Positions 1-64,000 of a DNA stretch of 64,000 bases are shown piece by piece; position 1 is the first letter of the stretch, and every line of letters begins with the position of its first letter. The DNA lies in assembly GCF_000165485.1 (NCBI RefSeq), contig NC_014623.1:5226893-5290892 (forward strand), read 5' to 3'. This stretch comes from Stigmatella aurantiaca DW4/3-1. Lineage in GTDB: Bacteria > Myxococcota > Myxococcia > Myxococcales > Myxococcaceae. The translations under genes were made by a program, and so were the position numbers. Below the pieces are notes generated by a model. That model saw nothing but the letters and a program-made list of their open reading frames with translations. It was not told where the DNA came from and did no database searches.

Positions 1-40
1 GCCTGTCCTTCTGGCGGGCTTTGCGGGAGGACTCCTGCCT

Positions 41-673
41 GTGCCCCTCGCTTTATTGTTGGGGGCGACACTGTGGCCGGTATCTCCCGAAACCGTACCG
101 GGAGGCAGACAAATCAGCCCCGTTCTCGATACGGAGACGCGTACGAGGCTGAGCACCTATCGCCGCGGTTGTGGGCCTGCTCGTCCCTGTGAGCCGCCGC
201 TGGGCTGTGTCTGGGACACCCGCATCTTCACGCAGTACTGCTCCGACAGTCAGTGTCTGACGGACATGCAGTGCCCGCAGGGGCAGGTGTGCCGCGCCGT
301 TGCTTCAGAAGAGGAAGGACCCCTGGTGCGGTTCTGTGTTCCCGTTGGCAGGGGCCTGCGGCCTCACTTGCGGAGCATCGACTCCAACTGGGGCAGAACC
401 CCCAGGTGCATGGCGGTGGAGACCAGCATGCGCCGCTCCTTGAGATCGACGCGTCCGTCCACCAGGGCCATCTGCACCAGGTGGTCCATGAAGACGGAGG
501 CCTCGGGGCTGCCCTTGCCCGGCATGAGCCGGTGGAAGAGGGGCTGCCCGGCGTTGAGGGCCATCTCCACGTTCTGCCAGGGGATGCTCCAGCGCGTGGC
601 GCAGACCTTGAGCAGCTTGCGCTCCTGGGCGTCCACCGTGCCATCCGAGGCGGCGATGGCCGCCATCATGTAG
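41..673 (+). CDS. Cys-rich exported protein, 3' part apparently lost
   Basis: The frame opens with GTG at 41, nine bases after a clear GGGAGGA ribosome-binding site, and begins with a hydrophobic leader consistent with export. Residues 44-99 hold eight cysteines (C44, C50, C56, C67, C72, C78, C84, C99), which looks like a small disulfide-rich domain. As I recall the family, myxobacterial relatives continue well beyond the FCVPVG motif. Here the family-like sequence stops near residue 103 (about position 349), and the remaining ~107 codons are only the antisense of the convergent TerB-type gene that ends at 364. I infer a gene that lost its 3' part but can still give a 210-residue product. The frame is also open upstream to the window edge, so an earlier start is possible. 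No function can be assigned. Confidence 0.4.
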   Translation: MPLALLLGATLWPVSPETVPGGRQISPVLDTETRTRLSTYRRGCGPARPCEPPLGCVWDTRIFTQYCSDSQCLTDMQCPQGQVCRAVASEEEGPLVRFCVPVGRGLRPHLRSIDSNWGRTPRCMAVETSMRRSLRSTRPSTRAICTRWSMKTEASGLPLPGMSRWKRGCPALRAISTFCQGMLQRVAQTLSSLRSWASTVPSEAAMAAIM

Positions 674-2286
674 AGGAGTCGCTCGCGCTCCTGAGCGTCC
701 ACCACCGTGTCCGTGGCCTCTGGGGGCCCGGAAGCCGGGGCCGTGGCTCCGGACGACCGGCGGTGCCGCGTCTGAGCCTCCCACGTCTCGTAGGGCAGGG
801 TGGTGGCGAGCACCCAGTCCCGTTCGCTGGTGCCGAGCTGGGTGCCGCAGTACGCGCAGGCACTGGCGCCACTGCTCGTGAGGGGGGCATTGCACTGTGG
901 GCAGCGGTCGGTGGCCATGCCGTTGGCCGTGTTCGTCCTCACCCCATGCCGCCGCGTCAGTGTGAACACCCACCGCTGGGGAACAGGAGGCAATTCCTGC
1001 CGCCGCTCGTTCGCGGCCACCGTGCCCAGCCGGGCGCTCCAGCGGATCTCCACGTGGGCCCGATCGTCCCCCTCTGGGTGGACTTCCAAGTCCCGGGTGA
1101 CCACGGCCCCCACGGCGCACTCCAGGATGGCGCGGCGGCGGCCCTGTTGGCGCAAGCTGTCGAGCTCCGCGCCCAGTTGGGAGACGATGTCCGCGGTGGC
1201 CACCTGCGCCATCCGCTTCTCCTCGCCGCGGCTCTGCGCATCGATCCACTTCCAGAACAGGAGCGAGGCGCGATCCTCGAGGATCTCCAGGTTGAGCGCC
1301 GGATCCGCTGCCCGGGCCTCCCTCAGTCCCTTCACGATGACCGCCTGGCGGTTGTGCTCGATGCCCTGGGTGATTTCCGAGAGCGTCCAGTCGTAGTTGC
1401 CGGAGTTGACGATGGCCTGGCAGTACTCGCAGACGTTGCTGGCCCCTCCTTGATAGGGCGCGCCACACTGGGGGCACTTGCCCTGGTAGACGTCCTGGCC
1501 GATCCGCGTCGTCGCCCCGGGCTTGCGGACGAAGGTCCACACCTCGGTGAACGACTCCAGGGGAGCCCTCTGGGCGGCGGCCAGGGCCTGCGCGTCCGAA
1601 GCGTCCGCGGGCACGTCCGTGTCGCGCATCTCGGCCTGGATGCGGATCTGGAGGCTGTCGAACCACTCGCTCTGCGACAGCCCGATGATGCGCGCGTCCA
1701 GCAGCCGGATGTCGCAAATGGCGTCGCGCACGCCCTGGGCCGCCATGAGCTGGAGCTGGACGTTGAAGCGCTGGTAGGTGGCATCCGAGAGGAACGGCCG
1801 GACCGGGGTCAGCTCCCGCTTGAACCAGGCCTCCTGAAGCAACGGGAAGAGATGCCGCACCTTGGCAAGCACTCCCTGAACCTCGAACTGCGGATCCTTG
1901 CGCTTCAGGGCTTGGACCCACTCCTGGACCGACTGGTCCGAGACCTGGGTGCGCTGCTCCGCCTCCTTGCGTTCGAGGGCTCGCTGGGTGGAGCCGGTGG
2001 GGTGCAGGTTCCGCTTGTAGAAGTAGTACGCCAGCCCGGCGAGGATCAGCAGCGGCACGCCGATCTTCGGGTACCGGAAGGCGAACCCGATGAGGCGGAA
2101 GAGCAGATAGATCAACCCCCCTGTGTCATCGCCGCCCCCGGAGTCGTCCGTGCCCCGGGTGTAGTGCTCGCCCCCGCCGCCCCGGGCCAGGGCGGCCAGG
2201 GGAACCAGGGCCGTGAAGACCCCCAGGACCCACAGCCAGGGGGGCAGGCGGAGCAGGCGTCTGAAGAGCGAGCGCATACCCTCCAC
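364..2286 (-). CDS. Tim44-like / TerB-domain membrane protein with two zinc ribbons
   Basis: 640 residues. An N-terminal hydrophobic segment (about 16-35) and a second one (about 60-90) anchor it in the inner membrane. A Tim44-like region follows (about 105-260), then a zinc ribbon (CPQC...CEYC, about 270-292), a second Tim44-like region, a second zinc ribbon (CPQC...CAYC, about 465-488) and a C-terminal TerB-type helical domain (about 515-640). TerB/Tim44 combinations are known from tellurite-resistance-type and envelope-stress proteins, but the role here is unknown. ATG codons at 2286 and 2277 are both possible starts. It is divergent from the enoyl-CoA hydratase gene, and its 3' end abuts the truncated Cys-rich gene. 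Confidence 0.8.
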   Translation of the reverse strand: MEGMRSLFRRLLRLPPWLWVLGVFTALVPLAALARGGGGEHYTRGTDDSGGGDDTGGLIYLLFRLIGFAFRYPKIGVPLLILAGLAYYFYKRNLHPTGSTQRALERKEAEQRTQVSDQSVQEWVQALKRKDPQFEVQGVLAKVRHLFPLLQEAWFKRELTPVRPFLSDATYQRFNVQLQLMAAQGVRDAICDIRLLDARIIGLSQSEWFDSLQIRIQAEMRDTDVPADASDAQALAAAQRAPLESFTEVWTFVRKPGATTRIGQDVYQGKCPQCGAPYQGGASNVCEYCQAIVNSGNYDWTLSEITQGIEHNRQAVIVKGLREARAADPALNLEILEDRASLLFWKWIDAQSRGEEKRMAQVATADIVSQLGAELDSLRQQGRRRAILECAVGAVVTRDLEVHPEGDDRAHVEIRWSARLGTVAANERRQELPPVPQRWVFTLTRRHGVRTNTANGMATDRCPQCNAPLTSSGASACAYCGTQLGTSERDWVLATTLPYETWEAQTRHRRSSGATAPASGPPEATDTVVDAQERERLLYMMAAIAASDGTVDAQERKLLKVCATRWSIPWQNVEMALNAGQPLFHRLMPGKGSPEASVFMDHLVQMALVDGRVDLKERRMLVSTAMHLGVLPQLESMLRK

Positions 2287-2378
2287 TCTAACCGCTTCTG
2301 CCTTGCCAGGTCCGCCCCGACGCCGCAGGCTGGCGCGGTTCAGGGAGCCCCCTTGGGGGGCGTGGAAGGGGAGTGCAC

Positions 2379-3155
2379 ATGCCAGAGTTCAAGGTCGACG
2401 CACGGGGAGCCATCGAGATCTGGACCATCGATGGGGCGGACCGCCGCAACGCCATCAGCCGGGCCATGCTCCAGGAGCTGAGCGGCATGGTGACCCGGGT
2501 CTCCACTGGCCGGGCCGTTCGCGCCGTCATCATCACCGGCGCGGGAGACAAGGCCTTCTGCGCGGGCGCGGACCTCAAGGAGCGCGCGGGCATGAGCGAG
2601 GCCGAGGTGCGCGCCTTCCTGGACGGTTTGAGGCAGACGCTGCGCGCCATCGAGAAGAGCGACTGCGTCTTCATCGCGGCCATCAACGGGGCCGCGCTCG
2701 GAGGGGGCACCGAGCTGTCGCTCGCGTGCGACTTGCGCGTGGCGGTGCCCGCGACGGAGCTGGGGCTCACCGAGGTGAGGCTCGGCATCATTCCGGGCGG
2801 CGGCGGCACGCAGCGGCTCTCGCGGCTGGTGGGGCCAGGCCGTGCCAAGGATCTGATCCTCACGGGGCGGCGCATCAACGCGGCCGAGGCCTTCAGCATC
2901 GGCTTGGTGAACCGGCTGGCCCCCGAAGGGCACTTGGTGGAGACCTCCTTCTCGCTGGCCGAGGCCATCGTGGCCAACGCGCCCATCGCCGTGTCCACGG
3001 CCAAGCACGCCATCGACGAGGGCACGGGGCTGGAACTGGATGACGCGCTGGCGCTCGAGCTGCGCAAGTACGAGGACATTCTCCAGACGGAGGACCGGCT
3101 GGAGGGGCTGCGTTCCTTCGCGGAGAAGCGGCCCCCGGTCTACAAGGGCCGCTGA
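2379..3155 (+). CDS. enoyl-CoA hydratase, methylglutaconyl-CoA hydratase (AUH/LiuC)-like
   Basis: 258-residue crotonase-fold enzyme that hydrates an enoyl-CoA in the cytoplasm. The oxyanion-hole motifs are [14 protein letters not shown] and [15 protein letters not shown], and the acidic catalytic positions are present in GGGTELSL and [13 protein letters not shown]. The C-terminal TEDRLEGL...EKRPPVYKG closely matches the AUH/methylglutaconyl-CoA hydratase subgroup, which suggests leucine catabolism rather than general beta-oxidation; that step is inference. I chose ATG 2379 because GGAAGGGGAG sits about 7 bases upstream; an in-frame GTG lies at 2373. It is convergent with the DUF1552 gene, with only five bases between the stops. 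Confidence 0.9.
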
Positions 3156-3160
3156 GGGGC

Positions 3161-4495
3161 TCAGGTCAGGTTGGGCAGGGCGCCCTTGCAGTAGGCGGGG
3201 TTTCCGAACGTGTTCGTCTGCACGCCCATGGCATTGAGGATCGAGACGTACAGGCTGTTGTGCCAGGCGTTGGTGTACTTGAGGTAACGCCCGGTCCGGA
3301 AATAACCGCCACAGCTTCCCGCCAGCACGAACGGGACGTCCCTCCGGGTGTGGCTGTTGCCCACGCCCAGCTCGTTGCCCCACAGCACCGCCGTGTTGTC
3401 GAGCAGCGTCTTGTCTCCCTCCTGGATCTTCGACATCTGCGCGAGCAGGTAGGCGAACTGCTGCGCGTACCAGAGGTTGATCTTCGTGATCTTCTCCTGG
3501 GCATCGGCGTCGCTGTCGCCGAAGTGGGACAGGTCGTGGTGCCGGTCGGTCACGCCCGCCCACGGGAAGGCGACCTGGCTCACGCTGCGGCTCCACTGGA
3601 GCGTGGCCACCTTGGTGAGGTTGCACGTGAGCGCCATGACCAGCAGGTCCATCTGGAGCTTGCCCACGGCCGGGAAGTTCTCGTTCTTCGTGTGATCCAG
3701 CGTGCCGGGCTGGGCGGGCTTCACGCAGGCGGCGCCCACCGCCTGATCCTCCAGATCCAGGCGCCGTTCGATCTCCCGGATGGCCGTCAAGTGCGCATCC
3801 ACCTTCTGGAGGTCCGTGCTGCCCAGCCGCGCCTTCAGCTTCTTGAAGTCCTCCTGGGTGCTGTCGAGCACGGAGTGGCGGCGGAAGCGCAGCTCGGCGA
3901 GCCCCTCGGGGTCCGCGTTGAAGTTGCCGAAGATGCGGTTGAAGGCGTTGCGCGGGTTGTCCTCGGCCGGCATCGGTGAGCCCGGCCCCGAGTAGGACAT
4001 GCGCGACCAGATGTCGGCGCCCCCCGTCTGCACCCCGAACAGCAGGGAGGGGAACCGGTCGTTCTGTCCCACCCGCCGGGCGATCTCCTGGTCGATCGAG
4101 ATGCCGCCGCCCCAGCCCACCTTCTCCGAGTCGCCCCCCGTGAAGATGTCTCCTTCCTGGAGCTCCGTTCCGGTGAGCAGGTGCCCCATGCCCTTCTGGT
4201 GGCCATCCCCCGGGCCGTGGTGGGCCGACTCCATGTCCAGGTTGTCGAGCACGAGCAGCTTCGATTTGTGGGGCTCCAGCGGGGCGAGGATCCGGCCGAG
4301 CTGGAAGGAGGTCTCCGCGCCCGTGGGCGTCCAGGCGCGAGGAATCGTGCCGTTGGCGCTGAAGACGAACACGAAGCGCTTGGGGGCCGCGGGGGCCGAG
4401 GCGTGGGCCTCCATGGCTTCCAGGAAGGGCAGCGCGATGGCCACCCCGCTCAGGCCCCGCAGGAGGGTTCGACGGCTCAAGGGTCGGCGGATCAT
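3161..4495 (-). CDS. DUF1552 protein with Tat signal
   Basis: 444 residues from ATG 4495. The N-terminus carries a twin-arginine motif (SRRTLLRG) followed by a hydrophobic stretch ending in AHA, so the folded protein is probably exported by Tat. The body is the DUF1552 family, common in myxobacteria and planctomycetes, seen in SANGTIPRAW, NAFNRIFGNF and TDRHHDLSH. That family is almost always encoded next to a DUF1592/DUF1588/DUF1587 haem-motif lipoprotein, as here: the partner ends at 4504, nine bases upstream of this start, so the two are very likely co-transcribed. The biochemical role is not established. Confidence 0.85.
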   Translation of the reverse strand: MIRRPLSRRTLLRGLSGVAIALPFLEAMEAHASAPAAPKRFVFVFSANGTIPRAWTPTGAETSFQLGRILAPLEPHKSKLLVLDNLDMESAHHGPGDGHQKGMGHLLTGTELQEGDIFTGGDSEKVGWGGGISIDQEIARRVGQNDRFPSLLFGVQTGGADIWSRMSYSGPGSPMPAEDNPRNAFNRIFGNFNADPEGLAELRFRRHSVLDSTQEDFKKLKARLGSTDLQKVDAHLTAIREIERRLDLEDQAVGAACVKPAQPGTLDHTKNENFPAVGKLQMDLLVMALTCNLTKVATLQWSRSVSQVAFPWAGVTDRHHDLSHFGDSDADAQEKITKINLWYAQQFAYLLAQMSKIQEGDKTLLDNTAVLWGNELGVGNSHTRRDVPFVLAGSCGGYFRTGRYLKYTNAWHNSLYVSILNAMGVQTNTFGNPAYCKGALPNLT

Positions 4496-4503
4496 GGCTC
4501 TCC

Positions 4504-6180
4504 TCACTGCGCGGCGGGCGCCGGCTGGCGGTAGCGGAAGGCGTCGGACAGCGTGAGCTGCACCAGGAGCTCCCGCAGGTTGAAGCCGCTCCGGGCGAAC
4601 TGCTTCTTCAGGCTCAGGACTTCGCACTGCTCCTGGGGGGTCTCCGGGCGGCCGTGGGCGTAGCGGAACCACTGGGTGGCGACGCACTCCATCACGTAGG
4701 TGCTCCGGGCGAACTTGCGCGACAGCTCCACGGCCCCCACGTACGAGCCTTCCGCGTCTCCGGCCTGGGTGACGGTGCCGCTGGCATCCACCGACAGGGT
4801 GCCCTCGTGGGTCCGGAAGGCGCCCACGCCGTCGTAGTTCTCGAAGCCGAAGCCCACCGGATCAATGAGCGAGTGGCAGCCCGAGCAGGCGGGGTTGCGG
4901 GTGTGCTCGGCGAAGCGCTCGCGCGTCGTGGCGTCCGGCGAGGGATCCGGGGGCGCCCCCACGTTGTCCGGCGGGGTGGGCAGCTGCTGGCAGAGGAACT
5001 GTTTGCGCACGAAGACGCCCCGGTGGATGGGCGAGCTCTGGTTCGGCTTGGCGTGGCTCGCCAGGAAGCTGGCCTGGGTGAGCAGGCCGGAGCGCAGCGA
5101 CGGATTCACCGTCACCTTCTCGAAGGAGGTCCCCGTGGGGCCGGTGAAGCCGTAGAAGTCCGCCAACGGCTTGTTGGCGAAGGTGAAGGGCGCATCGAAC
5201 AGCAGGGAGGCGCTGCCCTCGCTGTCGAAGAAGACATAGTCGAGGAACTTCTCCGTCTCCGTGCGCATGGCCGCCTTCAAGGGCTCGAACGCGGGGTAGA
5301 CGGTGGCATCCTTGGTGGAGTGGCTGAACTCATCCAGCTTCAGCCACTGCCGGTGGAACTCGGCCACCATGCCGCGGGCCTTGGCATCTCCGATCATGCG
5401 CCGCGCCTGGGCTTCGACTTGCGCGGGGGTGACGAGCTCGCCTGACTCGGCGGCCTGGAAGAGCGTGGCATCGGGCATCGTGCCCCAGAGGAAGTACGAG
5501 AGCCGGGACGCCATCTCGTAGGAGCTGACCTGCACCGAGGCCCCCGGTTCACCCGGCGTTCCGGACTCGGCGCGGTACAGGAAGTAGGGGGACTGGAGGA
5601 AGGCCTGGAGCGTCATCCGGATGCCGGTGAGGAAGTCCTTCCGGGCCTTGCCGGCCTGGTACACCGCCAGCAAGCGGGACACCTCCTCGGCCTCCAACGG
5701 GCGGCGCCAGGCACGCTTGCCGAAGGTCTCGATGAACTGCCGGGCACAGGCGGTCTCGGTGCTGGCGGTGGGCTGGCACGGCAGGAGGGCGTCGAGGTTC
5801 GCCGCCGCGGACAGCGTCTCCGAGGCCTCCATCCACTGCTCCACATGGAGCAGGGTGACATTCAGCGCATAGGCGTTGTTGTTGAAGCCCAGCGACTCCT
5901 CTTCCTTGGCGAAGCCATCCGCGGGCTGGAGGGACGTGCCCAGCAGATCCCTCACCGTGTTGTTGTACTCAAAGCGCGTCAGCCGCCGCAGGGGCGACGG
6001 GCCTGGCTCGATGCCGGTGGAGGGGCACGCCGCCTCTTCCGGCCCGCCGGGGCCCGGGCCACCTTCACTGGGAGTGGGACGGCCATCGACTTCCAGTTCG
6101 GCCTGTCCGAAACAGCCTCCCAGCAGGAGGGTCGCCGAGACGAGCCGGACAAGTCCAAGCAGGCGGTGGGATGAACTCAC
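4504..6180 (-). CDS. DUF1592/DUF1588-type lipoprotein with one haem-like CxxCH motif
   Basis: 558 residues from GTG 6180. The N-terminus is a lipoprotein signal with lipobox LLGGC, so the product should be a membrane-anchored secreted protein. The order follows the planctomycete/myxobacterial architecture: DUF1587-like (LTRFEYNNTVRDLLG), DUF1595-like (FGKRAWRRPLEAEEV), DUF1592 (SSYEMASRLSYFLWG), DUF1588 (SPIHRGVFVRKQFLC then CSGCHSLIDPVGFGFENYD) and DUF1585 at the C-terminus. CSGCH could bind a c-type haem. In-frame GTG 6246/ATG 6243 would give a longer start, but 6180 places the signal peptide correctly. It is the upstream partner of the DUF1552 gene. Confidence 0.85.
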   Translation of the reverse strand: MSSSHRLLGLVRLVSATLLLGGCFGQAELEVDGRPTPSEGGPGPGGPEEAACPSTGIEPGPSPLRRLTRFEYNNTVRDLLGTSLQPADGFAKEEESLGFNNNAYALNVTLLHVEQWMEASETLSAAANLDALLPCQPTASTETACARQFIETFGKRAWRRPLEAEEVSRLLAVYQAGKARKDFLTGIRMTLQAFLQSPYFLYRAESGTPGEPGASVQVSSYEMASRLSYFLWGTMPDATLFQAAESGELVTPAQVEAQARRMIGDAKARGMVAEFHRQWLKLDEFSHSTKDATVYPAFEPLKAAMRTETEKFLDYVFFDSEGSASLLFDAPFTFANKPLADFYGFTGPTGTSFEKVTVNPSLRSGLLTQASFLASHAKPNQSSPIHRGVFVRKQFLCQQLPTPPDNVGAPPDPSPDATTRERFAEHTRNPACSGCHSLIDPVGFGFENYDGVGAFRTHEGTLSVDASGTVTQAGDAEGSYVGAVELSRKFARSTYVMECVATQWFRYAHGRPETPQEQCEVLSLKKQFARSGFNLRELLVQLTLSDAFRYRQPAPAAQ

Positions 6181-6339
6181 GCGGGGCGTCCTCGGATCCG
6201 AGAGAGGGGGGTGAACCCACCCCCTTCGCAAGGGACGCGCCATCACACGCTTTTCAGGATTTCAGTTGTTTAGAGAACCCTTGCCAGAGGATGTGGGGGG
6301 CCCAGCCCCCGGCAGGGTGTGGGGATCTCCCCCCAGCGC

Positions 6340-7737
<1,398 letters not shown>

Positions 7738-7804
7738 GGCCGGATACTTCTTCACCTGGGTGCGCTCGGGAAGAAATCAGTTGCCCGGGTGCTCGCCCGG
7801 AGCC

Positions 7805-8134
7805 TCAGGATGCGCCCAAGAGGGCGATGGCCCCCCCCGCGAGGGGCGCCCCCACGGCCAGGGGCAGCGCCCACCGGGGGCGCCAGGCGAGCAGGGCCAC
7901 CAGCAGAATGCCCGAGAGCATCAGCAGGCACCCCCAGAGCACCGTGCCCACCTCGCCGCCCTGCTGGTGAATGCAGACCCCCAGTGCACCGGTGGCTCCC
8001 AGCGCGGCGGCGCCCCGGAGCAGGGCCACCCTCCGGGAGGAGGGGGGCTGGCCCAGCAAGGCCCGGTGGTGACGGGCCATCCCCAGGCAGCAAGCAAGCA
8101 GCGCCAGGTAGTTGAGGCCGAACACCAGCAACAT
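7805..8134 (-). CDS. DUF3325 small membrane protein of siderophore-uptake cassette
   Basis: 109 residues, almost entirely hydrophobic, with three to four membrane segments; it matches the DUF3325 pattern (LNYLALLACCLGMARHH at the start). The ATG at 8134 overlaps the stop of the PepSY gene by one base (TGATG), so translation is coupled. In many Gram-negatives DUF3325, a PepSY-associated membrane protein and DUF3649 sit beside a TonB-dependent siderophore receptor, exactly the layout here. A role in handling imported ferric-siderophore at the inner membrane is inferred from context. Confidence 0.75.
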   Translation of the reverse strand: MLLVFGLNYLALLACCLGMARHHRALLGQPPSSRRVALLRGAAALGATGALGVCIHQQGGEVGTVLWGCLLMLSGILLVALLAWRPRWALPLAVGAPLAGGAIALLGAS

Positions 8135-9654
8135 CAGGCGCTCTCCTCCGCCAGGCGCTGGGGCGGGGTGGGGGCGGGGGCCCGCACACGGCCCAGCCGC
8201 CGGCTCAGCAGCGCGCAGACGGCGCCCGTGGCGAGCAGGACGAGGTCCACACCCGCCAGCGCCCAGTCCCCCCGCGCCAGGCTCGCGCCCAGGTGGCCTT
8301 GGGGCGCTCGCACGACGCTTACCAGCGGCAGCCCCAGGGCCAAGAACGCGCCCACGAGGAACTGATCCCGGGTGAGCCGGCCCTTGCCGTGGCCCAGCGC
8401 CGCCCAGACGATGGACGCCGTCCAGGTGAACAGGAAGGCACGGACCTCCCAGTGCTCGCGGCCGGGCAGCCCCGAGGGCAGCAAGCGATTGGCCCAGAGC
8501 AGCGCGAGGCTCGCCAGGGGCAGGCCGCCCAACACGGCGCCATTCAGTCCACGCACCAGCCCGAGGCCGAGGACGCCCCGGGCCTCGCGCTTGGCCAGCC
8601 AGAGCTGCACCCCCGAGACGAGCATCAGGCAGCCGGCGAGGCCGAGCATCATGTAGAGCCCGCGCACCCACTGTCCGCCGTACTGCGCCATGTGCAGTCC
8701 GGTCATCCAGGCATAGGTCCTGTAGCCCGGATCATAAGGAGGCTGGACGTGCAGCAGCGCCCCGGTGGCCGCGTCGAAGGACACGGTGCGCTGGTCATCG
8801 GTGATGCGCGAGTCGTCGCGGCGGCGGATGGACACGACGGCGGCGGCATCCCCTGGGTGGTGGACGCTGATCCAGCCCGCGGTCCCGCCATCTCCCCAGG
8901 TGCGCTGGGCCTGGACGATCAGCCCATCCAGGGACACCGGAGGGGGCGCGGGCTGGCCGATGTCCTCTCGCTCCCAGGATCTCTGAACCTCGGTATCGAA
9001 GCGCCCGGCATCGCCCTGGTAGGCCACCCGGATGCCGGCCTGCATGTACGTGATGACGAAGATGGCCAGGCCCGTGTAGGCGATGAGCAGGTGGAACGGC
9101 AGGCCGAGAACGCCCAGCACGTTGTGGGCATCCAACCAGGCCCGCTGGCGCGTGGCCTGGGGCCTCAGGGTGAAGAAGTCCTGGAAGATGCGCCGGTGGA
9201 TGATGACCCCGCTGATCAGCGCCACCAGCATGAGGATGGCGGCGGCGGCCACCACGTACATGCCGTTCAGGCCCGCGTGCAGGTCATAGTGGAGCGTGAA
9301 AAAGAAGTCCCCGCCCACGGTCTTGGGCAGGGGCTCGCCGGTGGCCGCGTTCAGCTGGAAGGCTTGGAACGCGCCGCCGTCCGGTTCCCACCCGACGCGC
9401 CACCAGGGCTCTCGGGGCCCAGGGGGACGCATCCACCAGGCGTGTGCGTCCGGGGCGTGCGCGTGCATCCAGTTCCGCACCTGATCGGCCGAGAGCTGTT
9501 GCCCAGAGGGCGGGTGCAGCGAGGGCTGCATCCACCGGGTCAGCTCCTTGTCGAAGCAGGCCAGGCTGCCGGCGAAGAGGATGGTGAACAGCAGCCAGCT
9601 GACCAACAGCCCCGCCCACGTGTGCAGGCCCGCCATGGATTGCCGGAGGCTCAT
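8134..9654 (-). CDS. PepSY-associated TM domain protein (inner-membrane iron-siderophore reductase-like)
   Basis: 506 residues from ATG 9654. The N-terminal membrane helix LHTWAGLLVSWLLFT carries the conserved His of the PepSY-TM family. FTLHYDLHAGLNG, HNVLGVLGLPFHLLIAYTG and GLHMAQYGGQWVRGLYMMLG give further histidines on membrane helices, likely haem ligands. The last ~120 residues add extra helices. Relatives such as PiuB/FsrB-type proteins are linked to ferric-siderophore reduction after uptake; that function is inferred here. The start overlaps the stop of the DUF3649 gene (ATGA at 9651-9654) and the stop overlaps the DUF3325 start, so all three genes are translationally coupled. Confidence 0.85.
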   Translation of the reverse strand: MSLRQSMAGLHTWAGLLVSWLLFTILFAGSLACFDKELTRWMQPSLHPPSGQQLSADQVRNWMHAHAPDAHAWWMRPPGPREPWWRVGWEPDGGAFQAFQLNAATGEPLPKTVGGDFFFTLHYDLHAGLNGMYVVAAAAILMLVALISGVIIHRRIFQDFFTLRPQATRQRAWLDAHNVLGVLGLPFHLLIAYTGLAIFVITYMQAGIRVAYQGDAGRFDTEVQRSWEREDIGQPAPPPVSLDGLIVQAQRTWGDGGTAGWISVHHPGDAAAVVSIRRRDDSRITDDQRTVSFDAATGALLHVQPPYDPGYRTYAWMTGLHMAQYGGQWVRGLYMMLGLAGCLMLVSGVQLWLAKREARGVLGLGLVRGLNGAVLGGLPLASLALLWANRLLPSGLPGREHWEVRAFLFTWTASIVWAALGHGKGRLTRDQFLVGAFLALGLPLVSVVRAPQGHLGASLARGDWALAGVDLVLLATGAVCALLSRRLGRVRAPAPTPPQRLAEESA

Positions 9655-9953
9655 GCCCGGGCTCCAAACCCGCCGGGAAGAAATGCCCCCAGCGCCAGCA
9701 CGCCGCACAGCGCGCTCAGGACCCAGCAGGCCCGCCAGGCCGAGCGGGCGGCGAAGGCGTACAGAATGGCCACGGTGTAAACAGCGAACGAGGCGAGGCT
9801 GGCGAACATCACCCGGTCCGTGCGCGCCAGCGGCAACCAGACGCTCAGGAAGGCGGTGGACGTATAGGCCAGCCCGTAGCCGCCTACCGCCGCCGCCACG
9901 AGGCGCAAGGTGATGCCCACGGCGGCACCTGTCGAACCGTTGACGGAGCGCAT
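9651..9953 (-). CDS. DUF3649 small membrane protein
   Basis: 100 residues with three predicted membrane segments (about 12-30, 48-68, 72-95), matching DUF3649, a family found with PepSY proteins in siderophore-uptake loci. ATG 9953 lies five bases after the stop of the upstream membrane gene (9959), and the 3' end overlaps the PepSY start by four bases. The unit therefore reads as one minus-strand operon from 10699 to 7805. No catalytic residues are evident. Confidence 0.75.
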   Translation of the reverse strand: MRSVNGSTGAAVGITLRLVAAAVGGYGLAYTSTAFLSVWLPLARTDRVMFASLASFAVYTVAILYAFAARSAWRACWVLSALCGVLALGAFLPGGFGARA

Positions 9954-9958
9954 GGACT

Positions 9959-10699
9959 TCAGGCCGCCTCGTCTTTCCCAGACGTCTCGCCCGGGATGCG
10001 CCAGGCCGGGTGGCGAAGGAGGTAGGCACCGAGGGTGAGGAAGAGGCCGGGGGCCATCGCCAGCAAGCCCAGGACGATGCCCATCCCGTGGTAGTTCTCG
10101 TGGCTGGACTGGAGGTCTTCCAGGATGGCGTAGCCACCGGCGGTGAGCAACCCCAAGCCCAGCAGCGCCAGCAGCACCCCGCCGGCCTTCTGCAAGCCGC
10201 GGAGTTCCAGCGCGCCCCCGGTGAGGGCCATCAGGGTGGGCAACGCCAGCAAGAGGGCCCAGGGGCCGGCCATCAGGGCGGGCGCGGTCCCGAGCAGGGC
10301 CAGGCAGATGCCCAGCGCCGGGATGTGGCGCGGGCCCAGCTCCTTCTCGAGCGAATCCTGGTGCAGGCTGTCCAGGGCTTCGGGGGGAATCTCCAGGGCG
10401 TAGGGGTGGCCCAGCTCCATCAGGGCCCGCACCGCGGCGGCCTCGACACTCCCTCCCGCCGTGCCCCTCATGGAGCAGATGTGGCGGGAGTTCAGCAAGG
10501 AAAGCAGGAGATCGGCCCGCTGCCGGGGGGACTCGTCCACCGCGAGAGGGCGGGCGAGCCCCTGGAGCAAGGCATCCACGTCCTTGCGCTCCGCGGCCGG
10601 AGAGCGCACCCCCTCCACCAGCTCGGAGAGCGCCACGGGCACGGCATCCGCCTCGAAGGCGTGAGTGGCGGGGGGAGGGGGAGAGTGGATGCGTTCCAT
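9959..10699 (-). CDS. unknown membrane protein, first gene of siderophore-cassette operon
   Basis: 246 residues from ATG 10699. The N-terminal half (about 1-125) is soluble and helical, with a conserved-looking stretch SRHICSMRG. The C-terminal half has four hydrophobic segments (about 130-150, 153-168, 174-195, 210-232). I do not recognise the family. It is placed five bases upstream of DUF3649 in the same operon and is divergent from the TonB receptor, so it may belong to iron/siderophore uptake, but this is position only. A longer frame reaches 10801, but the intervening part looks non-coding. Confidence 0.65.
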   Translation of the reverse strand: MERIHSPPPPATHAFEADAVPVALSELVEGVRSPAAERKDVDALLQGLARPLAVDESPRQRADLLLSLLNSRHICSMRGTAGGSVEAAAVRALMELGHPYALEIPPEALDSLHQDSLEKELGPRHIPALGICLALLGTAPALMAGPWALLLALPTLMALTGGALELRGLQKAGGVLLALLGLGLLTAGGYAILEDLQSSHENYHGMGIVLGLLAMAPGLFLTLGAYLLRHPAWRIPGETSGKDEAA

Positions 10700-10805
10700 G
10701 GAGGGGGTCAGTCTACACGCGGGCATGGGAGGCACGGCAGCGCGCGGGCCGCCCAGGCTCGCGCGGTGGGTCATCCCCCCCGGGGAAGTTCCGGAGATCA
10801 TTCAC

Positions 10806-10835
10806 TTGTCACTCCTAACATGCCCATGCTAGGGC
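10806..10835 (+). promoter_or_regulatory. predicted sigma-70-type promoter of the TonB receptor
   Basis: TTGTCA at 10806-10811, 18 bases, then TAGGGC at 10830-10835, 38 bases before the receptor ATG. The -10 resembles the TAGGGT proposed for rpsA in this window. A short imperfect dyad (GATTTTTAGAATC, about 10844-10856) lies just downstream, but it is not a convincing Fur box. Confidence 0.45.
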
Positions 10836-10873
10836 GCTGAACCCGATTTTTAGAATCAAAAACAGGAGCCATC

Positions 10874-13027
10874 ATGTTTGCGCAGTTCCGTAGCCCACGA
10901 GGGTGGCGTCTGCACTCCCGGGGGATGTTCGCTGGCGTCTCGTTCATGGCGTTCGCCACGGTGGCCAGTGCGCAGGAGGAGGGGAGTGCCATCACCCTGG
11001 AGACCGTCCGGGTCGAGGGGGAGCGGGAGCAGGCGACGGGGCCCATCGAGGGCTACACCGCCGAGCGCAGCGCGAGTGGCACCAAGACGGACACCGCGCT
11101 CATCGAGACGCCCCAGGCGATCTCGGTCGTCGGCCGCGAGCAGATGGATGCCCAGCAGGTGCAGTCCGTGGTCGAGGCCACGCGCTACACGCCCGGGGTG
11201 AGGGCGGGGACGTTCGGCGCGGACTCGCGCAACGACTGGTTCCTGGTGCGAGGCTTCAGCTCCCAGGATTCCGGTTACTACCTCGATGGGTTGCAGCTCT
11301 TCTCGAGTTCCTTCGCCACGTGGCGGATCGAGCCGTTCGGGCTGGAGCGGATCGAAGCGGTGCGCGGCCCCTCGTCGGTGCTCTATGGCGGCACCAACCC
11401 GGGCGGCCTGCTCAACCTCGTCAGCAAGCAGCCCTCGGCCAGGACGCTCCTGCACCTGGAAGCGGGCATCAACGAGTTCGGCAATGGCTACGGCGCCGTG
11501 GACGCCGGGGGTGCCATCGATCAGGGGGAGCACTGGCTCTACCGCGTGTCGGCGCTCGGCCGTGGGGGCGGAACCCAGGTCGAGCACACGAACAATGACC
11601 GCCTCTTCGTCGCCCCCAGCGTGACGTGGAAGCCGGCCAAGAGCACGACGCTGACCGTGCACGGCAGCTACTTGCTGGACCGGACCCGTGGCCAGAACTT
11701 CCTGCCGTACGTGGGCACCGTCGTGGACGCCCCCTACGGGCGCATTCCCACGGATCTCTTCACGAGCGAGCCGGACCTGGATCACTTCAAGCGCGACCAG
11801 TTCCTGGCCGGCTACGAGTTCGAGCACCGCTTCAGCGATGCCTGGACGGTGCGGCAGAACCTGCGCTACGGCCACCTCGAGATCGACTTCCAGAATTACT
11901 ACGGCGTGGGTTACGCGGGCGATCCCGCCGATGCGCAGCTCGCCCGGGGCAACTTCGTGACGGTGCCTGAGGCGGACCTGTTCACGCTCGACAACCAGGT
12001 GCAGGCGCGGTTCGAGACCGGGCCGCTGGTCCACCGGGTGCTGCTGGGCATCGATTACAAGCACTACCGCATCGCGGACGAGCAGGGTTACGAGGCGGGC
12101 ACCCCGCTCGACTTGCGCAATCCCGTCTACGGCTCCTATGCGCCCCCGGAGTCGCGTTACACGCTCAACGAGACGGCCCAGGATCAGCTTGGCGTCTACC
12201 TCCAGGATCAGATCCAGCTCGCCACGCGGTGGAACCTGGTGCTGAGCGGGCGTCACGACTGGGTGAGCACGGATCTCGAGAACCAGCTCCTCCCGGATGC
12301 GAGCTATGACGGCAGCGTCAAGTCGTTCAGCGGCCGCGCCGGGTTGATCTACACGTTCGACAGCGGCTTCGCGCCCTACGTCAGCTATGCGAGATCCTTC
12401 AACCCGGTGGCGGGGACCAACGCCGCGGGAGAGCTCTTCGAGCCCGAGACCGGCCAGCAGGTGGAGGCAGGCCTGAAGATCCAGCCGGATGGGATGGAGA
12501 GCACCCTGGGCCTCTCCGTGTTCGAGCTGCGGCGGCAGAACTTCGTGACGACGGACGGCGCCTTCAATCAGCTCCAGATCGGCGAGGTGCGCTCCCGGGG
12601 CGCCGAGCTCGAGGTCATCACCCAGCTGTTGCCCGGGCTCTCTGTCATCGGCTCCGCCTCGCTGTACGGCCTCGAAATCACCGATGGCGCGGACTTCGAG
12701 ACGGGCAAGACGCCCGTGGGCGTGCCGGAACTCATGGCCTCCCTCTGGGTGGATTACACCTTCCAGCAAGGCGCCCTGGTGGGCTTTGGCGCCGGGGCGG
12801 GGGTCCGCTCGGTGGGCCGTTCGTTCGCGGACCGGGCCAACGCGCTGGAGGTGCCGGGCTTCACGCTCGTGGACCTCGGCCTGCACTACCAGCGGAGCCA
12901 CTGGCGGGCCGCGATCAACGTCGCGAACCTCCTCGACGACGAGTACGTGTCGTCGTGCAGCTCCGAGTCGGCCTGCTTCTACGGAGACCAGCGCCGGGCC
13001 GCGCTCAACGTCGGGTACACCTGGTAG
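10874..13027 (+). CDS. TonB-dependent siderophore receptor
   Basis: 717 residues. A signal peptide ends near ASAQ (about residue 34). The plug domain follows with SASGTKTDTALIETPQAISV, VEATRYTPGV, WFLVRGFSSQDSGYYLDGLQ and IEAVRGPSSVLYGGTNPGG, the signature order of the FhuA/FoxA-type siderophore receptors. The 22-strand barrel occupies the rest and ends in GYTW, an aromatic C-terminus recognised by the Bam machinery. It imports a ferric siderophore across the outer membrane using TonB energy; the actual siderophore cannot be told. It is divergent from the PepSY/DUF3649/DUF3325 operon. Confidence 0.92.
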   Translation: MFAQFRSPRGWRLHSRGMFAGVSFMAFATVASAQEEGSAITLETVRVEGEREQATGPIEGYTAERSASGTKTDTALIETPQAISVVGREQMDAQQVQSVVEATRYTPGVRAGTFGADSRNDWFLVRGFSSQDSGYYLDGLQLFSSSFATWRIEPFGLERIEAVRGPSSVLYGGTNPGGLLNLVSKQPSARTLLHLEAGINEFGNGYGAVDAGGAIDQGEHWLYRVSALGRGGGTQVEHTNNDRLFVAPSVTWKPAKSTTLTVHGSYLLDRTRGQNFLPYVGTVVDAPYGRIPTDLFTSEPDLDHFKRDQFLAGYEFEHRFSDAWTVRQNLRYGHLEIDFQNYYGVGYAGDPADAQLARGNFVTVPEADLFTLDNQVQARFETGPLVHRVLLGIDYKHYRIADEQGYEAGTPLDLRNPVYGSYAPPESRYTLNETAQDQLGVYLQDQIQLATRWNLVLSGRHDWVSTDLENQLLPDASYDGSVKSFSGRAGLIYTFDSGFAPYVSYARSFNPVAGTNAAGELFEPETGQQVEAGLKIQPDGMESTLGLSVFELRRQNFVTTDGAFNQLQIGEVRSRGAELEVITQLLPGLSVIGSASLYGLEITDGADFETGKTPVGVPELMASLWVDYTFQQGALVGFGAGAGVRSVGRSFADRANALEVPGFTLVDLGLHYQRSHWRAAINVANLLDDEYVSSCSSESACFYGDQRRAALNVGYTW

Positions 13028-13049
13028 CCAAGGCCACCGGGCCCCGGCG

Positions 13050-14198
13050 CTAGGACAGCGGCGGGGCCTGGCGGGGCAGCCGGACCGTGAAGGTGGTGCC
13101 CTCGTTCTCCAAGGACTTCACCTCGATGGTTCCGCCGTGGGCCTTCACCAGGTGTCTCACGATGTAGAGACCCAGGCCCACGCTGCGATTTTCCGGGTTC
13201 ATGTCCGCGGACGCGCGCTGCATCGGTTCGAAGATCTTCGACTGCTGCTGGGCAGGAATGGGCGGGCCCAGGTTGTGGATGGTGAGCGTCGCCTCCCGGG
13301 CATCTCCCACGGTGGCCACGCGCACGGGCGTCCCCTCCGGGCTGTAGTGGAGGGCATTCGAGATCAGGTTGCCCACCACCTGCGCGAGGCGATCCACGTC
13401 CCAGTTTCCGTGGACATCTCCCTCCTGGTACACCTCGATGCGCCGCTCGGGGCGGGCCATCGCCATTTCTTCCACCACCTGGCGCACGACGGCATGCAGG
13501 TCCATGGGCCTGCTCTCCACGCGGATGCCGCCCCCCAGCCGGGCTTGCGTGTAGTCGAGCAGGTCCCGGATCATCCGGTTCGCGCGCTCCGCGGCGGACT
13601 GGATGCGCACGACCGTCTTCGAGTCCCGCTCACTGAGCTCCTCGCGCCGCAGCAGGGCCGTGCTCCCCAGCAGGATGGCGGAGATGGGGCCGCGCAAGTC
13701 GTGGCTGACGATGCCGATGAGGCGCTCGCGGAACTCCGCCGTCTCGTCCAAGCGGGTCTTCTCCAGGGCCACGGCCGCTTGATCCGCGAGGGCGGACAGC
13801 AACCACTCCTGCTCCTCGTTGCTGGACACCGGCTGGAGGAGCGAGACGGCCAGGATGCCCGTCACCTGCCCGCCGACCACCAAGGGGACGCCCAGGAAGC
13901 ACTCGGGGTTGGCACCGAGCAGCCCCTGGAGCCGGTGGATGAGCGTCTCATCGAGCGGCTCGCGGAAGCGCTCCGTGGCCTCCTTGGACAGTCCGAACGC
14001 GGCGCGCACGGACAGGAGCCCCTGCTCGTTGGTGAGCATGAGGACCGCCTTGTCCGTCTCCAGCAACTCCGCGGCGCGCTCGACGGTGAGCCGGAGCACC
14101 TCCTCCAGCGAGACGGCATAGGTGAGCGCACGGCTGACCTCCGTGAGCTTCCGGAATTGCAGGAGGCGTTTGTCATCGCGCTGGAGGGATTTCGCCAC
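13050..14198 (-). CDS. GAF-domain sensor histidine kinase
   Basis: 382 residues from GTG 14198. A GAF domain spans about 25-150. The HisKA dimerisation helix carries the phospho-acceptor in SHDLRGP (H166). The ATPase domain has the N box NLISNALHY (N281), a degenerate G1 box (HNLGPPI, where DxGxG is usual) and the G2 box GLGLYIV. No membrane segment, so it is cytoplasmic. Its start lies one base after the stop of the KaiC-like gene (14200), giving a three-gene minus-strand operon with the receiver-like protein. Because the only receiver in the operon lacks the phospho-acceptor Asp, its true partner is probably elsewhere. Confidence 0.85.
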   Translation of the reverse strand: MAKSLQRDDKRLLQFRKLTEVSRALTYAVSLEEVLRLTVERAAELLETDKAVLMLTNEQGLLSVRAAFGLSKEATERFREPLDETLIHRLQGLLGANPECFLGVPLVVGGQVTGILAVSLLQPVSSNEEQEWLLSALADQAAVALEKTRLDETAEFRERLIGIVSHDLRGPISAILLGSTALLRREELSERDSKTVVRIQSAAERANRMIRDLLDYTQARLGGGIRVESRPMDLHAVVRQVVEEMAMARPERRIEVYQEGDVHGNWDVDRLAQVVGNLISNALHYSPEGTPVRVATVGDAREATLTIHNLGPPIPAQQQSKIFEPMQRASADMNPENRSVGLGLYIVRHLVKAHGGTIEVKSLENEGTTFTVRLPRQAPPLS

Positions 14199-14199
14199 G

Positions 14200-15623
14200 T
14201 CAAACCACCTCGGCGCCCTTGGACGTGATGCGCAACTCCCGCACATTCAGGTCATGGTCTGTTCCGCGCGCCTTGACCACTTGCAGGGTCCTCATGGAAC
14301 GGTTCTGGGGCCGCTCCACCTGCAAGCTCAGGATGGCGTCGGACAGGGCGCTGATCTGTCCCTCCAAGGGGTTGGTCGTCAGACCGGTGGTCTCCAGCGT
14401 CAGGACGCTGGAGACGCGCATCACGGAGAAGTGCTGGGCCAGGGCGTAGAGGTAGCCGAAGAGGCGCTGGAGATCGCTCGCGGCGCTGATGAGATCTCCC
14501 ACGGCGTCCACGGCGACACGCTTGATGTGCTTCTCCTCGATGATGCGGAACAGCTTCACGAGAATGCTGTCGATCTGCAGCTCGACCGGCGAGTGGTAGA
14601 GCAGGTGCAGTCCCATGCGCTGGGCCTCCGCCACATCCCACCCGAGGCTTTGAATGATCCGCGCGAGCTGGGTGGGGTTCTCCTGGAAGTTGACGTAGAG
14701 GCCGGGTCCCCCCGCTTGAGACCCTCCAGGATGAACTGGAGCGCCAAGGTCGTCTTGCCCGAGCCCGTCCGGCCTTCGATCAGGGTCGAGCTGCCCGCCC
14801 ACACACCGCCCTGCAGCATGGTGTCCAACCCCTTCACGCCCGTGGCCAAGCGCGCATCCCGGACGGAGTAGGAGAGTGGAACCTCTGGACTCGTCAACCG
14901 GGGGAAGACCTCCAGCCCATCCGAGGTGATGCGGAAGGCGTGCAACCCCTCCAGGTAATTGCTTCCCCGGAGCTTGAGAACACGCAGGTACCGCTCATCC
15001 CGGGTGCCCTGCTTCTTGCGCGCCAGCTCCACCATCCCGTCGGCCACCGCGAACTCCGGGTAGATGGAGATCTGCGCCTCGCTGTACTCGCCCACGAAGA
15101 ACGCCGTCGTCTCGTAGGCCGTGAGCAGACCCGAGACCTCGTACAGCATCCGGCGCATGTCGGGCACGGAGGTGCTGAGATCGTGGACGGCCTTGAAGGA
15201 GTCGATCACGATGATGCTGGGCGAGAGCGTCTTGATGATCTCCTTCAGCTTGGGCACCACGGCTGCGATGCCCTGCTCCTCCAGCTCCTGGGCGATGGAC
15301 TCGTAGACGATGGCGCCCGAGGTGAGCTTCTCCTCGTCGTAGAAGCCGAACTGCTGGAGGTAGCGCACCACTTTCTCCAGAGGCTCGGAGAGGGTGGTGA
15401 GGTAGAGGATGGGGCGTTGGCCGACCTCTGCGTTGGCGAAGATGAGCCGCTCGGCGAGGATGGTTTTCCCACTGCCCGGCTCGCCCATGAGGATGTTGAT
15501 GGAGTTGGCGGGAAAGCCTCCGCCGAGAATGGCGTCCAGCTGCGGGTTGCCGGTGGGCACGCGTGGCAGCTTGCCCCCTGAAAGGGAAGGAGGCGGGGGC
15601 TCCGGAGGGTGCTTCGCGTTCAT
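14200..15623 (-). pseudogene. double-domain KaiC-like ATPase, one-base frameshift
   Basis: Read with one frameshift this is a ~474-residue protein with two RecA/KaiC domains: Walker A GEPGSGKT at 47-54 and GRTGSGKT at 284-291, Walker B SIIVIDSF at about 137-143 and RVAVDAVGDL in the second domain. The KaiC catalytic Glu pair is L78-S79 in domain I and QE (in NFQENP) in domain II, so hydrolysis may be weak. The frame breaks after about residue 306, at 14703-14713 next to a run of six C; one extra base restores LYVNFQENP. As written the upstream frame makes 355 residues with an unrelated tail after residue 307. Start ATG 15623 overlaps the receiver stop (ATGA). Sequencing error, real inactivation or recoding are all possible. 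Confidence 0.75.
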
Positions 15624-16036
15624 GGTGCCTCGGTGAGGGGATGGGAACGGTGCTCCAAGAGGCCTCGGACCGTCGTGATCAATCGATGCTCGGCCAGGGG
15701 CTTCATGAGGAAGGCATCCGCGCCGGCTTCCTGGGCACGGCCACTGGCCGCGAGGATGCTGAAGATGAGGATGGAGATGTGGCGCGTCTGAGGGGTCGCT
15801 TTCAGCTTCCGGCAGAGCGCCAGGCCATCCAGCTTGGGGACGAGAATCTCGGTGATGACGATGTCCGGCAGCAGCTGCTGGGCTTGCTCCAGCGCGGACT
15901 GGCCGTCCGAGACGAACTCGACGGAGTAGCCGGCCTGCGAGAGGAAGTGAGCCTCCAGCTCGCGCACGTGTGGATCCTTCTCCACCACGAGGATGAGCAT
16001 CTTCCCACTGGAAGTGGATGGGGTCGGATCGGCCAT
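15620..16036 (-). CDS. receiver-domain protein lacking the phospho-acceptor Asp
   Basis: 138 residues from ATG 16036, a stand-alone CheY-like fold. The usual phospho-acceptor Asp is Glu63 (ITEILVPKLDG), and the acidic pair that binds Mg2+ reads E19-K20 in ILVVEKDPHV. Lys112 (FLMKP) and a Ser at the Thr position (S93) remain. The domain therefore probably cannot be phosphorylated in the normal way; Glu may mimic the active state. It is the first gene of the operon with the KaiC-like ATPase (4-base overlap) and the GAF kinase, suggesting it signals by protein contact with one of them. That role is inferred. Confidence 0.85.
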   Translation of the reverse strand: MADPTPSTSSGKMLILVVEKDPHVRELEAHFLSQAGYSVEFVSDGQSALEQAQQLLPDIVITEILVPKLDGLALCRKLKATPQTRHISILIFSILAASGRAQEAGADAFLMKPLAEHRLITTVRGLLEHRSHPLTEAP

Positions 16037-16098
16037 TGAGCGGTCAGGCACTCAAGTGGCGATGCTCCCGGCCATGGAGGAGGGCTGGGGGGACGAGC

Positions 16099-16127
16099 GT
16101 CGTAGCTGCTTTTCTGGTTGTTATCAA
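16099..16127 (-). promoter_or_regulatory. predicted promoter of the receiver/KaiC-like/kinase operon
   Basis: On the minus strand TTGATA (16127-16122), 17 bases, TACGAC (16104-16099); a start near 16092 would give a leader of about 55 bases to the ATG at 16036. The spacer and -35 are covered by the inverted repeat at 16105-16134. Confidence 0.5.
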
Positions 16128-16134
16128 AAGCAGC
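16105..16134. promoter_or_regulatory. 9-bp inverted repeat over the operon promoter
   Basis: GCTGCTTTT (16105-16113) and its exact complement AAAAGCAGC (16126-16134), separated by 12 bases. It spans the spacer and -35 of the predicted promoter, the position expected of a repressor operator. It also lies 43 bases after the stop of the lipase-like gene, so it could act as a terminator, but no T-tract follows on the minus strand. Confidence 0.5.
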
Positions 16135-16177
16135 CGCGGAGTGTTGGGTTCTGCATACCGCGTTGGTTGAGCCAGGT

Positions 16178-17368
16178 TTACTTCAGGCGGTCCTTCAACC
16201 AGTTCTTCGCGTTCTCGACGTCACGCGCGAGCACCCCGAAGTGGTCCATGAGGGGGTACACGCGCAGCTCGATCTGGGCGCCCTTGCTGATCAGTTGCTC
16301 CAGGAGCATGGTGGTCTGAATGGGGCTGACCCGCTCGTCGGCGAGGCCCTGGACGATTCGCACGGGCACATCGATGGAGAGATCCCCGGGGTGCATCTTC
16401 CGGAGCTCCGCCATGAGCGGGGTCAGGTTCGCGTTCTCCTGGAGCATCTTCGAGGGAACCAGGCCGCCCCACGAGTCGCTCTTGCTGAGCTCTACCCGGC
16501 ACTTCGTCTCGACTTCGGGGAACAGGCGCAAGCCCTCCTCGGAGAGGAGGTCCTCCTTCTTGAGGTCCGGATTGCCCGCCAGGGCGCCGGTGAGGAACAG
16601 GGCCGGGAAGGCCGTGCCCTCGGAGGGGTCTCCTCCCTGAGTGCCCAGCCAGAACAGCGTCCCCATGAACGAGGCCGGCGCGAGCGCGAGCACCCCGCGC
16701 AGCTCCAGTTCGTCCTTGCGTGCCTTCGCCTCGGCCGCGGCGAACAGCGCGGCCTGGCCGCCCTGGGAGTGGCCAACGATCGCCACCTTCTTCGAGATCT
16801 CCGGGTGGAGTTCGCGCGCGGCCAGCAGGATGTCGAGGACGCCGTGCGCCTCGGACAGGCCGAGCAGATAGGGGTGGGGGCCCTCCGTTCCAAGCCCCTC
16901 GTAGTCCGTCATCACGACCGCCCAGCCCTCTTTGAGGAACGCATTGAGCATGCGGTGGGGCGCCTGATTGAACTTGTACGCCGGCGAGCCGATGGCGTCG
17001 CGGGAGGGGGCGCACTTGTCGGCGCTGCCCACGGTGCCATGGGCCCAGGTGATGACCGGCCAGCCCCCCGCGGGCGCGGTGCCCTTGGGCAACGCGACGA
17101 TGCCCGAGACGGCGATCGGGGTTCCTTGAACCGAGGTCGAGCGGTAGAGCACCAGCTCGTTGCTTCCCGCCCCCTTCAGCGCGGCGGCTCCCACCAGCTT
17201 GCGCGACCAGATGACGCTTCCGGGCGTGCCCGGAATGGCCTCCGCTGGAGGCGAATAGAATTTCAAACCGGCAGGGGGCGTGAGCGCCGCTGGGGTTTCG
17301 GCGAGGGCCAGGCAGGGGAGGGTGGTGGCGGCAGCGAGGGCGAGGACAGCCAGACGCAGGGCAGACAT
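16178..17368 (-). CDS. secreted lipase-like alpha/beta hydrolase
   Basis: 396 residues with a signal peptide (hydrophobic 5-22, cleavage near ALAE). The nucleophile motif is GHSQGGQ. The acid is probably Asp in VQGLADERV and the histidine lies in MDHFGVLA near the C-terminus, completing the triad. WAHGTVG is a plausible oxyanion loop. The layout fits the secretory-lipase (LIP) family, which cleaves esters outside the cell; the substrate is unknown. It is a single gene, divergent from hspA, with a 255-base gap between the two starts in which a 6-bp inverted repeat (17410-17428) is the only clear structure. Confidence 0.85.
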   Translation of the reverse strand: MSALRLAVLALAAATTLPCLALAETPAALTPPAGLKFYSPPAEAIPGTPGSVIWSRKLVGAAALKGAGSNELVLYRSTSVQGTPIAVSGIVALPKGTAPAGGWPVITWAHGTVGSADKCAPSRDAIGSPAYKFNQAPHRMLNAFLKEGWAVVMTDYEGLGTEGPHPYLLGLSEAHGVLDILLAARELHPEISKKVAIVGHSQGGQAALFAAAEAKARKDELELRGVLALAPASFMGTLFWLGTQGGDPSEGTAFPALFLTGALAGNPDLKKEDLLSEEGLRLFPEVETKCRVELSKSDSWGGLVPSKMLQENANLTPLMAELRKMHPGDLSIDVPVRIVQGLADERVSPIQTTMLLEQLISKGAQIELRVYPLMDHFGVLARDVENAKNWLKDRLK

Positions 17369-17623
17369 GGGGGGTTCGTCTCCTTGGACGTGGTCTCGTA
17401 GCCGGTGCGCCGCCTGGGAAGCAGGCGGTGGACCAGGCGACGGTGAGCAACGGTCGGCCCCTTAACACACGGCCCAAGGGACGCGAGCGTGAAGCGCCCC
17501 CGCCCGCCTAGGCAGGGACGGCCCCGAGGCCATGCCGTCTTGCGCTGTCTCGAAGCTGTCTTACGGTCTGGATGGCGGCGGCAGTCCACGGGACTTCGCC
17601 GCGATACGAGAGGAGGAACCGTC

Positions 17624-18133
17624 ATGGCCGATTTGTCTGTTCGTCGTGGGACTGGAAGTACTCCGCAGCGCACCCGTGAGTGGGATCCCTTTCAGCAGAT
17701 GCAGGAGCTGATGAACTGGGATCCGTTCGAGCTGGCGAACCACCCGTGGTTTGCCAATCGCCAAGGCCCGCCGGCGTTCGTCCCCGCTTTCGAGGTGAGG
17801 GAGACGAAGGAAGCCTACATCTTCAAGGCGGACCTGCCGGGGGTGGATGAGAAGGACATCGAGGTGACGCTCACGGGAGACCGCGTCTCGGTGAGTGGCA
17901 AGAGAGAGCGCGAGAAGCGCGAAGAGTCTGAACGCTTCTATGCCTATGAGCGCAGCTTCGGCTCGTTCAGCCGCGCGTTCACCCTTCCGGAAGGCGTGGA
18001 TGGAGACAACGTCCGGGCCGACCTGAAGAATGGGGTGTTGACGCTCACGCTGCCCAAGCGGCCCGAGGTGCAACCCAAGCGCATCCAAGTGGCCAGCAGC
18101 GGCACGGAGCAGAAGGAACACATCAAGGCGTAG
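17624..18133 (+). CDS. hspA: small heat-shock protein SP21/HspA
   Basis: 169 residues of the Hsp20/alpha-crystallin family, an ATP-independent holdase. The N-terminal arm (1-50) is rich in Trp-Asp-Pro-Phe elements; the alpha-crystallin domain (about 53-150) shows FKADLPGVDEKDIEV and the GVLTLTLPK signature. From memory the sequence is practically that of spore protein SP21 of Stigmatella aurantiaca, known to be made during heat shock, fruiting-body formation and spore maturation. The start ATG 17624 follows GAGGAGG by about five bases. A weak TTGCGC/16/TACGGT pair lies at 17543-17570, but I do not trust it as the promoter. A strong terminator follows. Confidence 0.95.
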   Translation: MADLSVRRGTGSTPQRTREWDPFQQMQELMNWDPFELANHPWFANRQGPPAFVPAFEVRETKEAYIFKADLPGVDEKDIEVTLTGDRVSVSGKREREKREESERFYAYERSFGSFSRAFTLPEGVDGDNVRADLKNGVLTLTLPKRPEVQPKRIQVASSGTEQKEHIKA

Positions 18134-18155
18134 CCCCGGCGCCTGCCGGAGCCAG

Positions 18156-18188
18156 GCCTGGCTGCCCCCCTGGGGTGGCCAGGCTTTT
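18156..18188 (+). terminator. Rho-independent terminator of hspA
   Basis: GCCTGGC (18156-18162) pairs with GCCAGGC (18178-18184); the stem continues inward through two wobble pairs and four C-G pairs to about 13 pairs with a 3-base loop, followed by TTTT. It lies 23 bases after the hspA stop. Confidence 0.85.
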
Positions 18189-18200
18189 CATGAGCGCACG

Positions 18201-19523
18201 TTACTTCGCGCGGAGCTGACGGAAGCACTCCCGGAGTTCGTGCGCGAAGAGCGCCGGTTGCTCGAACGCCGCGAAGTGGCCGCCCCGGTCGGGTTCGTTC
18301 CAGTAGATGAGCTTCGAGTAGGTCTGCTCGGCCCAGCGCTTCGGTGCGCGGAAGAGTTCGCGCGGGAAGACGCTGACCCCGACCGGGAGGTCCAGCTTGC
18401 CCCCCGAGAAGTTGGAGCCGGCATTCTCCCAGTAGATGCGCGCCGAGGAGGCCGCCGTGTCCGTCAGCCAGTAGAGCGAGATGTTGTCGAGCATCTCGTC
18501 CTGGCTCAGCGCGGACTCCGGGTCCCCCTTGTTGTCGGTCCAGCCTTGGAACTTCTCGTAAATCCACGCGGCCTGGCCCGAGGGGGAGTCGGCCAGGGCG
18601 TAGCCCACCGTCTGGGGACGCGTGGTCTGCAAGAGGAAATAGCCCGACCCGTGGGTGTTGAACGCCTGCGCCTGTGCCAGCGCCCGCTGCTCCTCGGGCG
18701 AGAGGTCCGTGGTGGGAAGCTTCTCCGGGAAGACGAGCGGAAAGTTCAGGTGGATGCCCGCCAGCCCGGCCGGCTGGAGATGGGCCAGGGCGGTGGTGAC
18801 GCCCGCCCCCCAGTCACCGCCTTGCGCGACCCAGTGCGTGTAGCCGAGCCGTTGCATCAGCTCCGCCCAGGCCTTGGCGATGCGCGCCATGTTCCAGCCC
18901 TTCTGGGTGGGCTTGTCGGAGAAGCCGAAGCCCGGCAGCGAGGGAAGGATGACGTGGAAGGCGTCCTCTGCCTTGCCGCCGTGGGCGGTGGGGTCCGTCA
19001 GCAAGGGGATGAGCTTCAGAAATTCGATGACCGAGCCGGGCCAGCCATGGGTGAGCAGAATCGGCAGGGCGTTCTCATGCTTGGACCGCGCGTGGAGGAA
19101 GTGGATGCCCAGCCCGTCGAGCTGCGTGCGGTAGTTCGGGAAACGGTTGAGCGTGGCTTCGGCGCGCCGCCAGTCATACCGGGTGCGCCAGTACTCGACG
19201 AGCCCCTGGAGCTTGGCCAGCGGAACGCCCTGGGACCAGTCCTCCACCGTCTCGCGCTCGGGCCATCGCGTCGCGCCCAGCCGCCGCTTCAGGTCGGTGA
19301 GCGCGCTCTGGGGGACGGCAATCTTGAACGGGGTGATGCCCGGGGTGGCTGGGGGAAGGGGGAGGCCTGCCGGCGCCGCGAACGCGAGGCCGGGTCCCGC
19401 CACGGCCGCCCCGGCGGCCAGGGCCCCGAGGCCAGCGGCGCCGTGCAGCAAGGCGCGGCGTGAGGGCGACGGGGAGACGGGGGCTGCGCCTTCGCCCGGC
19501 TGCTCTGCGAGTGTCTTCGTCAT
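18201..19523 (-). CDS. exported epoxide hydrolase (Tat signal)
   Basis: 440 residues. A Tat-type leader (SPSRRALLHGAAGLGAL) precedes an epoxide hydrolase N-terminal (EHN) domain (about 62-170, ITPFKIAVPQSALTDLKRRL) and an alpha/beta-hydrolase domain. HGWPGS is the oxyanion motif, GGDWGA holds the nucleophilic Asp, and RGGHFAAFEQP near the end supplies the catalytic His. This matches bacterial microsomal-type epoxide hydrolases, which open epoxides to diols. An export signal is less usual for the family and suggests action in the periplasm. It is convergent with hspA. Confidence 0.87.
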   Translation of the reverse strand: MTKTLAEQPGEGAAPVSPSPSRRALLHGAAGLGALAAGAAVAGPGLAFAAPAGLPLPPATPGITPFKIAVPQSALTDLKRRLGATRWPERETVEDWSQGVPLAKLQGLVEYWRTRYDWRRAEATLNRFPNYRTQLDGLGIHFLHARSKHENALPILLTHGWPGSVIEFLKLIPLLTDPTAHGGKAEDAFHVILPSLPGFGFSDKPTQKGWNMARIAKAWAELMQRLGYTHWVAQGGDWGAGVTTALAHLQPAGLAGIHLNFPLVFPEKLPTTDLSPEEQRALAQAQAFNTHGSGYFLLQTTRPQTVGYALADSPSGQAAWIYEKFQGWTDNKGDPESALSQDEMLDNISLYWLTDTAASSARIYWENAGSNFSGGKLDLPVGVSVFPRELFRAPKRWAEQTYSKLIYWNEPDRGGHFAAFEQPALFAHELRECFRQLRAK

Positions 19524-19586
19524 GCTTTGGCTCCAGGTGTGCGTGCGTCCAAAAGGCTGCTCTGCGCACCGGAGCGTTTCACAAGA

Positions 19587-19620
19587 CCCGGCGTGCGCAC
19601 CATCCAGTACGCACGCCGGG
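19587..19620 (-). terminator. strong hairpin after the 740-residue lipoprotein gene
   Basis: CCCGGCGTGCG (19587-19597) is an exact inverted repeat of CGCACGCCGGG (19610-19620), 11 pairs with a 12-base loop. It lies 14 bases past the minus-strand stop at 19634 and is followed on that strand by TCTTGTG, a weak T-tract. Confidence 0.65.
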
Positions 19621-19633
19621 GCACTTCATGGTT

Positions 19634-21856
19634 TTAGTGGACGAAGGTCTCGGACTTGCGGATGAAGTCCGTCGAGACGTCTTCACTGGGGCCCTCGAAC
19701 GCAGCGCGGGTTTCGAGGATCTTCTTCAGGTGCTCCATGTTCGTGACCGGGCCAATGGTGAACTTCGGATCCTTGATGGGCTCCAGCGGATCGAGGGGGA
19801 CGACCCCGCCAATCTCTCCGATCTGATCGATGAAGCCGGGGTGGCCCACCGAGACGGTGGTGCACGTGGTGCAGAAGGCGACCTCGTACAGGCGCTTCCA
19901 CCGCCGCTCGAGATCCGCGAACCGCCAGGTCGCCGACCCGGGGAACTGCGTGTCCGCGACGTTCCATCCCAAGCCAGGGCCCGTGCCCGTCAAGAACCGC
20001 GACATGGTGGCGGGGATGCCCGCGGTGCTCACGTGGGTGAAGTCCGTCTTGGTATCGCCGGCATGGCAGCCGCTGCAGGTATTGAGGGAGTATTCGTGCC
20101 GGGCGCAGACATCGGCGGCGCTGGAGCCGGAGGCCCCCGTGGCCCGCCAGTGCGTCAAGGTCGAGGGAACGAGTGAGTTGCCGCCCCGGAACTTCAGGCC
20201 CGTGAACGTGTACGGCACGTTGTGGGTGGTCGAGCAGTTGTTGGGCAAAGGGCCCAGGGTCAGGGGAAGCGTGGAGGCGACGGGGCCCAGGACGTAGTTG
20301 CTGACGGTGGGGCTGGTCGTGAACGGGAAGGCGGTGTCGTTCGGCGTCTGGGCGACCGTGTGCGCGCGCAGCAGGCCGTTCGACGGCGTGTCCGTCCCCG
20401 CGATGGGATCCTCGTCCGTCAGCGTGAACTCACGCAGCTCCCACTGGTTGCCGAGGGGCAGCTCGTTGGTACGGATCTGGTTGATGGCGTTCTGGTTGCC
20501 CTTGGAAGGCGCCTTGCCGGCCAGCACGACATTCTGGGTCAAGCCCTGGAGGTGCGACAGGTAGCTGGCATTGAAGCCGCCGAAGGTGTTGAGCTTGGTC
20601 CAGTCCTTGGCCCACTGAACCACCTTGGAGCAGCCCGTGATGGGAACGCCGTACTCGAAGATGACCGTGGCGCGCTTCAAGCCGCAGGTGGCCTGGGAGC
20701 CCGCGCCCCAGGGGTTCGGCTGGACGATGCCGAAGATGAAGCGCAGCTCCCCGGCGTCCGTGGGGCGGCTGACCGTCCTGCCACCGTAGCCGCTGGGGCC
20801 CGTGGTGGTGTTGCCGAGATCCAGGCGGTTGACGATCGCCAGCAGGCGGAACGGGGCGATGTTGAGCTTGAGTGTTCCTCCGGTCAGGGTGACGAACCGG
20901 CGGCCGGTCCCGTCGGTGTTCAGGGTCGCGGTGGCGCCGCTGGCGGTGGCCCAGGGTTTGATCACCTGGTTGAACATGTTGGTGGAGCGGTTCAGGACCG
21001 TGTCTCCGTTGACGACGTAGTCGTTGAGCCACATCTCCAGCCACCGCAGCGTGAAGACCTCGGGCGTGACGCCGGAGCCCGTGGCCATCTGGCGGATCAA
21101 GTGGGCGAAGGTCCACACCCCGCCCTGGGTTCCTGCTCCCGTGCAGGGGTCCCACGTCCGGGCGGGATCCAGCACGACGGATGGGGAGGTGATGAACAGG
21201 GACTCGCCCCAGCCCTGGAGGGTGGAGACGGGCGCGGACGGACAGAACGCGACGGGATGGGGATTTCCGCCGTCGAAGATGCCTTCATCGAAGGAGATGC
21301 CCTTGGTGATCCCCACGGGCACGCGGCCGTCGAAGAGGATGGACGTCTCGGAGGTCCGTCCGTTCTGGCCGGAGGCCAGGATTTTCTCGTCTTCGAGCCG
21401 GCGGGTGATTTCCTTCGTGTCGAACTTGCTGAAGGCGGTGAAGAACTCATCCCCAGGGCTGGAGGAAATGATCCCCAGTTCGGCGAGCGCCTTGGAGCGG
21501 AACAGGACCAGCGGCTTTTCGGGCTCGCCCACGACGCGCACCAGGCTGTCCTCGAGTTTCCGGTTGGTGGGCGGCGGCAGCTTCACGTGCAGGGCGACGT
21601 TCTCGCCGAGCGCCGTCTTTTCCTTGAGCAATTGGAGGGACGCCTGGGCGGCGTCTTCCGGCTTCACGAAGGGAAGCTTGAACAGATCACTGGAGGTCCC
21701 ATCCTCCTCGGCGGCCTGAACCTGGGAGGACGGGGGGCTGGCCGCGTCGTCCGGCTCGGCCTCGTCGTGGGAACAACCGCTGACAGAGAGCAGCGTCCCT
21801 GCCAACAGCAGCGCGGAGAGGCGCCCCTTTTGGCCAAGGCGGGTGGGTCGATGCAT
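19634..21856 (-). CDS. large lipoprotein with one CxxCH motif, unknown function
   Basis: 740 residues with a lipoprotein signal (lipobox VSGC) followed by an acidic, low-complexity linker (about 29-55). The body has no domain I can name. It is mostly beta-rich, with the motif LNTCSGCHAGDTK at about 620 that could bind a single c-type haem, and paired cysteines FCTTCTT at about 682. Similar large lipoproteins with one CxxCH occur in several copies in myxobacteria. It is a single gene with its own terminator. A cell-surface redox or matrix role is possible but not shown. Confidence 0.75.
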   Translation of the reverse strand: MHRPTRLGQKGRLSALLLAGTLLSVSGCSHDEAEPDDAASPPSSQVQAAEEDGTSSDLFKLPFVKPEDAAQASLQLLKEKTALGENVALHVKLPPPTNRKLEDSLVRVVGEPEKPLVLFRSKALAELGIISSSPGDEFFTAFSKFDTKEITRRLEDEKILASGQNGRTSETSILFDGRVPVGITKGISFDEGIFDGGNPHPVAFCPSAPVSTLQGWGESLFITSPSVVLDPARTWDPCTGAGTQGGVWTFAHLIRQMATGSGVTPEVFTLRWLEMWLNDYVVNGDTVLNRSTNMFNQVIKPWATASGATATLNTDGTGRRFVTLTGGTLKLNIAPFRLLAIVNRLDLGNTTTGPSGYGGRTVSRPTDAGELRFIFGIVQPNPWGAGSQATCGLKRATVIFEYGVPITGCSKVVQWAKDWTKLNTFGGFNASYLSHLQGLTQNVVLAGKAPSKGNQNAINQIRTNELPLGNQWELREFTLTDEDPIAGTDTPSNGLLRAHTVAQTPNDTAFPFTTSPTVSNYVLGPVASTLPLTLGPLPNNCSTTHNVPYTFTGLKFRGGNSLVPSTLTHWRATGASGSSAADVCARHEYSLNTCSGCHAGDTKTDFTHVSTAGIPATMSRFLTGTGPGLGWNVADTQFPGSATWRFADLERRWKRLYEVAFCTTCTTVSVGHPGFIDQIGEIGGVVPLDPLEPIKDPKFTIGPVTNMEHLKKILETRAAFEGPSEDVSTDFIRKSETFVH

Positions 21857-21957
21857 GAAGTTCTCTCCCTGGGGGGTGGGTAAGAAAAACGGATGATCCG
21901 GACGGCGGAGGGGGCTTGTGCAGAATGCATGCCGGGAACGGCCCTCGCGCGCCCGCC

Positions 21958-21975
21958 CCAGGCCTTGTGGCCTGG
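21958..21975 (-). terminator. possible terminator hairpin after MHS transporter
   Basis: CCAGGCC/GGCCTGG with a TTGT loop, about 38 bases past the minus-strand stop at 22013. There is no T-tract, so termination is uncertain. Confidence 0.35.
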
Positions 21976-22012
21976 CGGGTTACAGAACGGTTCCGAGGTG
22001 TAGCGCGGGCCG

Positions 22013-23332
22013 TTACAGGCGCGGGCGAGGCGCCTCGTGCTCGGCCTCCGCGAACCGGTGCTCCCGCTGCGTGTCCCGCATGAAGAGGTAGACGAGCAGC
22101 GAGCACAGGATGCAGGCGGTGACGTACCAGAAGAACCACGTCTCATGGCCCGACAGCTTGAGCCAGGTGCCCAGGTACTCCGCCGTTCCCCCGAAGAGGG
22201 AGACGGTCAGCGCGTACGGCAACCCCACGCCCAGGGCGCGGATGCTCGCCGGGAACAGCTCCGCCTTCACCACCGCGTTGATGGACGTGTAGCCCGAGAC
22301 GATGACCAGCGCCGCCATCACCAGCAGGAACGCCGTCCACGCATCCCGGGTCCGCGTCAACGCCGTCAGCAGGGGCACCGTGCACAGGGTGCCCATCACC
22401 CCGAACCACAGCAGCACGGGCCTGCGGCCCACCTTGTCGGAGACGAAGCCGAACACCGGCTGCAACAACATATAAAGGAAGAGGGAGGCCACCGAGATGA
22501 GCGTGGCTTGATCTCTCGACAGGCCCACCGAGTTCACCAGGAACTTCTGCATGTAGACGGTGTACGTGTAGAAGGCGATCGTCCCCCCCAGGGTGAGCCC
22601 CACGACGAGGGCGATCTCCCGGGGGTGGTTGAGCAGCTCCCGCATGGGGTGGCGCACCGGGCGTTTGGCCGCCTCCGCCTGGAAGGCCTCCGTCTCCGCC
22701 ATGTTCCGGCGCATGTAGAAGCCGAACACCGACAGGGACGCGCCGCACACGAACGGGATGCGCCAGCCCCACGCCTCGAGCTGCTCCTGGGTGAGCACCA
22801 GGCGCTGGAGCACCAGCAACGTCACCGTCGCCAGAAGCTGTCCCAGGATGAGCGTGACGTATTGGAAGGAGCTGTAGAAGCCGCGGTGGCGCGAGGTGGC
22901 CACCTCGCTCAGGTACGTGGCGCTGGTGCCGTACTCACCGCCGAGCGAGAGCCCTTGCAGCAGCCGCGCCAGAATGAGCACCCCGGGCGCCGCCACGCCG
23001 ATCTGCTGGTACGTGGGGCAGAGCGCGATGATGAGCGAGCCCAGGCACATCAGGGAGACGGACAGCGTCAACGCGGCGCGTCGTCCGTGGAGATCCGCGG
23101 AGATCCCCATGGCCCAGCCCCCCAGGGGGCGGACCAGGAAGCCCAGGGCGAAGACCCCCGCGGTGTTGAGCTGCTCGACGAGGGGGTTGCCGCTCGGGAA
23201 GAACGCCTTGGCGAAGTACAGCGAGAAGGCCGAGTAGATATAGAAGTCGTACCACTCGATGAGGTTGCCGACCGAGCCGCTGAAGATGGAGCGCAGGCGT
23301 TGGCGCACGCCGGGCACGCGAAGGGCCGTCAT
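22013..23332 (-). CDS. MFS transporter, metabolite:H+ symporter (MHS) family
   Basis: 439 residues with 12 membrane segments. NLIEWYDFYIYSAFSLYFA at the start is the MHS-family signature, and the loop 2-3 motif GGWAMGISADLHGRRAALT and RLLQGLSLGGEYGT follow. Members such as KgtP, ProP and citrate or dicarboxylate carriers move small organic acids or betaines with protons; the substrate cannot be told from sequence alone. It ends near the membrane-helix set LSGHETWFFWYVTACILCSLLVYLF-type region with a short basic tail. It is a stand-alone gene. Confidence 0.88.
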   Translation of the reverse strand: MTALRVPGVRQRLRSIFSGSVGNLIEWYDFYIYSAFSLYFAKAFFPSGNPLVEQLNTAGVFALGFLVRPLGGWAMGISADLHGRRAALTLSVSLMCLGSLIIALCPTYQQIGVAAPGVLILARLLQGLSLGGEYGTSATYLSEVATSRHRGFYSSFQYVTLILGQLLATVTLLVLQRLVLTQEQLEAWGWRIPFVCGASLSVFGFYMRRNMAETEAFQAEAAKRPVRHPMRELLNHPREIALVVGLTLGGTIAFYTYTVYMQKFLVNSVGLSRDQATLISVASLFLYMLLQPVFGFVSDKVGRRPVLLWFGVMGTLCTVPLLTALTRTRDAWTAFLLVMAALVIVSGYTSINAVVKAELFPASIRALGVGLPYALTVSLFGGTAEYLGTWLKLSGHETWFFWYVTACILCSLLVYLFMRDTQREHRFAEAEHEAPRPRL

Positions 23333-23350
23333 GCCGCCATGATGCCAGCG

Positions 23351-23384
23351 CCCAAAGCAAAGGGCGGGAGTTTCCCCCCGCCCT
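23351..23384 (-). terminator. terminator of the YtxH-like gene
   Basis: AGGGCGGG (23361-23368) pairs with CCCGCCCT (23377-23384), 8 pairs with an 8-base loop. On the minus strand it is followed by TTGCTTTGGG. It lies 31 bases after the stop at 23416. Confidence 0.7.
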
Positions 23385-23415
23385 CGTGCTTCCTGCTGGA
23401 ACCTGGGTGAGGCGC

Positions 23416-23763
23416 CTACGCGTGGGCGGTCTTCTCCTGGCCCACGTTGATGTTCTGCTTGTTCAGGTAGTTGATGGCCTTGTCCTTGACCGTGGTGCGC
23501 AGGTCCGCGCCCGGGGTGGGGGCCAGCAGGAGCGCCACCACGCTGCCCAGCGCGGCGCCGATCACGAACGCGCCCAGGCCGCCGAGGCTGGCCTTCGCGG
23601 GCTTGTACGTGGTGAGCCCCACGTAGTGCAGCAGGTCGTCCGGATCGAAGTCATCCCACTTGTTCTTGGCGATGCGTGGCACGTCGTGGGCCAGCTTCTG
23701 CGCCAGCCACTTGCGGTACAGCCCACTCTTCGCCATCAGCTTGGCCTTCTTCGTCATGAACAT
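23416..23763 (-). CDS. YtxH-like small protein
   Basis: 115 residues from ATG 23763, which follows AGGAGGG by seven bases; upstream in-frame codons are therefore not needed. The first ~60 residues are basic and helical. A Gly/Ala-rich hydrophobic segment (about 65-85, GAFVIGAALGSVVALLLAPTPG) resembles the YtxH/gas-vesicle-associated type, ending in LLLAP and a helical tail that includes NYLNKQNINVG. Such proteins are membrane-associated and stress-linked in other bacteria; the role here is unknown. It is divergent from the carboxyltransferase gene. Confidence 0.7.
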   Translation of the reverse strand: MFMTKKAKLMAKSGLYRKWLAQKLAHDVPRIAKNKWDDFDPDDLLHYVGLTTYKPAKASLGGLGAFVIGAALGSVVALLLAPTPGADLRTTVKDKAINYLNKQNINVGQEKTAHA

Positions 23764-23982
23764 GGTTGGTCCCTCCTGGGCCTGACAGTGTCGAGAGCAC
23801 CGCGCCCCACCGGTCACGCTCCCCGTTGTGCTTTAGAAATTAGGGAGGGGTAGCGAGCCCGCCATCCCCTCGGACCGTCTTTCTGCCCAGGCAAGCAGAC
23901 GGGCCCTGGGGTGCCGGCTTCCTGGCGCCTGCCCGCAGAGGGGGCAGCCAGCCGAGCCCCTTTCTGTTATGTGGCCCCAGCC

Positions 23983-25512
23983 ATGTCCTACGACCAGAAG
24001 CTGCTCGAGAAGATCGCCGAGGTGGAGAAGGGCGGCGCGGAGAAGTACCACGCGAAGAACCGCGAAGCGGGCAAGCTGTTCGCGCGCGAGCGCATCCGGC
24101 TGCTCGTGGACGCGGATTCCTTCGTGGAGGACGCGAAGCTCGCCAACAATGAGGACCCGGAACTGCCCTCCGATGGCGTCGTCATCGGCCTGGGCAAGGT
24201 GGCCGGCCGCACCGTGGCCATCATGGCCAATGACTCCACGGTGAAGGCCGGCAGCTGGGGCGCCCGCACCGTGGAGAAGATCCTCCGCATCCAGGAGACG
24301 GCCCGCGCCTTGCGCTGCCCGCTGTTCTACCTGGTGGACTCGGCCGGCGCGCGCATCACGGATCAGATCGAGATGTTCCCCGGCCGGCGCGGCGCCGGGC
24401 GCATCTTCTATAATGAGGTGCACCTGTCTGGGTATGTGCCCCAGGTGTGTCTGCTCTTCGGCCCCTCGGCGGCCGGCGGCGCCTACATCCCCGCCTTCTG
24501 CGATCTGGTCATCATGGTGGACGGCAACGCCTCCATGTACCTGGGCAGCCCGCGCATGGCGGAGATGGTCATCGGCGAGAAGGTGACGCTCGAGGAGATG
24601 GGCGGCGCGAAGATGCACTGCTCCGTCTCGGGGTGCGGCGACGTGCTGGTGAAGACGGAGCCGGAGGCCATCGAGGCCGCCAAGCAGTACCTGTCCTTCT
24701 TCCCGGAGAACTTCAGCCAGCTGCCACCCCAGGCGGCCTCCCAGGCCCCCAAGGCCAGCGGCAAGCGGCTGGAGGAGATCATCCCCGCGGACCAGAACAA
24801 GCCGTTCGACATGCACGCCCTCATCCAGGAGCTCATCGACGCGGGGAGCTGGTTCGAGGTGAAGAAGCTCTTTGCCCAGGAGCTCATCACCGGCCTGGCG
24901 CGCATCGGCGGGCGGCCGGTGGGCATCGTCGCCAACCAGCCCAAGTACAAGGGGGGAGTGCTCTTCGTGGACTCGGCGGACAAGGCCGCGCGCTTCATCT
25001 GGCTGTGCGATGCCTTCAACATCCCGCTGCTCTACCTGTCGGACGTGCCGGGGTTCATGATCGGCACCAAGGTGGAGCGCGCGGGCATCATCCGCTCCGG
25101 GGCGAAGATGATCTCCGCCGTCTCCGAGGCCAGCGTGCCGCGCATCTGCGTGGTGGTGCGCAAGGCCTACGGCGCGGGCCTCTACGCCATGTCGGGCCCG
25201 GGGTTCGCGCCCAACTGCACCCTGGCGCTGCCCCAGGCGATGATCGCCGTCATGGGCCCCGAGGCCGCCGTCAACGCCGTCTACTTCAACAAGATCCAGG
25301 AGAAGCCGGAAGGCGAGCGCGCCGCCTACGTCCAGCAGCTCCGGGACGAGTACCGGGCGGATGTGGACATCTCCAAGCTGGCCAGCGAGCTGGTGGTGGA
25401 CGAAGTCATCCCGGGCGAGCGCCTGCGTCAGGAGCTGGACAAGCGCTTCGAGCTCTATTCCCGGAGCAACGCACCGCGGCAGGAGAAGAAGCACGGGGTT
25501 CACCCGGTCTGA
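23983..25512 (+). CDS. acyl-CoA carboxylase, carboxyltransferase (beta) subunit
   Basis: 509 residues from ATG 23983. The two halves of the crotonase-like carboxyltransferase are visible: SAGARITDQIEMFPGRRGAG and GPSAAGGAYIPAFCD in the first, and FMIGTKVERAGIIRSGAKM plus RKAYGAGLYAMSGPGFAP in the second. It transfers CO2 from biotin to an acyl-CoA. The sequence sits between the methylcrotonyl- and propionyl-CoA carboxylase groups, so the substrate is open. No biotin carboxylase or biotin carrier gene is nearby. An acyl-CoA dehydrogenase gene follows, consistent with branched-chain or odd-chain acyl-CoA metabolism. Confidence 0.88.
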   Translation: MSYDQKLLEKIAEVEKGGAEKYHAKNREAGKLFARERIRLLVDADSFVEDAKLANNEDPELPSDGVVIGLGKVAGRTVAIMANDSTVKAGSWGARTVEKILRIQETARALRCPLFYLVDSAGARITDQIEMFPGRRGAGRIFYNEVHLSGYVPQVCLLFGPSAAGGAYIPAFCDLVIMVDGNASMYLGSPRMAEMVIGEKVTLEEMGGAKMHCSVSGCGDVLVKTEPEAIEAAKQYLSFFPENFSQLPPQAASQAPKASGKRLEEIIPADQNKPFDMHALIQELIDAGSWFEVKKLFAQELITGLARIGGRPVGIVANQPKYKGGVLFVDSADKAARFIWLCDAFNIPLLYLSDVPGFMIGTKVERAGIIRSGAKMISAVSEASVPRICVVVRKAYGAGLYAMSGPGFAPNCTLALPQAMIAVMGPEAAVNAVYFNKIQEKPEGERAAYVQQLRDEYRADVDISKLASELVVDEVIPGERLRQELDKRFELYSRSNAPRQEKKHGVHPV

Positions 25513-25521
25513 GGCCCCGAG

Positions 25522-25548
25522 AGCGTCCGGCGGTGGACGCTTCTGTTT
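25522..25548 (+). terminator. Rho-independent terminator of carboxyltransferase gene
   Basis: AGCGTCC (25522-25528) pairs with GGACGCT (25535-25541) across a 6-base loop, followed by TCTGTTT. It lies 10 bases after the stop, so the next gene probably has its own promoter. Confidence 0.7.
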
Positions 25549-25613
25549 CCTGCCATCAGGGAGGCTCAGACAATCCCCGGTTTGAAAATGGGTTTCCGCT
25601 CGTTAGGAGACCC

Positions 25614-25648
25614 CGGAAGGGGGCTCTCCTGCTAAGAGATCCCTTCCG
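25614..25648 (+). promoter_or_regulatory. leader hairpin directly before acyl-CoA dehydrogenase
   Basis: A perfectly centred dyad: CGGAAGGG (25614-25621) with CCCTTCCG (25641-25648), and CTCT (25624-25627) with AGAG (25635-25638), around a 7-base loop. It ends six bases before the ATG at 25655, and no Shine-Dalgarno sequence follows it. It could be an operator or an RNA element that controls translation. Confidence 0.55.
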
Positions 25649-25654
25649 AAAACC

Positions 25655-26797
25655 ATGGACTTCGAACTTCCAGAAAGCCACCGCGCCCTCCGGGCTTCCC
25701 TCAAGGACTTCTGCGAGCGCAGGGTGAAGCCCTACGCCCGGGAGTGGGACCAGAACGAGACGTTTCCCATGGAGGTGGTCCGGGAGCTGGGCCAGCTCGG
25801 CGTCATGGGCATGCTGGTCTCCGAGGAGTACGGCGGGGCCGCCATGGACAGTCTGGCCGTGGCGGTGGCCGTCGAGGAGATCGCCCGCTATGACGGCTCG
25901 CTGGCGCTCACGGTGGCCTCGCACAACGGCCTGGGGACCAGCCACATCCGCGTCTTCGGCAACGAGGCCCAGAAGCGCAAGTACCTGCCCAAGCTGGCCA
26001 CCGGCGAGTGGCTGGGCGCCTGGGGTCTCACCGAGCCGGGCTCGGGCTCGGATGCCTCGGGCCTGAGGGCCACGGCGGTGCGCCAGGGCGACGCATGGGT
26101 GCTCAACGGCGCCAAGATGTTCATCACCCAGGGCACCGTGGGCGATGCCTTCGTGGTGCTGGCGCTCACCAGCCCCGAGAAGCGCCAGAAGGGCATCACC
26201 GCCTTCATCCTGGAGAAGGGGATGAAGGGCTTCAGCCAGCGCCCCATCCACGGCAAGTTGGGCATGCGCTCCTCGGACACGGCGGAGCTCATCCTGGAGA
26301 ACGTGGAGGTGCCGGACTCGCAGCGGCTGGGCGAGGTGGACCGGGGCTTCATCGACACGCTGAAGATCCTCGACAAGGGCCGCATCACCATCGGCGCGCT
26401 GGCGGTGGGGCTCGGCCGGGGGGCGCTGGAGGAGTCCGTGCGGTATGCCCGCGAGCGCTCCGCCTTTGGCCAGCCCATCGCCGAGTTCCAGGGGTTGCGC
26501 TGGATGTTCGCGGACATGAAGACGGAGCTGGATGCGGCGCGCCTGCTGGTGCACCGCGCGGCCTCCATGGCCGATCAGAACCAGCCGTACACCCAGGCAG
26601 CCTCCATGGCGAAGCTCTTCGCCTCCGAGGCGGCCACGCGCGCCTGCAACAAGGCCGTGCAGATCCACGGCGGCTATGGCTACACCCGCGAGTTCCCCGT
26701 CGAGCGCTACCTGCGCGATGCGAAGCTGTGCGAGATTGGCGAGGGGACCAGCGAGGTCCAGCGCACCGTCATCGCCCGTGAAATCTTCAAGGGTTAA
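25655..26797 (+). CDS. acyl-CoA dehydrogenase
   Basis: 380 residues of the standard short/medium-chain acyl-CoA dehydrogenase fold, an FAD enzyme that forms the 2,3-enoyl-CoA. WGLTEPGSGSDASGL and NGAKMFITQG are the two FAD/substrate signatures of the middle domain, and QIHGGYGYTREFPVERYLRD-type and EIGEGTSEVQR lie in the C-terminal domain that carries the second signature. It follows the carboxyltransferase gene but is separated from it by a terminator and the leader hairpin. Only two bases separate its stop from the next ATG (26800), so the downstream unknown and rnc may be co-transcribed. Confidence 0.92.
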   Translation: MDFELPESHRALRASLKDFCERRVKPYAREWDQNETFPMEVVRELGQLGVMGMLVSEEYGGAAMDSLAVAVAVEEIARYDGSLALTVASHNGLGTSHIRVFGNEAQKRKYLPKLATGEWLGAWGLTEPGSGSDASGLRATAVRQGDAWVLNGAKMFITQGTVGDAFVVLALTSPEKRQKGITAFILEKGMKGFSQRPIHGKLGMRSSDTAELILENVEVPDSQRLGEVDRGFIDTLKILDKGRITIGALAVGLGRGALEESVRYARERSAFGQPIAEFQGLRWMFADMKTELDAARLLVHRAASMADQNQPYTQAASMAKLFASEAATRACNKAVQIHGGYGYTREFPVERYLRDAKLCEIGEGTSEVQRTVIAREIFKG

Positions 26798-26799
26798 GG

Positions 26800-27675
26800 A
26801 TGGAGACGACTTCCCGGCGGCTTGAACAGCTCGGACTGAAGGTGGAGTCCCACGCGGGCGGCGTCCAGGTGACGCTCACGCTGGAGCCCCAGGTGGCTCC
26901 CGAGAACCCGGTCACCCATCAGCGCCTCTCCCACGTCACCTTCCAGGTGTCCGAGGACCGGTTGACGCCCGTGGCCCCGCCGTCGGTGGTGGGGCTGGCC
27001 CCCCTCTCCTTGAGTTCCGTGGAGAGTGCGGAGGAGCTGGCGCTGCTCCTCCGGGACATTTTCGAGGAGCACCTGTTTCATGTGGAGCGCCGCTCCGCGC
27101 AGCTCAACGCGCTGGGGCTGCACCCCCTGGTGAACCCAGAGACGCTCGAGCTGTCCGCGGAGCTGGCGTCGGGGCCGCTCCTCTTCACGCTGGTGGCGGA
27201 CCGGCAGGGCTTCTTCCGGGTGGGCAAGGTGCTGCGCCAGGGGACGCCGGTGGAGAGCAGCGCCGTGCACCGCTTCGAGCTGTCCGAGTTCCGCGAGCGG
27301 GATGTGCTCGCGGGCTACCTGGCGGCCCTCTTCGACGAGCCGCCCGCCCGGCCTCTGCCGGGGCCGCTGAGCATGCGGGGCCTGGTGCGTTTCTCGGAGC
27401 TGGCGGAGCGCTTTGGCACCCAGGCCATCGTGCCGCCGCGCAGCCACCTGGAGCTGCTCGTGCAGATGTCCGTCAACGGCGAGTCCTACCGTTTCGCCGC
27501 GGCGCGGCTGGTGGGCCGCACCTTCCGGGGGCTCCTGGCCGGCTCGAAGGGCAAGGTGTGGGCGGAGCGCTTCGAACTGGATGACTTCCCTGGCATCGTC
27601 CAGTTGGTGGCGGGCCTTCTGAAGGTGCCTCCCGAGGCCGTGAAGCTCATGGGCCCGGACACGCCACAGGAGTAG
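26800..27675 (+). CDS. conserved protein of unknown function upstream of rnc
   Basis: 291 residues, no signal peptide, no membrane segment and no cysteine-based motif. The N-terminal half is beta-rich (VQVTLTLEPQV) and the C-terminal half has an amphipathic layout ending in FPGIVQLVAGLLKVPPEAV. I do not recognise a family. It begins two bases after the acyl-CoA dehydrogenase stop and ends three bases before the rnc start, so it sits in a tight transcription unit with both. Codon use is the same as its neighbours. Confidence 0.75.
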   Translation: METTSRRLEQLGLKVESHAGGVQVTLTLEPQVAPENPVTHQRLSHVTFQVSEDRLTPVAPPSVVGLAPLSLSSVESAEELALLLRDIFEEHLFHVERRSAQLNALGLHPLVNPETLELSAELASGPLLFTLVADRQGFFRVGKVLRQGTPVESSAVHRFELSEFRERDVLAGYLAALFDEPPARPLPGPLSMRGLVRFSELAERFGTQAIVPPRSHLELLVQMSVNGESYRFAAARLVGRTFRGLLAGSKGKVWAERFELDDFPGIVQLVAGLLKVPPEAVKLMGPDTPQE

Positions 27676-27678
27676 CGC

Positions 27679-28401
27679 GTGGAGAAGCAGAGCCTGCAGG
27701 AGCGTGTCCAGACGCTGGAAACCCGGCTGGGGGTGCCGTTTCTCCGCAAGGACTTGGGGCTGGCGGCCCTCACCCACAAGAGCTACTTCAACGAGCACCG
27801 GGACGCGGGGCTCCAGGACAACGAGCGGCTGGAGTTCCTGGGGGATGCGGTGGTGGACCTGGCCATCAGCCACCGGTTGATGGAGCGCTTCCCCCTGGCC
27901 GCGGAAGGGGAGCTGTCCAAGCTTCGGGCCCTCATCGTCAACGAGGAAGGGCTGGCGCGCATCGCCCGGCGGCTGAGCCTGGGGGAGCTGCTCCTGCTGG
28001 GGCGCGGCGAGGAGATGACGGGCGGGCGGGAGAAGAACTCCCTGCTGGCCGATGCCCTGGAGGCCGTCGTGGGCGCGGTGTTCCTGGGGGCGGGGATGGA
28101 GCCGGTGATGGTGCTGGTGGACCAGCACTTCGCCGAGGCCCTGGACGGCGTGGCCCAGGGGCGCAGCGGCCTGGACTACAAGACGAAGCTCCAGGAGGAC
28201 GCGCAGACGCGGCTCAAGGTGCCCCCGCGCTACCGGGTGGTGGCCGAGGCCGGGCCGGACCACGAGAAGACCTTCGAGGTGGAGGTCTCCATTGGCTCGG
28301 AGCTGTACGCGCGCGCCACCGGCCGGAACAAGAAGGAGGCCGAGCAGGCAGCCGCCCGGGCCACCCTGGACATGCTCCGGAAGGACGACACCCCGAAGTG
28401 A
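27679..28401 (+). CDS. rnc: ribonuclease III
   Basis: 240 residues from GTG 27679 (CAGGAG seven bases upstream). It cleaves double-stranded RNA in rRNA and mRNA processing. The RNase III domain shows the signature NERLEFLGDAVVDL with the catalytic Asp/Glu, and the second acidic set lies in LADALEAVVGAVFLG. The C-terminal double-stranded-RNA-binding domain (about 163-235) begins DYKTKLQEDAQ and ends with KKEAEQAAARATLDML. Length and layout are normal. It is followed by two cyclophilins and then era, an rnc-era association seen in many bacteria. Confidence 0.96.
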   Translation: MEKQSLQERVQTLETRLGVPFLRKDLGLAALTHKSYFNEHRDAGLQDNERLEFLGDAVVDLAISHRLMERFPLAAEGELSKLRALIVNEEGLARIARRLSLGELLLLGRGEEMTGGREKNSLLADALEAVVGAVFLGAGMEPVMVLVDQHFAEALDGVAQGRSGLDYKTKLQEDAQTRLKVPPRYRVVAEAGPDHEKTFEVEVSIGSELYARATGRNKKEAEQAAARATLDMLRKDDTPK

Positions 28402-28444
28402 AACCCCTTGGACGAGGGGAGGGTGGCGAGTAGGTTCGCCGCCC

Positions 28445-29140
<696 letters not shown>

Positions 29141-29149
29141 GGAGACCGC

Positions 29150-29704
29150 ATGGGAATGATGGACGAGGTACGTTCAGGTAAGGATTTGTACGCCACCTTC
29201 GAGACCACCGAGGGCGACATCGTCGTCCAGTTGTTCTCGAAGGATGCGCCCAAGACGGTGGAGAACTTCGTGGGGCTGGCCACGGGGGAGAAGGGGTGGA
29301 CCCACCCCGAGACGTTCCAGCCCCAGGTGGGCACGCCGCTGTATGACGGGACCCTTTTTCACCGCTGCATTGAAGGGTTCATGATTCAGGGCGGCGACCC
29401 GCTGGGCCGTGGCAACGGGGGCCCGGGGTACCGCTTCGAGGACGAGTTCCAGAGCGGCCGGAAGTTCAGCAAGCCGGGCCTGCTGGCCATGGCCAACGCG
29501 GGCCCCCACACCAACGGCAGTCAGTTCTTCATCACCGTGGTGCCCACCCCCCACCTCAACAATAAGCACACCATCTTCGGCGAGGTGGTAAAGGGCTATG
29601 AGGTGGCGGATCGCATCGCCAACCAACTGCCCAAGGACCGGAATGACCGGCCGACCCAGGATGTCCGAATCCGCAAGCTGACCATCTCCACCACGGCGCC
29701 GTAA
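29150..29704 (+). CDS. cytoplasmic peptidyl-prolyl cis-trans isomerase (cyclophilin)
   Basis: 184 residues without a signal peptide. [31 protein letters not shown] and [10 protein letters not shown] show a complete active site, though the position before the Ile of the HR motif is Cys here (HRCIEG). It is a paralogue of the gene just upstream: [11 protein letters not shown] and the [16 protein letters not shown] block are shared. One copy is thus exported and one stays in the cytoplasm. Both precede era. Confidence 0.93.
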
Positions 29705-29719
29705 CGCTCCGCAGTGTCT

Positions 29720-29740
29720 CGCCCGCCGGGAAGGCGGGCG
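29720..29740 (+). terminator. possible terminator hairpin after cyclophilin genes
   Basis: CGCCCGCC / GGCGGGCG, 8 pairs with a GGGAA loop, 15 bases past the stop of the second cyclophilin. It is followed by GGGGAG and not by T residues, so termination may be incomplete. Confidence 0.4.
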
Positions 29741-29815
29741 GGGGAGCCGCAGGGTGCCGCCGTCCCACGGGACCTCCCAGAAGTGGAAGGGGGCCCCCAG
29801 ATCACCTCCAAAACG

Positions 29816-30757
29816 ATGGCCTCGAAGACCTATCGCAGCGGCTTTGCCGCGCTCATTGGCCGCCCCAACGTGGGCAAGAGCACGCTGCTCAATCAACTCA
29901 CCGGCGAGAAGATCGCCATCGTCTCCCCCAAGCCACAGACGACCCGGAACCGCATCCTGGGCGTGGTGACGCGCCCCGAGGGCCAGGTGGCCTTCATCGA
30001 CACGCCGGGCATCCACCAGGCCAAGGGAGAGCTCAACCGCTACATGGTCGAGGTCGCCCTCCAGGCGGCCGAGGAAGTGGACCTGGTCCTCTTCGTCGTC
30101 GACGTCCCGGGAGGCGAGAAGCTCGAGGTGGGGCCGGGCAACCGGATGATCCTCGAGCGGCTGCAGAAGCTGGGCAAGCCGACCTTCCTGGTCATCAACA
30201 AGATCGACACCCTGCCCAAGGCGCTGATTCTTCCGCTCATCGATCTGTACCGCAACGAGTTCCCCTTCGCGGAGGTGGTCCCCATCTCCGCCCGGGAGGG
30301 GGACGGGGTGGACCGGCTCTTCCAGGTGGCGCTCCAGCACCTGCCCGAGGGGGAGCGCATCTTCGACGAGGACATGCTCACCGATCAGCAGGAGCGCACG
30401 CTGGTCTCCGAGTACATCCGGGAGCAGGTGCTGCGGCACTGCCGGCAGGAAATCCCGTACTCCACCGCGGTGCTGGTGGAGGTCTTCGATGAGTCCGAGC
30501 GCGAGCCGCGGCCGGATGCGCCGCCGGGCCCTCTGGCGGGCCTCATCCGCATTGCCGCCTCCATCTATGTGGAGCGGGACAGCCAGAAGGCCATCATCAT
30601 CGGCAAGCAGGGCCAGATGCTGAAGACCATCGGGACGGATGCGCGCAAGGCCATCCAGCGGTTGCTGGGTGCGCACGTCTACCTCTCGCTCCGGGTCCGG
30701 GTAGAGCCTCGCTGGAGCGATCGCCCCGAAGGGCTCAAGAAGCTGGGTTACGAGTAA
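29816..30757 (+). CDS. era: GTPase Era
   Basis: 313 residues. Essential GTPase that binds 16S rRNA in 30S assembly. The G1 motif GRPNVGKST, switch region KPQTTRN, G3 DTPG and G4 NKID are in order, followed by the KH RNA-binding domain (about 215-300) with IIIGKQGQMLKTIG. The ATG at 29816 lacks a good ribosome-binding site; CACCTCC, which resembles the anti-Shine-Dalgarno, lies just before it. The stop overlaps the der start by one base (TAATG), so the two GTPases are coupled. Confidence 0.95.
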   Translation: MASKTYRSGFAALIGRPNVGKSTLLNQLTGEKIAIVSPKPQTTRNRILGVVTRPEGQVAFIDTPGIHQAKGELNRYMVEVALQAAEEVDLVLFVVDVPGGEKLEVGPGNRMILERLQKLGKPTFLVINKIDTLPKALILPLIDLYRNEFPFAEVVPISAREGDGVDRLFQVALQHLPEGERIFDEDMLTDQQERTLVSEYIREQVLRHCRQEIPYSTAVLVEVFDESEREPRPDAPPGPLAGLIRIAASIYVERDSQKAIIIGKQGQMLKTIGTDARKAIQRLLGAHVYLSLRVRVEPRWSDRPEGLKKLGYE

Positions 30758-32145
30758 TGAAACCGCTGGTCGCCATCGTCGGTCGCCCCAACGTGGGCAA
30801 GTCCACGCTGTTCAACCGGCTCGCCGGGCGCCGCCTGGCGCTCGTCGAGGACGAGCCCGGGGTGACCCGGGATCGCCACTACGCGGACGCGCAGTGGGGA
30901 GACCGGGCCTTCACCTTGATTGACACGGGCGGCTTCGTCCCGGGCGAGAAGGATTCGCTGCTCAAGCAGGTGCGCGAGCAGGCGCAGCTGGCCGTGGAGG
31001 AGTGCGACGTCATCCTCTTCGTCACGGATGGGCGCGCGGGGCTCACCTCGGCGGACGAGGCGGTGGCCGGGCTGCTGCGCAAGAGCGGCAAGCCCGTGGT
31101 GGTGGCCGCCAACAAGCTGGACAACGCCTCGGACTCCATGCAGGCGCTCTCGGGGGAGTTCTTCCGGATGGGGCTGGGCGAGGTGATGCCCCTGTCGGCC
31201 GAGCACGCCCTGGGGGTTCCCCAACTGGTGGAGGCGGTGCTGGACCGGCTCCCGCCGAAGCAGGAGGGCGAGGACGCCGAAGCGCTCCCCGACGACGGGA
31301 CCCTCCGGGTGGCCATCATCGGCCGGCCCAATGTGGGCAAGAGCACGATGGTGAACGCCATCCTCAAGGAGAAGCGCGTGGTGGCCAGCGAGGTGCCGGG
31401 CACCACGCGGGACCCGATCGACTCGGCGCTGACCTACAAAGGCCACAAGCTCATCCTCACGGACACAGCGGGCATCCGGCGCAAACGGTCCATCGCGCAC
31501 CGGGTGGAGCAGTTCTCCGTGGTGTCGGCGCTCAAGGTGATGGACCGCAGCGACGTGGCGGTGCTCCTCATGGACGCCACCGAGCCCGCGGTGGACCAGG
31601 ATGCCAAGCTGGCGGGGCTTGCCGAGGACAAGGGCCGCGCCCTGGTCATCGTGGTGAACAAGTGGGATCTCATCGGCACGGACCAGCGCCGGCAGGAGGC
31701 CTACCGCGAGGCGCTCAAGCACTCCCTGAAGTTCGTGGGGTATGCCCCCATCATCTTCACCTCCGCCCTGACGGGCTCCAAGGTGGAGAAGGTGGTGGAC
31801 ATCGCCGTGGAGCTGGCCGAGCAGTTCCGGTACCGGGCGCCCACCCCGCAGCTCAACCGGCTGCTCGAGCACATGGTGGACTCGAACCCGGCCCCCATCG
31901 TCGCGGGCAAGCCCCTGCGCCTGTACTACATCGCCCAGGTGGGCACGGCGCCGCCCACCTTTGCCCTCACGTGCAACTACCCTGAGCGCGTGCCGGACAT
32001 GTACAAGCGGTACATCACCAACCAGCTCCGCAAGACGTTTGACCTGCGGGTGCCCCTGCGGCTGCTCTTCCGGGCCCGGCCGGGGCAGGCCAAGCGCGAG
32101 GCCCGCAAGCGCCCCCACCTGAAGGGCAAGGGCAAGAAGAGCTGA
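30757..32145 (+). CDS. der: ribosome-assembly GTPase Der (EngA)
   Basis: 462 residues with two tandem GTPase domains: G1 GRPNVGKST at 9-17 and again at about 189-197, with DTGG/DTAGIR G3 motifs and ANKLD / VNKWD G4 motifs. A C-terminal KH-like domain follows (about 355-445, YYIAQVGTAPPTFALTCNYP). The last residues are a Lys/Arg-rich tail. Der acts in 50S subunit maturation. It is translationally coupled to era, and a separate promoter precedes the next gene. Confidence 0.96.
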   Translation: MKPLVAIVGRPNVGKSTLFNRLAGRRLALVEDEPGVTRDRHYADAQWGDRAFTLIDTGGFVPGEKDSLLKQVREQAQLAVEECDVILFVTDGRAGLTSADEAVAGLLRKSGKPVVVAANKLDNASDSMQALSGEFFRMGLGEVMPLSAEHALGVPQLVEAVLDRLPPKQEGEDAEALPDDGTLRVAIIGRPNVGKSTMVNAILKEKRVVASEVPGTTRDPIDSALTYKGHKLILTDTAGIRRKRSIAHRVEQFSVVSALKVMDRSDVAVLLMDATEPAVDQDAKLAGLAEDKGRALVIVVNKWDLIGTDQRRQEAYREALKHSLKFVGYAPIIFTSALTGSKVEKVVDIAVELAEQFRYRAPTPQLNRLLEHMVDSNPAPIVAGKPLRLYYIAQVGTAPPTFALTCNYPERVPDMYKRYITNQLRKTFDLRVPLRLLFRARPGQAKREARKRPHLKGKGKKS

Positions 32146-32186
32146 GCCCCTTGGTGCGCCGGGGCCCTGCCTTCGGCGTGTTCGCG

Positions 32187-32216
32187 TTGACACCCCCGGC
32201 GGGCGCTCCGTAGATT
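32187..32216 (+). promoter_or_regulatory. sigma-70-type promoter of the YfgM-like/BamB-like genes
   Basis: A perfect TTGACA at 32187-32192, 18 bases, then TAGATT at 32211-32216. A start near 32223 would give a leader of about 33 bases before the GTG at 32256. It is the best promoter match in the window. Confidence 0.7.
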
Positions 32217-32255
32217 GCGCCGCCTTTCGCCCCAGAGAAGAAGAGGTTCTGCGAC

Positions 32256-33065
32256 GTGGCCAAGCCCGAGAAGATTGCTCAAGAGGAGCTCAAGCAGCCG
32301 GACGCTTTCCAGCGCGTGGGGGCCGAAGCCGAGGACTGGCTGGTCCAGCGCCAGCGGCTCGTGCTCATCGCCGTGGGCGTGCTGCTGGTCGGCGGTCTGG
32401 GCGTGGCCCTGTTCAGCTACTCCTCCTCCAAGGGCGAGACCCGGGCGGCCCAGGCGCTGGGCGCGGCGCTGGAAGTGCTCGATCGCCCGGTGTCCCCTCC
32501 GGTCGAGGGCGAGCCGCCGCCCCCCGCAGTCCCGGGAGAGCCCGCCCCGTTCAAGACCGCCAAGGAGCAGGATGAGGCGCTGGTGAAGGCGCTGACGGCC
32601 TTCCGCGCCGAGCACAAGGGCACCCACTCGGCGACGGCCGCGGCCCTGCCGCTGGGCAAGGCCGAGTACCGGCTGGGCAACAACGAGGGGGCGATTGCCG
32701 CCTTTGGCGAGTTCCTCAAGGGCGCGGCGCAGAACGATCCGCTGCGCGCCTCGGCGTTCGAGGGCCAGGGCTACGCGTACGAGGCGCAGCAGAAGTACGA
32801 TCAGGCCCTCGCCGCGTTCGACGAGATGACGAAGGTGAATTCGGGCGGGTTCCTGGTGGGGATGGGGCAGTACCACCGGGCGCGGATCCTCATCCTCCAG
32901 GGCAAGAAGGACGAGGCGGCGGCGCTGCTGGCGAAGATTCCCACCGAGCACGCGAGCTCCTCGGCGGCGCGGCTCTCCACCGAGCGGCTGGCGCTCCTGG
33001 CGGCCGAGGGCATCAAGGTCCCCACGCCCGCGCCGCCCGCTGACGCTGTACAGGACGCGGGATAG
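32256..33065 (+). CDS. YfgM-like TPR membrane protein
   Basis: 269 residues from GTG 32256 (AAGAGG nine bases upstream). A short cytoplasmic tail precedes one membrane segment (about 31-51, VLIAVGVLLVGGLGVALF). The periplasmic part holds TPR-like helices (about 110-250). It resembles YfgM, which in E. coli is a Sec-associated periplasmic TPR protein encoded beside bamB and der. Here the order der, this gene, then a BamB-like lipoprotein repeats that neighbourhood. A role in envelope-protein biogenesis is inferred from the synteny. Confidence 0.7.
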   Translation: MAKPEKIAQEELKQPDAFQRVGAEAEDWLVQRQRLVLIAVGVLLVGGLGVALFSYSSSKGETRAAQALGAALEVLDRPVSPPVEGEPPPPAVPGEPAPFKTAKEQDEALVKALTAFRAEHKGTHSATAAALPLGKAEYRLGNNEGAIAAFGEFLKGAAQNDPLRASAFEGQGYAYEAQQKYDQALAAFDEMTKVNSGGFLVGMGQYHRARILILQGKKDEAAALLAKIPTEHASSSAARLSTERLALLAAEGIKVPTPAPPADAVQDAG

Positions 33066-33074
33066 ATCCTCGGC

Positions 33075-34232
33075 ATGATGAAGCGGCGCGCGTGGAAGCG
33101 TTGGCTCGGGGCTGCGGCGGCGATGGGTATGCTCGGCGCGTGCAGCTCCGTTCCGCTGTATGGGAACCCGGTGACTTCCGGCTCCCGCCAGCCCCCCTCG
33201 AACTTCTTCGAGGTGGATTGGTGGACCCCGCTCGTCGAGCCGGTCACCCTGGAATACGGCCCCCGGGAGTTGGCCACCCCGGCGGTGGATCCGGACTCCG
33301 GGCGTGTCATCACGCTGACCCGGGATGGCGTCATCCGGTGCGTGGCCCCGGGCGGGACGCTGGAGTGGTCCTTCAAGACGAGCAACCGCTTCACCTCGGG
33401 CGCGTCCGTGCAGGACGGCATCGTCTACGTGCCCGCGGGAGACGGCTTCCTGTACGCGCTGGAGGTGCGCACGGGGAAGCTGAAGTGGAAATACGAGGCC
33501 GGTGAGGCGCTCGCCACGGTCCCCGTGAAGGCGGGCGCGCTGGTGCTGGTGGCCTCGGAGAGCGACACGCTCTTCGCGGTGAACGCGGCCACGGGCGCGT
33601 GGGCCTGGCAGTACCGGAGGGATCCGCCCAGCGGCTTCACCATTCACGGCGCGAGTTCGCCGCTGGTGAAGGACGGCACCGTGTACCTGGGCTTCTCGGA
33701 CGGGTACCTCGTGGCGCTCGACGTGGAGGCCGGCACCGAGAAGTGGGAGAAGGCGCTGGCGACGGGCGCCACCCAGTTCCTCGATGTGGACTCGACGCCC
33801 GCGATCGACGAGGCGGGCCGCCTCTATGTGACGTCGTACCAGGGAGGGCTGTATGCCCTGGACGCGGCGACGGGCGATGTGCAGTGGAACTATGCGGTGA
33901 GCGGCCTGACGTCGGTGCTGACGGCGGGCGAGGTGGTCATCGCCAGCGGTGACGGCCGGTTGGATGCCTACCTGGGCGATACCGGGCGGCTGCTCTGGTC
34001 CCTGAACCTGGGCGAGCTCGCGGGACGTTCCCCGGTGCTGGCGCGCGGGATGATTCTCCTGGCCAACCAGCGGGCGCTGCTCTTCGTGGATCCGCGCACG
34101 GGCAAGTCCCGGCTGGCGTGGAACCCGGGGGACGGCATCAGCGCGCCGCCGCGCGTGCTGGGCTCCAGCGCCTACGTGCTGTCGAACAACGGCTACCTGT
34201 ATGCGCTGCACCTGCGCGGGGGCGGCGGTTGA
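33075..34232 (+). CDS. BamB-like PQQ-repeat lipoprotein
   Basis: 385 residues with a lipoprotein signal (lipobox LGAC). The rest is an eight-bladed propeller of PQQ/YncE-type repeats, seen as GFLYALEVRTGKLKWKYE, GYLVALDVEAGTEKWEK, GGLYALDAATGDVQWNY and similar. This is the BamB architecture, a subunit of the outer-membrane beta-barrel assembly complex. It starts nine bases after the YfgM-like stop and shares its promoter. Assignment to the Bam complex is inference from fold, lipobox and neighbours. Confidence 0.75.
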   Translation: MMKRRAWKRWLGAAAAMGMLGACSSVPLYGNPVTSGSRQPPSNFFEVDWWTPLVEPVTLEYGPRELATPAVDPDSGRVITLTRDGVIRCVAPGGTLEWSFKTSNRFTSGASVQDGIVYVPAGDGFLYALEVRTGKLKWKYEAGEALATVPVKAGALVLVASESDTLFAVNAATGAWAWQYRRDPPSGFTIHGASSPLVKDGTVYLGFSDGYLVALDVEAGTEKWEKALATGATQFLDVDSTPAIDEAGRLYVTSYQGGLYALDAATGDVQWNYAVSGLTSVLTAGEVVIASGDGRLDAYLGDTGRLLWSLNLGELAGRSPVLARGMILLANQRALLFVDPRTGKSRLAWNPGDGISAPPRVLGSSAYVLSNNGYLYALHLRGGGG

Positions 34233-34252
34233 CGGGGAGGGGGCCTCGCACG

Positions 34253-34657
34253 GTGCGGGTGGTGGCGGCGCTGCTGCCGCATCCCGAGGATGGCGCGAGG
34301 TTCCTCGTGCAGCAGCGGCTTCCCGGCGGCAGCCGGGCGCTGCTCTGGGAGTTTCCCGGCGGCAAGGTCGAGCCGGGCGAGTCGGACGAGGCGGCCCTGG
34401 CGCGCGAGTGCCGGGAGGAGCTGGATGTGGCGCTCGAGGTGGGCCGGCGGCTGTGGGAGGGCCGGCACACGTACCCGGATCTCACGGTGGAGCTGGTGCT
34501 GTACGCCACCCGGCTGGTGTCGGGTGAACCCCGTCCCCTGGGCGCGCACGCGCTGAAGTTCCTGACGCCCGCGGAGATGGGGGCGTTGCCGTTCTGCGAG
34601 GCGGACATTCCCTTGCTGGAGGATCTGGTGGCCGGAAGGATGGGGAGCCTGGGGTGA
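34253..34657 (+). CDS. NUDIX hydrolase, MutT-like
   Basis: 134 residues from GTG 34253, twelve bases after GGGGAGG. The NUDIX box reads GGKVEPGESDEAALARECRE followed by EEL, with the metal-binding glutamates in place. MutT-type enzymes hydrolyse oxidised nucleotides such as 8-oxo-dGTP; relatives also act on other NDP-X substrates. WEFPGGKVE is the family's typical sequence. A TTG at 34229 overlapping the preceding stop is an alternative start. Its stop overlaps the next ATG by one base (TGATG). Confidence 0.85.
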   Translation: MRVVAALLPHPEDGARFLVQQRLPGGSRALLWEFPGGKVEPGESDEAALARECREELDVALEVGRRLWEGRHTYPDLTVELVLYATRLVSGEPRPLGAHALKFLTPAEMGALPFCEADIPLLEDLVAGRMGSLG

Positions 34658-35547
34658 TGCTCTCGCGGACGTTCCAGCACATTCCGGGGGTCGGGCCTTT
34701 CCGCGAGAAGGAGCTGTGGGCCAACGGCATCCGGACCTGGGACGACTTCCCGGCGGCGGGGACCGGGGTGGCCATCAGCAAGAAGTCGGACGAGCTGGCC
34801 CGTGAGTACATCCTCCGGGCCCGGGAGGCGCTTGCGCGGCGGGACTTGCGGACGCTGGCCCAGCTGCTGCCATCCCGGGAGCATTGGCGGCTGTACCCGG
34901 AGTTCGCCCAGGACGCCGTCTACTTCGACATCGAGACGGACGGCAGCGAGACGCAGGTGCCCACCGTGGTCTGCCTGTACGACAGCCAGGGCCTGCACGT
35001 CTTCATCCAGGGCCGCAACATGGATGCGCTGCCCGAGGCACTCGCGGCGCGGCGGCTGTGGGTGTCCTTCAACGGCACGGTCTTCGATGCGCCCGTGTTG
35101 AGGAACTACTTCGGCGCCGAGCGATTCCCGAGCCCGGAGGCACACATCGACTTGCGCTTCGTGACGCGGCGCCTGGGGATGGGCGGCGGGCTGAAGGACA
35201 TCGAGGACAAGCTGGGCATCGGTCGGCCGCCGCACCTCAAGGGGGTCAACGGCTGGGACGCGGTGCTGCTGTGGCGCGCATACAAAGCCCGGGCGGACGT
35301 GGAGGCCTTGCGGTTCCTCGTCGAGTACAACCTCTACGACGCGTTCCAGCTCCGGACATTGATGGACGTGACGTACAACCGGGGGGCCGACGAGCTGAAC
35401 CTGGATGTGCCCCGGCTGCCAGTGTTCGACCGGGGGGACGTGCTGTACGACGTCAGCAAGATCATCCTGGAGCTGGGGCCTTCCGAGCGGGACTTGGAGA
35501 CGCTTGCCCGGGTGCGCAGCCAGGACCGCGATCTGCGCGACGGCTGA
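34657..35547 (+). CDS. RNase H-like 3'-5' exonuclease domain protein (YprB-like)
   Basis: 296 residues. The first ~60 residues resemble a helix-hairpin-helix (IPGVGPFREKELWANGI). The DEDD-type exonuclease core follows: VYFDIETDG holds the first Asp-Glu, LWVSFNGTVFDAPVL the second Asp, and EYNLYDAFQL a third. This matches the YprB/predicted ribonuclease H-like family. Nucleic-acid cleavage is likely, the substrate unknown. It is translationally coupled to the NUDIX gene, so the two may act in nucleotide or DNA housekeeping. Confidence 0.8.
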   Translation: MLSRTFQHIPGVGPFREKELWANGIRTWDDFPAAGTGVAISKKSDELAREYILRAREALARRDLRTLAQLLPSREHWRLYPEFAQDAVYFDIETDGSETQVPTVVCLYDSQGLHVFIQGRNMDALPEALAARRLWVSFNGTVFDAPVLRNYFGAERFPSPEAHIDLRFVTRRLGMGGGLKDIEDKLGIGRPPHLKGVNGWDAVLLWRAYKARADVEALRFLVEYNLYDAFQLRTLMDVTYNRGADELNLDVPRLPVFDRGDVLYDVSKIILELGPSERDLETLARVRSQDRDLRDG

Positions 35548-35646
35548 CCGGGCTGTTCACTTTCGGGTCTTGGGAATCCCTCCTGACGCGGGGGGTTCCG
35601 GCTCTCAGCGAGGATTGAGCACCAGAAACGCAGTCCTGGAGGTCCC

Positions 35647-36477
35647 ATGAGCGAGCAGTCGTTTTCCGGAGGTCCGCCCGTGGCTCCCGGCGGCCCGTCA
35701 TCGCAGCCAGGTTCCGCCCGTGTCCGCATCGTGGGGGCTTTGGTGGCCTTCGGGGCGCTGGTGGGCATCGGGGCGGGCGCTTGGTACGCGCTCCAGAAGG
35801 CGCCGGAGGCCCCGGGGCTGCCAGCGGCCACCGAGCCAGCGGCCGTCCGGCCGGATGCTGGGGCCGCGCCGGTGGAACCGCCGCCCTCGGTTCCCGAAGG
35901 AGATTCCCGGGTCCGTCAGAACGTGACGTCCTTGTCTTCGGATCCCGAGTTCGCGAAGTGGCTGGGCGTGGAGGGGCTCCTGCAGCGGTTCACGACGGCC
36001 GTGGGCAACATCGCGGACGGCGAAAGTCCCCGCATGGTGCTGTCGTTCATGGGGCCCACGGAGGGCTTTCAGGTCGTGGAGGATCAGGGGAAGATCACCA
36101 TCAATCCGAGCACCTACGAGCGGTATGATCCGGTGGCCCGGGTGATTGGCTCCCTGGACGTCCAGAAGTCGGTGGCTGCCTGGCGGGAAATCAAGCCACT
36201 GGCCGACCGGGTCTATGTGGAGATCGCGCCGCCCGGACGGGCGTTCGAGCAGACCTTGTCCCTGGCCATTCAGCACCTGTTGAACGTGCCGGTTCCGCCG
36301 GAGGATGTGGAGGTCACCGAACGCGGGGCGCTCTACGTGTACGCGGACCCTCAACTCGAGGGCCTGAGCCGGGCCCAGAAGCATCTGCTGAGAATGGGCC
36401 CCCGGAACATGCAGCTCATCCAGAGCCGGCTCCGGGAACTCCAGACCGCCTTGGGATTGCCCATGGGCGGTCACTGA
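35647..36477 (+). CDS. DUF3014 membrane-anchored protein
   Basis: 276 residues. A short Ser/Gly/Pro-rich cytoplasmic start is followed by one membrane segment (about 27-47, VGALVAFGALVGIGAGAWY), a Pro/Ala linker and a periplasmic DUF3014 domain (about 90-265) with DPEFAKWLGVEGLLQRF and YERYDPVARVIGSLD. The function of DUF3014 is not known. The start follows GGAGG by five bases. It is convergent with a small lipoprotein, seven bases apart. Confidence 0.8.
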   Translation: MSEQSFSGGPPVAPGGPSSQPGSARVRIVGALVAFGALVGIGAGAWYALQKAPEAPGLPAATEPAAVRPDAGAAPVEPPPSVPEGDSRVRQNVTSLSSDPEFAKWLGVEGLLQRFTTAVGNIADGESPRMVLSFMGPTEGFQVVEDQGKITINPSTYERYDPVARVIGSLDVQKSVAAWREIKPLADRVYVEIAPPGRAFEQTLSLAIQHLLNVPVPPEDVEVTERGALYVYADPQLEGLSRAQKHLLRMGPRNMQLIQSRLRELQTALGLPMGGH

Positions 36478-36484
36478 GGGGCCG

Positions 36485-37027
36485 TCAGCGGCGCTTTTTC
36501 GGGTCCTTTTTGGGAGGCGGGGCCGGCTTTTCCTTTTCGCCGGCCACCTGGAACTCGAAGCGGAGATCTTCGAGTTCGCGTCCCAGGCTGTCCGTGAAGG
36601 CCGCGCCCGTTTGGGCATCGGCGACCAGGGTGTACCGGTGGCCGGTCTTGAGCGGATTCGGAAGGGTGATCCGATAGACGATGCCGTCCGCGGATTCCTC
36701 GACGGAGTCATCGGAAATCATGGCCCGATCGGCCTCATCGAAAAGGCGGATGCGGTAATTGCGCAGCGGCCGTGAACTGCGCAGCTCGAGCACCGACGTG
36801 GGCTCGATGCTGGGCCGCTCATCCACGGTCATCGCGATGGGCTCCAGACCCGCGTCGCCCAACTGGTACCGGAGCGTGAAGGAGGTGGCCACGGGCCCCG
36901 AGCCTGCATCCGGAACAGCGTCCGTCACGGTGCCGGAGTCCAGGGGACCGGTGGGCTGCTTGTCCGGACATCCAGTCAGGATCAACGAGGCGCAGAGAAC
37001 GATGGGACCAAGCCGGGCCAGGCGCAT
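36485..37027 (-). CDS. small lipoprotein of unknown function
   Basis: 180 residues with a lipoprotein signal (lipobox LTGC, 16-19), an Asp/Pro-rich linker and a compact beta-rich domain (about 45-165) that may be an Ig-like fold (SFTLRYQLGD, YRITLPNPLKTGHRYTLVAD). The C-terminus is a Pro/Lys-rich tail (PAPPPKKDPKKRR). I do not recognise the family. It is probably anchored in the outer membrane. Confidence 0.7.
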   Translation of the reverse strand: MRLARLGPIVLCASLILTGCPDKQPTGPLDSGTVTDAVPDAGSGPVATSFTLRYQLGDAGLEPIAMTVDERPSIEPTSVLELRSSRPLRNYRIRLFDEADRAMISDDSVEESADGIVYRITLPNPLKTGHRYTLVADAQTGAAFTDSLGRELEDLRFEFQVAGEKEKPAPPPKKDPKKRR

Positions 37028-37339
37028 AGGCGCGACAAGCTACGTCCCAGGAGCGGAACCGAGAAGTCCTAAGGCGCAGCCAGAAGGCGGACAGCCCCAA
37101 ATCCCCTCTGGGACAGCCCTGGCCCTGGAGTCTGATAAGATGCGTTATGTAAACTCAGCATGGGCGCATCGGGAATGCCTGGCCGCCCTGGGGCCCCCCT
37201 CCATTCCCCGGTTCTTCGTGGGGCTGGAAATGGAGTTCCGCGCCCTTCGTTGAGGTGGGCCGGGCATTTTCCCCGCTTGACCCGCTGGGTGGGTTCCCGC
37301 AGAACGCGCGGCACTCTCCCGCCGGAAAGGATCTCTGAA
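37028..37339. other. intergenic region between divergent lipoprotein and S46 peptidase genes
   Basis: 312 bases with no convincing gene. A TGATAAGAT segment at about 37132-37140 could be an extended -10 element, but no matching -35 is seen. A short inverted pair ATGCG/CGCAT lies at about 37140-37172. TTGACC occurs at 37277-37282 without a good -10. The promoters for both flanking genes probably lie here. Confidence 0.5.
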
Positions 37340-39424
37340 ATGAGGCAGCTGGCCGTCGTTGCAGCCCTTTTGGGCGCGCTCCCCGCGCTCGCCGATGAGG
37401 GCATGTGGACCTACAACAACTTCCCTGCCGCGGCGGTCAAGGCTCAGTACGGCTTCGAGCCCACTGCGCAGTGGCTCGACAAGGTGCGTCTGTCGTCGGC
37501 GCGCATCGCGGGCGGCTGCTCGGCGAGCTTCGTTTCCGCCAACGGCCTGGTGATGACCAATCACCACTGCACCCGTGGCTGCATCGAGCAGCTCTCCACC
37601 GCCGACAAGGACTACATCGCCAACGGCTTCTACGCGAAGGCGCCCACGGACGAGCTCAAGTGCCCGGCCATGGAGATCAACCAGCTGGCGGAGATCACGG
37701 ACGTCACCGATCGGCTGAACACGGCCACCCAGGGCCGCACCGGCAAGGAGTACAGCGACACCCTCAAGGCCGAGATGGCGAAGATCGAAAAGGAATGCGC
37801 CACCAGCGATCAGGTCCGCTGTGACGTGGTGACGCTCTACCAAGGCGGCAAGTACAACCTCTACAAGTACCGCCGCTTCCAGGATGTGCGCCTCGTCTTC
37901 GCCCCGGAGCACGCGATCGCCTTCTTCGGGGGCGATCCGGACAACTTCGAGTTCCCCCGGTACGACCTGGACGTCAGCTTCGTGCGCGTCTACCAGGACG
38001 GAAAGCCCGCCCCGCAGGACAACTTCTTCAAGTGGTCCAAGGCGGGCGCGAAGGAAGGCGAGCTGACGTTCGTGTCCGGCCATCCTGGCCGGACGTCCCG
38101 CGGCCTGACCATCGCGGAGCTGGAGTACCAGCGGGATGTCGTCCTGCCGAAGACCCTGATGCTGATGTCCGAGCAGCGCGGGCTCATCACCGAGTTCCAG
38201 AAGCGCGGCCCCGAGCAGAAACGCATCTCCAACAACCTCCTTTTTGGCGTGGAGAACGCGGTCAAGGCGCAGAAAGGCCGGCACGAGGCCCTGCTGGACA
38301 AGGCGTTCTTCGCCCAGAAGGTCGCCGCCGAGCAGGAGCTGCGCCAGAAGGTCAACGCCTCCCCGGAGCTGAAGAAGAAGTACGGCGCGGCATGGGATGA
38401 GATCGCCAAGGCCCAGGAGCAGCTCAAGCACATCCGCAAGGAGCTCAACTTCATGGAGAAAGGCCAGGGCTTCAGCTCGCAGCTGTACAACATCGCCATG
38501 ACGCTCGTGCGTGCCGCGGATGAGCTGCCCAAGGAGAACGGCGTGCGCCTGCGCGAGTTTACGGACGCGGCCCTGCCCGGTCTCAAGGCTCAGCTGCTCA
38601 GCCCGGCCCCCATCTATCCGGAGCTGGAGATTGCCCGGCTGGAGTTCAGCCTCACGAAGCTGCGCGAGGAGCTGGGCGCGGACCATCCCTTCGTGAAGAA
38701 GGTGCTGGGCAAGGAGTCTCCCCTGACGCTGGCCACCCGCGTGGTGAACGGCAGCCAGCTGCGGGATGTCGCGTTCCGCCAGCAGCTCTTCGATGGTGGC
38801 AAGAAGGCCATCAGCGGCTCCAAGGATCCGATGATCGAGCTGGCCCGGCTCGTGGACCCCGATGCGCGCGCCATCCGCAAGAACCACGAGGACAACATCG
38901 ACTCGGTCATCCGCAAGAACAGCGAGCTGGTGGCGAAGGCGAAGTTCGAGGTGTACGGCACCAACGTCTACCCGGACGCCACCTTCAGCCTGCGCCTCTC
39001 CTACGGCTCGGTGAAGGGCTACGTGGAGGACGGCAAGAAGGTGACCCCCATCACCGTCATGAGCGGAACCTTCGATCGGCACACGGGCGAGGCTCCGTTC
39101 GCGCTGCCGAAGTCCTGGCTGGACGCGAAGAGCAAGCTCAAGGCCAGCACCCCGATGAACTTCGCGAGCACCAACGACATCATCGGCGGCAACTCCGGCT
39201 CGCCCGCCATCAACAAGGACGCGGAGATCGTCGGGCTGATCTTCGATGGCAACATCCAGTCGCTTGGCGGCGAGTACGGCTTCAACGAGAGCGTCAACCG
39301 TGCCGTCTCCGTGCACAGCGAGGCCATCATCGAGTCGCTGAAGACAGTCTACGGCGCCACGCGCGTGATCGACGAGCTGCGGCCCGGCAAGCCGGTCCCC
39401 GTGAAGGCCCCCCCGGCGGGCTGA
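37340..39424 (+). CDS. S46 family dipeptidyl-peptidase (DPP7-like)
   Basis: 694 residues with a signal peptide (first ~18 residues, ALADEGMW). The serine-peptidase triad of family S46 is visible: His in VMTNHHC, Asp in FPRYDLDVSFVRVY and Ser in GGNSGSPAIN. The residue after LIFD is Gly, as in DPP7, rather than the Arg that gives DPP11 acidic specificity, so removal of dipeptides with hydrophobic second residues is the likelier activity; that comparison is from memory. Acts in the periplasm, fitting the protein diet of a predatory myxobacterium. A strong terminator follows. Confidence 0.9.
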   Translation: MRQLAVVAALLGALPALADEGMWTYNNFPAAAVKAQYGFEPTAQWLDKVRLSSARIAGGCSASFVSANGLVMTNHHCTRGCIEQLSTADKDYIANGFYAKAPTDELKCPAMEINQLAEITDVTDRLNTATQGRTGKEYSDTLKAEMAKIEKECATSDQVRCDVVTLYQGGKYNLYKYRRFQDVRLVFAPEHAIAFFGGDPDNFEFPRYDLDVSFVRVYQDGKPAPQDNFFKWSKAGAKEGELTFVSGHPGRTSRGLTIAELEYQRDVVLPKTLMLMSEQRGLITEFQKRGPEQKRISNNLLFGVENAVKAQKGRHEALLDKAFFAQKVAAEQELRQKVNASPELKKKYGAAWDEIAKAQEQLKHIRKELNFMEKGQGFSSQLYNIAMTLVRAADELPKENGVRLREFTDAALPGLKAQLLSPAPIYPELEIARLEFSLTKLREELGADHPFVKKVLGKESPLTLATRVVNGSQLRDVAFRQQLFDGGKKAISGSKDPMIELARLVDPDARAIRKNHEDNIDSVIRKNSELVAKAKFEVYGTNVYPDATFSLRLSYGSVKGYVEDGKKVTPITVMSGTFDRHTGEAPFALPKSWLDAKSKLKASTPMNFASTNDIIGGNSGSPAINKDAEIVGLIFDGNIQSLGGEYGFNESVNRAVSVHSEAIIESLKTVYGATRVIDELRPGKPVPVKAPPAG

Positions 39425-39456
39425 GCGTTCAGCGCAAGCACCCTTGGGTCAATCAA

Positions 39457-39494
39457 AAGGGCTGTCCAGGGTCACCTGGGCAGCCCTTCTCTTT
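39457..39494 (+). terminator. Rho-independent terminator of the S46 peptidase
   Basis: A near-perfect 14-pair stem: AAGGGCTGTCCAGG (39457-39470) with CCTGGGCAGCCCTT (39475-39488), one wobble pair, a GTCA tetraloop and then CTCTTT. It lies 33 bases after the stop. Confidence 0.9.
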
Positions 39495-39509
39495 GTAGGA
39501 TGATGGGCC

Positions 39510-40298
39510 ATGAACTGCCCAGGTTGCCAGTCCACAGCGGTCGAGCAGGGATTCGATAAGTTACACGGCGGCGAGGTGCTCCTGGACGTCTGCCACGCCT
39601 GTCACGGCGTATGGTTCGACGCGCAGGAAAGCCCCCAGCTCTCCTCGACGGGCGTGCTCCAGTTGTTCCGGCAGATGCACGGCAAGCGGAGCGCGCGCAC
39701 GGAGCTGGTTCACTCGCTGAAATGCCCCCGGTGCCCCGCGGCGCTGACGCGCACGCACGACATGGTCCGGGGCAACCGCTTCCAGTACTTCCGTTGCCCC
39801 TCCGCACACGGCCGCTTCGTCACCTTCTTCCAATTCCTCCGGGAGAAAGGAATCGTCCGGAGCCTCACCGCCAAGGAGCTCACCGAGCTGAAGAAGCATG
39901 CCCAGCGGTTGCAGTGCTCTGACTGTGGCGGGCCCATTTCCCTGCACCAGGACTCCGCGTGTCCGAGTTGCCACGCGCCGCTCAGCATTCTGGATCCCGC
40001 GGCCGTGGGCATGACGCTCGAGGATGCCAAGAAGGCCGCCGCCGTCGCGGGCGCGGTCCTGGCCCCCGCCGTGGCCGCCCAGATCCTCATGGACACGCTC
40101 CAGATGGAGGGGTTCTACCGGACGATCGACGGCCAGGCCCAGCAGCTTGCCAGCGTGTTGGGCACGGGGCCCGCACCTGCCGGGGATCAGCATCGTGTCG
40201 AGAGCACCCTGGAGGCCGTGGAAACGGGGATCGATCTCATCGATCTCGGGATGGATGCCTTCTTCAGCCTCGTTGGCAGTATCGGCGATCTCTTCTAG
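39510..40298 (+). CDS. zinc-ribbon protein with C-terminal helical region
   Basis: 262 residues. Three zinc-ribbon pairs are visible: CPGC...CHAC (4-31), CPRC followed by a third site CPSAHG (about 72-100), and CSDC...CPSC (about 134-152). The C-terminal ~100 residues are helical with a hydrophobic stretch (about 170-190, AAAVAGAVLAPAVAAQIL). The first ribbon (MNCPGC...HACHGVWFD) is of the TFIIB-like/zf-TFIIB type found in small bacterial proteins. No function is known. The next gene, 12 bases downstream, is also Cys-rich, so they may work together. Confidence 0.75.
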   Translation: MNCPGCQSTAVEQGFDKLHGGEVLLDVCHACHGVWFDAQESPQLSSTGVLQLFRQMHGKRSARTELVHSLKCPRCPAALTRTHDMVRGNRFQYFRCPSAHGRFVTFFQFLREKGIVRSLTAKELTELKKHAQRLQCSDCGGPISLHQDSACPSCHAPLSILDPAAVGMTLEDAKKAAAVAGAVLAPAVAAQILMDTLQMEGFYRTIDGQAQQLASVLGTGPAPAGDQHRVESTLEAVETGIDLIDLGMDAFFSLVGSIGDLF

Positions 40299-40310
40299 GA
40301 CCCTTCCTTC

Positions 40311-41420
40311 ATGCCCCAGTTGCTGGACAGCCTCCCCGAGGTCTACCGGTCCCTCTTTCCCTCCTTCTTTCAGGGTCCTGTCCCCGAGGAGGTCAAGGCC
40401 ACGTGCGCCTCGTGCGCCATGTGCGAGGCCTCCAACCCGAACCCCATCGAGTCCGTGGATGGGGTGACCCGGTTCTTCCGGCCAGACACCAAGTGCTGCA
40501 CCTACCACCCTCGGCTGCCCAACTACCTGGTGGGCGCCATCCTCTCGGACGAGGACGCCGCGATGGCCGAGGGCCGCCGCCGCATCCAGGAGAAGCTGGA
40601 CCGGCGCGTGGCCGTGAACCCCCAGTGGCTCAAGGCCCCTCCCCGCTACACCCTCCTCTACCAGAACGCCCGTCAGGCATTCGGACGGACCCAGTCCCTG
40701 CGCTGTCCGTACTACGAGCCCCAGGGGGGCTTGTGCACCATCTGGCGTTACCGCGAGGCGGTGTGCTCGACGTACTTCTGCAAGTACGTGGCGGGCGCCG
40801 ATGGCCGGAAGTTCTGGATGACCTTCAAGACGTGGCTCACCCTGGCCGAGATCCAACTGTCGCGCTACGCCCTGCTCCAGCACCTGCCGGACTATGTGCT
40901 CAATGGCCGCGACAAGGCGGATGCCGCCACGGTGCCGCTCACGGTGGAGGATCTCGATGACCAGCCGCCGCCCGAGAAGGAGTATGCCGAGCTGTGGCGC
41001 GGCTGGGCGGGACGGGAAGCCGAGTTCTACAAGGCCTGCTATCAGAGCGTCCGCGCCCTCACCTCCCAGGACTTCGAGAACCTCCTGGGCATCGATGGGA
41101 CCATCGAGCTGTCCATCTTGAAGCAGCGCCACGAGGCGGCCGTGGCCCCCCGTCTCCCCCAGGTGCTCAAGCTCAACCCCGGCGCCACCGTGCAGTGGCT
41201 CCCGGATGGGAGCATCGCCCTGGCCTCGTACAGCGAGTTCGACGCCATCGCCTTGCCGGGCGAGGCCTACGGTCTGCTGGTGGAGTTCAACGGCAAGCAG
41301 CCCGTGGAGGCCGTGCGCCAGCGCCTCCGGGACGAGAAGCAGGCGGACCTTCACGAGGACATCCTGCTCGAGCTCTACCGGCACCGCATTCTCATCGACG
41401 TGAACGCCCCCTCGCAGTGA
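40311..41420 (+). CDS. Cys-rich protein of unknown function (possible metal cluster)
   Basis: 369 residues, cytoplasmic by composition. Cysteines cluster in ATCASCAMCEA (about 31-38), TKCCTYHPRLP (about 61-62), LRCPYYEPQGGLCTIW (about 125-136) and AVCSTYFCKYV (about 145-151), a spacing that could hold Fe-S or zinc. The C-terminal third reads like a small winged or docking region ending in HEDILLELYRHRILID. I do not recognise the family, though it recalls YkgJ-type zinc/iron-chelating proteins. It lies between the zinc-ribbon gene and a CoA hydrolase in one tight run (12- and 14-base gaps). Confidence 0.75.
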   Translation: MPQLLDSLPEVYRSLFPSFFQGPVPEEVKATCASCAMCEASNPNPIESVDGVTRFFRPDTKCCTYHPRLPNYLVGAILSDEDAAMAEGRRRIQEKLDRRVAVNPQWLKAPPRYTLLYQNARQAFGRTQSLRCPYYEPQGGLCTIWRYREAVCSTYFCKYVAGADGRKFWMTFKTWLTLAEIQLSRYALLQHLPDYVLNGRDKADAATVPLTVEDLDDQPPPEKEYAELWRGWAGREAEFYKACYQSVRALTSQDFENLLGIDGTIELSILKQRHEAAVAPRLPQVLKLNPGATVQWLPDGSIALASYSEFDAIALPGEAYGLLVEFNGKQPVEAVRQRLRDEKQADLHEDILLELYRHRILIDVNAPSQ

Positions 41421-41434
41421 GGTACATCCCGCCC

Positions 41435-42526
41435 ATGAGCCATGACGTTTTGCTGGAGACCCGAGGCCCCATTGGACTGGTGACGCTCGACCGCCCCCGG
41501 GCGCTCAATGCGCTCGATCTGGGGATGATCCGGCGCATCCATCCTCAGCTGGAGGCCTGGGCCCGGGAGCCCGCCGTGAAGGCCGTGGTGATCCGGGGCG
41601 CGGGGGGCAAGGCCTTCTGTGCGGGCGGGGATGTGCGTGCCGTGGCCGCCTCTCTCGGCACCCCTGTTCCCGAGGGCCAGTCCCCCCTGGTCCGCGATTA
41701 CTTTCAAGGTGAGTACGGGCTCAACCACCGCATCCACCACTTCGGGAAGCCCTACATCGCCTTCGTGGATGGCATCAGCATGGGCGGCGGCCTCGGGCTC
41801 TCCTTCCATGGCTCCCACCGCGTCGTCACCGAGCGGCTCACCTTCTCCATGCCCGAGACGGCCATCGGCTTCTTTCCGGATGTGGGCGGCGGGTGGTTCC
41901 TCCCGCGTTTCCCGGGTGAGATGGGAGCCTATCTGGGGCTCACCGGCACTCGCGCCAACGCCGCGGATGCGATGTGGCTCGGCTATGGCACCCACCACGT
42001 GGAGCACTCCCGGCTCGACGCGGTGCTGGAGGCCCTGGTCTCCGCGGACTGGAGCACGGGCAGTGCCCAGGACGTCACCACCCGGCTCCTCGCCTCTTTC
42101 GCCACGGACGCGGGGCCCGCACCGCTGCGGGCGCACCAGCCAGCGGTGGACCGTTGCTTCGCGGCGGACCGCGTGGAGGACATCCTCACCGCGCTCTCGG
42201 CCGAGGGCACCGAGTGGGCCGAGGCCACCCGGGCCACCCTGGCCCGAATGTCGCCCACGAGCCTGAAGGTGACGCTGCGCCAGCTCCGCACGTGCCGCGC
42301 GCTGTCCTATGACGAGGTGGTCCGCGTCGAGTACCGCTTGAGCCAGGCGCTGACCGAGCGGCCGGACTTCCGGGAGGGCATTCGCGCCGTGCTCGTGGAC
42401 AAGGATCAGCGCCCGCGCTGGAGCCCCGCCACCCTGGCCGAGGTCCGCGACGCGGACGTGGAGGCGTGCTTCGCCCCCCGGGCAGACGATGCGTTTCTTC
42501 CCTCCCCTGCCCCTGCTCGCGGCTGA
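41435..42526 (+). CDS. 3-hydroxyisobutyryl-CoA hydrolase-like crotonase
   Basis: 363 residues. The crotonase core shows LDRPRALNALDLGMI, FCAGGDVRAVA and ISMGGGLGLSFHGSHRV. The residue set MPETAIGFFPDVGGGWFLPR and the longer C-terminal region (SPTSLKVTLRQLR) are characteristic of HIBYL-CoA hydrolase rather than hydratases. It would release 3-hydroxyisobutyrate from its CoA ester in valine breakdown. It is the last gene of the run starting at 39510 and is convergent with guaA (three bases between stops). Confidence 0.85.
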   Translation: MSHDVLLETRGPIGLVTLDRPRALNALDLGMIRRIHPQLEAWAREPAVKAVVIRGAGGKAFCAGGDVRAVAASLGTPVPEGQSPLVRDYFQGEYGLNHRIHHFGKPYIAFVDGISMGGGLGLSFHGSHRVVTERLTFSMPETAIGFFPDVGGGWFLPRFPGEMGAYLGLTGTRANAADAMWLGYGTHHVEHSRLDAVLEALVSADWSTGSAQDVTTRLLASFATDAGPAPLRAHQPAVDRCFAADRVEDILTALSAEGTEWAEATRATLARMSPTSLKVTLRQLRTCRALSYDEVVRVEYRLSQALTERPDFREGIRAVLVDKDQRPRWSPATLAEVRDADVEACFAPRADDAFLPSPAPARG

Positions 42527-42529
42527 GGC

Positions 42530-44083
42530 CTACTCCCACTCGATGGTGGCTGGAGGCTTCGACGAGATGTCGAGCACGACGCGGTTGATGCCGCGCACCT
42601 CGTTGGTGATGCGCGTGGAGATGCGCTCCAGCACCGGGTACGGCAGCCGCGCCCAGTCCGCCGTCATCCCATCCACGCTCGTCACCGCGCGCAGCACGCA
42701 CGTGGACTCGTAGGTGCGCTCGTCCCCCATCACCCCCACGCTCTGCACTGGCAGCAGCACCGCGAACGCCTGCCACAGCTCCGTGTAGAGCCCCGCCGTC
42801 CGGATCTCCTCCTGGACGATGGCATCCGCGCGGCGCACCAGCGCCAGCCGGGTTTCCGTCACCTCGCCGAGCACGCGGATGGCCAGGCCCGGCCCCGGGA
42901 ACGGCTGCCGGTTCACCATCTCCTCGGGCAGCCCCAGCTCGCGGCCCAGCACCCGCACCTCGTCCTTGAACAGCTCGCGCAGCGGCTCCACCAGCTTGAG
43001 CTTCATCTGCTCGGGCAGGCCGCCCACGTTGTGGTGGCTCTTGATGGTGACCGAGGGGCCCTTGTACGAGACCGACTCGATGACGTCCGGGTAGAGCGTG
43101 CCCTGGGCCAGGAACCCCGCATCCTGCACCTCGCGCGCCGCCTCCTCGAACACCGCGATGAACTCGCGGCCAATCGTCTTGCGCTTCTTCTCCGGGTCCG
43201 TCACCCCGGCGAGCTTCTGGAGGAAGCGCTCCCGCGCATCCACCGTCTTGAGCGGCACGTGGAAGCGGTCCACGAAGAGCGCCTCCACCTGCGCCCGCTC
43301 GTCCTGCCGCAGAAGCCCATTGTCCACGAAGATGCACTGCAGCCGCGGGCCAATGGCCCGGTGCAGCAGCAGCGCCGCCACCGAGCTGTCCACCCCGCCC
43401 GACAGCCCGCAGATGACCCGCCCTTCGGCGCCCACCTGCCGCCGGATGGCCTCCTCGGCCTCCTGGATGAAGCCCTTCATCGTCCAGGTCCCGCTCACCT
43501 TGCAGTCACTGAACAGGAAGGCCCGCAGCATGGCCTTGCCCTGGGGGGTGTGCACCACCTCGGGGTGGAACTGGAGCCCGTAGAAGGGCTTGGTGGTGTG
43601 GGCCGCCGCCGCGAAGGGCGAGTTGCCACTGCGGCCAATGGCCTCGAAGCCAGGCGGCAGCGCGTCCACCCGGTCTCCGTGGCTCATCCACACCTTCACC
43701 CGCTCACCAGGGTGGAACTCGCCCAGGGGGCCCCGGGCCGACAGCACCTCCATCTCGGCGTTGCCGTACTCCCGGTGCGCGGAGCGGTCCAGCTTGCCCC
43801 CGAGCAGCTTGGCCAGCAATTGAAGGCCATAGCAGATGCCCAGCACCGGCACCCCCGCATCGAAGACGAAGGGGTCGCAGCGAGGCGAACCCTCGGTTTC
43901 CACGGAGGCGGGGCCTCCCGAGAGGATGATGCCCCGGGGGGCGAAGCGGCGAATCTGCTCGGCCGGGAGGTCCGGACGGTGAATTTCACAGTAGACGCCC
44001 AACTCCCGGACACGCCGGGCGATGAGCTGGGTGTACTGACTGCCAAAGTCGAGAATGAGGATCTTCTCGGCGTGGATGTCCAC
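42530..44083 (-). CDS. guaA: GMP synthase (glutamine-hydrolysing)
   Basis: 517 residues from GTG 44083. It makes GMP from XMP. The glutaminase domain has the nucleophile in [11 protein letters not shown] and His/Glu in [10 protein letters not shown]; the ATP-pyrophosphatase domain has the PP-loop SGGVDSSVA; the dimerisation domain ends with [19 protein letters not shown] longer frame reaches ATG 44122, but that ATG overlaps the likely -10 box and the 517-residue form starts like other GuaA ([19 protein letters not shown]). It is separated from guaB by a lipoprotein gene in the opposite direction. Confidence 0.96.
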
Positions 44084-44117
44084 GAGGTTCTCCCGGGGCG
44101 TCGTTGACGGAAGGCGG

Positions 44118-44147
44118 CCCATACCGCTACAAACTTTCGCGGATCAA
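44118..44147 (-). promoter_or_regulatory. possible promoter of guaA
   Basis: On the minus strand TTGATC (44147-44142), 18 bases, TATGGG (44123-44118). Transcription would begin near 44111, about 28 bases before the GTG at 44083, and would exclude the upstream ATG at 44122 from the transcript. Confidence 0.45.
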
Positions 44148-44195
44148 CCGTTTAGCACTTCACCTGCCGGTTCCTGTTCTTATTCGAGGTCCTGG

Positions 44196-44813
44196 ATGCG
44201 CCGTCTGTCCGCCGCTGCCTCTGTCTTCCTTCTTTCTGCCGGCTGTCTGACGCGGGAGATCTCCTCGGATGAGCGGCTCGACCGCGAGACGGCCAACCTC
44301 GCGGTGAAAGACACCCCCGAAGCGAGCGATCTGGAGAAGCTGACCTGTCTGAACACCGACGAGGACCTGCTCAGGGCGCGCAACGTGAACCGCCCCGAGA
44401 CGGACCGGTTGATGGACTACATCACCCTCTTCAGCTCGCTGCGCAAGCGCACCCACACCTTCGAGGAGGCGATGCTGCGCAACCCGGACCTCCAGTACCG
44501 GGAGGGCGCCGCCGCCATCGTCGCCGCCAAGGACACCTGCATCCAGCAGACCGAGGACGTGAAGGTGGAGTTCGAGACCTACATGCGCGAGCTGGTGGAC
44601 GTGCCCACGGTGCAGGAAATCAAGGGGGGCAACGCCGTCACCATCGCGCGCCTGGACTTCAACACCCTGCGGCAGGCCATCGAGACGCTCGCGCCGGATG
44701 ACAAGGATCAGCTGCTCAACCGGGTGGCCAACGCCGAGAAGAAGATCACCGCCGCCAAGGCCCCCGAGGAAGAGCCGGCCACCGGCGGCGGCAAGCGCAA
44801 GGGCAGCAAGTAG
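44196..44813 (+). CDS. small lipoprotein between guaA and guaB
   Basis: 205 residues from ATG 44196 (GAGGT eight bases upstream). Lipoprotein signal with lipobox LSAGC. The body is helical and charged (EASDLEKLTCLNTDEDLLRA, FEEAMLRNPDLQYREGA, ETLAPDDKDQLLNRVANAEK), and it ends with a Glu/Gly/Lys-rich tail. No family recognised. It points away from guaA and toward guaB, so it interrupts what could have been a gua operon. Confidence 0.75.
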   Translation: MRRLSAAASVFLLSAGCLTREISSDERLDRETANLAVKDTPEASDLEKLTCLNTDEDLLRARNVNRPETDRLMDYITLFSSLRKRTHTFEEAMLRNPDLQYREGAAAIVAAKDTCIQQTEDVKVEFETYMRELVDVPTVQEIKGGNAVTIARLDFNTLRQAIETLAPDDKDQLLNRVANAEKKITAAKAPEEEPATGGGKRKGSK

Positions 44814-44837
44814 CCGCCCCCCGCGGCACGGGGCGCC

Positions 44838-48599
<3,762 letters not shown>

Positions 48600-48617
48600 G
48601 GACGCGCGCGGGGGTGG

Positions 48618-49382
48618 CTACTTCTGCAGCTCGGGGGCCCGGGACAGGGCCACGGCCTGCTTCTCGGCGGCATCCAGGAACGGGGTGGCGCCAGAGGGGG
48701 CCACCGCGCCCTCCGAGGAGAGGCGCACCAGCGTGTTCTGCGCCACGGCCTGGGCGGGAGGAACGGGTAAGGCCGCCTTCGCTTGGCGCTTGCGCCACAG
48801 GAAGAAGCCCACGCCGCCCACCGCCAGGATGGCGAGCGCCACGTACTGCCCCTCCTTGAACTTGCCGATGACGAAATCCAGCTCACTGCCGAAGTGGAAG
48901 CCCAGCCATACGAACACGGGCGCGGACAGCAGCGCGGCCAGGCCATCCCAGAGGATGAAGCGCCAGTAGGACATGCCCACCGAGCCCGCGGTGAAGTACG
49001 TCACCGCGCGCACCCCCGGCATGAAGCGGGCGATCATCACGATCTTCTGGCCGTGGATGGCGAACAGCCCCTCCACCTTGGCGCGCTTCTCGGGGGTGAT
49101 GAGGCGGGCGAAGAAGCCCCCCTTCGTGCGGCCCACGTTCGCGCCCAGCCGGCGGCCCGCGTAGAAGATGAGGCTGTCCCCCGCCAGGATGCCGGCAAAG
49201 CCCACGGCCATCATCACCGGAAGGCTCGCCGCGCCCTTGTGGGCCAGGAAGCCGCCGAGGATGAGGGAGATGTCCTCCGGCAGAGGCACCCCCAGCCCAC
49301 AGGCCACGAGGATGCCGAACACGGCCGCGTAGGCCAGGAAACCCTGAGTGTTGCCCAGCAGATTGGTGAGGAGCTCTTGCAC
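48618..49382 (-). CDS. DedA family membrane protein
   Basis: 254 residues from GTG 49382, chosen because AAGGA lies seven bases upstream and the protein then begins QELLTNLLG as relatives do; GTG 49406 is an in-frame alternative. The DedA/SNARE-associated core is visible: GVPLPEDISLILGGFLAHKG, GFAGILAGDSLIFYAGRRLG, and FMPGVRAVTYFTAGSVGM with the essential arginines. About five membrane segments. DedA proteins act as lipid (undecaprenyl-phosphate or phospholipid) flippases and support envelope homeostasis. The last ~55 residues form a non-conserved Ala/Pro-rich tail. Confidence 0.88.
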   Translation of the reverse strand: MQELLTNLLGNTQGFLAYAAVFGILVACGLGVPLPEDISLILGGFLAHKGAASLPVMMAVGFAGILAGDSLIFYAGRRLGANVGRTKGGFFARLITPEKRAKVEGLFAIHGQKIVMIARFMPGVRAVTYFTAGSVGMSYWRFILWDGLAALLSAPVFVWLGFHFGSELDFVIGKFKEGQYVALAILAVGGVGFFLWRKRQAKAALPVPPAQAVAQNTLVRLSSEGAVAPSGATPFLDAAEKQAVALSRAPELQK

Positions 49383-49402
49383 GCTTCGTCCTTCGCTCTC
49401 GT

Positions 49403-50395
49403 TCACTTCCGGGAGGGGCGCTCAGAACCGATACGAGCGAGCCCTTCCAGTGCCCAGGCATCAACCGGGCGCGGGTTATCAAAACTCCCAGCCAGCTCTT
49501 GGAGCCCAAAATAGCCTTCTCTTCCCGCATCTTCATATGCGGAAGGCGGGGCCGCCAGGGCCGAGAGGGCCAGGGCGCGGCTCAAGAGTGCCACCGCATA
49601 GGCGCCCACCGTCGTCTCCCGGGCACCCCGGGCCTGGGCCTCTCGAAGGAGCGTGGGCCCCACGGCCCACCGGGCTTGGGCTTGCTCTCCAATCCGTGTG
49701 GGCAGCAACGCTCGGGCATATTCCCACATCACCTTCTCCAGCGCCGGTGTCCGACTGGGACCTACTACCACCACCACGGCCCCCTGGCGGGTCCGGAAGC
49801 CGTGAACCTGTCCCTCGGCGTCCAGCAGGTTAACCACGAGCCTGAGCAGAGGCTTCCCTTCCGGCAAATGAAGGAGGCGGTGGGTCCGTCGCCAAGGCTC
49901 ATCCAGTAGGGGCAGGTAGGCGCGCATCGCTGCCCGGTAGTCCGGGAAGGTCTCCGCCCGGAGGGCGGGCACGGGCCAGTGCTCCTCCACCCGGTCGAGC
50001 AGCACCTCCAGGCCGGCCAGCTCCCGGGGCTCCGCGGGTGCGTCCTCATCCTCCATGAACACGGTGGCGGCGAGGTAGTGCTCGAGCGGCAGCGGGTGGG
50101 CGTCGAAGAACGCCTGGGCCCGCTGGAGGACGGAAGGCTCCGCACCGCTCAGCCCCTGGCGCACCCGCGCTCGGGAGGGCGGGTACTGCCAGGCGGGCAC
50201 AGGGTGTTCGCGCCGCAAGGTGCCGGTGTCGTACCCGGTGCGATTGAACAGGGCGAAGAGCGCGAAGACCCGGGCATCGGCGCGCACCTCGATGCCGCCC
50301 GGGGTGTACACGCTGGCGAACCAGTCCTGCTGGGCGTGGGCCGGGAGCACCCCGAGGGCGAGAAAGAGGCCGAGCACCTGAGCGCACGCACGCAT
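49403..50395 (-). CDS. exported protein of unknown function
   Basis: 330 residues from ATG 50395. Signal peptide of about 21 residues ending AHAQ. The mature part contains no motif I can name, although the overall look (a His/Asp-poor, Leu/Ala-rich domain, with GGIEVRADARVFALFALFNRTGYD near its start) recalls myxobacterial proteins annotated only as hypothetical, some of them DUF4932-like. Its stop overlaps the longer DedA start by GTGA, so it is likely co-transcribed with DedA. Confidence 0.7.
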   Translation of the reverse strand: MRACAQVLGLFLALGVLPAHAQQDWFASVYTPGGIEVRADARVFALFALFNRTGYDTGTLRREHPVPAWQYPPSRARVRQGLSGAEPSVLQRAQAFFDAHPLPLEHYLAATVFMEDEDAPAEPRELAGLEVLLDRVEEHWPVPALRAETFPDYRAAMRAYLPLLDEPWRRTHRLLHLPEGKPLLRLVVNLLDAEGQVHGFRTRQGAVVVVVGPSRTPALEKVMWEYARALLPTRIGEQAQARWAVGPTLLREAQARGARETTVGAYAVALLSRALALSALAAPPSAYEDAGREGYFGLQELAGSFDNPRPVDAWALEGLARIGSERPSRK

Positions 50396-50423
50396 GAGCG
50401 GCGCGGAGGCTAACACGGGGGCC

Positions 50424-50897
50424 TCAGGCGGCAGGCGCCTTTCCAACGAGCGTGCGGAGCATGTCCCGGTTGTCGCGGGCCTTCTGACCGAAGAAGGCGA
50501 CGATGCCCATCAGCAGCTTCACGCACGCCTGGGGCTTCTGGATGAGGAGCTTCTGGAAGTCCGCGTGGCGGATCTCCAGCGCGGCCACGTCCGTCATGGC
50601 GGTGGCGCTGCACAGCCGCTCCCCCTTCTGGACGAGCGCGAGCTCTCCCAGGGGTTCTCCGGCGCCCACGTCCCCGAGCGAGATCTCCTCGCCATTGGGG
50701 CTCTTCGCGCTGAGGCGGACCGTGCCCTCGCCGACGATGAGGAGCGACTCGCCCATCTTGCCTTCCGTGAAGAGCTGGGAGCCCTTGGGGAAGGCGCGCG
50801 GAACGGCGATGCTGGCGAAGATCGCGATGCCAGTATCGGTGAACCCCTTGAAGATGGGGCACGCCTTCAGCACGTTCTCGGGCACCACGAGGGCCAT
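50424..50897 (-). CDS. cyclic-nucleotide-binding domain protein
   Basis: 157 residues, essentially one CNB domain (about 8-125). LFTEGKMGESLLIVGEGTV and GAGEPLGELALVQKGERLCSA follow the phosphate-binding cassette, with GEL and ER where cAMP-binding proteins have GEL and RxA; the Arg that binds cyclic phosphate seems shifted. There is no helix-turn-helix, so it is not a CRP-type regulator. Small CNB-only proteins are numerous in myxobacteria. Its role is unknown. Confidence 0.8.
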   Translation of the reverse strand: MALVVPENVLKACPIFKGFTDTGIAIFASIAVPRAFPKGSQLFTEGKMGESLLIVGEGTVRLSAKSPNGEEISLGDVGAGEPLGELALVQKGERLCSATAMTDVAALEIRHADFQKLLIQKPQACVKLLMGIVAFFGQKARDNRDMLRTLVGKAPAA

Positions 50898-50970
50898 GGT
50901 GGGGTCCTACCACGTCCCTCTTCCCGCGTCAGCGTCTGGCGCGGGCTCAACCCGTTAAACGGGAACTCTC

Positions 50971-52374
50971 CTACGCTTCGACGAGGGGGAAGCGTCCAGG
51001 AGGGACCAGCCCTGGCGGCAAGGCCTCGCTCGCAGGGGGGGCCACCGTGGGGGCCTGGACCACCGCGAGCTGCTTGCCCATGAGGTGGTTGGGGGTGGCG
51101 CGATCGACGAGCACCTTCACGATCGCGCCGGCGGGGGCATCTCCGTCGAAGTTCACCGTGCGGTTCTCCGGGGAGCGCCCGAAGCGCTTGCCGGCGTCGT
51201 ACTTGGAGTGACCCTCCACCAGCACTTCCACCTCGAGCCCCACCTGGCTGACGGCGATCTCCCCACAGATCTTTCGCTGCACCTTCTGGAGCCGCTCCAG
51301 CCGGGCGATCTTCACCTCGTGCGGCACGGAGCCCCAGTCCTTCTCGCGCAGGGCGGCGCCCGTCTTGGGCCGGGGGCTGAAGATGAAGGAGAACTGGCTC
51401 TCGTAGCGCACCTGCTCGGTGAGCTGCATCGTCATCTCGAAGTCCTCCTCGGTCTCTCCGGGGAAGCCCACGATGATGTCGGTGGTGACGGCGATGCCGG
51501 GCCGCGCGGCGCGCAGCTTCTCCAGCCGCTCCAGGTACTGCACCACCGTGTAATCGCGGCGCATCATCTTCAGGATGCGGTCCGAGCCACACTGCACCGG
51601 CAGGTGGAAGTGCGGGGCGATCTTCGGCTGCGTGCGGAACGCGTCGATCAGCTCGTCGGACAAGTCGTGCGGGTGGCTGGTGGTGAAGCGGACGCGCTCG
51701 ATGCCGGGCACCTCGGCGGTGCGCAGCAGCAGCTGGGCGAAGCTGATGCCGCCCCGGTACGAGTTGACGTTCTGGCCGATGAGCGTCACCTCGCGCAGCC
51801 CCACGCGCGCCAGATCCGCCACCTCGGTGAGCACGTCCGGGAAGGCACGGCTGACCTCGCGGCCGCGCGTGTGCGGCACCACGCAGAAGGAGCAGACGTT
51901 GTCGCAGCCCTTCATCACGGTGACGAACTCGGTCACCTTGCCCCGGGACGTCTCCGGATCGGCGCGCGGGAAGACGTACTCCTCGGAGTCCACGAAGGCC
52001 GTCTCCACCACCCGCTCGCGCTCCTGCGACACGCGGGTGATGATCTCCGGCAGCTTGCCGATGTTGTCCGGGCCGAAGACGAAGTCCACGTAGGGCACTT
52101 TCTTCAGCAGCCGGTCCTTCTCCTGCTGGGCCACGCAGCCGCCCACGCCGATGAGCGCCCCGCGGCTGACCTTCACCGGCCGGTAGCGGCCCAAGGCCGA
52201 CAGCATCTTGTCCTCGGCCTTCTCACGGATGGCACACGTGTTGAGGATGATGAGGTCCGCGTTGTCCGGTGTCGGCGTTGGGGCATACGCAATCTGCGCC
52301 AACGCCTCGCTCATTCGAAGCGAGTCATTGACGTTCATCTGACAGCCGAAGGTATGGATGAAGTATCGCTTCAT
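50971..52374 (-). CDS. miaB: tRNA-2-methylthio-N6-dimethylallyladenosine synthase
   Basis: 467 residues. Radical-SAM methylthiotransferase that modifies A37 of tRNAs. N-terminal cluster cysteines are in FGCQMN, NTCAIREKAE and VGGCVAQQ. The radical-SAM motif is CDNVCSFC. The TRAM RNA-binding domain spans about 375-440. The remaining ~25 residues are a Pro/Ala tail. A weak hairpin CCCGT/ACGGG (50951-50963) lies just past the stop, and another hairpin lies upstream of the start. Confidence 0.95.
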   Translation of the reverse strand: MKRYFIHTFGCQMNVNDSLRMSEALAQIAYAPTPTPDNADLIILNTCAIREKAEDKMLSALGRYRPVKVSRGALIGVGGCVAQQEKDRLLKKVPYVDFVFGPDNIGKLPEIITRVSQERERVVETAFVDSEEYVFPRADPETSRGKVTEFVTVMKGCDNVCSFCVVPHTRGREVSRAFPDVLTEVADLARVGLREVTLIGQNVNSYRGGISFAQLLLRTAEVPGIERVRFTTSHPHDLSDELIDAFRTQPKIAPHFHLPVQCGSDRILKMMRRDYTVVQYLERLEKLRAARPGIAVTTDIIVGFPGETEEDFEMTMQLTEQVRYESQFSFIFSPRPKTGAALREKDWGSVPHEVKIARLERLQKVQRKICGEIAVSQVGLEVEVLVEGHSKYDAGKRFGRSPENRTVNFDGDAPAGAIVKVLVDRATPNHLMGKQLAVVQAPTVAPPASEALPPGLVPPGRFPLVEA

Positions 52375-52382
52375 GGGCTTTT

Positions 52383-52398
52383 TCCGTTGAAAAACGGA
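52383..52398. promoter_or_regulatory. small hairpin upstream of miaB start
   Basis: TCCGTT (52383-52388) pairs with AACGGA (52393-52398) across a GAAA-type loop on the plus strand, eight bases upstream of the miaB ATG at 52374. It overlaps the expected ribosome-binding region, so it may influence miaB translation. No T-tract follows on the minus strand. Confidence 0.35.
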
Positions 52399-52447
52399 CC
52401 TTTATGCGACGCTTGGCGCTGGAATGCAACCGGTGAAGGGCCGGGGT

Positions 52448-52951
52448 TCACCCCCGGTTGAGTACCTGGTCCATCCGGACATGGAGGGCCAGCAGCCGCG
52501 CCTCGTGTTGGCGCAGGAGCGCCAGGGTTTGCTCTCCGTACCGCCGGGCCAGCAACGCGGTGCGCCGCTCCAGCTTGGCCAGGTCGCCCTCGATGCGCTG
52601 CCGCCGTTCCTGCGCTTCGGCGCCCTGGGCCTCAAGCTGCTTCACCTTGTCCTGGAGCTGGCCCACGGCCCAGCGTTGCCCGGCGAACGTCCGGATGATC
52701 GCGTTGCCCTGATCGACCCGCCGGGCCTCCGGCAACCCCGACGCCTTCAGGGCTTCCGTGTAGGCCCGGGCGAGTCCTTCTGGACCCGGATCGGCCTCCG
52801 CGATGCTCAGGAAGGCCTCCTGGTAGCGAAGGAGCCCCAAGACTTCTTCCTCGGTGAGCGGAGAGGCCGCCAGTCGCAGCGTCCGGTCATCCGCTGCGAG
52901 CACTTCGCTGGTGACGGAGGCATTCAGGTCTTCAAAAAAAGATGGAGCCAT
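52448..52951 (-). CDS. coiled-coil protein of unknown function
   Basis: 167 residues. The N-terminal half is helical with no known motif (LTEEEVLGLLRYQEAFLSIA). The C-terminal half (about 85-160) has heptad-like spacing rich in Gln, Glu, Arg and Leu and is very likely a coiled coil. No signal peptide or membrane segment. It begins 11 bases after the stop of the VWA gene, so it is probably in the same transcription unit and could be a partner of that protein. Confidence 0.7.
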   Translation of the reverse strand: MAPSFFEDLNASVTSEVLAADDRTLRLAASPLTEEEVLGLLRYQEAFLSIAEADPGPEGLARAYTEALKASGLPEARRVDQGNAIIRTFAGQRWAVGQLQDKVKQLEAQGAEAQERRQRIEGDLAKLERRTALLARRYGEQTLALLRQHEARLLALHVRMDQVLNRG

Positions 52952-52962
52952 CGGGGGGACCC

Positions 52963-54360
52963 TCAGGAGGGAACGAGCTGGTCGGCGATGCGGGCCAGTT
53001 CGCTCACGGAATGGACCACCACCGCCTGGTGGCAGTGCTTCTCATAGGTGAACATCTCGCTGTCGCCGACACCCCAGTTGCCTCGGGGCTCGGGACAGAT
53101 CCACAGCAGCCGCTTGGCCTTGCGCTTCAGATCCTTCAGCGCCCAGACGTTGGCCGGGTTGTAGTTGTTGCGGCCATCGCCGATGACCATCACCGTGGTG
53201 CGCCGGGTGATGCTGCCCAGGTGGTCTCTCGTGAACTCCGCGAGCGCCCGGCCGTAGTTGGAGTTGCCGCTCAGGGAGACGGCCTTGCCCGCGGTGGCCA
53301 GATCGATGGCCTGGTCCACGTCCAGATCCTTGAAGTACTGGGTCACCTCGCCCACGTCCGAGACGAAGACGAAGGAGCGCACGCGCACGAACAGCTCCTG
53401 CAGCGTGTAGGTGAACAGCAGCATCATCCGGGCCGCGGTGCGCACCGAGTCCGAGACATCGCAGAGCACCACCACCTCGGGGCGCTCGGGGCGGCGGGAG
53501 CGGAACAGGGGCACCATGGGCACGCCGCCCCAGGGCAGGTTGCGGCGCAGCGTCCGGCGCACGTTGAGCGCCCCCCGGCGGTGGGAGCGCTGCTTGCGGA
53601 TGAGTCGGCTCTTGAGCTTCTCGGCCAGGGAGCGCACGGCGGACTGCATCTGATCCACCTCCGCCTGGGTGAGCAGGTGCAGCGGCTTGTCCTGGGCCGA
53701 GTCCCCCCGCGCGCGGATCCGGGCCTCGCCCTGGCGCTTCACCTCTTGGCGCGCGGCGTCCTCGATCTTCCGCATCGCCCCGGCAACATAGCGCGAGACG
53801 ATCTCCACACCCTCGACGGACAGGCCCCGCGCGCTCAACTCGCCCTCCAGGGACTTCAGGTCCGAGCGGGCCTTCTCCATGCCCGCGCCCGCCAGCAGGC
53901 GCCGGGCGAAGAAGCCCGACTGGAGGCCGCTCTCCATGCGCGACAGATCCAACTGGAGCGTGGCGGAGCGGAAGATGCGCGCCAGCTTCGCCCGGTCTCC
54001 CTCCAGGATGGCCTGGGCCAGCGGCGACATCTCCGGGAAGAGCAGGTTCATCTGGTAGAGCACCATCTGGAGCTCGTCGCCCTGGAGGTAGCCCTCCTCC
54101 TGGAGCTGCTGGAAGAGGGACTTGTCGATCGCCTCGAACGTCTTCGCCGCGCCCGAGAAGTAGAAGTCGAAGGCCCGGTTGAAGACGTCCACGTCCAGCT
54201 CGCGCTTGACGAGCGTGGTGCGCAGCACGGCGCGGAAGACGGCGCGCTCCTTCAAGCCCACCTCCGAGGCGGCCCGCAGGGCGTCCTGCACCTCGGAGGT
54301 GCTCACGCGCACACCGTTCTGGCGCAGCACCTCGGCGAACTCGACGATACGGGCGTCCAT
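52963..54360 (-). CDS. VWA-domain protein, CoxE-like
   Basis: 465 residues of the CoxE/VWA family. The N-terminal ~250 residues are helical; the C-terminal VWA domain carries an intact MIDAS metal site, seen as CDVSDSVR (DxSxS) with further residues in LSGNSNYGRAL and MVIGDGRNNY. Proteins of this type usually pair with a MoxR-type AAA+ ATPase to load metal or remodel a target enzyme, but no MoxR gene lies within the window. It is downstream of the RNA methyltransferase gene (12-base gap) and precedes the coiled-coil gene. Confidence 0.85.
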   Translation of the reverse strand: MDARIVEFAEVLRQNGVRVSTSEVQDALRAASEVGLKERAVFRAVLRTTLVKRELDVDVFNRAFDFYFSGAAKTFEAIDKSLFQQLQEEGYLQGDELQMVLYQMNLLFPEMSPLAQAILEGDRAKLARIFRSATLQLDLSRMESGLQSGFFARRLLAGAGMEKARSDLKSLEGELSARGLSVEGVEIVSRYVAGAMRKIEDAARQEVKRQGEARIRARGDSAQDKPLHLLTQAEVDQMQSAVRSLAEKLKSRLIRKQRSHRRGALNVRRTLRRNLPWGGVPMVPLFRSRRPERPEVVVLCDVSDSVRTAARMMLLFTYTLQELFVRVRSFVFVSDVGEVTQYFKDLDVDQAIDLATAGKAVSLSGNSNYGRALAEFTRDHLGSITRRTTVMVIGDGRNNYNPANVWALKDLKRKAKRLLWICPEPRGNWGVGDSEMFTYEKHCHQAVVVHSVSELARIADQLVPS

Positions 54361-54372
54361 GGGACTCCCCTC

Positions 54373-55659
54373 TCAACGCTCGAACGACATGACCGCTTCC
54401 ACGTGGTGCGTCTGCGGGAACATGTCCACCACCTGCAACGCCACGGGCCGGTACCCCGCCGCCACCAGCCCCGCCGCATCCCGTGCCAGGGACGCCGGAT
54501 CGCAGGCCACGTACACCACCCGTTTCACTCCCAGTAATGATACTTGGAGTGCGAGTCCAGGGGCGCCGGTGCGGGGCGGATCGGCCAGACAGAGGTCGAA
54601 CGTGCGCCCCTCGCCGATGAGGCCCTGCACCACCTTGCGGGCATCGCCCTGGATGAAGCGGACGTTGGTCACCCCCCCCTCCCGGGCGCTGCGCTGGGCC
54701 AACTCCACGCCCACGGGGGAGGACTCCACCCCGAGCACCGAGGCGGCGGTGGCGGCGAGCGGAAAGGTGAAGTTGCCGTTGCCCGAGTACAGCTCCAGCA
54801 CGGAGTCCGTGTCGCGGGGGGCCAGCGCGTAAACGGCCGAGGTGACCAGGCCCACGTTGGCCTCCGCATGCGCCTGCGCGAAGGCATCCGGCCGCAGGTA
54901 CAGGGGCACTTCCGGCCGCAGGGGGGACAAGGAGCGCAGCGCGGGCTTGCCGAGGAGCCGGGGAGAGCCCTCCTTGGGCACCAGCACCGCCCCTTCCAGC
55001 CGCAGGGCCCGCACCGCGGCCTCCGCGGCCTCCACGTGCCGGGTGGCCACCTGCCCGGTGAGCATCACCGCGAAGGCCGCCTTCTCCCCTTCGGCCAGCA
55101 GGTGCACCTCCTCCGCATCCTTGGCGAGGGGCTTGAGCAGCGGGGCCAGCTTTCCCGGAAGCGCCGTCAGCACCGGGGTGAGGGCGCCACATTCGGAGAC
55201 GGGCACCCGCTCGTGGCTCCGCCGTCCGAAGTACGCCAGGGCGCCCTTGGCGAAGTGCAGCACCGAGCGCCGCCGGTAGCCGAAGTCCCGGGGGGCCACG
55301 AGCAGGGGGCGCACCGTGAACTGGTCCCTGGACAGGTGGCCCAGGTGCTCCAGGGTGGACAGGACGATCTCCTGCTTCGCGGCGCGTTGGGCGGGCTCGG
55401 CCAGCTCCAGCCAGTCACACCCGCCGCAGTCCGTGCTCAGGGGACACGGCGAGGGGCGGCGGTCCGCCCCGTCCGAGAGCACCTGGCGCAGGAGCCCCCG
55501 GAGCACCCTGCCCTGCTGCTCCAGGTGGACGCGCACCACATCCCCCGGGAACGCGCCCGGGATGAAGACGGTGCGGCCCTGCCAGGAGGCCACGCCTTCG
55601 CCCAGTTGCCCGAGGCGCTCGATGGTCAGTTCGATGGGGGTGTCTGGCAGGGGCTGCAT
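54373..55659 (-). CDS. RumA/TrmA-type 23S rRNA uracil-5-methyltransferase
   Basis: 428 residues. An N-terminal TRAM domain (about 5-62) is followed by a cluster-binding set of cysteines, CPLSTDCGGC plus ECGALT, typical of RumA (RlmD) enzymes. The SAM site is in LELYSGNGNFTFPLA and the catalytic Cys in VACDPASLARD; the Glu general base is in HHVEAVMSFER at the end. It methylates uracil-5 in rRNA; RlmD versus RlmC specificity cannot be decided. The gene overlaps no neighbour but is closely packed. Confidence 0.88.
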   Translation of the reverse strand: MQPLPDTPIELTIERLGQLGEGVASWQGRTVFIPGAFPGDVVRVHLEQQGRVLRGLLRQVLSDGADRRPSPCPLSTDCGGCDWLELAEPAQRAAKQEIVLSTLEHLGHLSRDQFTVRPLLVAPRDFGYRRRSVLHFAKGALAYFGRRSHERVPVSECGALTPVLTALPGKLAPLLKPLAKDAEEVHLLAEGEKAAFAVMLTGQVATRHVEAAEAAVRALRLEGAVLVPKEGSPRLLGKPALRSLSPLRPEVPLYLRPDAFAQAHAEANVGLVTSAVYALAPRDTDSVLELYSGNGNFTFPLAATAASVLGVESSPVGVELAQRSAREGGVTNVRFIQGDARKVVQGLIGEGRTFDLCLADPPRTGAPGLALQVSLLGVKRVVYVACDPASLARDAAGLVAAGYRPVALQVVDMFPQTHHVEAVMSFER

Positions 55660-55677
55660 GAGACGTTGTGGGGCGCC

Positions 55678-56049
55678 CTAGCCCGCCTCGCCGTCCGGGG
55701 GCATCTCCGCGCGCAGCCGCTCCACGAATTGCTCGATGAGGGCCCGCTTCTCGGCATCCACGTTCACGAACTCGATGGCCATGCCGGGCACATGGTTCGC
55801 GCCCTCATGGGCGGTGTTGATGCGCGTCACCCGCCCCGTCAGATCAAAGGGGAACTCGGTGCCGGGCAACGAGACGATGAGCCGCACTGGGGTGCCCACC
55901 GACAGCGGCTTCTGCGTGTTGATGAAGAGGCCGCCGCGGGAGATGTTGACGGCCCAGTCGGTGATGAAGCCGGACACGGTCCGGTAGGCCACCGGCAGCT
56001 CGTACTCGAGCCGGGGAGGACGCGGGGGGAGATTTTGAGGAGGTTCCAA
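55678..56049 (-). CDS. stand-alone PilZ protein of myxobacterial subtype
   Basis: 123 residues. Arg13 and the following stretch (RLEYELPVAYRT) precede NISRGGLFINTQKPL, the PilZ D/NxSxxG motif. The domain continues to VNVDAEKRALIEQFVERLR. It resembles the TIGR02266 subgroup that is expanded in myxobacteria. The canonical RxxxR is incomplete, so c-di-GMP binding is uncertain. It lies between the methyltransferase and scoB genes, and its ATG at 56049 lies 11 bases beyond the scoB stop, perhaps as the last member of the thiolase operon. Confidence 0.82.
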   Translation of the reverse strand: MEPPQNLPPRPPRLEYELPVAYRTVSGFITDWAVNISRGGLFINTQKPLSVGTPVRLIVSLPGTEFPFDLTGRVTRINTAHEGANHVPGMAIEFVNVDAEKRALIEQFVERLRAEMPPDGEAG

Positions 56050-56059
56050 TGCGTCGCCC

Positions 56060-56716
56060 TCAGAACTTCATCTCGCGCACGTCCGGAGCCACCTTCAGCT
56101 TTGGCTCGGTGATGCGCTGGAGTTGCTCCACGGTCACCCCGGGCGCCAGCTCGCGCAGCACGAGCCCCTCGGGGGTCACGTCGAGGAAGGCATGGTCCGT
56201 GACGATGTGGTGCACGCACTGGAGGCCGGTGAGCGGCAGCGAGCACTTCTTGAGGATCTTCGGCTGCCCTTCCTTGTTGGCGTGCTCCATGGCCACGTAG
56301 ATGCGCTTGGCGCCCACCGCCAGATCCATGGCGCCACCCATCCCCTTGATCATCTTGCCGGGGATCATCCAGTTGGCCAGGTCGCCCTGCTCGCTGACCT
56401 CCATGGCGCCCAGCACGGCCATGTCGATGTGGCCGCCGCGGATCATTCCGAAGGACAGGGCCGAGTCGAAGAAGGCCGCGCCCTTCACCGCCGTCACCGT
56501 CTCCTTGCCGGCGTTGATGAGGTCCGGGTCCTCCTCGCCCTCCACCGGCCAGGGGCCGATGCCGAGCAGTCCGTTCTCCGACTGGAGCACGATGTCCATG
56601 CCGGGGGGAATGTAGTTGGCCACGAGCGTGGGCATGCCGATGCCGAGGTTGACGTAGAAGCCATCCTTCAGCTCTTGAGCGATGCGCTGCGCGATCTGTT
56701 CACGGGTCAGGGGCAT
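56060..56716 (-). CDS. scoB: 3-oxoacid CoA-transferase, subunit B
   Basis: 218 residues. [15 protein letters not shown] and SENGLLGIG (the catalytic Glu) are the family I CoA-transferase signatures. [27 protein letters not shown] is continuous with the family (quoted here in part: [16 protein letters not shown]). It forms the A2B2 enzyme with ScoA and moves CoA between succinyl-CoA and acetoacetate. Ten bases separate it from scoA. With the thiolase upstream it makes a ketone-body/acetoacetate utilisation unit. Confidence 0.92.
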
Positions 56717-56726
56717 CGGTCGGTCC

Positions 56727-57425
56727 TCAGGCCTGCTTGCGGACGGTGCGCCGCTCGATCCACTTCTTCAGGTTTTTCGCCTGGATGATGCGGTGCACGA
56801 AGATGTTGGGGATGTGGATGAGGTCCCCATCCAGCTCTCCGGGCTCCACGATGTGCTCGGCCTCGACGATGGTCACCTTGGCGGCCATGCACATCATCGG
56901 CGAGAAGTTGCGCGCCGTCTTGCGGAACACCAGGTTGCCCCAGCGGTCCGCCTTCCAGGCGCGCACGATGGCGAAGTCCGCCTTGAGCGGCGTCTCCAGC
57001 ACGTGCAGCCGCCCGTCGATCATCCGCGTCTCCTTGCCCTCGGAGACCTGGGTGCCGGCGCCCGTGGGCGTGAAGAAGCCGCCAATGCCGCAGCCGCCCG
57101 CGCGGATGCGCTCGGCCAGCGTGCCCTGGGGGTTGAGCTCCACCTCCAGCTCCCCCGAGAGGAACTGGCGCTCGAACTCCTTGTTCTCCCCCACGTAGCT
57201 GGACACCATCCGCTTGACTTGCTGGTTCTTGAGGAGAATCCCCAGCCCCAGGTCCGTGGTGCCGCAGTTGTTGGAGATGATGGTGAGGCGCTTCACGTTC
57301 TTGCGGTGAATCGCCTCGATCAAATTCTCTGGGTTGCCGCACAGCCCGAAGCCGCCGCTCATGAGCGTGCAGCCATCGGGGATGTCGGCAACCGCCTCGT
57401 CCGCGCTCGCGATGACCTTGTTCAT
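56727..57425 (-). CDS. scoA: 3-oxoacid CoA-transferase, subunit A
   Basis: 232 residues from ATG 57425. [17 protein letters not shown] is the CoA-transferase subunit A signature, followed by [30 protein letters not shown] and [16 protein letters not shown]. Partner of ScoB. It is preceded 31 bases upstream by the thiolase stop (57457) and shares the thiolase promoter. Order thiolase-scoA-scoB is consistent with conversion between acetoacetate and two acetyl-CoA. Confidence 0.93.
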
Positions 57426-57456
57426 CCGTCCCCTCGTTCTCCCGCGGGAGAAACAA

Positions 57457-58638
57457 TCACCGCTCGACCATGAGGGCAATGCCCTCGCCGCCACCGATGC
57501 ACAGCGAGGCGACGCCGCGCTTCTTGTCCTGGTCCTTCAGCGTGTGCAGCAGCGTCACCAGCAGGCGCGCGCCCGAGGCCCCGATGGGGTGGCCGAGCAC
57601 CACCGCGCCGCCGCGCACGTTCACCTTGGACGGGTCGAGCTTGAGCAGGCGGTTGTTGGCGATGGCCACCACCGCGAACGCCTCGTTGATCTCCCAGAGG
57701 TCCACCGCGTCGGCCTTCAGGCCCTGCTTGGTGAGCAGCTTGTGGATGGCGTCCGCCGGGGCGATGGTGAACTCCACCGGCTTGCGCGCCGCCTCGGCGT
57801 AGCCGGTGATGCGGCCCAGGATGGTGCGGCCCTCGGCCTTGGCGCGCTCCTCGCTCATCAGCACCAGCGCCGCGGCGCCATCGTTGATGGAGGAGGCGTT
57901 GGCGGCCGTCACCGTGCCGTCCTTCTTGAAGACGGGCTTGAGGGTGGCGATCTTCTCCGGCTTGGCGTTGCGGGGCCCCTCGTCCTCGGTGACGATGACG
58001 GTGTCCTCGGGCTTCTTGCCCGGCACGGGCACCGGGACGATCTCCGAGGTGAACAGCCCTTCTTTCTGGGCCTTGATGGCGCGCTGGGTGGACTCGAGCG
58101 CGTACTCGTCTTGCTGGGAGCGGCTGATGCCCTGCGACACCGCGCACTCCTCGGCGCAGCTGCCCATGTGGACGTTGTCGTACGGATCCCACAACCCGTC
58201 GTGGATCATCGCGTCCTTGAACTCCACGTTGCCCATGCGGGCGCCGCCCCGCAGCGAGTGGCTGATGTAGGGCGCATTGCTCATGGACTCCATGCCGCCC
58301 ACCACCACCACGTCCGCGTCTCCCAGCGCGATGGCCTGGGCCCCGGCGACGACCGCCTTGAGCCCGGAGCCACACACCTTGTTCACGGTGGTGGCGGGCA
58401 CGGTGTCCGGGATGCCCGACAGCCGCAGGGCCTGGCGCGCGGGGGCCTGGCCGATGCCGGCCTGCAACACGCAGCCCATGAGGACTTCCTGGACGGCCTC
58501 GGGCTTGACGCCAGCGCGCTCCAGGGCCGCCTTGATGGCCACCGCGCCGAGCTGGGGCGCCGTGAGCTTGGAGAGGGCACCCTGAAAAGCCCCGATGGGA
58601 GTACGGGCCGCGCCCACGATGACGACTGTTCGAGCCAT
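57457..58638 (-). CDS. acetyl-CoA C-acetyltransferase (thiolase)
   Basis: 393 residues from ATG 58638, seven bases after AGGAGG. Thiolase signatures: NKVCGSGLKAV with the acylated Cys, NEAFAVV, GGAVVLGHPIGASGAR with the catalytic His, and CIGGGEGIALM with the second Cys. Length and motifs fit the biosynthetic acetoacetyl-CoA thiolases that act with 3-oxoacid CoA-transferase. It is the first gene of the operon with scoA and scoB and has a good promoter. Confidence 0.94.
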   Translation of the reverse strand: MARTVVIVGAARTPIGAFQGALSKLTAPQLGAVAIKAALERAGVKPEAVQEVLMGCVLQAGIGQAPARQALRLSGIPDTVPATTVNKVCGSGLKAVVAGAQAIALGDADVVVVGGMESMSNAPYISHSLRGGARMGNVEFKDAMIHDGLWDPYDNVHMGSCAEECAVSQGISRSQQDEYALESTQRAIKAQKEGLFTSEIVPVPVPGKKPEDTVIVTEDEGPRNAKPEKIATLKPVFKKDGTVTAANASSINDGAAALVLMSEERAKAEGRTILGRITGYAEAARKPVEFTIAPADAIHKLLTKQGLKADAVDLWEINEAFAVVAIANNRLLKLDPSKVNVRGGAVVLGHPIGASGARLLVTLLHTLKDQDKKRGVASLCIGGGEGIALMVER

Positions 58639-58678
58639 GGAAAGCCTCCTGAGGGAACCGGCGGAATAACGCTGGGCC

Positions 58679-58707
58679 CTTATCCTCGCCCCTCCGGAGA
58701 GGGTCAA
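58679..58707 (-). promoter_or_regulatory. predicted promoter of the thiolase-scoA-scoB operon
   Basis: On the minus strand TTGACC (58707-58702), 17 bases, GATAAG (58684-58679). Start predicted near 58672, giving a leader of about 34 bases that includes the AGGAGG ribosome-binding site. Confidence 0.6.
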
Positions 58708-58858
58708 GGACCACAACCGAACGGGCGGCGTCAGACCGTTTTCTTGTTGGATAACGTCCGGCGCCTCGCGTCACATGTTTCGCTCCCCCGTTCCCCAGCT
58801 TGGTGGCTCGGGGGTTCCGGACGGACTCTCCTGTCTCTCCTCTTTTCCAAGGGGTTCA

Positions 58859-58887
58859 TTGAGTGAGACAGGGGGCACGTCTATCGT
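58859..58887 (+). promoter_or_regulatory. predicted promoter of the haem-motif lipoprotein pair
   Basis: TTGAGT (58859-58864), 17 bases, TATCGT (58882-58887). Start predicted near 58894, about 35 bases before the GTG at 58929. Confidence 0.5.
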
Positions 58888-58928
58888 CCGCCGTGGGGAT
58901 GTTCCTGTCCCCTGAGGGAGAAAGCACT

Positions 58929-60425
58929 GTGACAGTGATGAAGCCGAAGAACCACCGGACTGAGAAGTCAGTCCCTGGGTCCTGGGGTGGGTGGAGGCGC
59001 ATGGGCGCCGCCCTGTCCCTGGCGGGGGTGCTGTTGGGCTCCGCGGCCTGTGATGATGACGACGAGACGCCCAACCCCCCCGCGGACGGAGGCACCGACG
59101 GGGGCACGGACGGAGGCACCGACGGAGGCACCGACGGAGGCACCGACGGGGGCGATGTCGGCCAGCTCTCGGAGTCGGCGGCCAAGGGCTTGGAGATCCT
59201 GGGGTTTCCGCTCGATGTGAGCGGACTCACCACGGCCCAGAAGGAGCAGATCGGCCGCGGCAGCTACCTGGTCAACGCCGTGGGTGAGTGCAGCGGGTGC
59301 CACAACTACAACTCGGCGAATGCCCCCCCCCAGTACATGGGGGGCGGGACGCCGTACCCCATCGGGCCGGGCGCGGTCGTTTACGCGCGCAACCTGACGT
59401 CGGATCCGGACGTCGGCATGAAGCTGACCGAGGCGGAGTTCGTCGAGGCCATGCAGACGGGCAGGGACTACCTCAGCGAAAATGACGAAGAGGTGATGAT
59501 CGTCATGCCCTGGGTGGGCTACCGCTGGATGTCCACGGCGGACCTGAAGGCCATTTACGCCTTCCTCCGGAAGGTCCCCGCGGTGAAGAACGCGGTCCCC
59601 GCGGACATCAAGGGCCCCGCGGGTGCCGGACGCCCCATCCCCTTCCCCGCCAACTTCACCGACGGTGATGTCTCCCGCGCGATTCCAGCGGACGACGCGG
59701 AGTACCCGGGTTTTGCCACCCGTGGCCTGGCGCTCCAGCCGCTGGCGGATCCCCCGGGCCTGGCGGGCTTCAGCGCCGAGGACAAGGCGAAGTACGGGCG
59801 CGGCAGCTACCTGGTCAACGCCGTGGCGGAGTGCAACAGCTGCCACACCAACCCCGACCGCAACTACGCCCCGGGTCCGAACCCGAACTTCGGCAAGGTG
59901 ACCACGGCTGCCTACCTGACGGGCGGCCGGGTGTTCGATGTGCCGCCTGGGCTGAACGCGATGACGGGCTACTCGCGCACGCTGGGGGCCAACCTGCTGG
60001 GTGCGACCCACAGCCGCCTGCCCGATACCTACGAGACCTTCCGTGACATCATGACCAGCGGAAAGGTCGCGGGCCCCGAGCCCCGGAGGCCGCTGGGCTT
60101 CCCCATGTCCTCCGCGGCCGAGGCTTACGCGAAGATGCTCGATAGCGACCTTCAGGACATCTACTTCTACCTGAAGAGCCAGCCCCGCCGCACGGGCGCC
60201 GCCGATAAGCAGCCGCAGCCGCCCACGCGCTTCTGCACGGCGGACACGGACTGCGCCAACTTCGGCGGAACCTGCAACATGAGCTCCACCCCGGGTCAGG
60301 GCATCAACCAGTGTGTGGGCAGCACCTGCACGCAGGACTCGGAATGTGGCGCCTGCCAGACCTGCACGGCGGGCAAGTGCGCGGCCCCCGAGGCCTCGTC
60401 CTCGTGTCCGACGGGCGGAATCTAA
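58929..60425 (+). CDS. di-haem cytochrome c-like lipoprotein with Gly-Gly-Thr-Asp repeat
   Basis: 498 residues if started at GTG 58929, which lies eight bases after GAGGGAG; ATG 58938 is the next choice. The leader ends in a lipobox (GSAAC). A (GGTD)n linker follows, encoded by a 12-base tandem repeat. Two haem-binding motifs, ECSGCHNYN and ECNSCHTNP, each preceded by GRGSYLVNAV, mark two cytochrome c domains (about 105-210 and 270-400). The C-terminal ~65 residues have eight or more cysteines (FCTADTDC...CTQDSECGACQTC), a small disulfide module typical of myxobacterial surface proteins. It is probably a periplasmic or outer-membrane electron carrier. Confidence 0.82.
   Translation: MTVMKPKNHRTEKSVPGSWGGWRRMGAALSLAGVLLGSAACDDDDETPNPPADGGTDGGTDGGTDGGTDGGTDGGDVGQLSESAAKGLEILGFPLDVSGLTTAQKEQIGRGSYLVNAVGECSGCHNYNSANAPPQYMGGGTPYPIGPGAVVYARNLTSDPDVGMKLTEAEFVEAMQTGRDYLSENDEEVMIVMPWVGYRWMSTADLKAIYAFLRKVPAVKNAVPADIKGPAGAGRPIPFPANFTDGDVSRAIPADDAEYPGFATRGLALQPLADPPGLAGFSAEDKAKYGRGSYLVNAVAECNSCHTNPDRNYAPGPNPNFGKVTTAAYLTGGRVFDVPPGLNAMTGYSRTLGANLLGATHSRLPDTYETFRDIMTSGKVAGPEPRRPLGFPMSSAAEAYAKMLDSDLQDIYFYLKSQPRRTGAADKQPQPPTRFCTADTDCANFGGTCNMSSTPGQGINQCVGSTCTQDSECGACQTCTAGKCAAPEASSSCPTGGI
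59085..59153 (+). repeat. 12-base in-frame tandem repeat (GACGGAGGCACC)
   Basis: About 5.75 copies of a 12-base unit GACGGAGGCACC with a few G/A and C/G changes, encoding a Gly-Gly-Thr-Asp linker. Whole-unit gain or loss keeps the reading frame, so only linker length would change between strains. Confidence 0.9.
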
Positions 60426-60435
60426 GGAACACCTG

Positions 60436-61494
60436 ATGAAGACCGGCATCCCTTCCTCCTACAAGCCGTCCCGGGCGCTGTGCCTGACAGGCCTCCTGGC
60501 GGCGCTTCCCCTCACGGCCTGCTCCTCGGATCCCGCCGAGGAGCAGCCCCCTGAGCCGCCGGTGGAGCAGAACGTCCCCTGCGCGGAACTGCGGACCGGG
60601 CTGGAGGCCGGGGTGCCGGCCACCCTCTCGGAAACAGGGCTCTATCAGGACATCGCCACCCGCACGCTCGCTTCGGGCGTGCGGGAGTTCACCCCGCGGT
60701 ATCCGCTCTGGAGCGACTCGGCGCAGAAGCGCCGGTTCATCCAGCTTCCGGACGGGTGCAACATCCACACGGGCGACATGGACCACTGGGTTTTCCCGGT
60801 GGGGGCCCGCCTGTGGAAGGAGTTCGTCGTCGACGGCAAGCTGCTGGAGACGCGCTTCATCGCCCGCCATGGGCCCGGCGCCGAGGACTTCATCCTCGTG
60901 GCCTACGCCTGGCGGGCGGACGGCTCGGATGCGGACTACGTGCGCTATGGGGTCGTCAACGCCCAGGGCACGCAGCACTCCATCCCCGCCGCCAAGGACT
61001 GCAAGACGTGCCACTCCTATCTGCCCGAGCAGGTGCTTGGCTTCAGCGCCCTCCAGCTCGACCATGACGGGGCCGGGGTGACGCTGGGCCAGCTCGCGGC
61101 GGAGGGCCGGCTCACCACGCCCCCCGCGGAGCGGCTGACCGTTCCAGGCAACGCCACCGAGGCCGCGGCGCTGGGCTACCTCCATGTCAACTGCGGCAAC
61201 TGCCACAACCCCCAGGGCATCGAGTTCAACGATGTGTTCGACCTGCGGCTCTCGGTGAAGGACAAGACCGTGCAGGACACCGGGGCCTACCGGACCGCGG
61301 TCAACGTGTCCGTGGAGAAGTTCGTCACCCCGGGGATCAACCTTCGCATCGACCCGGGCCATGCGGACCAGAGCTGCGTCCACCACCGGATGACGATCCG
61401 CGGAACGGTGGAGCAGATGCCCCCCACGGCTTCGCGCGTGACGGACCCCGAGGGCGTGGCCCTGATCAAGGCCTGGATCGACGGCATGAAGTAG
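60436..61494 (+). CDS. lipoprotein with two CxxCH motifs
   Basis: 352 residues. Lipoprotein signal (lipobox LTAC at about 29), then a Glu/Pro linker. Two haem-type motifs occur: DCKTCHSYLPEQVLGF at about 192 and NCGNCHNPQG at about 255, with PRYPLWSDSAQKRRF near the N-terminus and a DHWVFPVGARLWKEF segment. The layout resembles lipoproteins of the SO2930/DUF family of diheme proteins in myxobacteria. It follows the previous cytochrome gene by 10 bases, so the two are co-transcribed and may form one electron-transfer unit. A terminator follows. Confidence 0.8.
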   Translation: MKTGIPSSYKPSRALCLTGLLAALPLTACSSDPAEEQPPEPPVEQNVPCAELRTGLEAGVPATLSETGLYQDIATRTLASGVREFTPRYPLWSDSAQKRRFIQLPDGCNIHTGDMDHWVFPVGARLWKEFVVDGKLLETRFIARHGPGAEDFILVAYAWRADGSDADYVRYGVVNAQGTQHSIPAAKDCKTCHSYLPEQVLGFSALQLDHDGAGVTLGQLAAEGRLTTPPAERLTVPGNATEAAALGYLHVNCGNCHNPQGIEFNDVFDLRLSVKDKTVQDTGAYRTAVNVSVEKFVTPGINLRIDPGHADQSCVHHRMTIRGTVEQMPPTASRVTDPEGVALIKAWIDGMK

Positions 61495-61532
61495 AAAAAC
61501 AAACGGCCGGGTCCCCTTTCGGGGCCCGGCCG
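61495..61532 (-). terminator. terminator of rpsA (possibly bidirectional)
   Basis: CGGCCGGG (61504-61511) pairs with CCCGGCCG (61525-61532), with three more G-C pairs inside. On the minus strand it is followed by TTTGTTTTTC, a strong tract, so it ends the rpsA transcript. On the plus strand it begins 10 bases after the lipoprotein stop and may also help to end that transcript. Confidence 0.85.
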
Positions 61533-61537
61533 CGGGT

Positions 61538-61555
61538 GCCTCCCAGGGGGGAGGC
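61538..61555 (-). other. hairpin between rpsA stop and its terminator
   Basis: GCCTCCC / GGGAGGC, 7 pairs with an AGGG loop, five bases past the rpsA stop. It may protect the 3' end of the message. Confidence 0.5.
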
Positions 61556-61560
61556 GCGAG

Positions 61561-63276
<1,716 letters not shown>

Positions 63277-63358
63277 GAATGGAAAGTCCTTTGAAACGGG
63301 TACAGCAGCCCCTGTTGATTCACATGGACCAGCCGCGGGGCGCGACGGAGGCCACGTG

Positions 63359-63377
63359 TGTCCCCACCCCGGGGACA
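63359..63377 (-). promoter_or_regulatory. hairpin in the rpsA leader
   Basis: TGTCCCC (63359-63365) pairs with GGGGACA (63371-63377) across a five-base loop, about 14-32 bases downstream of the predicted start. It could take part in autoregulation by S1, as seen for rpsA leaders in other bacteria; here that is inference. Confidence 0.4.
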
Positions 63378-63397
63378 AGAAGAAAATGAAGCCGCGC

Positions 63398-63427
63398 ACC
63401 CTAGACACCGGTGATTCCGGCAGTCAA
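63398..63427 (-). promoter_or_regulatory. predicted promoter of rpsA
   Basis: On the minus strand TTGACT (63427-63422), 18 bases, TAGGGT (63403-63398). Transcription from about 63391 gives a leader of about 115 bases. Confidence 0.6.
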
Positions 63428-63614
63428 GCGAGCACGCAACGGTTGTGCTGACCTGCGCAAAACGCCCGCCCGGGGCCGTCCGGGCTGCGGAAGAGACACA
63501 GGAGGGCCGCTTCCTGGCGGACCGGACGCGTTTCCCGGCCCACACACGGCGACCGCAGGCCCTTCTGTTCTAGGAACGCCTGCTCCCCCGTGCAAGCTGC
63601 CCGGAGGGAGCGGT

Positions 63615-63650
63615 TTTTCCGGGAGGACGGCTGCCTGCCCTCCCGGAGAC
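63615..63650 (-). terminator. hairpin after the LamB-like gene
   Basis: CCGGGAGG (63619-63626) pairs with CCTCCCGG (63639-63646), extended by T-A pairs, with a 12-base loop. It begins about 15 bases past the stop at 63662. On the minus strand it is followed by AAAAACC and not by T, so termination by this hairpin alone is uncertain. Confidence 0.4.
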
Positions 63651-63661
63651 GGAGCGTGGGG

Positions 63662-64000
63662 CTAGAACCACCACTCGGCGCGGGTGCCGACGTAGTGGCC
63701 GAACTTCTTCGGGCCAAAGTCCTGGAGGTACGGGGACACGGGCAGGCCGTAGGTGCCCCGGTCCAGCAGGTCCACTTCGGCCTGGTTGAAGATGGCCAGC
63801 GAGTAGATGAGGCGGATCTGCGGGCGGGCCCAGGCCGAGCGCAGGCCGGACGGGACGATCGTGGGGACGATGGAGAAGCGGAAGGCCGTGGGCATGCCCG
63901 GATCCTCCACGCCCTCGGGCAGCTCCGCCTTGAAGCCCTGGAACGTCGCCTCGTTGACCAGGTGGAAGTTGTCGTGCAGGTACAGGAAGCTGCGCACGCC
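63662..64000 (-). CDS. maltoporin/LamB-type porin, C-terminal part (cut by window edge)
   Basis: At least 112 codons; the 5' end lies outside the window. IVPTIVPSGLRSAWARPQIR followed by LIYS, and the end GHYVGTRAEWWF, are the last strands of LamB-family sugar porins, including the terminal aromatic residue for outer-membrane insertion. LamB forms 18-stranded trimers that pass maltodextrins or other sugars. It is minus-strand, upstream of rpsA but separated from it by 385 bases. Confidence 0.85.
   Translation of the reverse strand, partial: GVRSFLYLHDNFHLVNEATFQGFKAELPEGVEDPGMPTAFRFSIVPTIVPSGLRSAWARPQIRLIYSLAIFNQAEVDLLDRGTYGLPVSPYLQDFGPKKFGHYVGTRAEWWF

Follow-up and report, generated by a model that had tools for sequence, protein, structure and literature searches.

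We lean towards the view that a three-gene cassette of Stigmatella aurantiaca belongs to a distinct and conserved KaiC signalling family, in which KaiC would be the switch, a degenerate receiver (pseudo-receiver, pREC) a phosphorylation-independent adaptor, and a GAF protein the input. Its members show a conserved order of genes, KaiC and receiver trees that agree, a receiver without its Mg-site Asp, intact Walker motifs, a conserved Ser equivalent to S431, and the presence of MerR on pREC in two phyla. Gene order alone is no proof that pREC binds KaiC, a step that we infer. That KaiC genes lie near kinases and receivers was known. What appears to be new is a clade with an upstream, obligatorily degenerate receiver, and the fusion of that receiver to MerR, of which we did not find a description in the literature searched.

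The cassette and its broken kaiC frame

The cassette lies on the minus strand of the window, by which we mean the whole stretch of 64,000 nucleotides that was analysed, and it reads receiver, kaiC, GAF-HisKA-HATPase kinase (Table 1). An earlier note on this DNA had described a receiver, a KaiC and a GAF histidine kinase gene, with an ATGA overlap and a gap of a single base as their junctions, and this is borne out by the coordinates and by Pfam, with KaiC ATPase matches of 1.4e-48 and 1.3e-20 in the kaiC frames and matches to GAF (4.9e-11), HisKA (5.5e-12) and HATPase_c (1.1e-24) in the kinase. The ATG at 16036 is supported as the start of pREC because the orthologs begin at MADP.

Table 1. 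Features of the pREC-KaiC-kinase cassette, in window positions
Feature	Position	Strand	Basis
pREC (pseudo-receiver), 138 aa	15620..16036	-	best start ATG 16036, stop 15620; Pfam Response_reg 4e-20
pREC stop/kaiC start overlap, ATGA	15620..15623	-	sequence
kaiC frame 1: CI and start of CII	14556..15623	-	ATG 15623; homologous to ~14706, then out-of-frame tail
One-base deletion site in kaiC	14701..14716	-	GC-rich run; aligning two same-genus orthologs opens a gap after 14707
kaiC frame 2: rest of CII, with NFQENPTQL and S431-equivalent serine (QISALSD)	14200..14700	-	
kaiC/kinase junction TGA-C-GTG, one-base gap	14196..14202	-	kaiC TGA at 14202-14200; kept in two orthologs
GAF-HisKA-HATPase_c histidine kinase, GTG start	13050..14198	-	H-box IVSHDLRGPIS
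Leader between pREC and upstream esterase-like ORF	16037..16177	-	

An esterase-like ORF (16178-17368) separates the cassette from its usual upstream neighbour; in two genomes of the same genus, G001 and G004, that place is taken by ~180 bases only. No sigma-70-like site was found in the leader, a weak test in a GC-rich organism, and the region gave no Rfam match to an RNA element.

Is the kaiC of this strain whole? The earlier note had read a double KaiC-like ATPase here and had not mentioned a break, but no single open frame spans the gene: the first frame stops within CII and the remainder of the domain lies in another frame (Table 1). The gene is one base short by alignment with the orthologs of G001 and G004, both of which have an intact KaiC of 474 aa, the same gene order and the same junctions. 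Searching the full genome (a single contig of 10,260,756 bases) with PF06745 gave the same split. As assembled, the window kaiC would yield only CI and a junk tail. Compared with the window, the orthologs give dN/dS values of 0.14-0.18 (receiver), 0.23-0.25 (kinase) and, for KaiC, 0.27-0.31 before the shift and 0.30-0.32 after it. Because codon selection is equal on the two sides of the shift, the cassette here would appear to be either recently broken or carrying a sequencing error.

To a real, recent pseudogene, with KaiC function lost and the cassette decaying in this strain, we give somewhat less than even weight. The one-base deletion relative to two intact orthologs points that way, as do the unbroken state of the remaining KaiC domain matches of the genome and the extra esterase-like ORF, which is upstream of the cassette in this genome only and not in G001 or G004. 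Yet with dN/dS the same across the shift, and with pREC and the kinase still constrained, decay would be very recent at most, and it is equally likely that an older assembly dropped one base within a GC-rich run. A programmed frameshift is not needed, because a single extra base keeps the frame open in both relatives, and no canonical -1 heptamer was seen in frame. Another such cassette (L169:4359-6662), in a fragmented MAG, also has its KaiC and kinase frames broken, for which quality or decay may be responsible.

Gene order and trees

The earlier note had proposed looking for the same gene order in relatives; the order is conserved in them, and well beyond the genus, and the idea of a system passes this check. 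Receiver, KaiC and GAF-kinase follow one another in two more species of the same genus, in one Gammaproteobacteria MAG and in two MAGs from a different Myxococcota family. Of 73 KaiCs placed in a tree, the 30 that have an upstream receiver form one clade (support 100/99), which takes a single change as against 23.5 in shuffles. Since the loci were fetched by similarity of KaiC, and not of the receiver, they were not chosen for having a receiver. The receiver is directly upstream of kaiC in 30/30 clade members, and 26 of the 31 receiver-KaiC pairs have the exact 4-base overlap. The pRECs likewise form a clade (100/94), with the main branching as in the KaiC tree. The version with a GAF-histidine kinase (Stigmatella, the Gammaproteobacteria MAG and L168) is a subclade with support of 100/97; a fragmented sixth case, L169, was left out of the KaiC tree. 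The window cassette has the two marks of the family, an upstream receiver that has lost D13 and a KaiC of the clade.

The titles of the clade members name Myxococcota, Gammaproteobacteria, Actinomycetota and Chloroflexota; these taxon names are those given by the depositors, and most of the distant loci come from MAGs. Because the members are related, the sequence counts given here are not counts of independent events. Among the matches listed in the scan of genome contigs, the Gammaproteobacteria MAG has 62% identity and the full receiver-KaiC-GAF-kinase order, and the Actinomycetota and Chloroflexota relatives stand at 41-45% identity; the clade is distributed at least this widely. A close KaiC occurs in only 3/96 genomes of the family, and five genomes of the phylum have clade members. 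In class-level searches, 20/110 genomes were positive in the class of a Chloroflexota genome, and the other counts were 3/248, 2/36 and 3/247.

The degenerate receiver and its MerR fusions

What has the receiver lost, and what has it kept? The window pREC has the (beta-alpha)5 fold of a receiver in the AlphaFold prediction (pLDDT 87.5), and K112 stands at K109 of CheY. In the alignment the acid pair D12/D13 and the D57 of a canonical receiver are replaced by E19/K20 and by E63, and S93 is found at T87. Across the clade, D13 is lost in all 30 pRECs with data, being replaced by R in 21 and by K in the other 9; 26 have E at D12, and K109 is retained in 31/31. Position 57 is D in 24 of the 31 pRECs, E in six (the window and five others) and G in one, and therefore D57E is no family rule. 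K or R at site 13, present in 30/30 pRECs, occurs in 1/52 of the other receivers in the same loci, as R (Fisher p 1e-21 before allowing for relatedness). Receivers adjoining other KaiC types retain their acids, D13 and D57 being kept in the downstream receivers checked. In three further genomes the upstream receiver is present in 3/3, with R at site 13 in one, I in another, and the site beyond the contig end in the third. The earlier suggestion that the receiver is not normally phosphorylatable would thus hold for the whole clade at the Mg site, to judge from the loss of D13 in 30/30.

Is the pREC permanently on? D13K and D57E activate E. coli CheY, which is then poorly or not phosphorylated (PMC4671073), and D13K/Y106W is also activating in CheY (PMC11528121). 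In EpsW of Myxococcus xanthus, however, the equivalent substitutions D13K and D58E left the receiver inactive (PMC4671073). The pREC of the window, with both D13K and D57E, may be locked in an on-like state or may be merely a scaffold; we keep both readings because the substitutions activate CheY but inactivate EpsW, and the latter result leaves a locked-on state unassured. The CheY results also raise the prospect of a phosphomimetic, constitutively active regulator that acts alone and depends little on KaiC. We think this unlikely, as pREC is strictly coupled to one KaiC clade, site 13 is more often R than K, and D57 is usually kept.

The pRECs of Actinomycetota and Chloroflexota are fused to a MerR helix-turn-helix DNA-binding domain (Pfam MerR_1 4.8e-16 to 2.4e-17), with the exceptions of L184, a single-domain receiver, and L185, which is cut off by the contig end. 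Such fusion in other phyla suggests an output of KaiC that does without receiver phosphorylation. Several of these loci also have STAS genes, mostly divergent, together with MEDS-HATPase_c_2, and a GAF-SpoIIE phosphatase gene is adjacent in four loci. STAS, HATPase_c_2 and SpoIIE are parts of partner-switching regulation, and their link to KaiC is one of neighbourhood only. In Chloroflexota L151:2173-3502, L153:2262-3709 and L155:6471-7379, STAS with MEDS-HATPase_c_2, or a STAS-HATPase_c_2 fusion, is divergent from MerR-pREC-KaiC.

Possible workings and known systems

How might such a cassette work? The two-domain KaiC ATPase would be an ATP-driven switch. The pREC, with its phosphorylation pocket gone, would bind KaiC as a dedicated adaptor without being phosphorylated, and the GAF protein would supply the input. 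In the MerR versions the state of KaiC would be relayed through pREC to transcription, whereas the free-standing pREC of the Stigmatella type would have the GAF-histidine kinase as its target, the parts resembling a split CikA. Against such a scheme speak the absence of a GAF-kinase beside most clade members, the D57 kept in 24 of 31 pRECs and the frameshift in the window copy. Somewhat more tentatively, a receiver fold that no longer uses Asp phosphorylation may get the ATP or phosphorylation state straight from KaiC, the output being separate (MerR transcription or a GAF kinase) and independent of SasA, RpaA and KaiB, in at least four phyla. To our knowledge, the output of the many non-cyanobacterial KaiC proteins is unknown. 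A dedicated partner, DNA-binding in some phyla, would offer a direct and testable output route, because gene order, the agreement of the trees and the consistent loss of receiver chemistry all link that partner to a single KaiC clade. Here, too, a receiver fold would have been retained for protein contact after loss of its chemistry, much as in the pseudo-receivers of CikA and KaiA.

One might instead see here an ordinary two-component system, in which the kinase phosphorylates either a different residue of pREC or some distant receiver, with KaiC a mere bystander. The kinase does have the H-box His and the N, F and G2 boxes of a histidine kinase, with HNLGPPIP as its G1 box; its catalytic core is similar to those of bacteriophytochrome kinases, and the 32 similar kinase matches in the S. 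aurantiaca genome make cross-talk possible. Nevertheless this reading seems improbable to us, given that the whole pREC clade has lost the Mg-site Asp, and this branch the acceptor Asp as well, and that pREC stays with KaiC in inheritance even at loci with no adjoining kinase.

The best match of this KaiC, both in predicted fold (4.6e-41, TM 0.77) and in sequence, is KaiC, and in both domains the Walker A motif and the Walker B Asp are kept across the clade, the window frame itself being broken. Paired catalytic Glu residues (E77/E78 and E318/E319) are a feature of cyanobacterial KaiC that the Pfam family does not require; in clade members only the second Glu of the pairs is retained, the E77-equivalent being S or T in CI and the E318-equivalent Q or H in nearly all CII domains. 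The S431-equivalent Ser is invariant, and the T432-equivalent is A, H, Q or Y, so that the two phosphosites of the KaiABC clock are not both present. A KaiABC-like timer, circadian or hourglass, for which the KaiC match and the one retained phosphosite might speak, is very improbable, as KaiB (PF07689) is absent from the S. aurantiaca genome, the 474 aa KaiC stops just past CII and so lacks the C-terminal extension seen in cyanobacterial KaiC, the E318- and E77-equivalents are changed, and myxobacterial KaiC is reported to be accompanied by no kaiA and few kaiB (PMC11832031).

CikA is a GAF-kinase whose pseudo-receiver restrains its autokinase activity (PMC6378743). The Stigmatella cassette likewise combines GAF, a histidine kinase and a predicted unphosphorylatable receiver fold with KaiC, but as separate genes and not one protein; moreover, the CikA pseudo-receiver binds KaiB-KaiC, and this genome has no KaiB. 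Because the one-protein architecture and KaiB are both missing, the likeness is one of logic and not of membership, and no close match to CikA was among the matches listed. The N-terminal pseudo-receiver of KaiA is also a receiver fold without a phosphoacceptor that works with KaiC; pREC, however, lacks the KaiA C-terminal domain, and its nearest structures by sequence and fold are the ordinary receivers PleD, RpaA and PhoP. KaiC-family ATPases are joined to two-component parts in archaeal KaiC hubs and KaiC-REC fusions as well (PMC5847659), but those are fusions in narrow archaeal lineages and not a MerR-pREC/KaiC gene pair. For that pair, including its MEDS/STAS/SpoIIE context, nothing was found in the literature searched, which lacks most subscription journals. 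Rsb-type partner switching (STAS, SpoIIE, HATPase_c_2) neighbours several Chloroflexota and Actinomycetota loci but is absent beside the Stigmatella cassette.

Pairs of KaiC with a histidine kinase or a receiver are known from Ramlibacter and others (PMC3164672). As in the present cassette, a two-domain KaiC that lacks KaiB there adjoins a kinase or single-domain receiver, and single-phosphosite profiles occur in that heterogeneous group. There, however, the receiver follows kaiC and the downstream receivers checked keep D13 and D57, whereas in the present clade it is upstream, degenerate and, in two phyla, fused to MerR. KaiC with a kinase and a receiver had been thought an unusual combination; in fact a receiver or kinase lies close to each of the six two-domain KaiCs that this genome encodes, and such contexts are published (PMC3164672). 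Our count of six loci includes the broken one; five kaiC homologs have been reported for S. aurantiaca (PMC11832031). At the others (L048, L049, L050, L051 and L052) a receiver, a REC-kinase or a kinase lies within a few genes, the receiver mostly downstream. Three-domain KaiC proteins of 731-821 aa were also seen (L043:7873-10338, L045:8223-10442, L046:8866-11061), with a histidine kinase directly after them in L045 and L046. In a Myxococcota genome, L042:8538-10502, from the same record as L070, encodes a 654 aa KaiC with a C-terminal receiver fusion.
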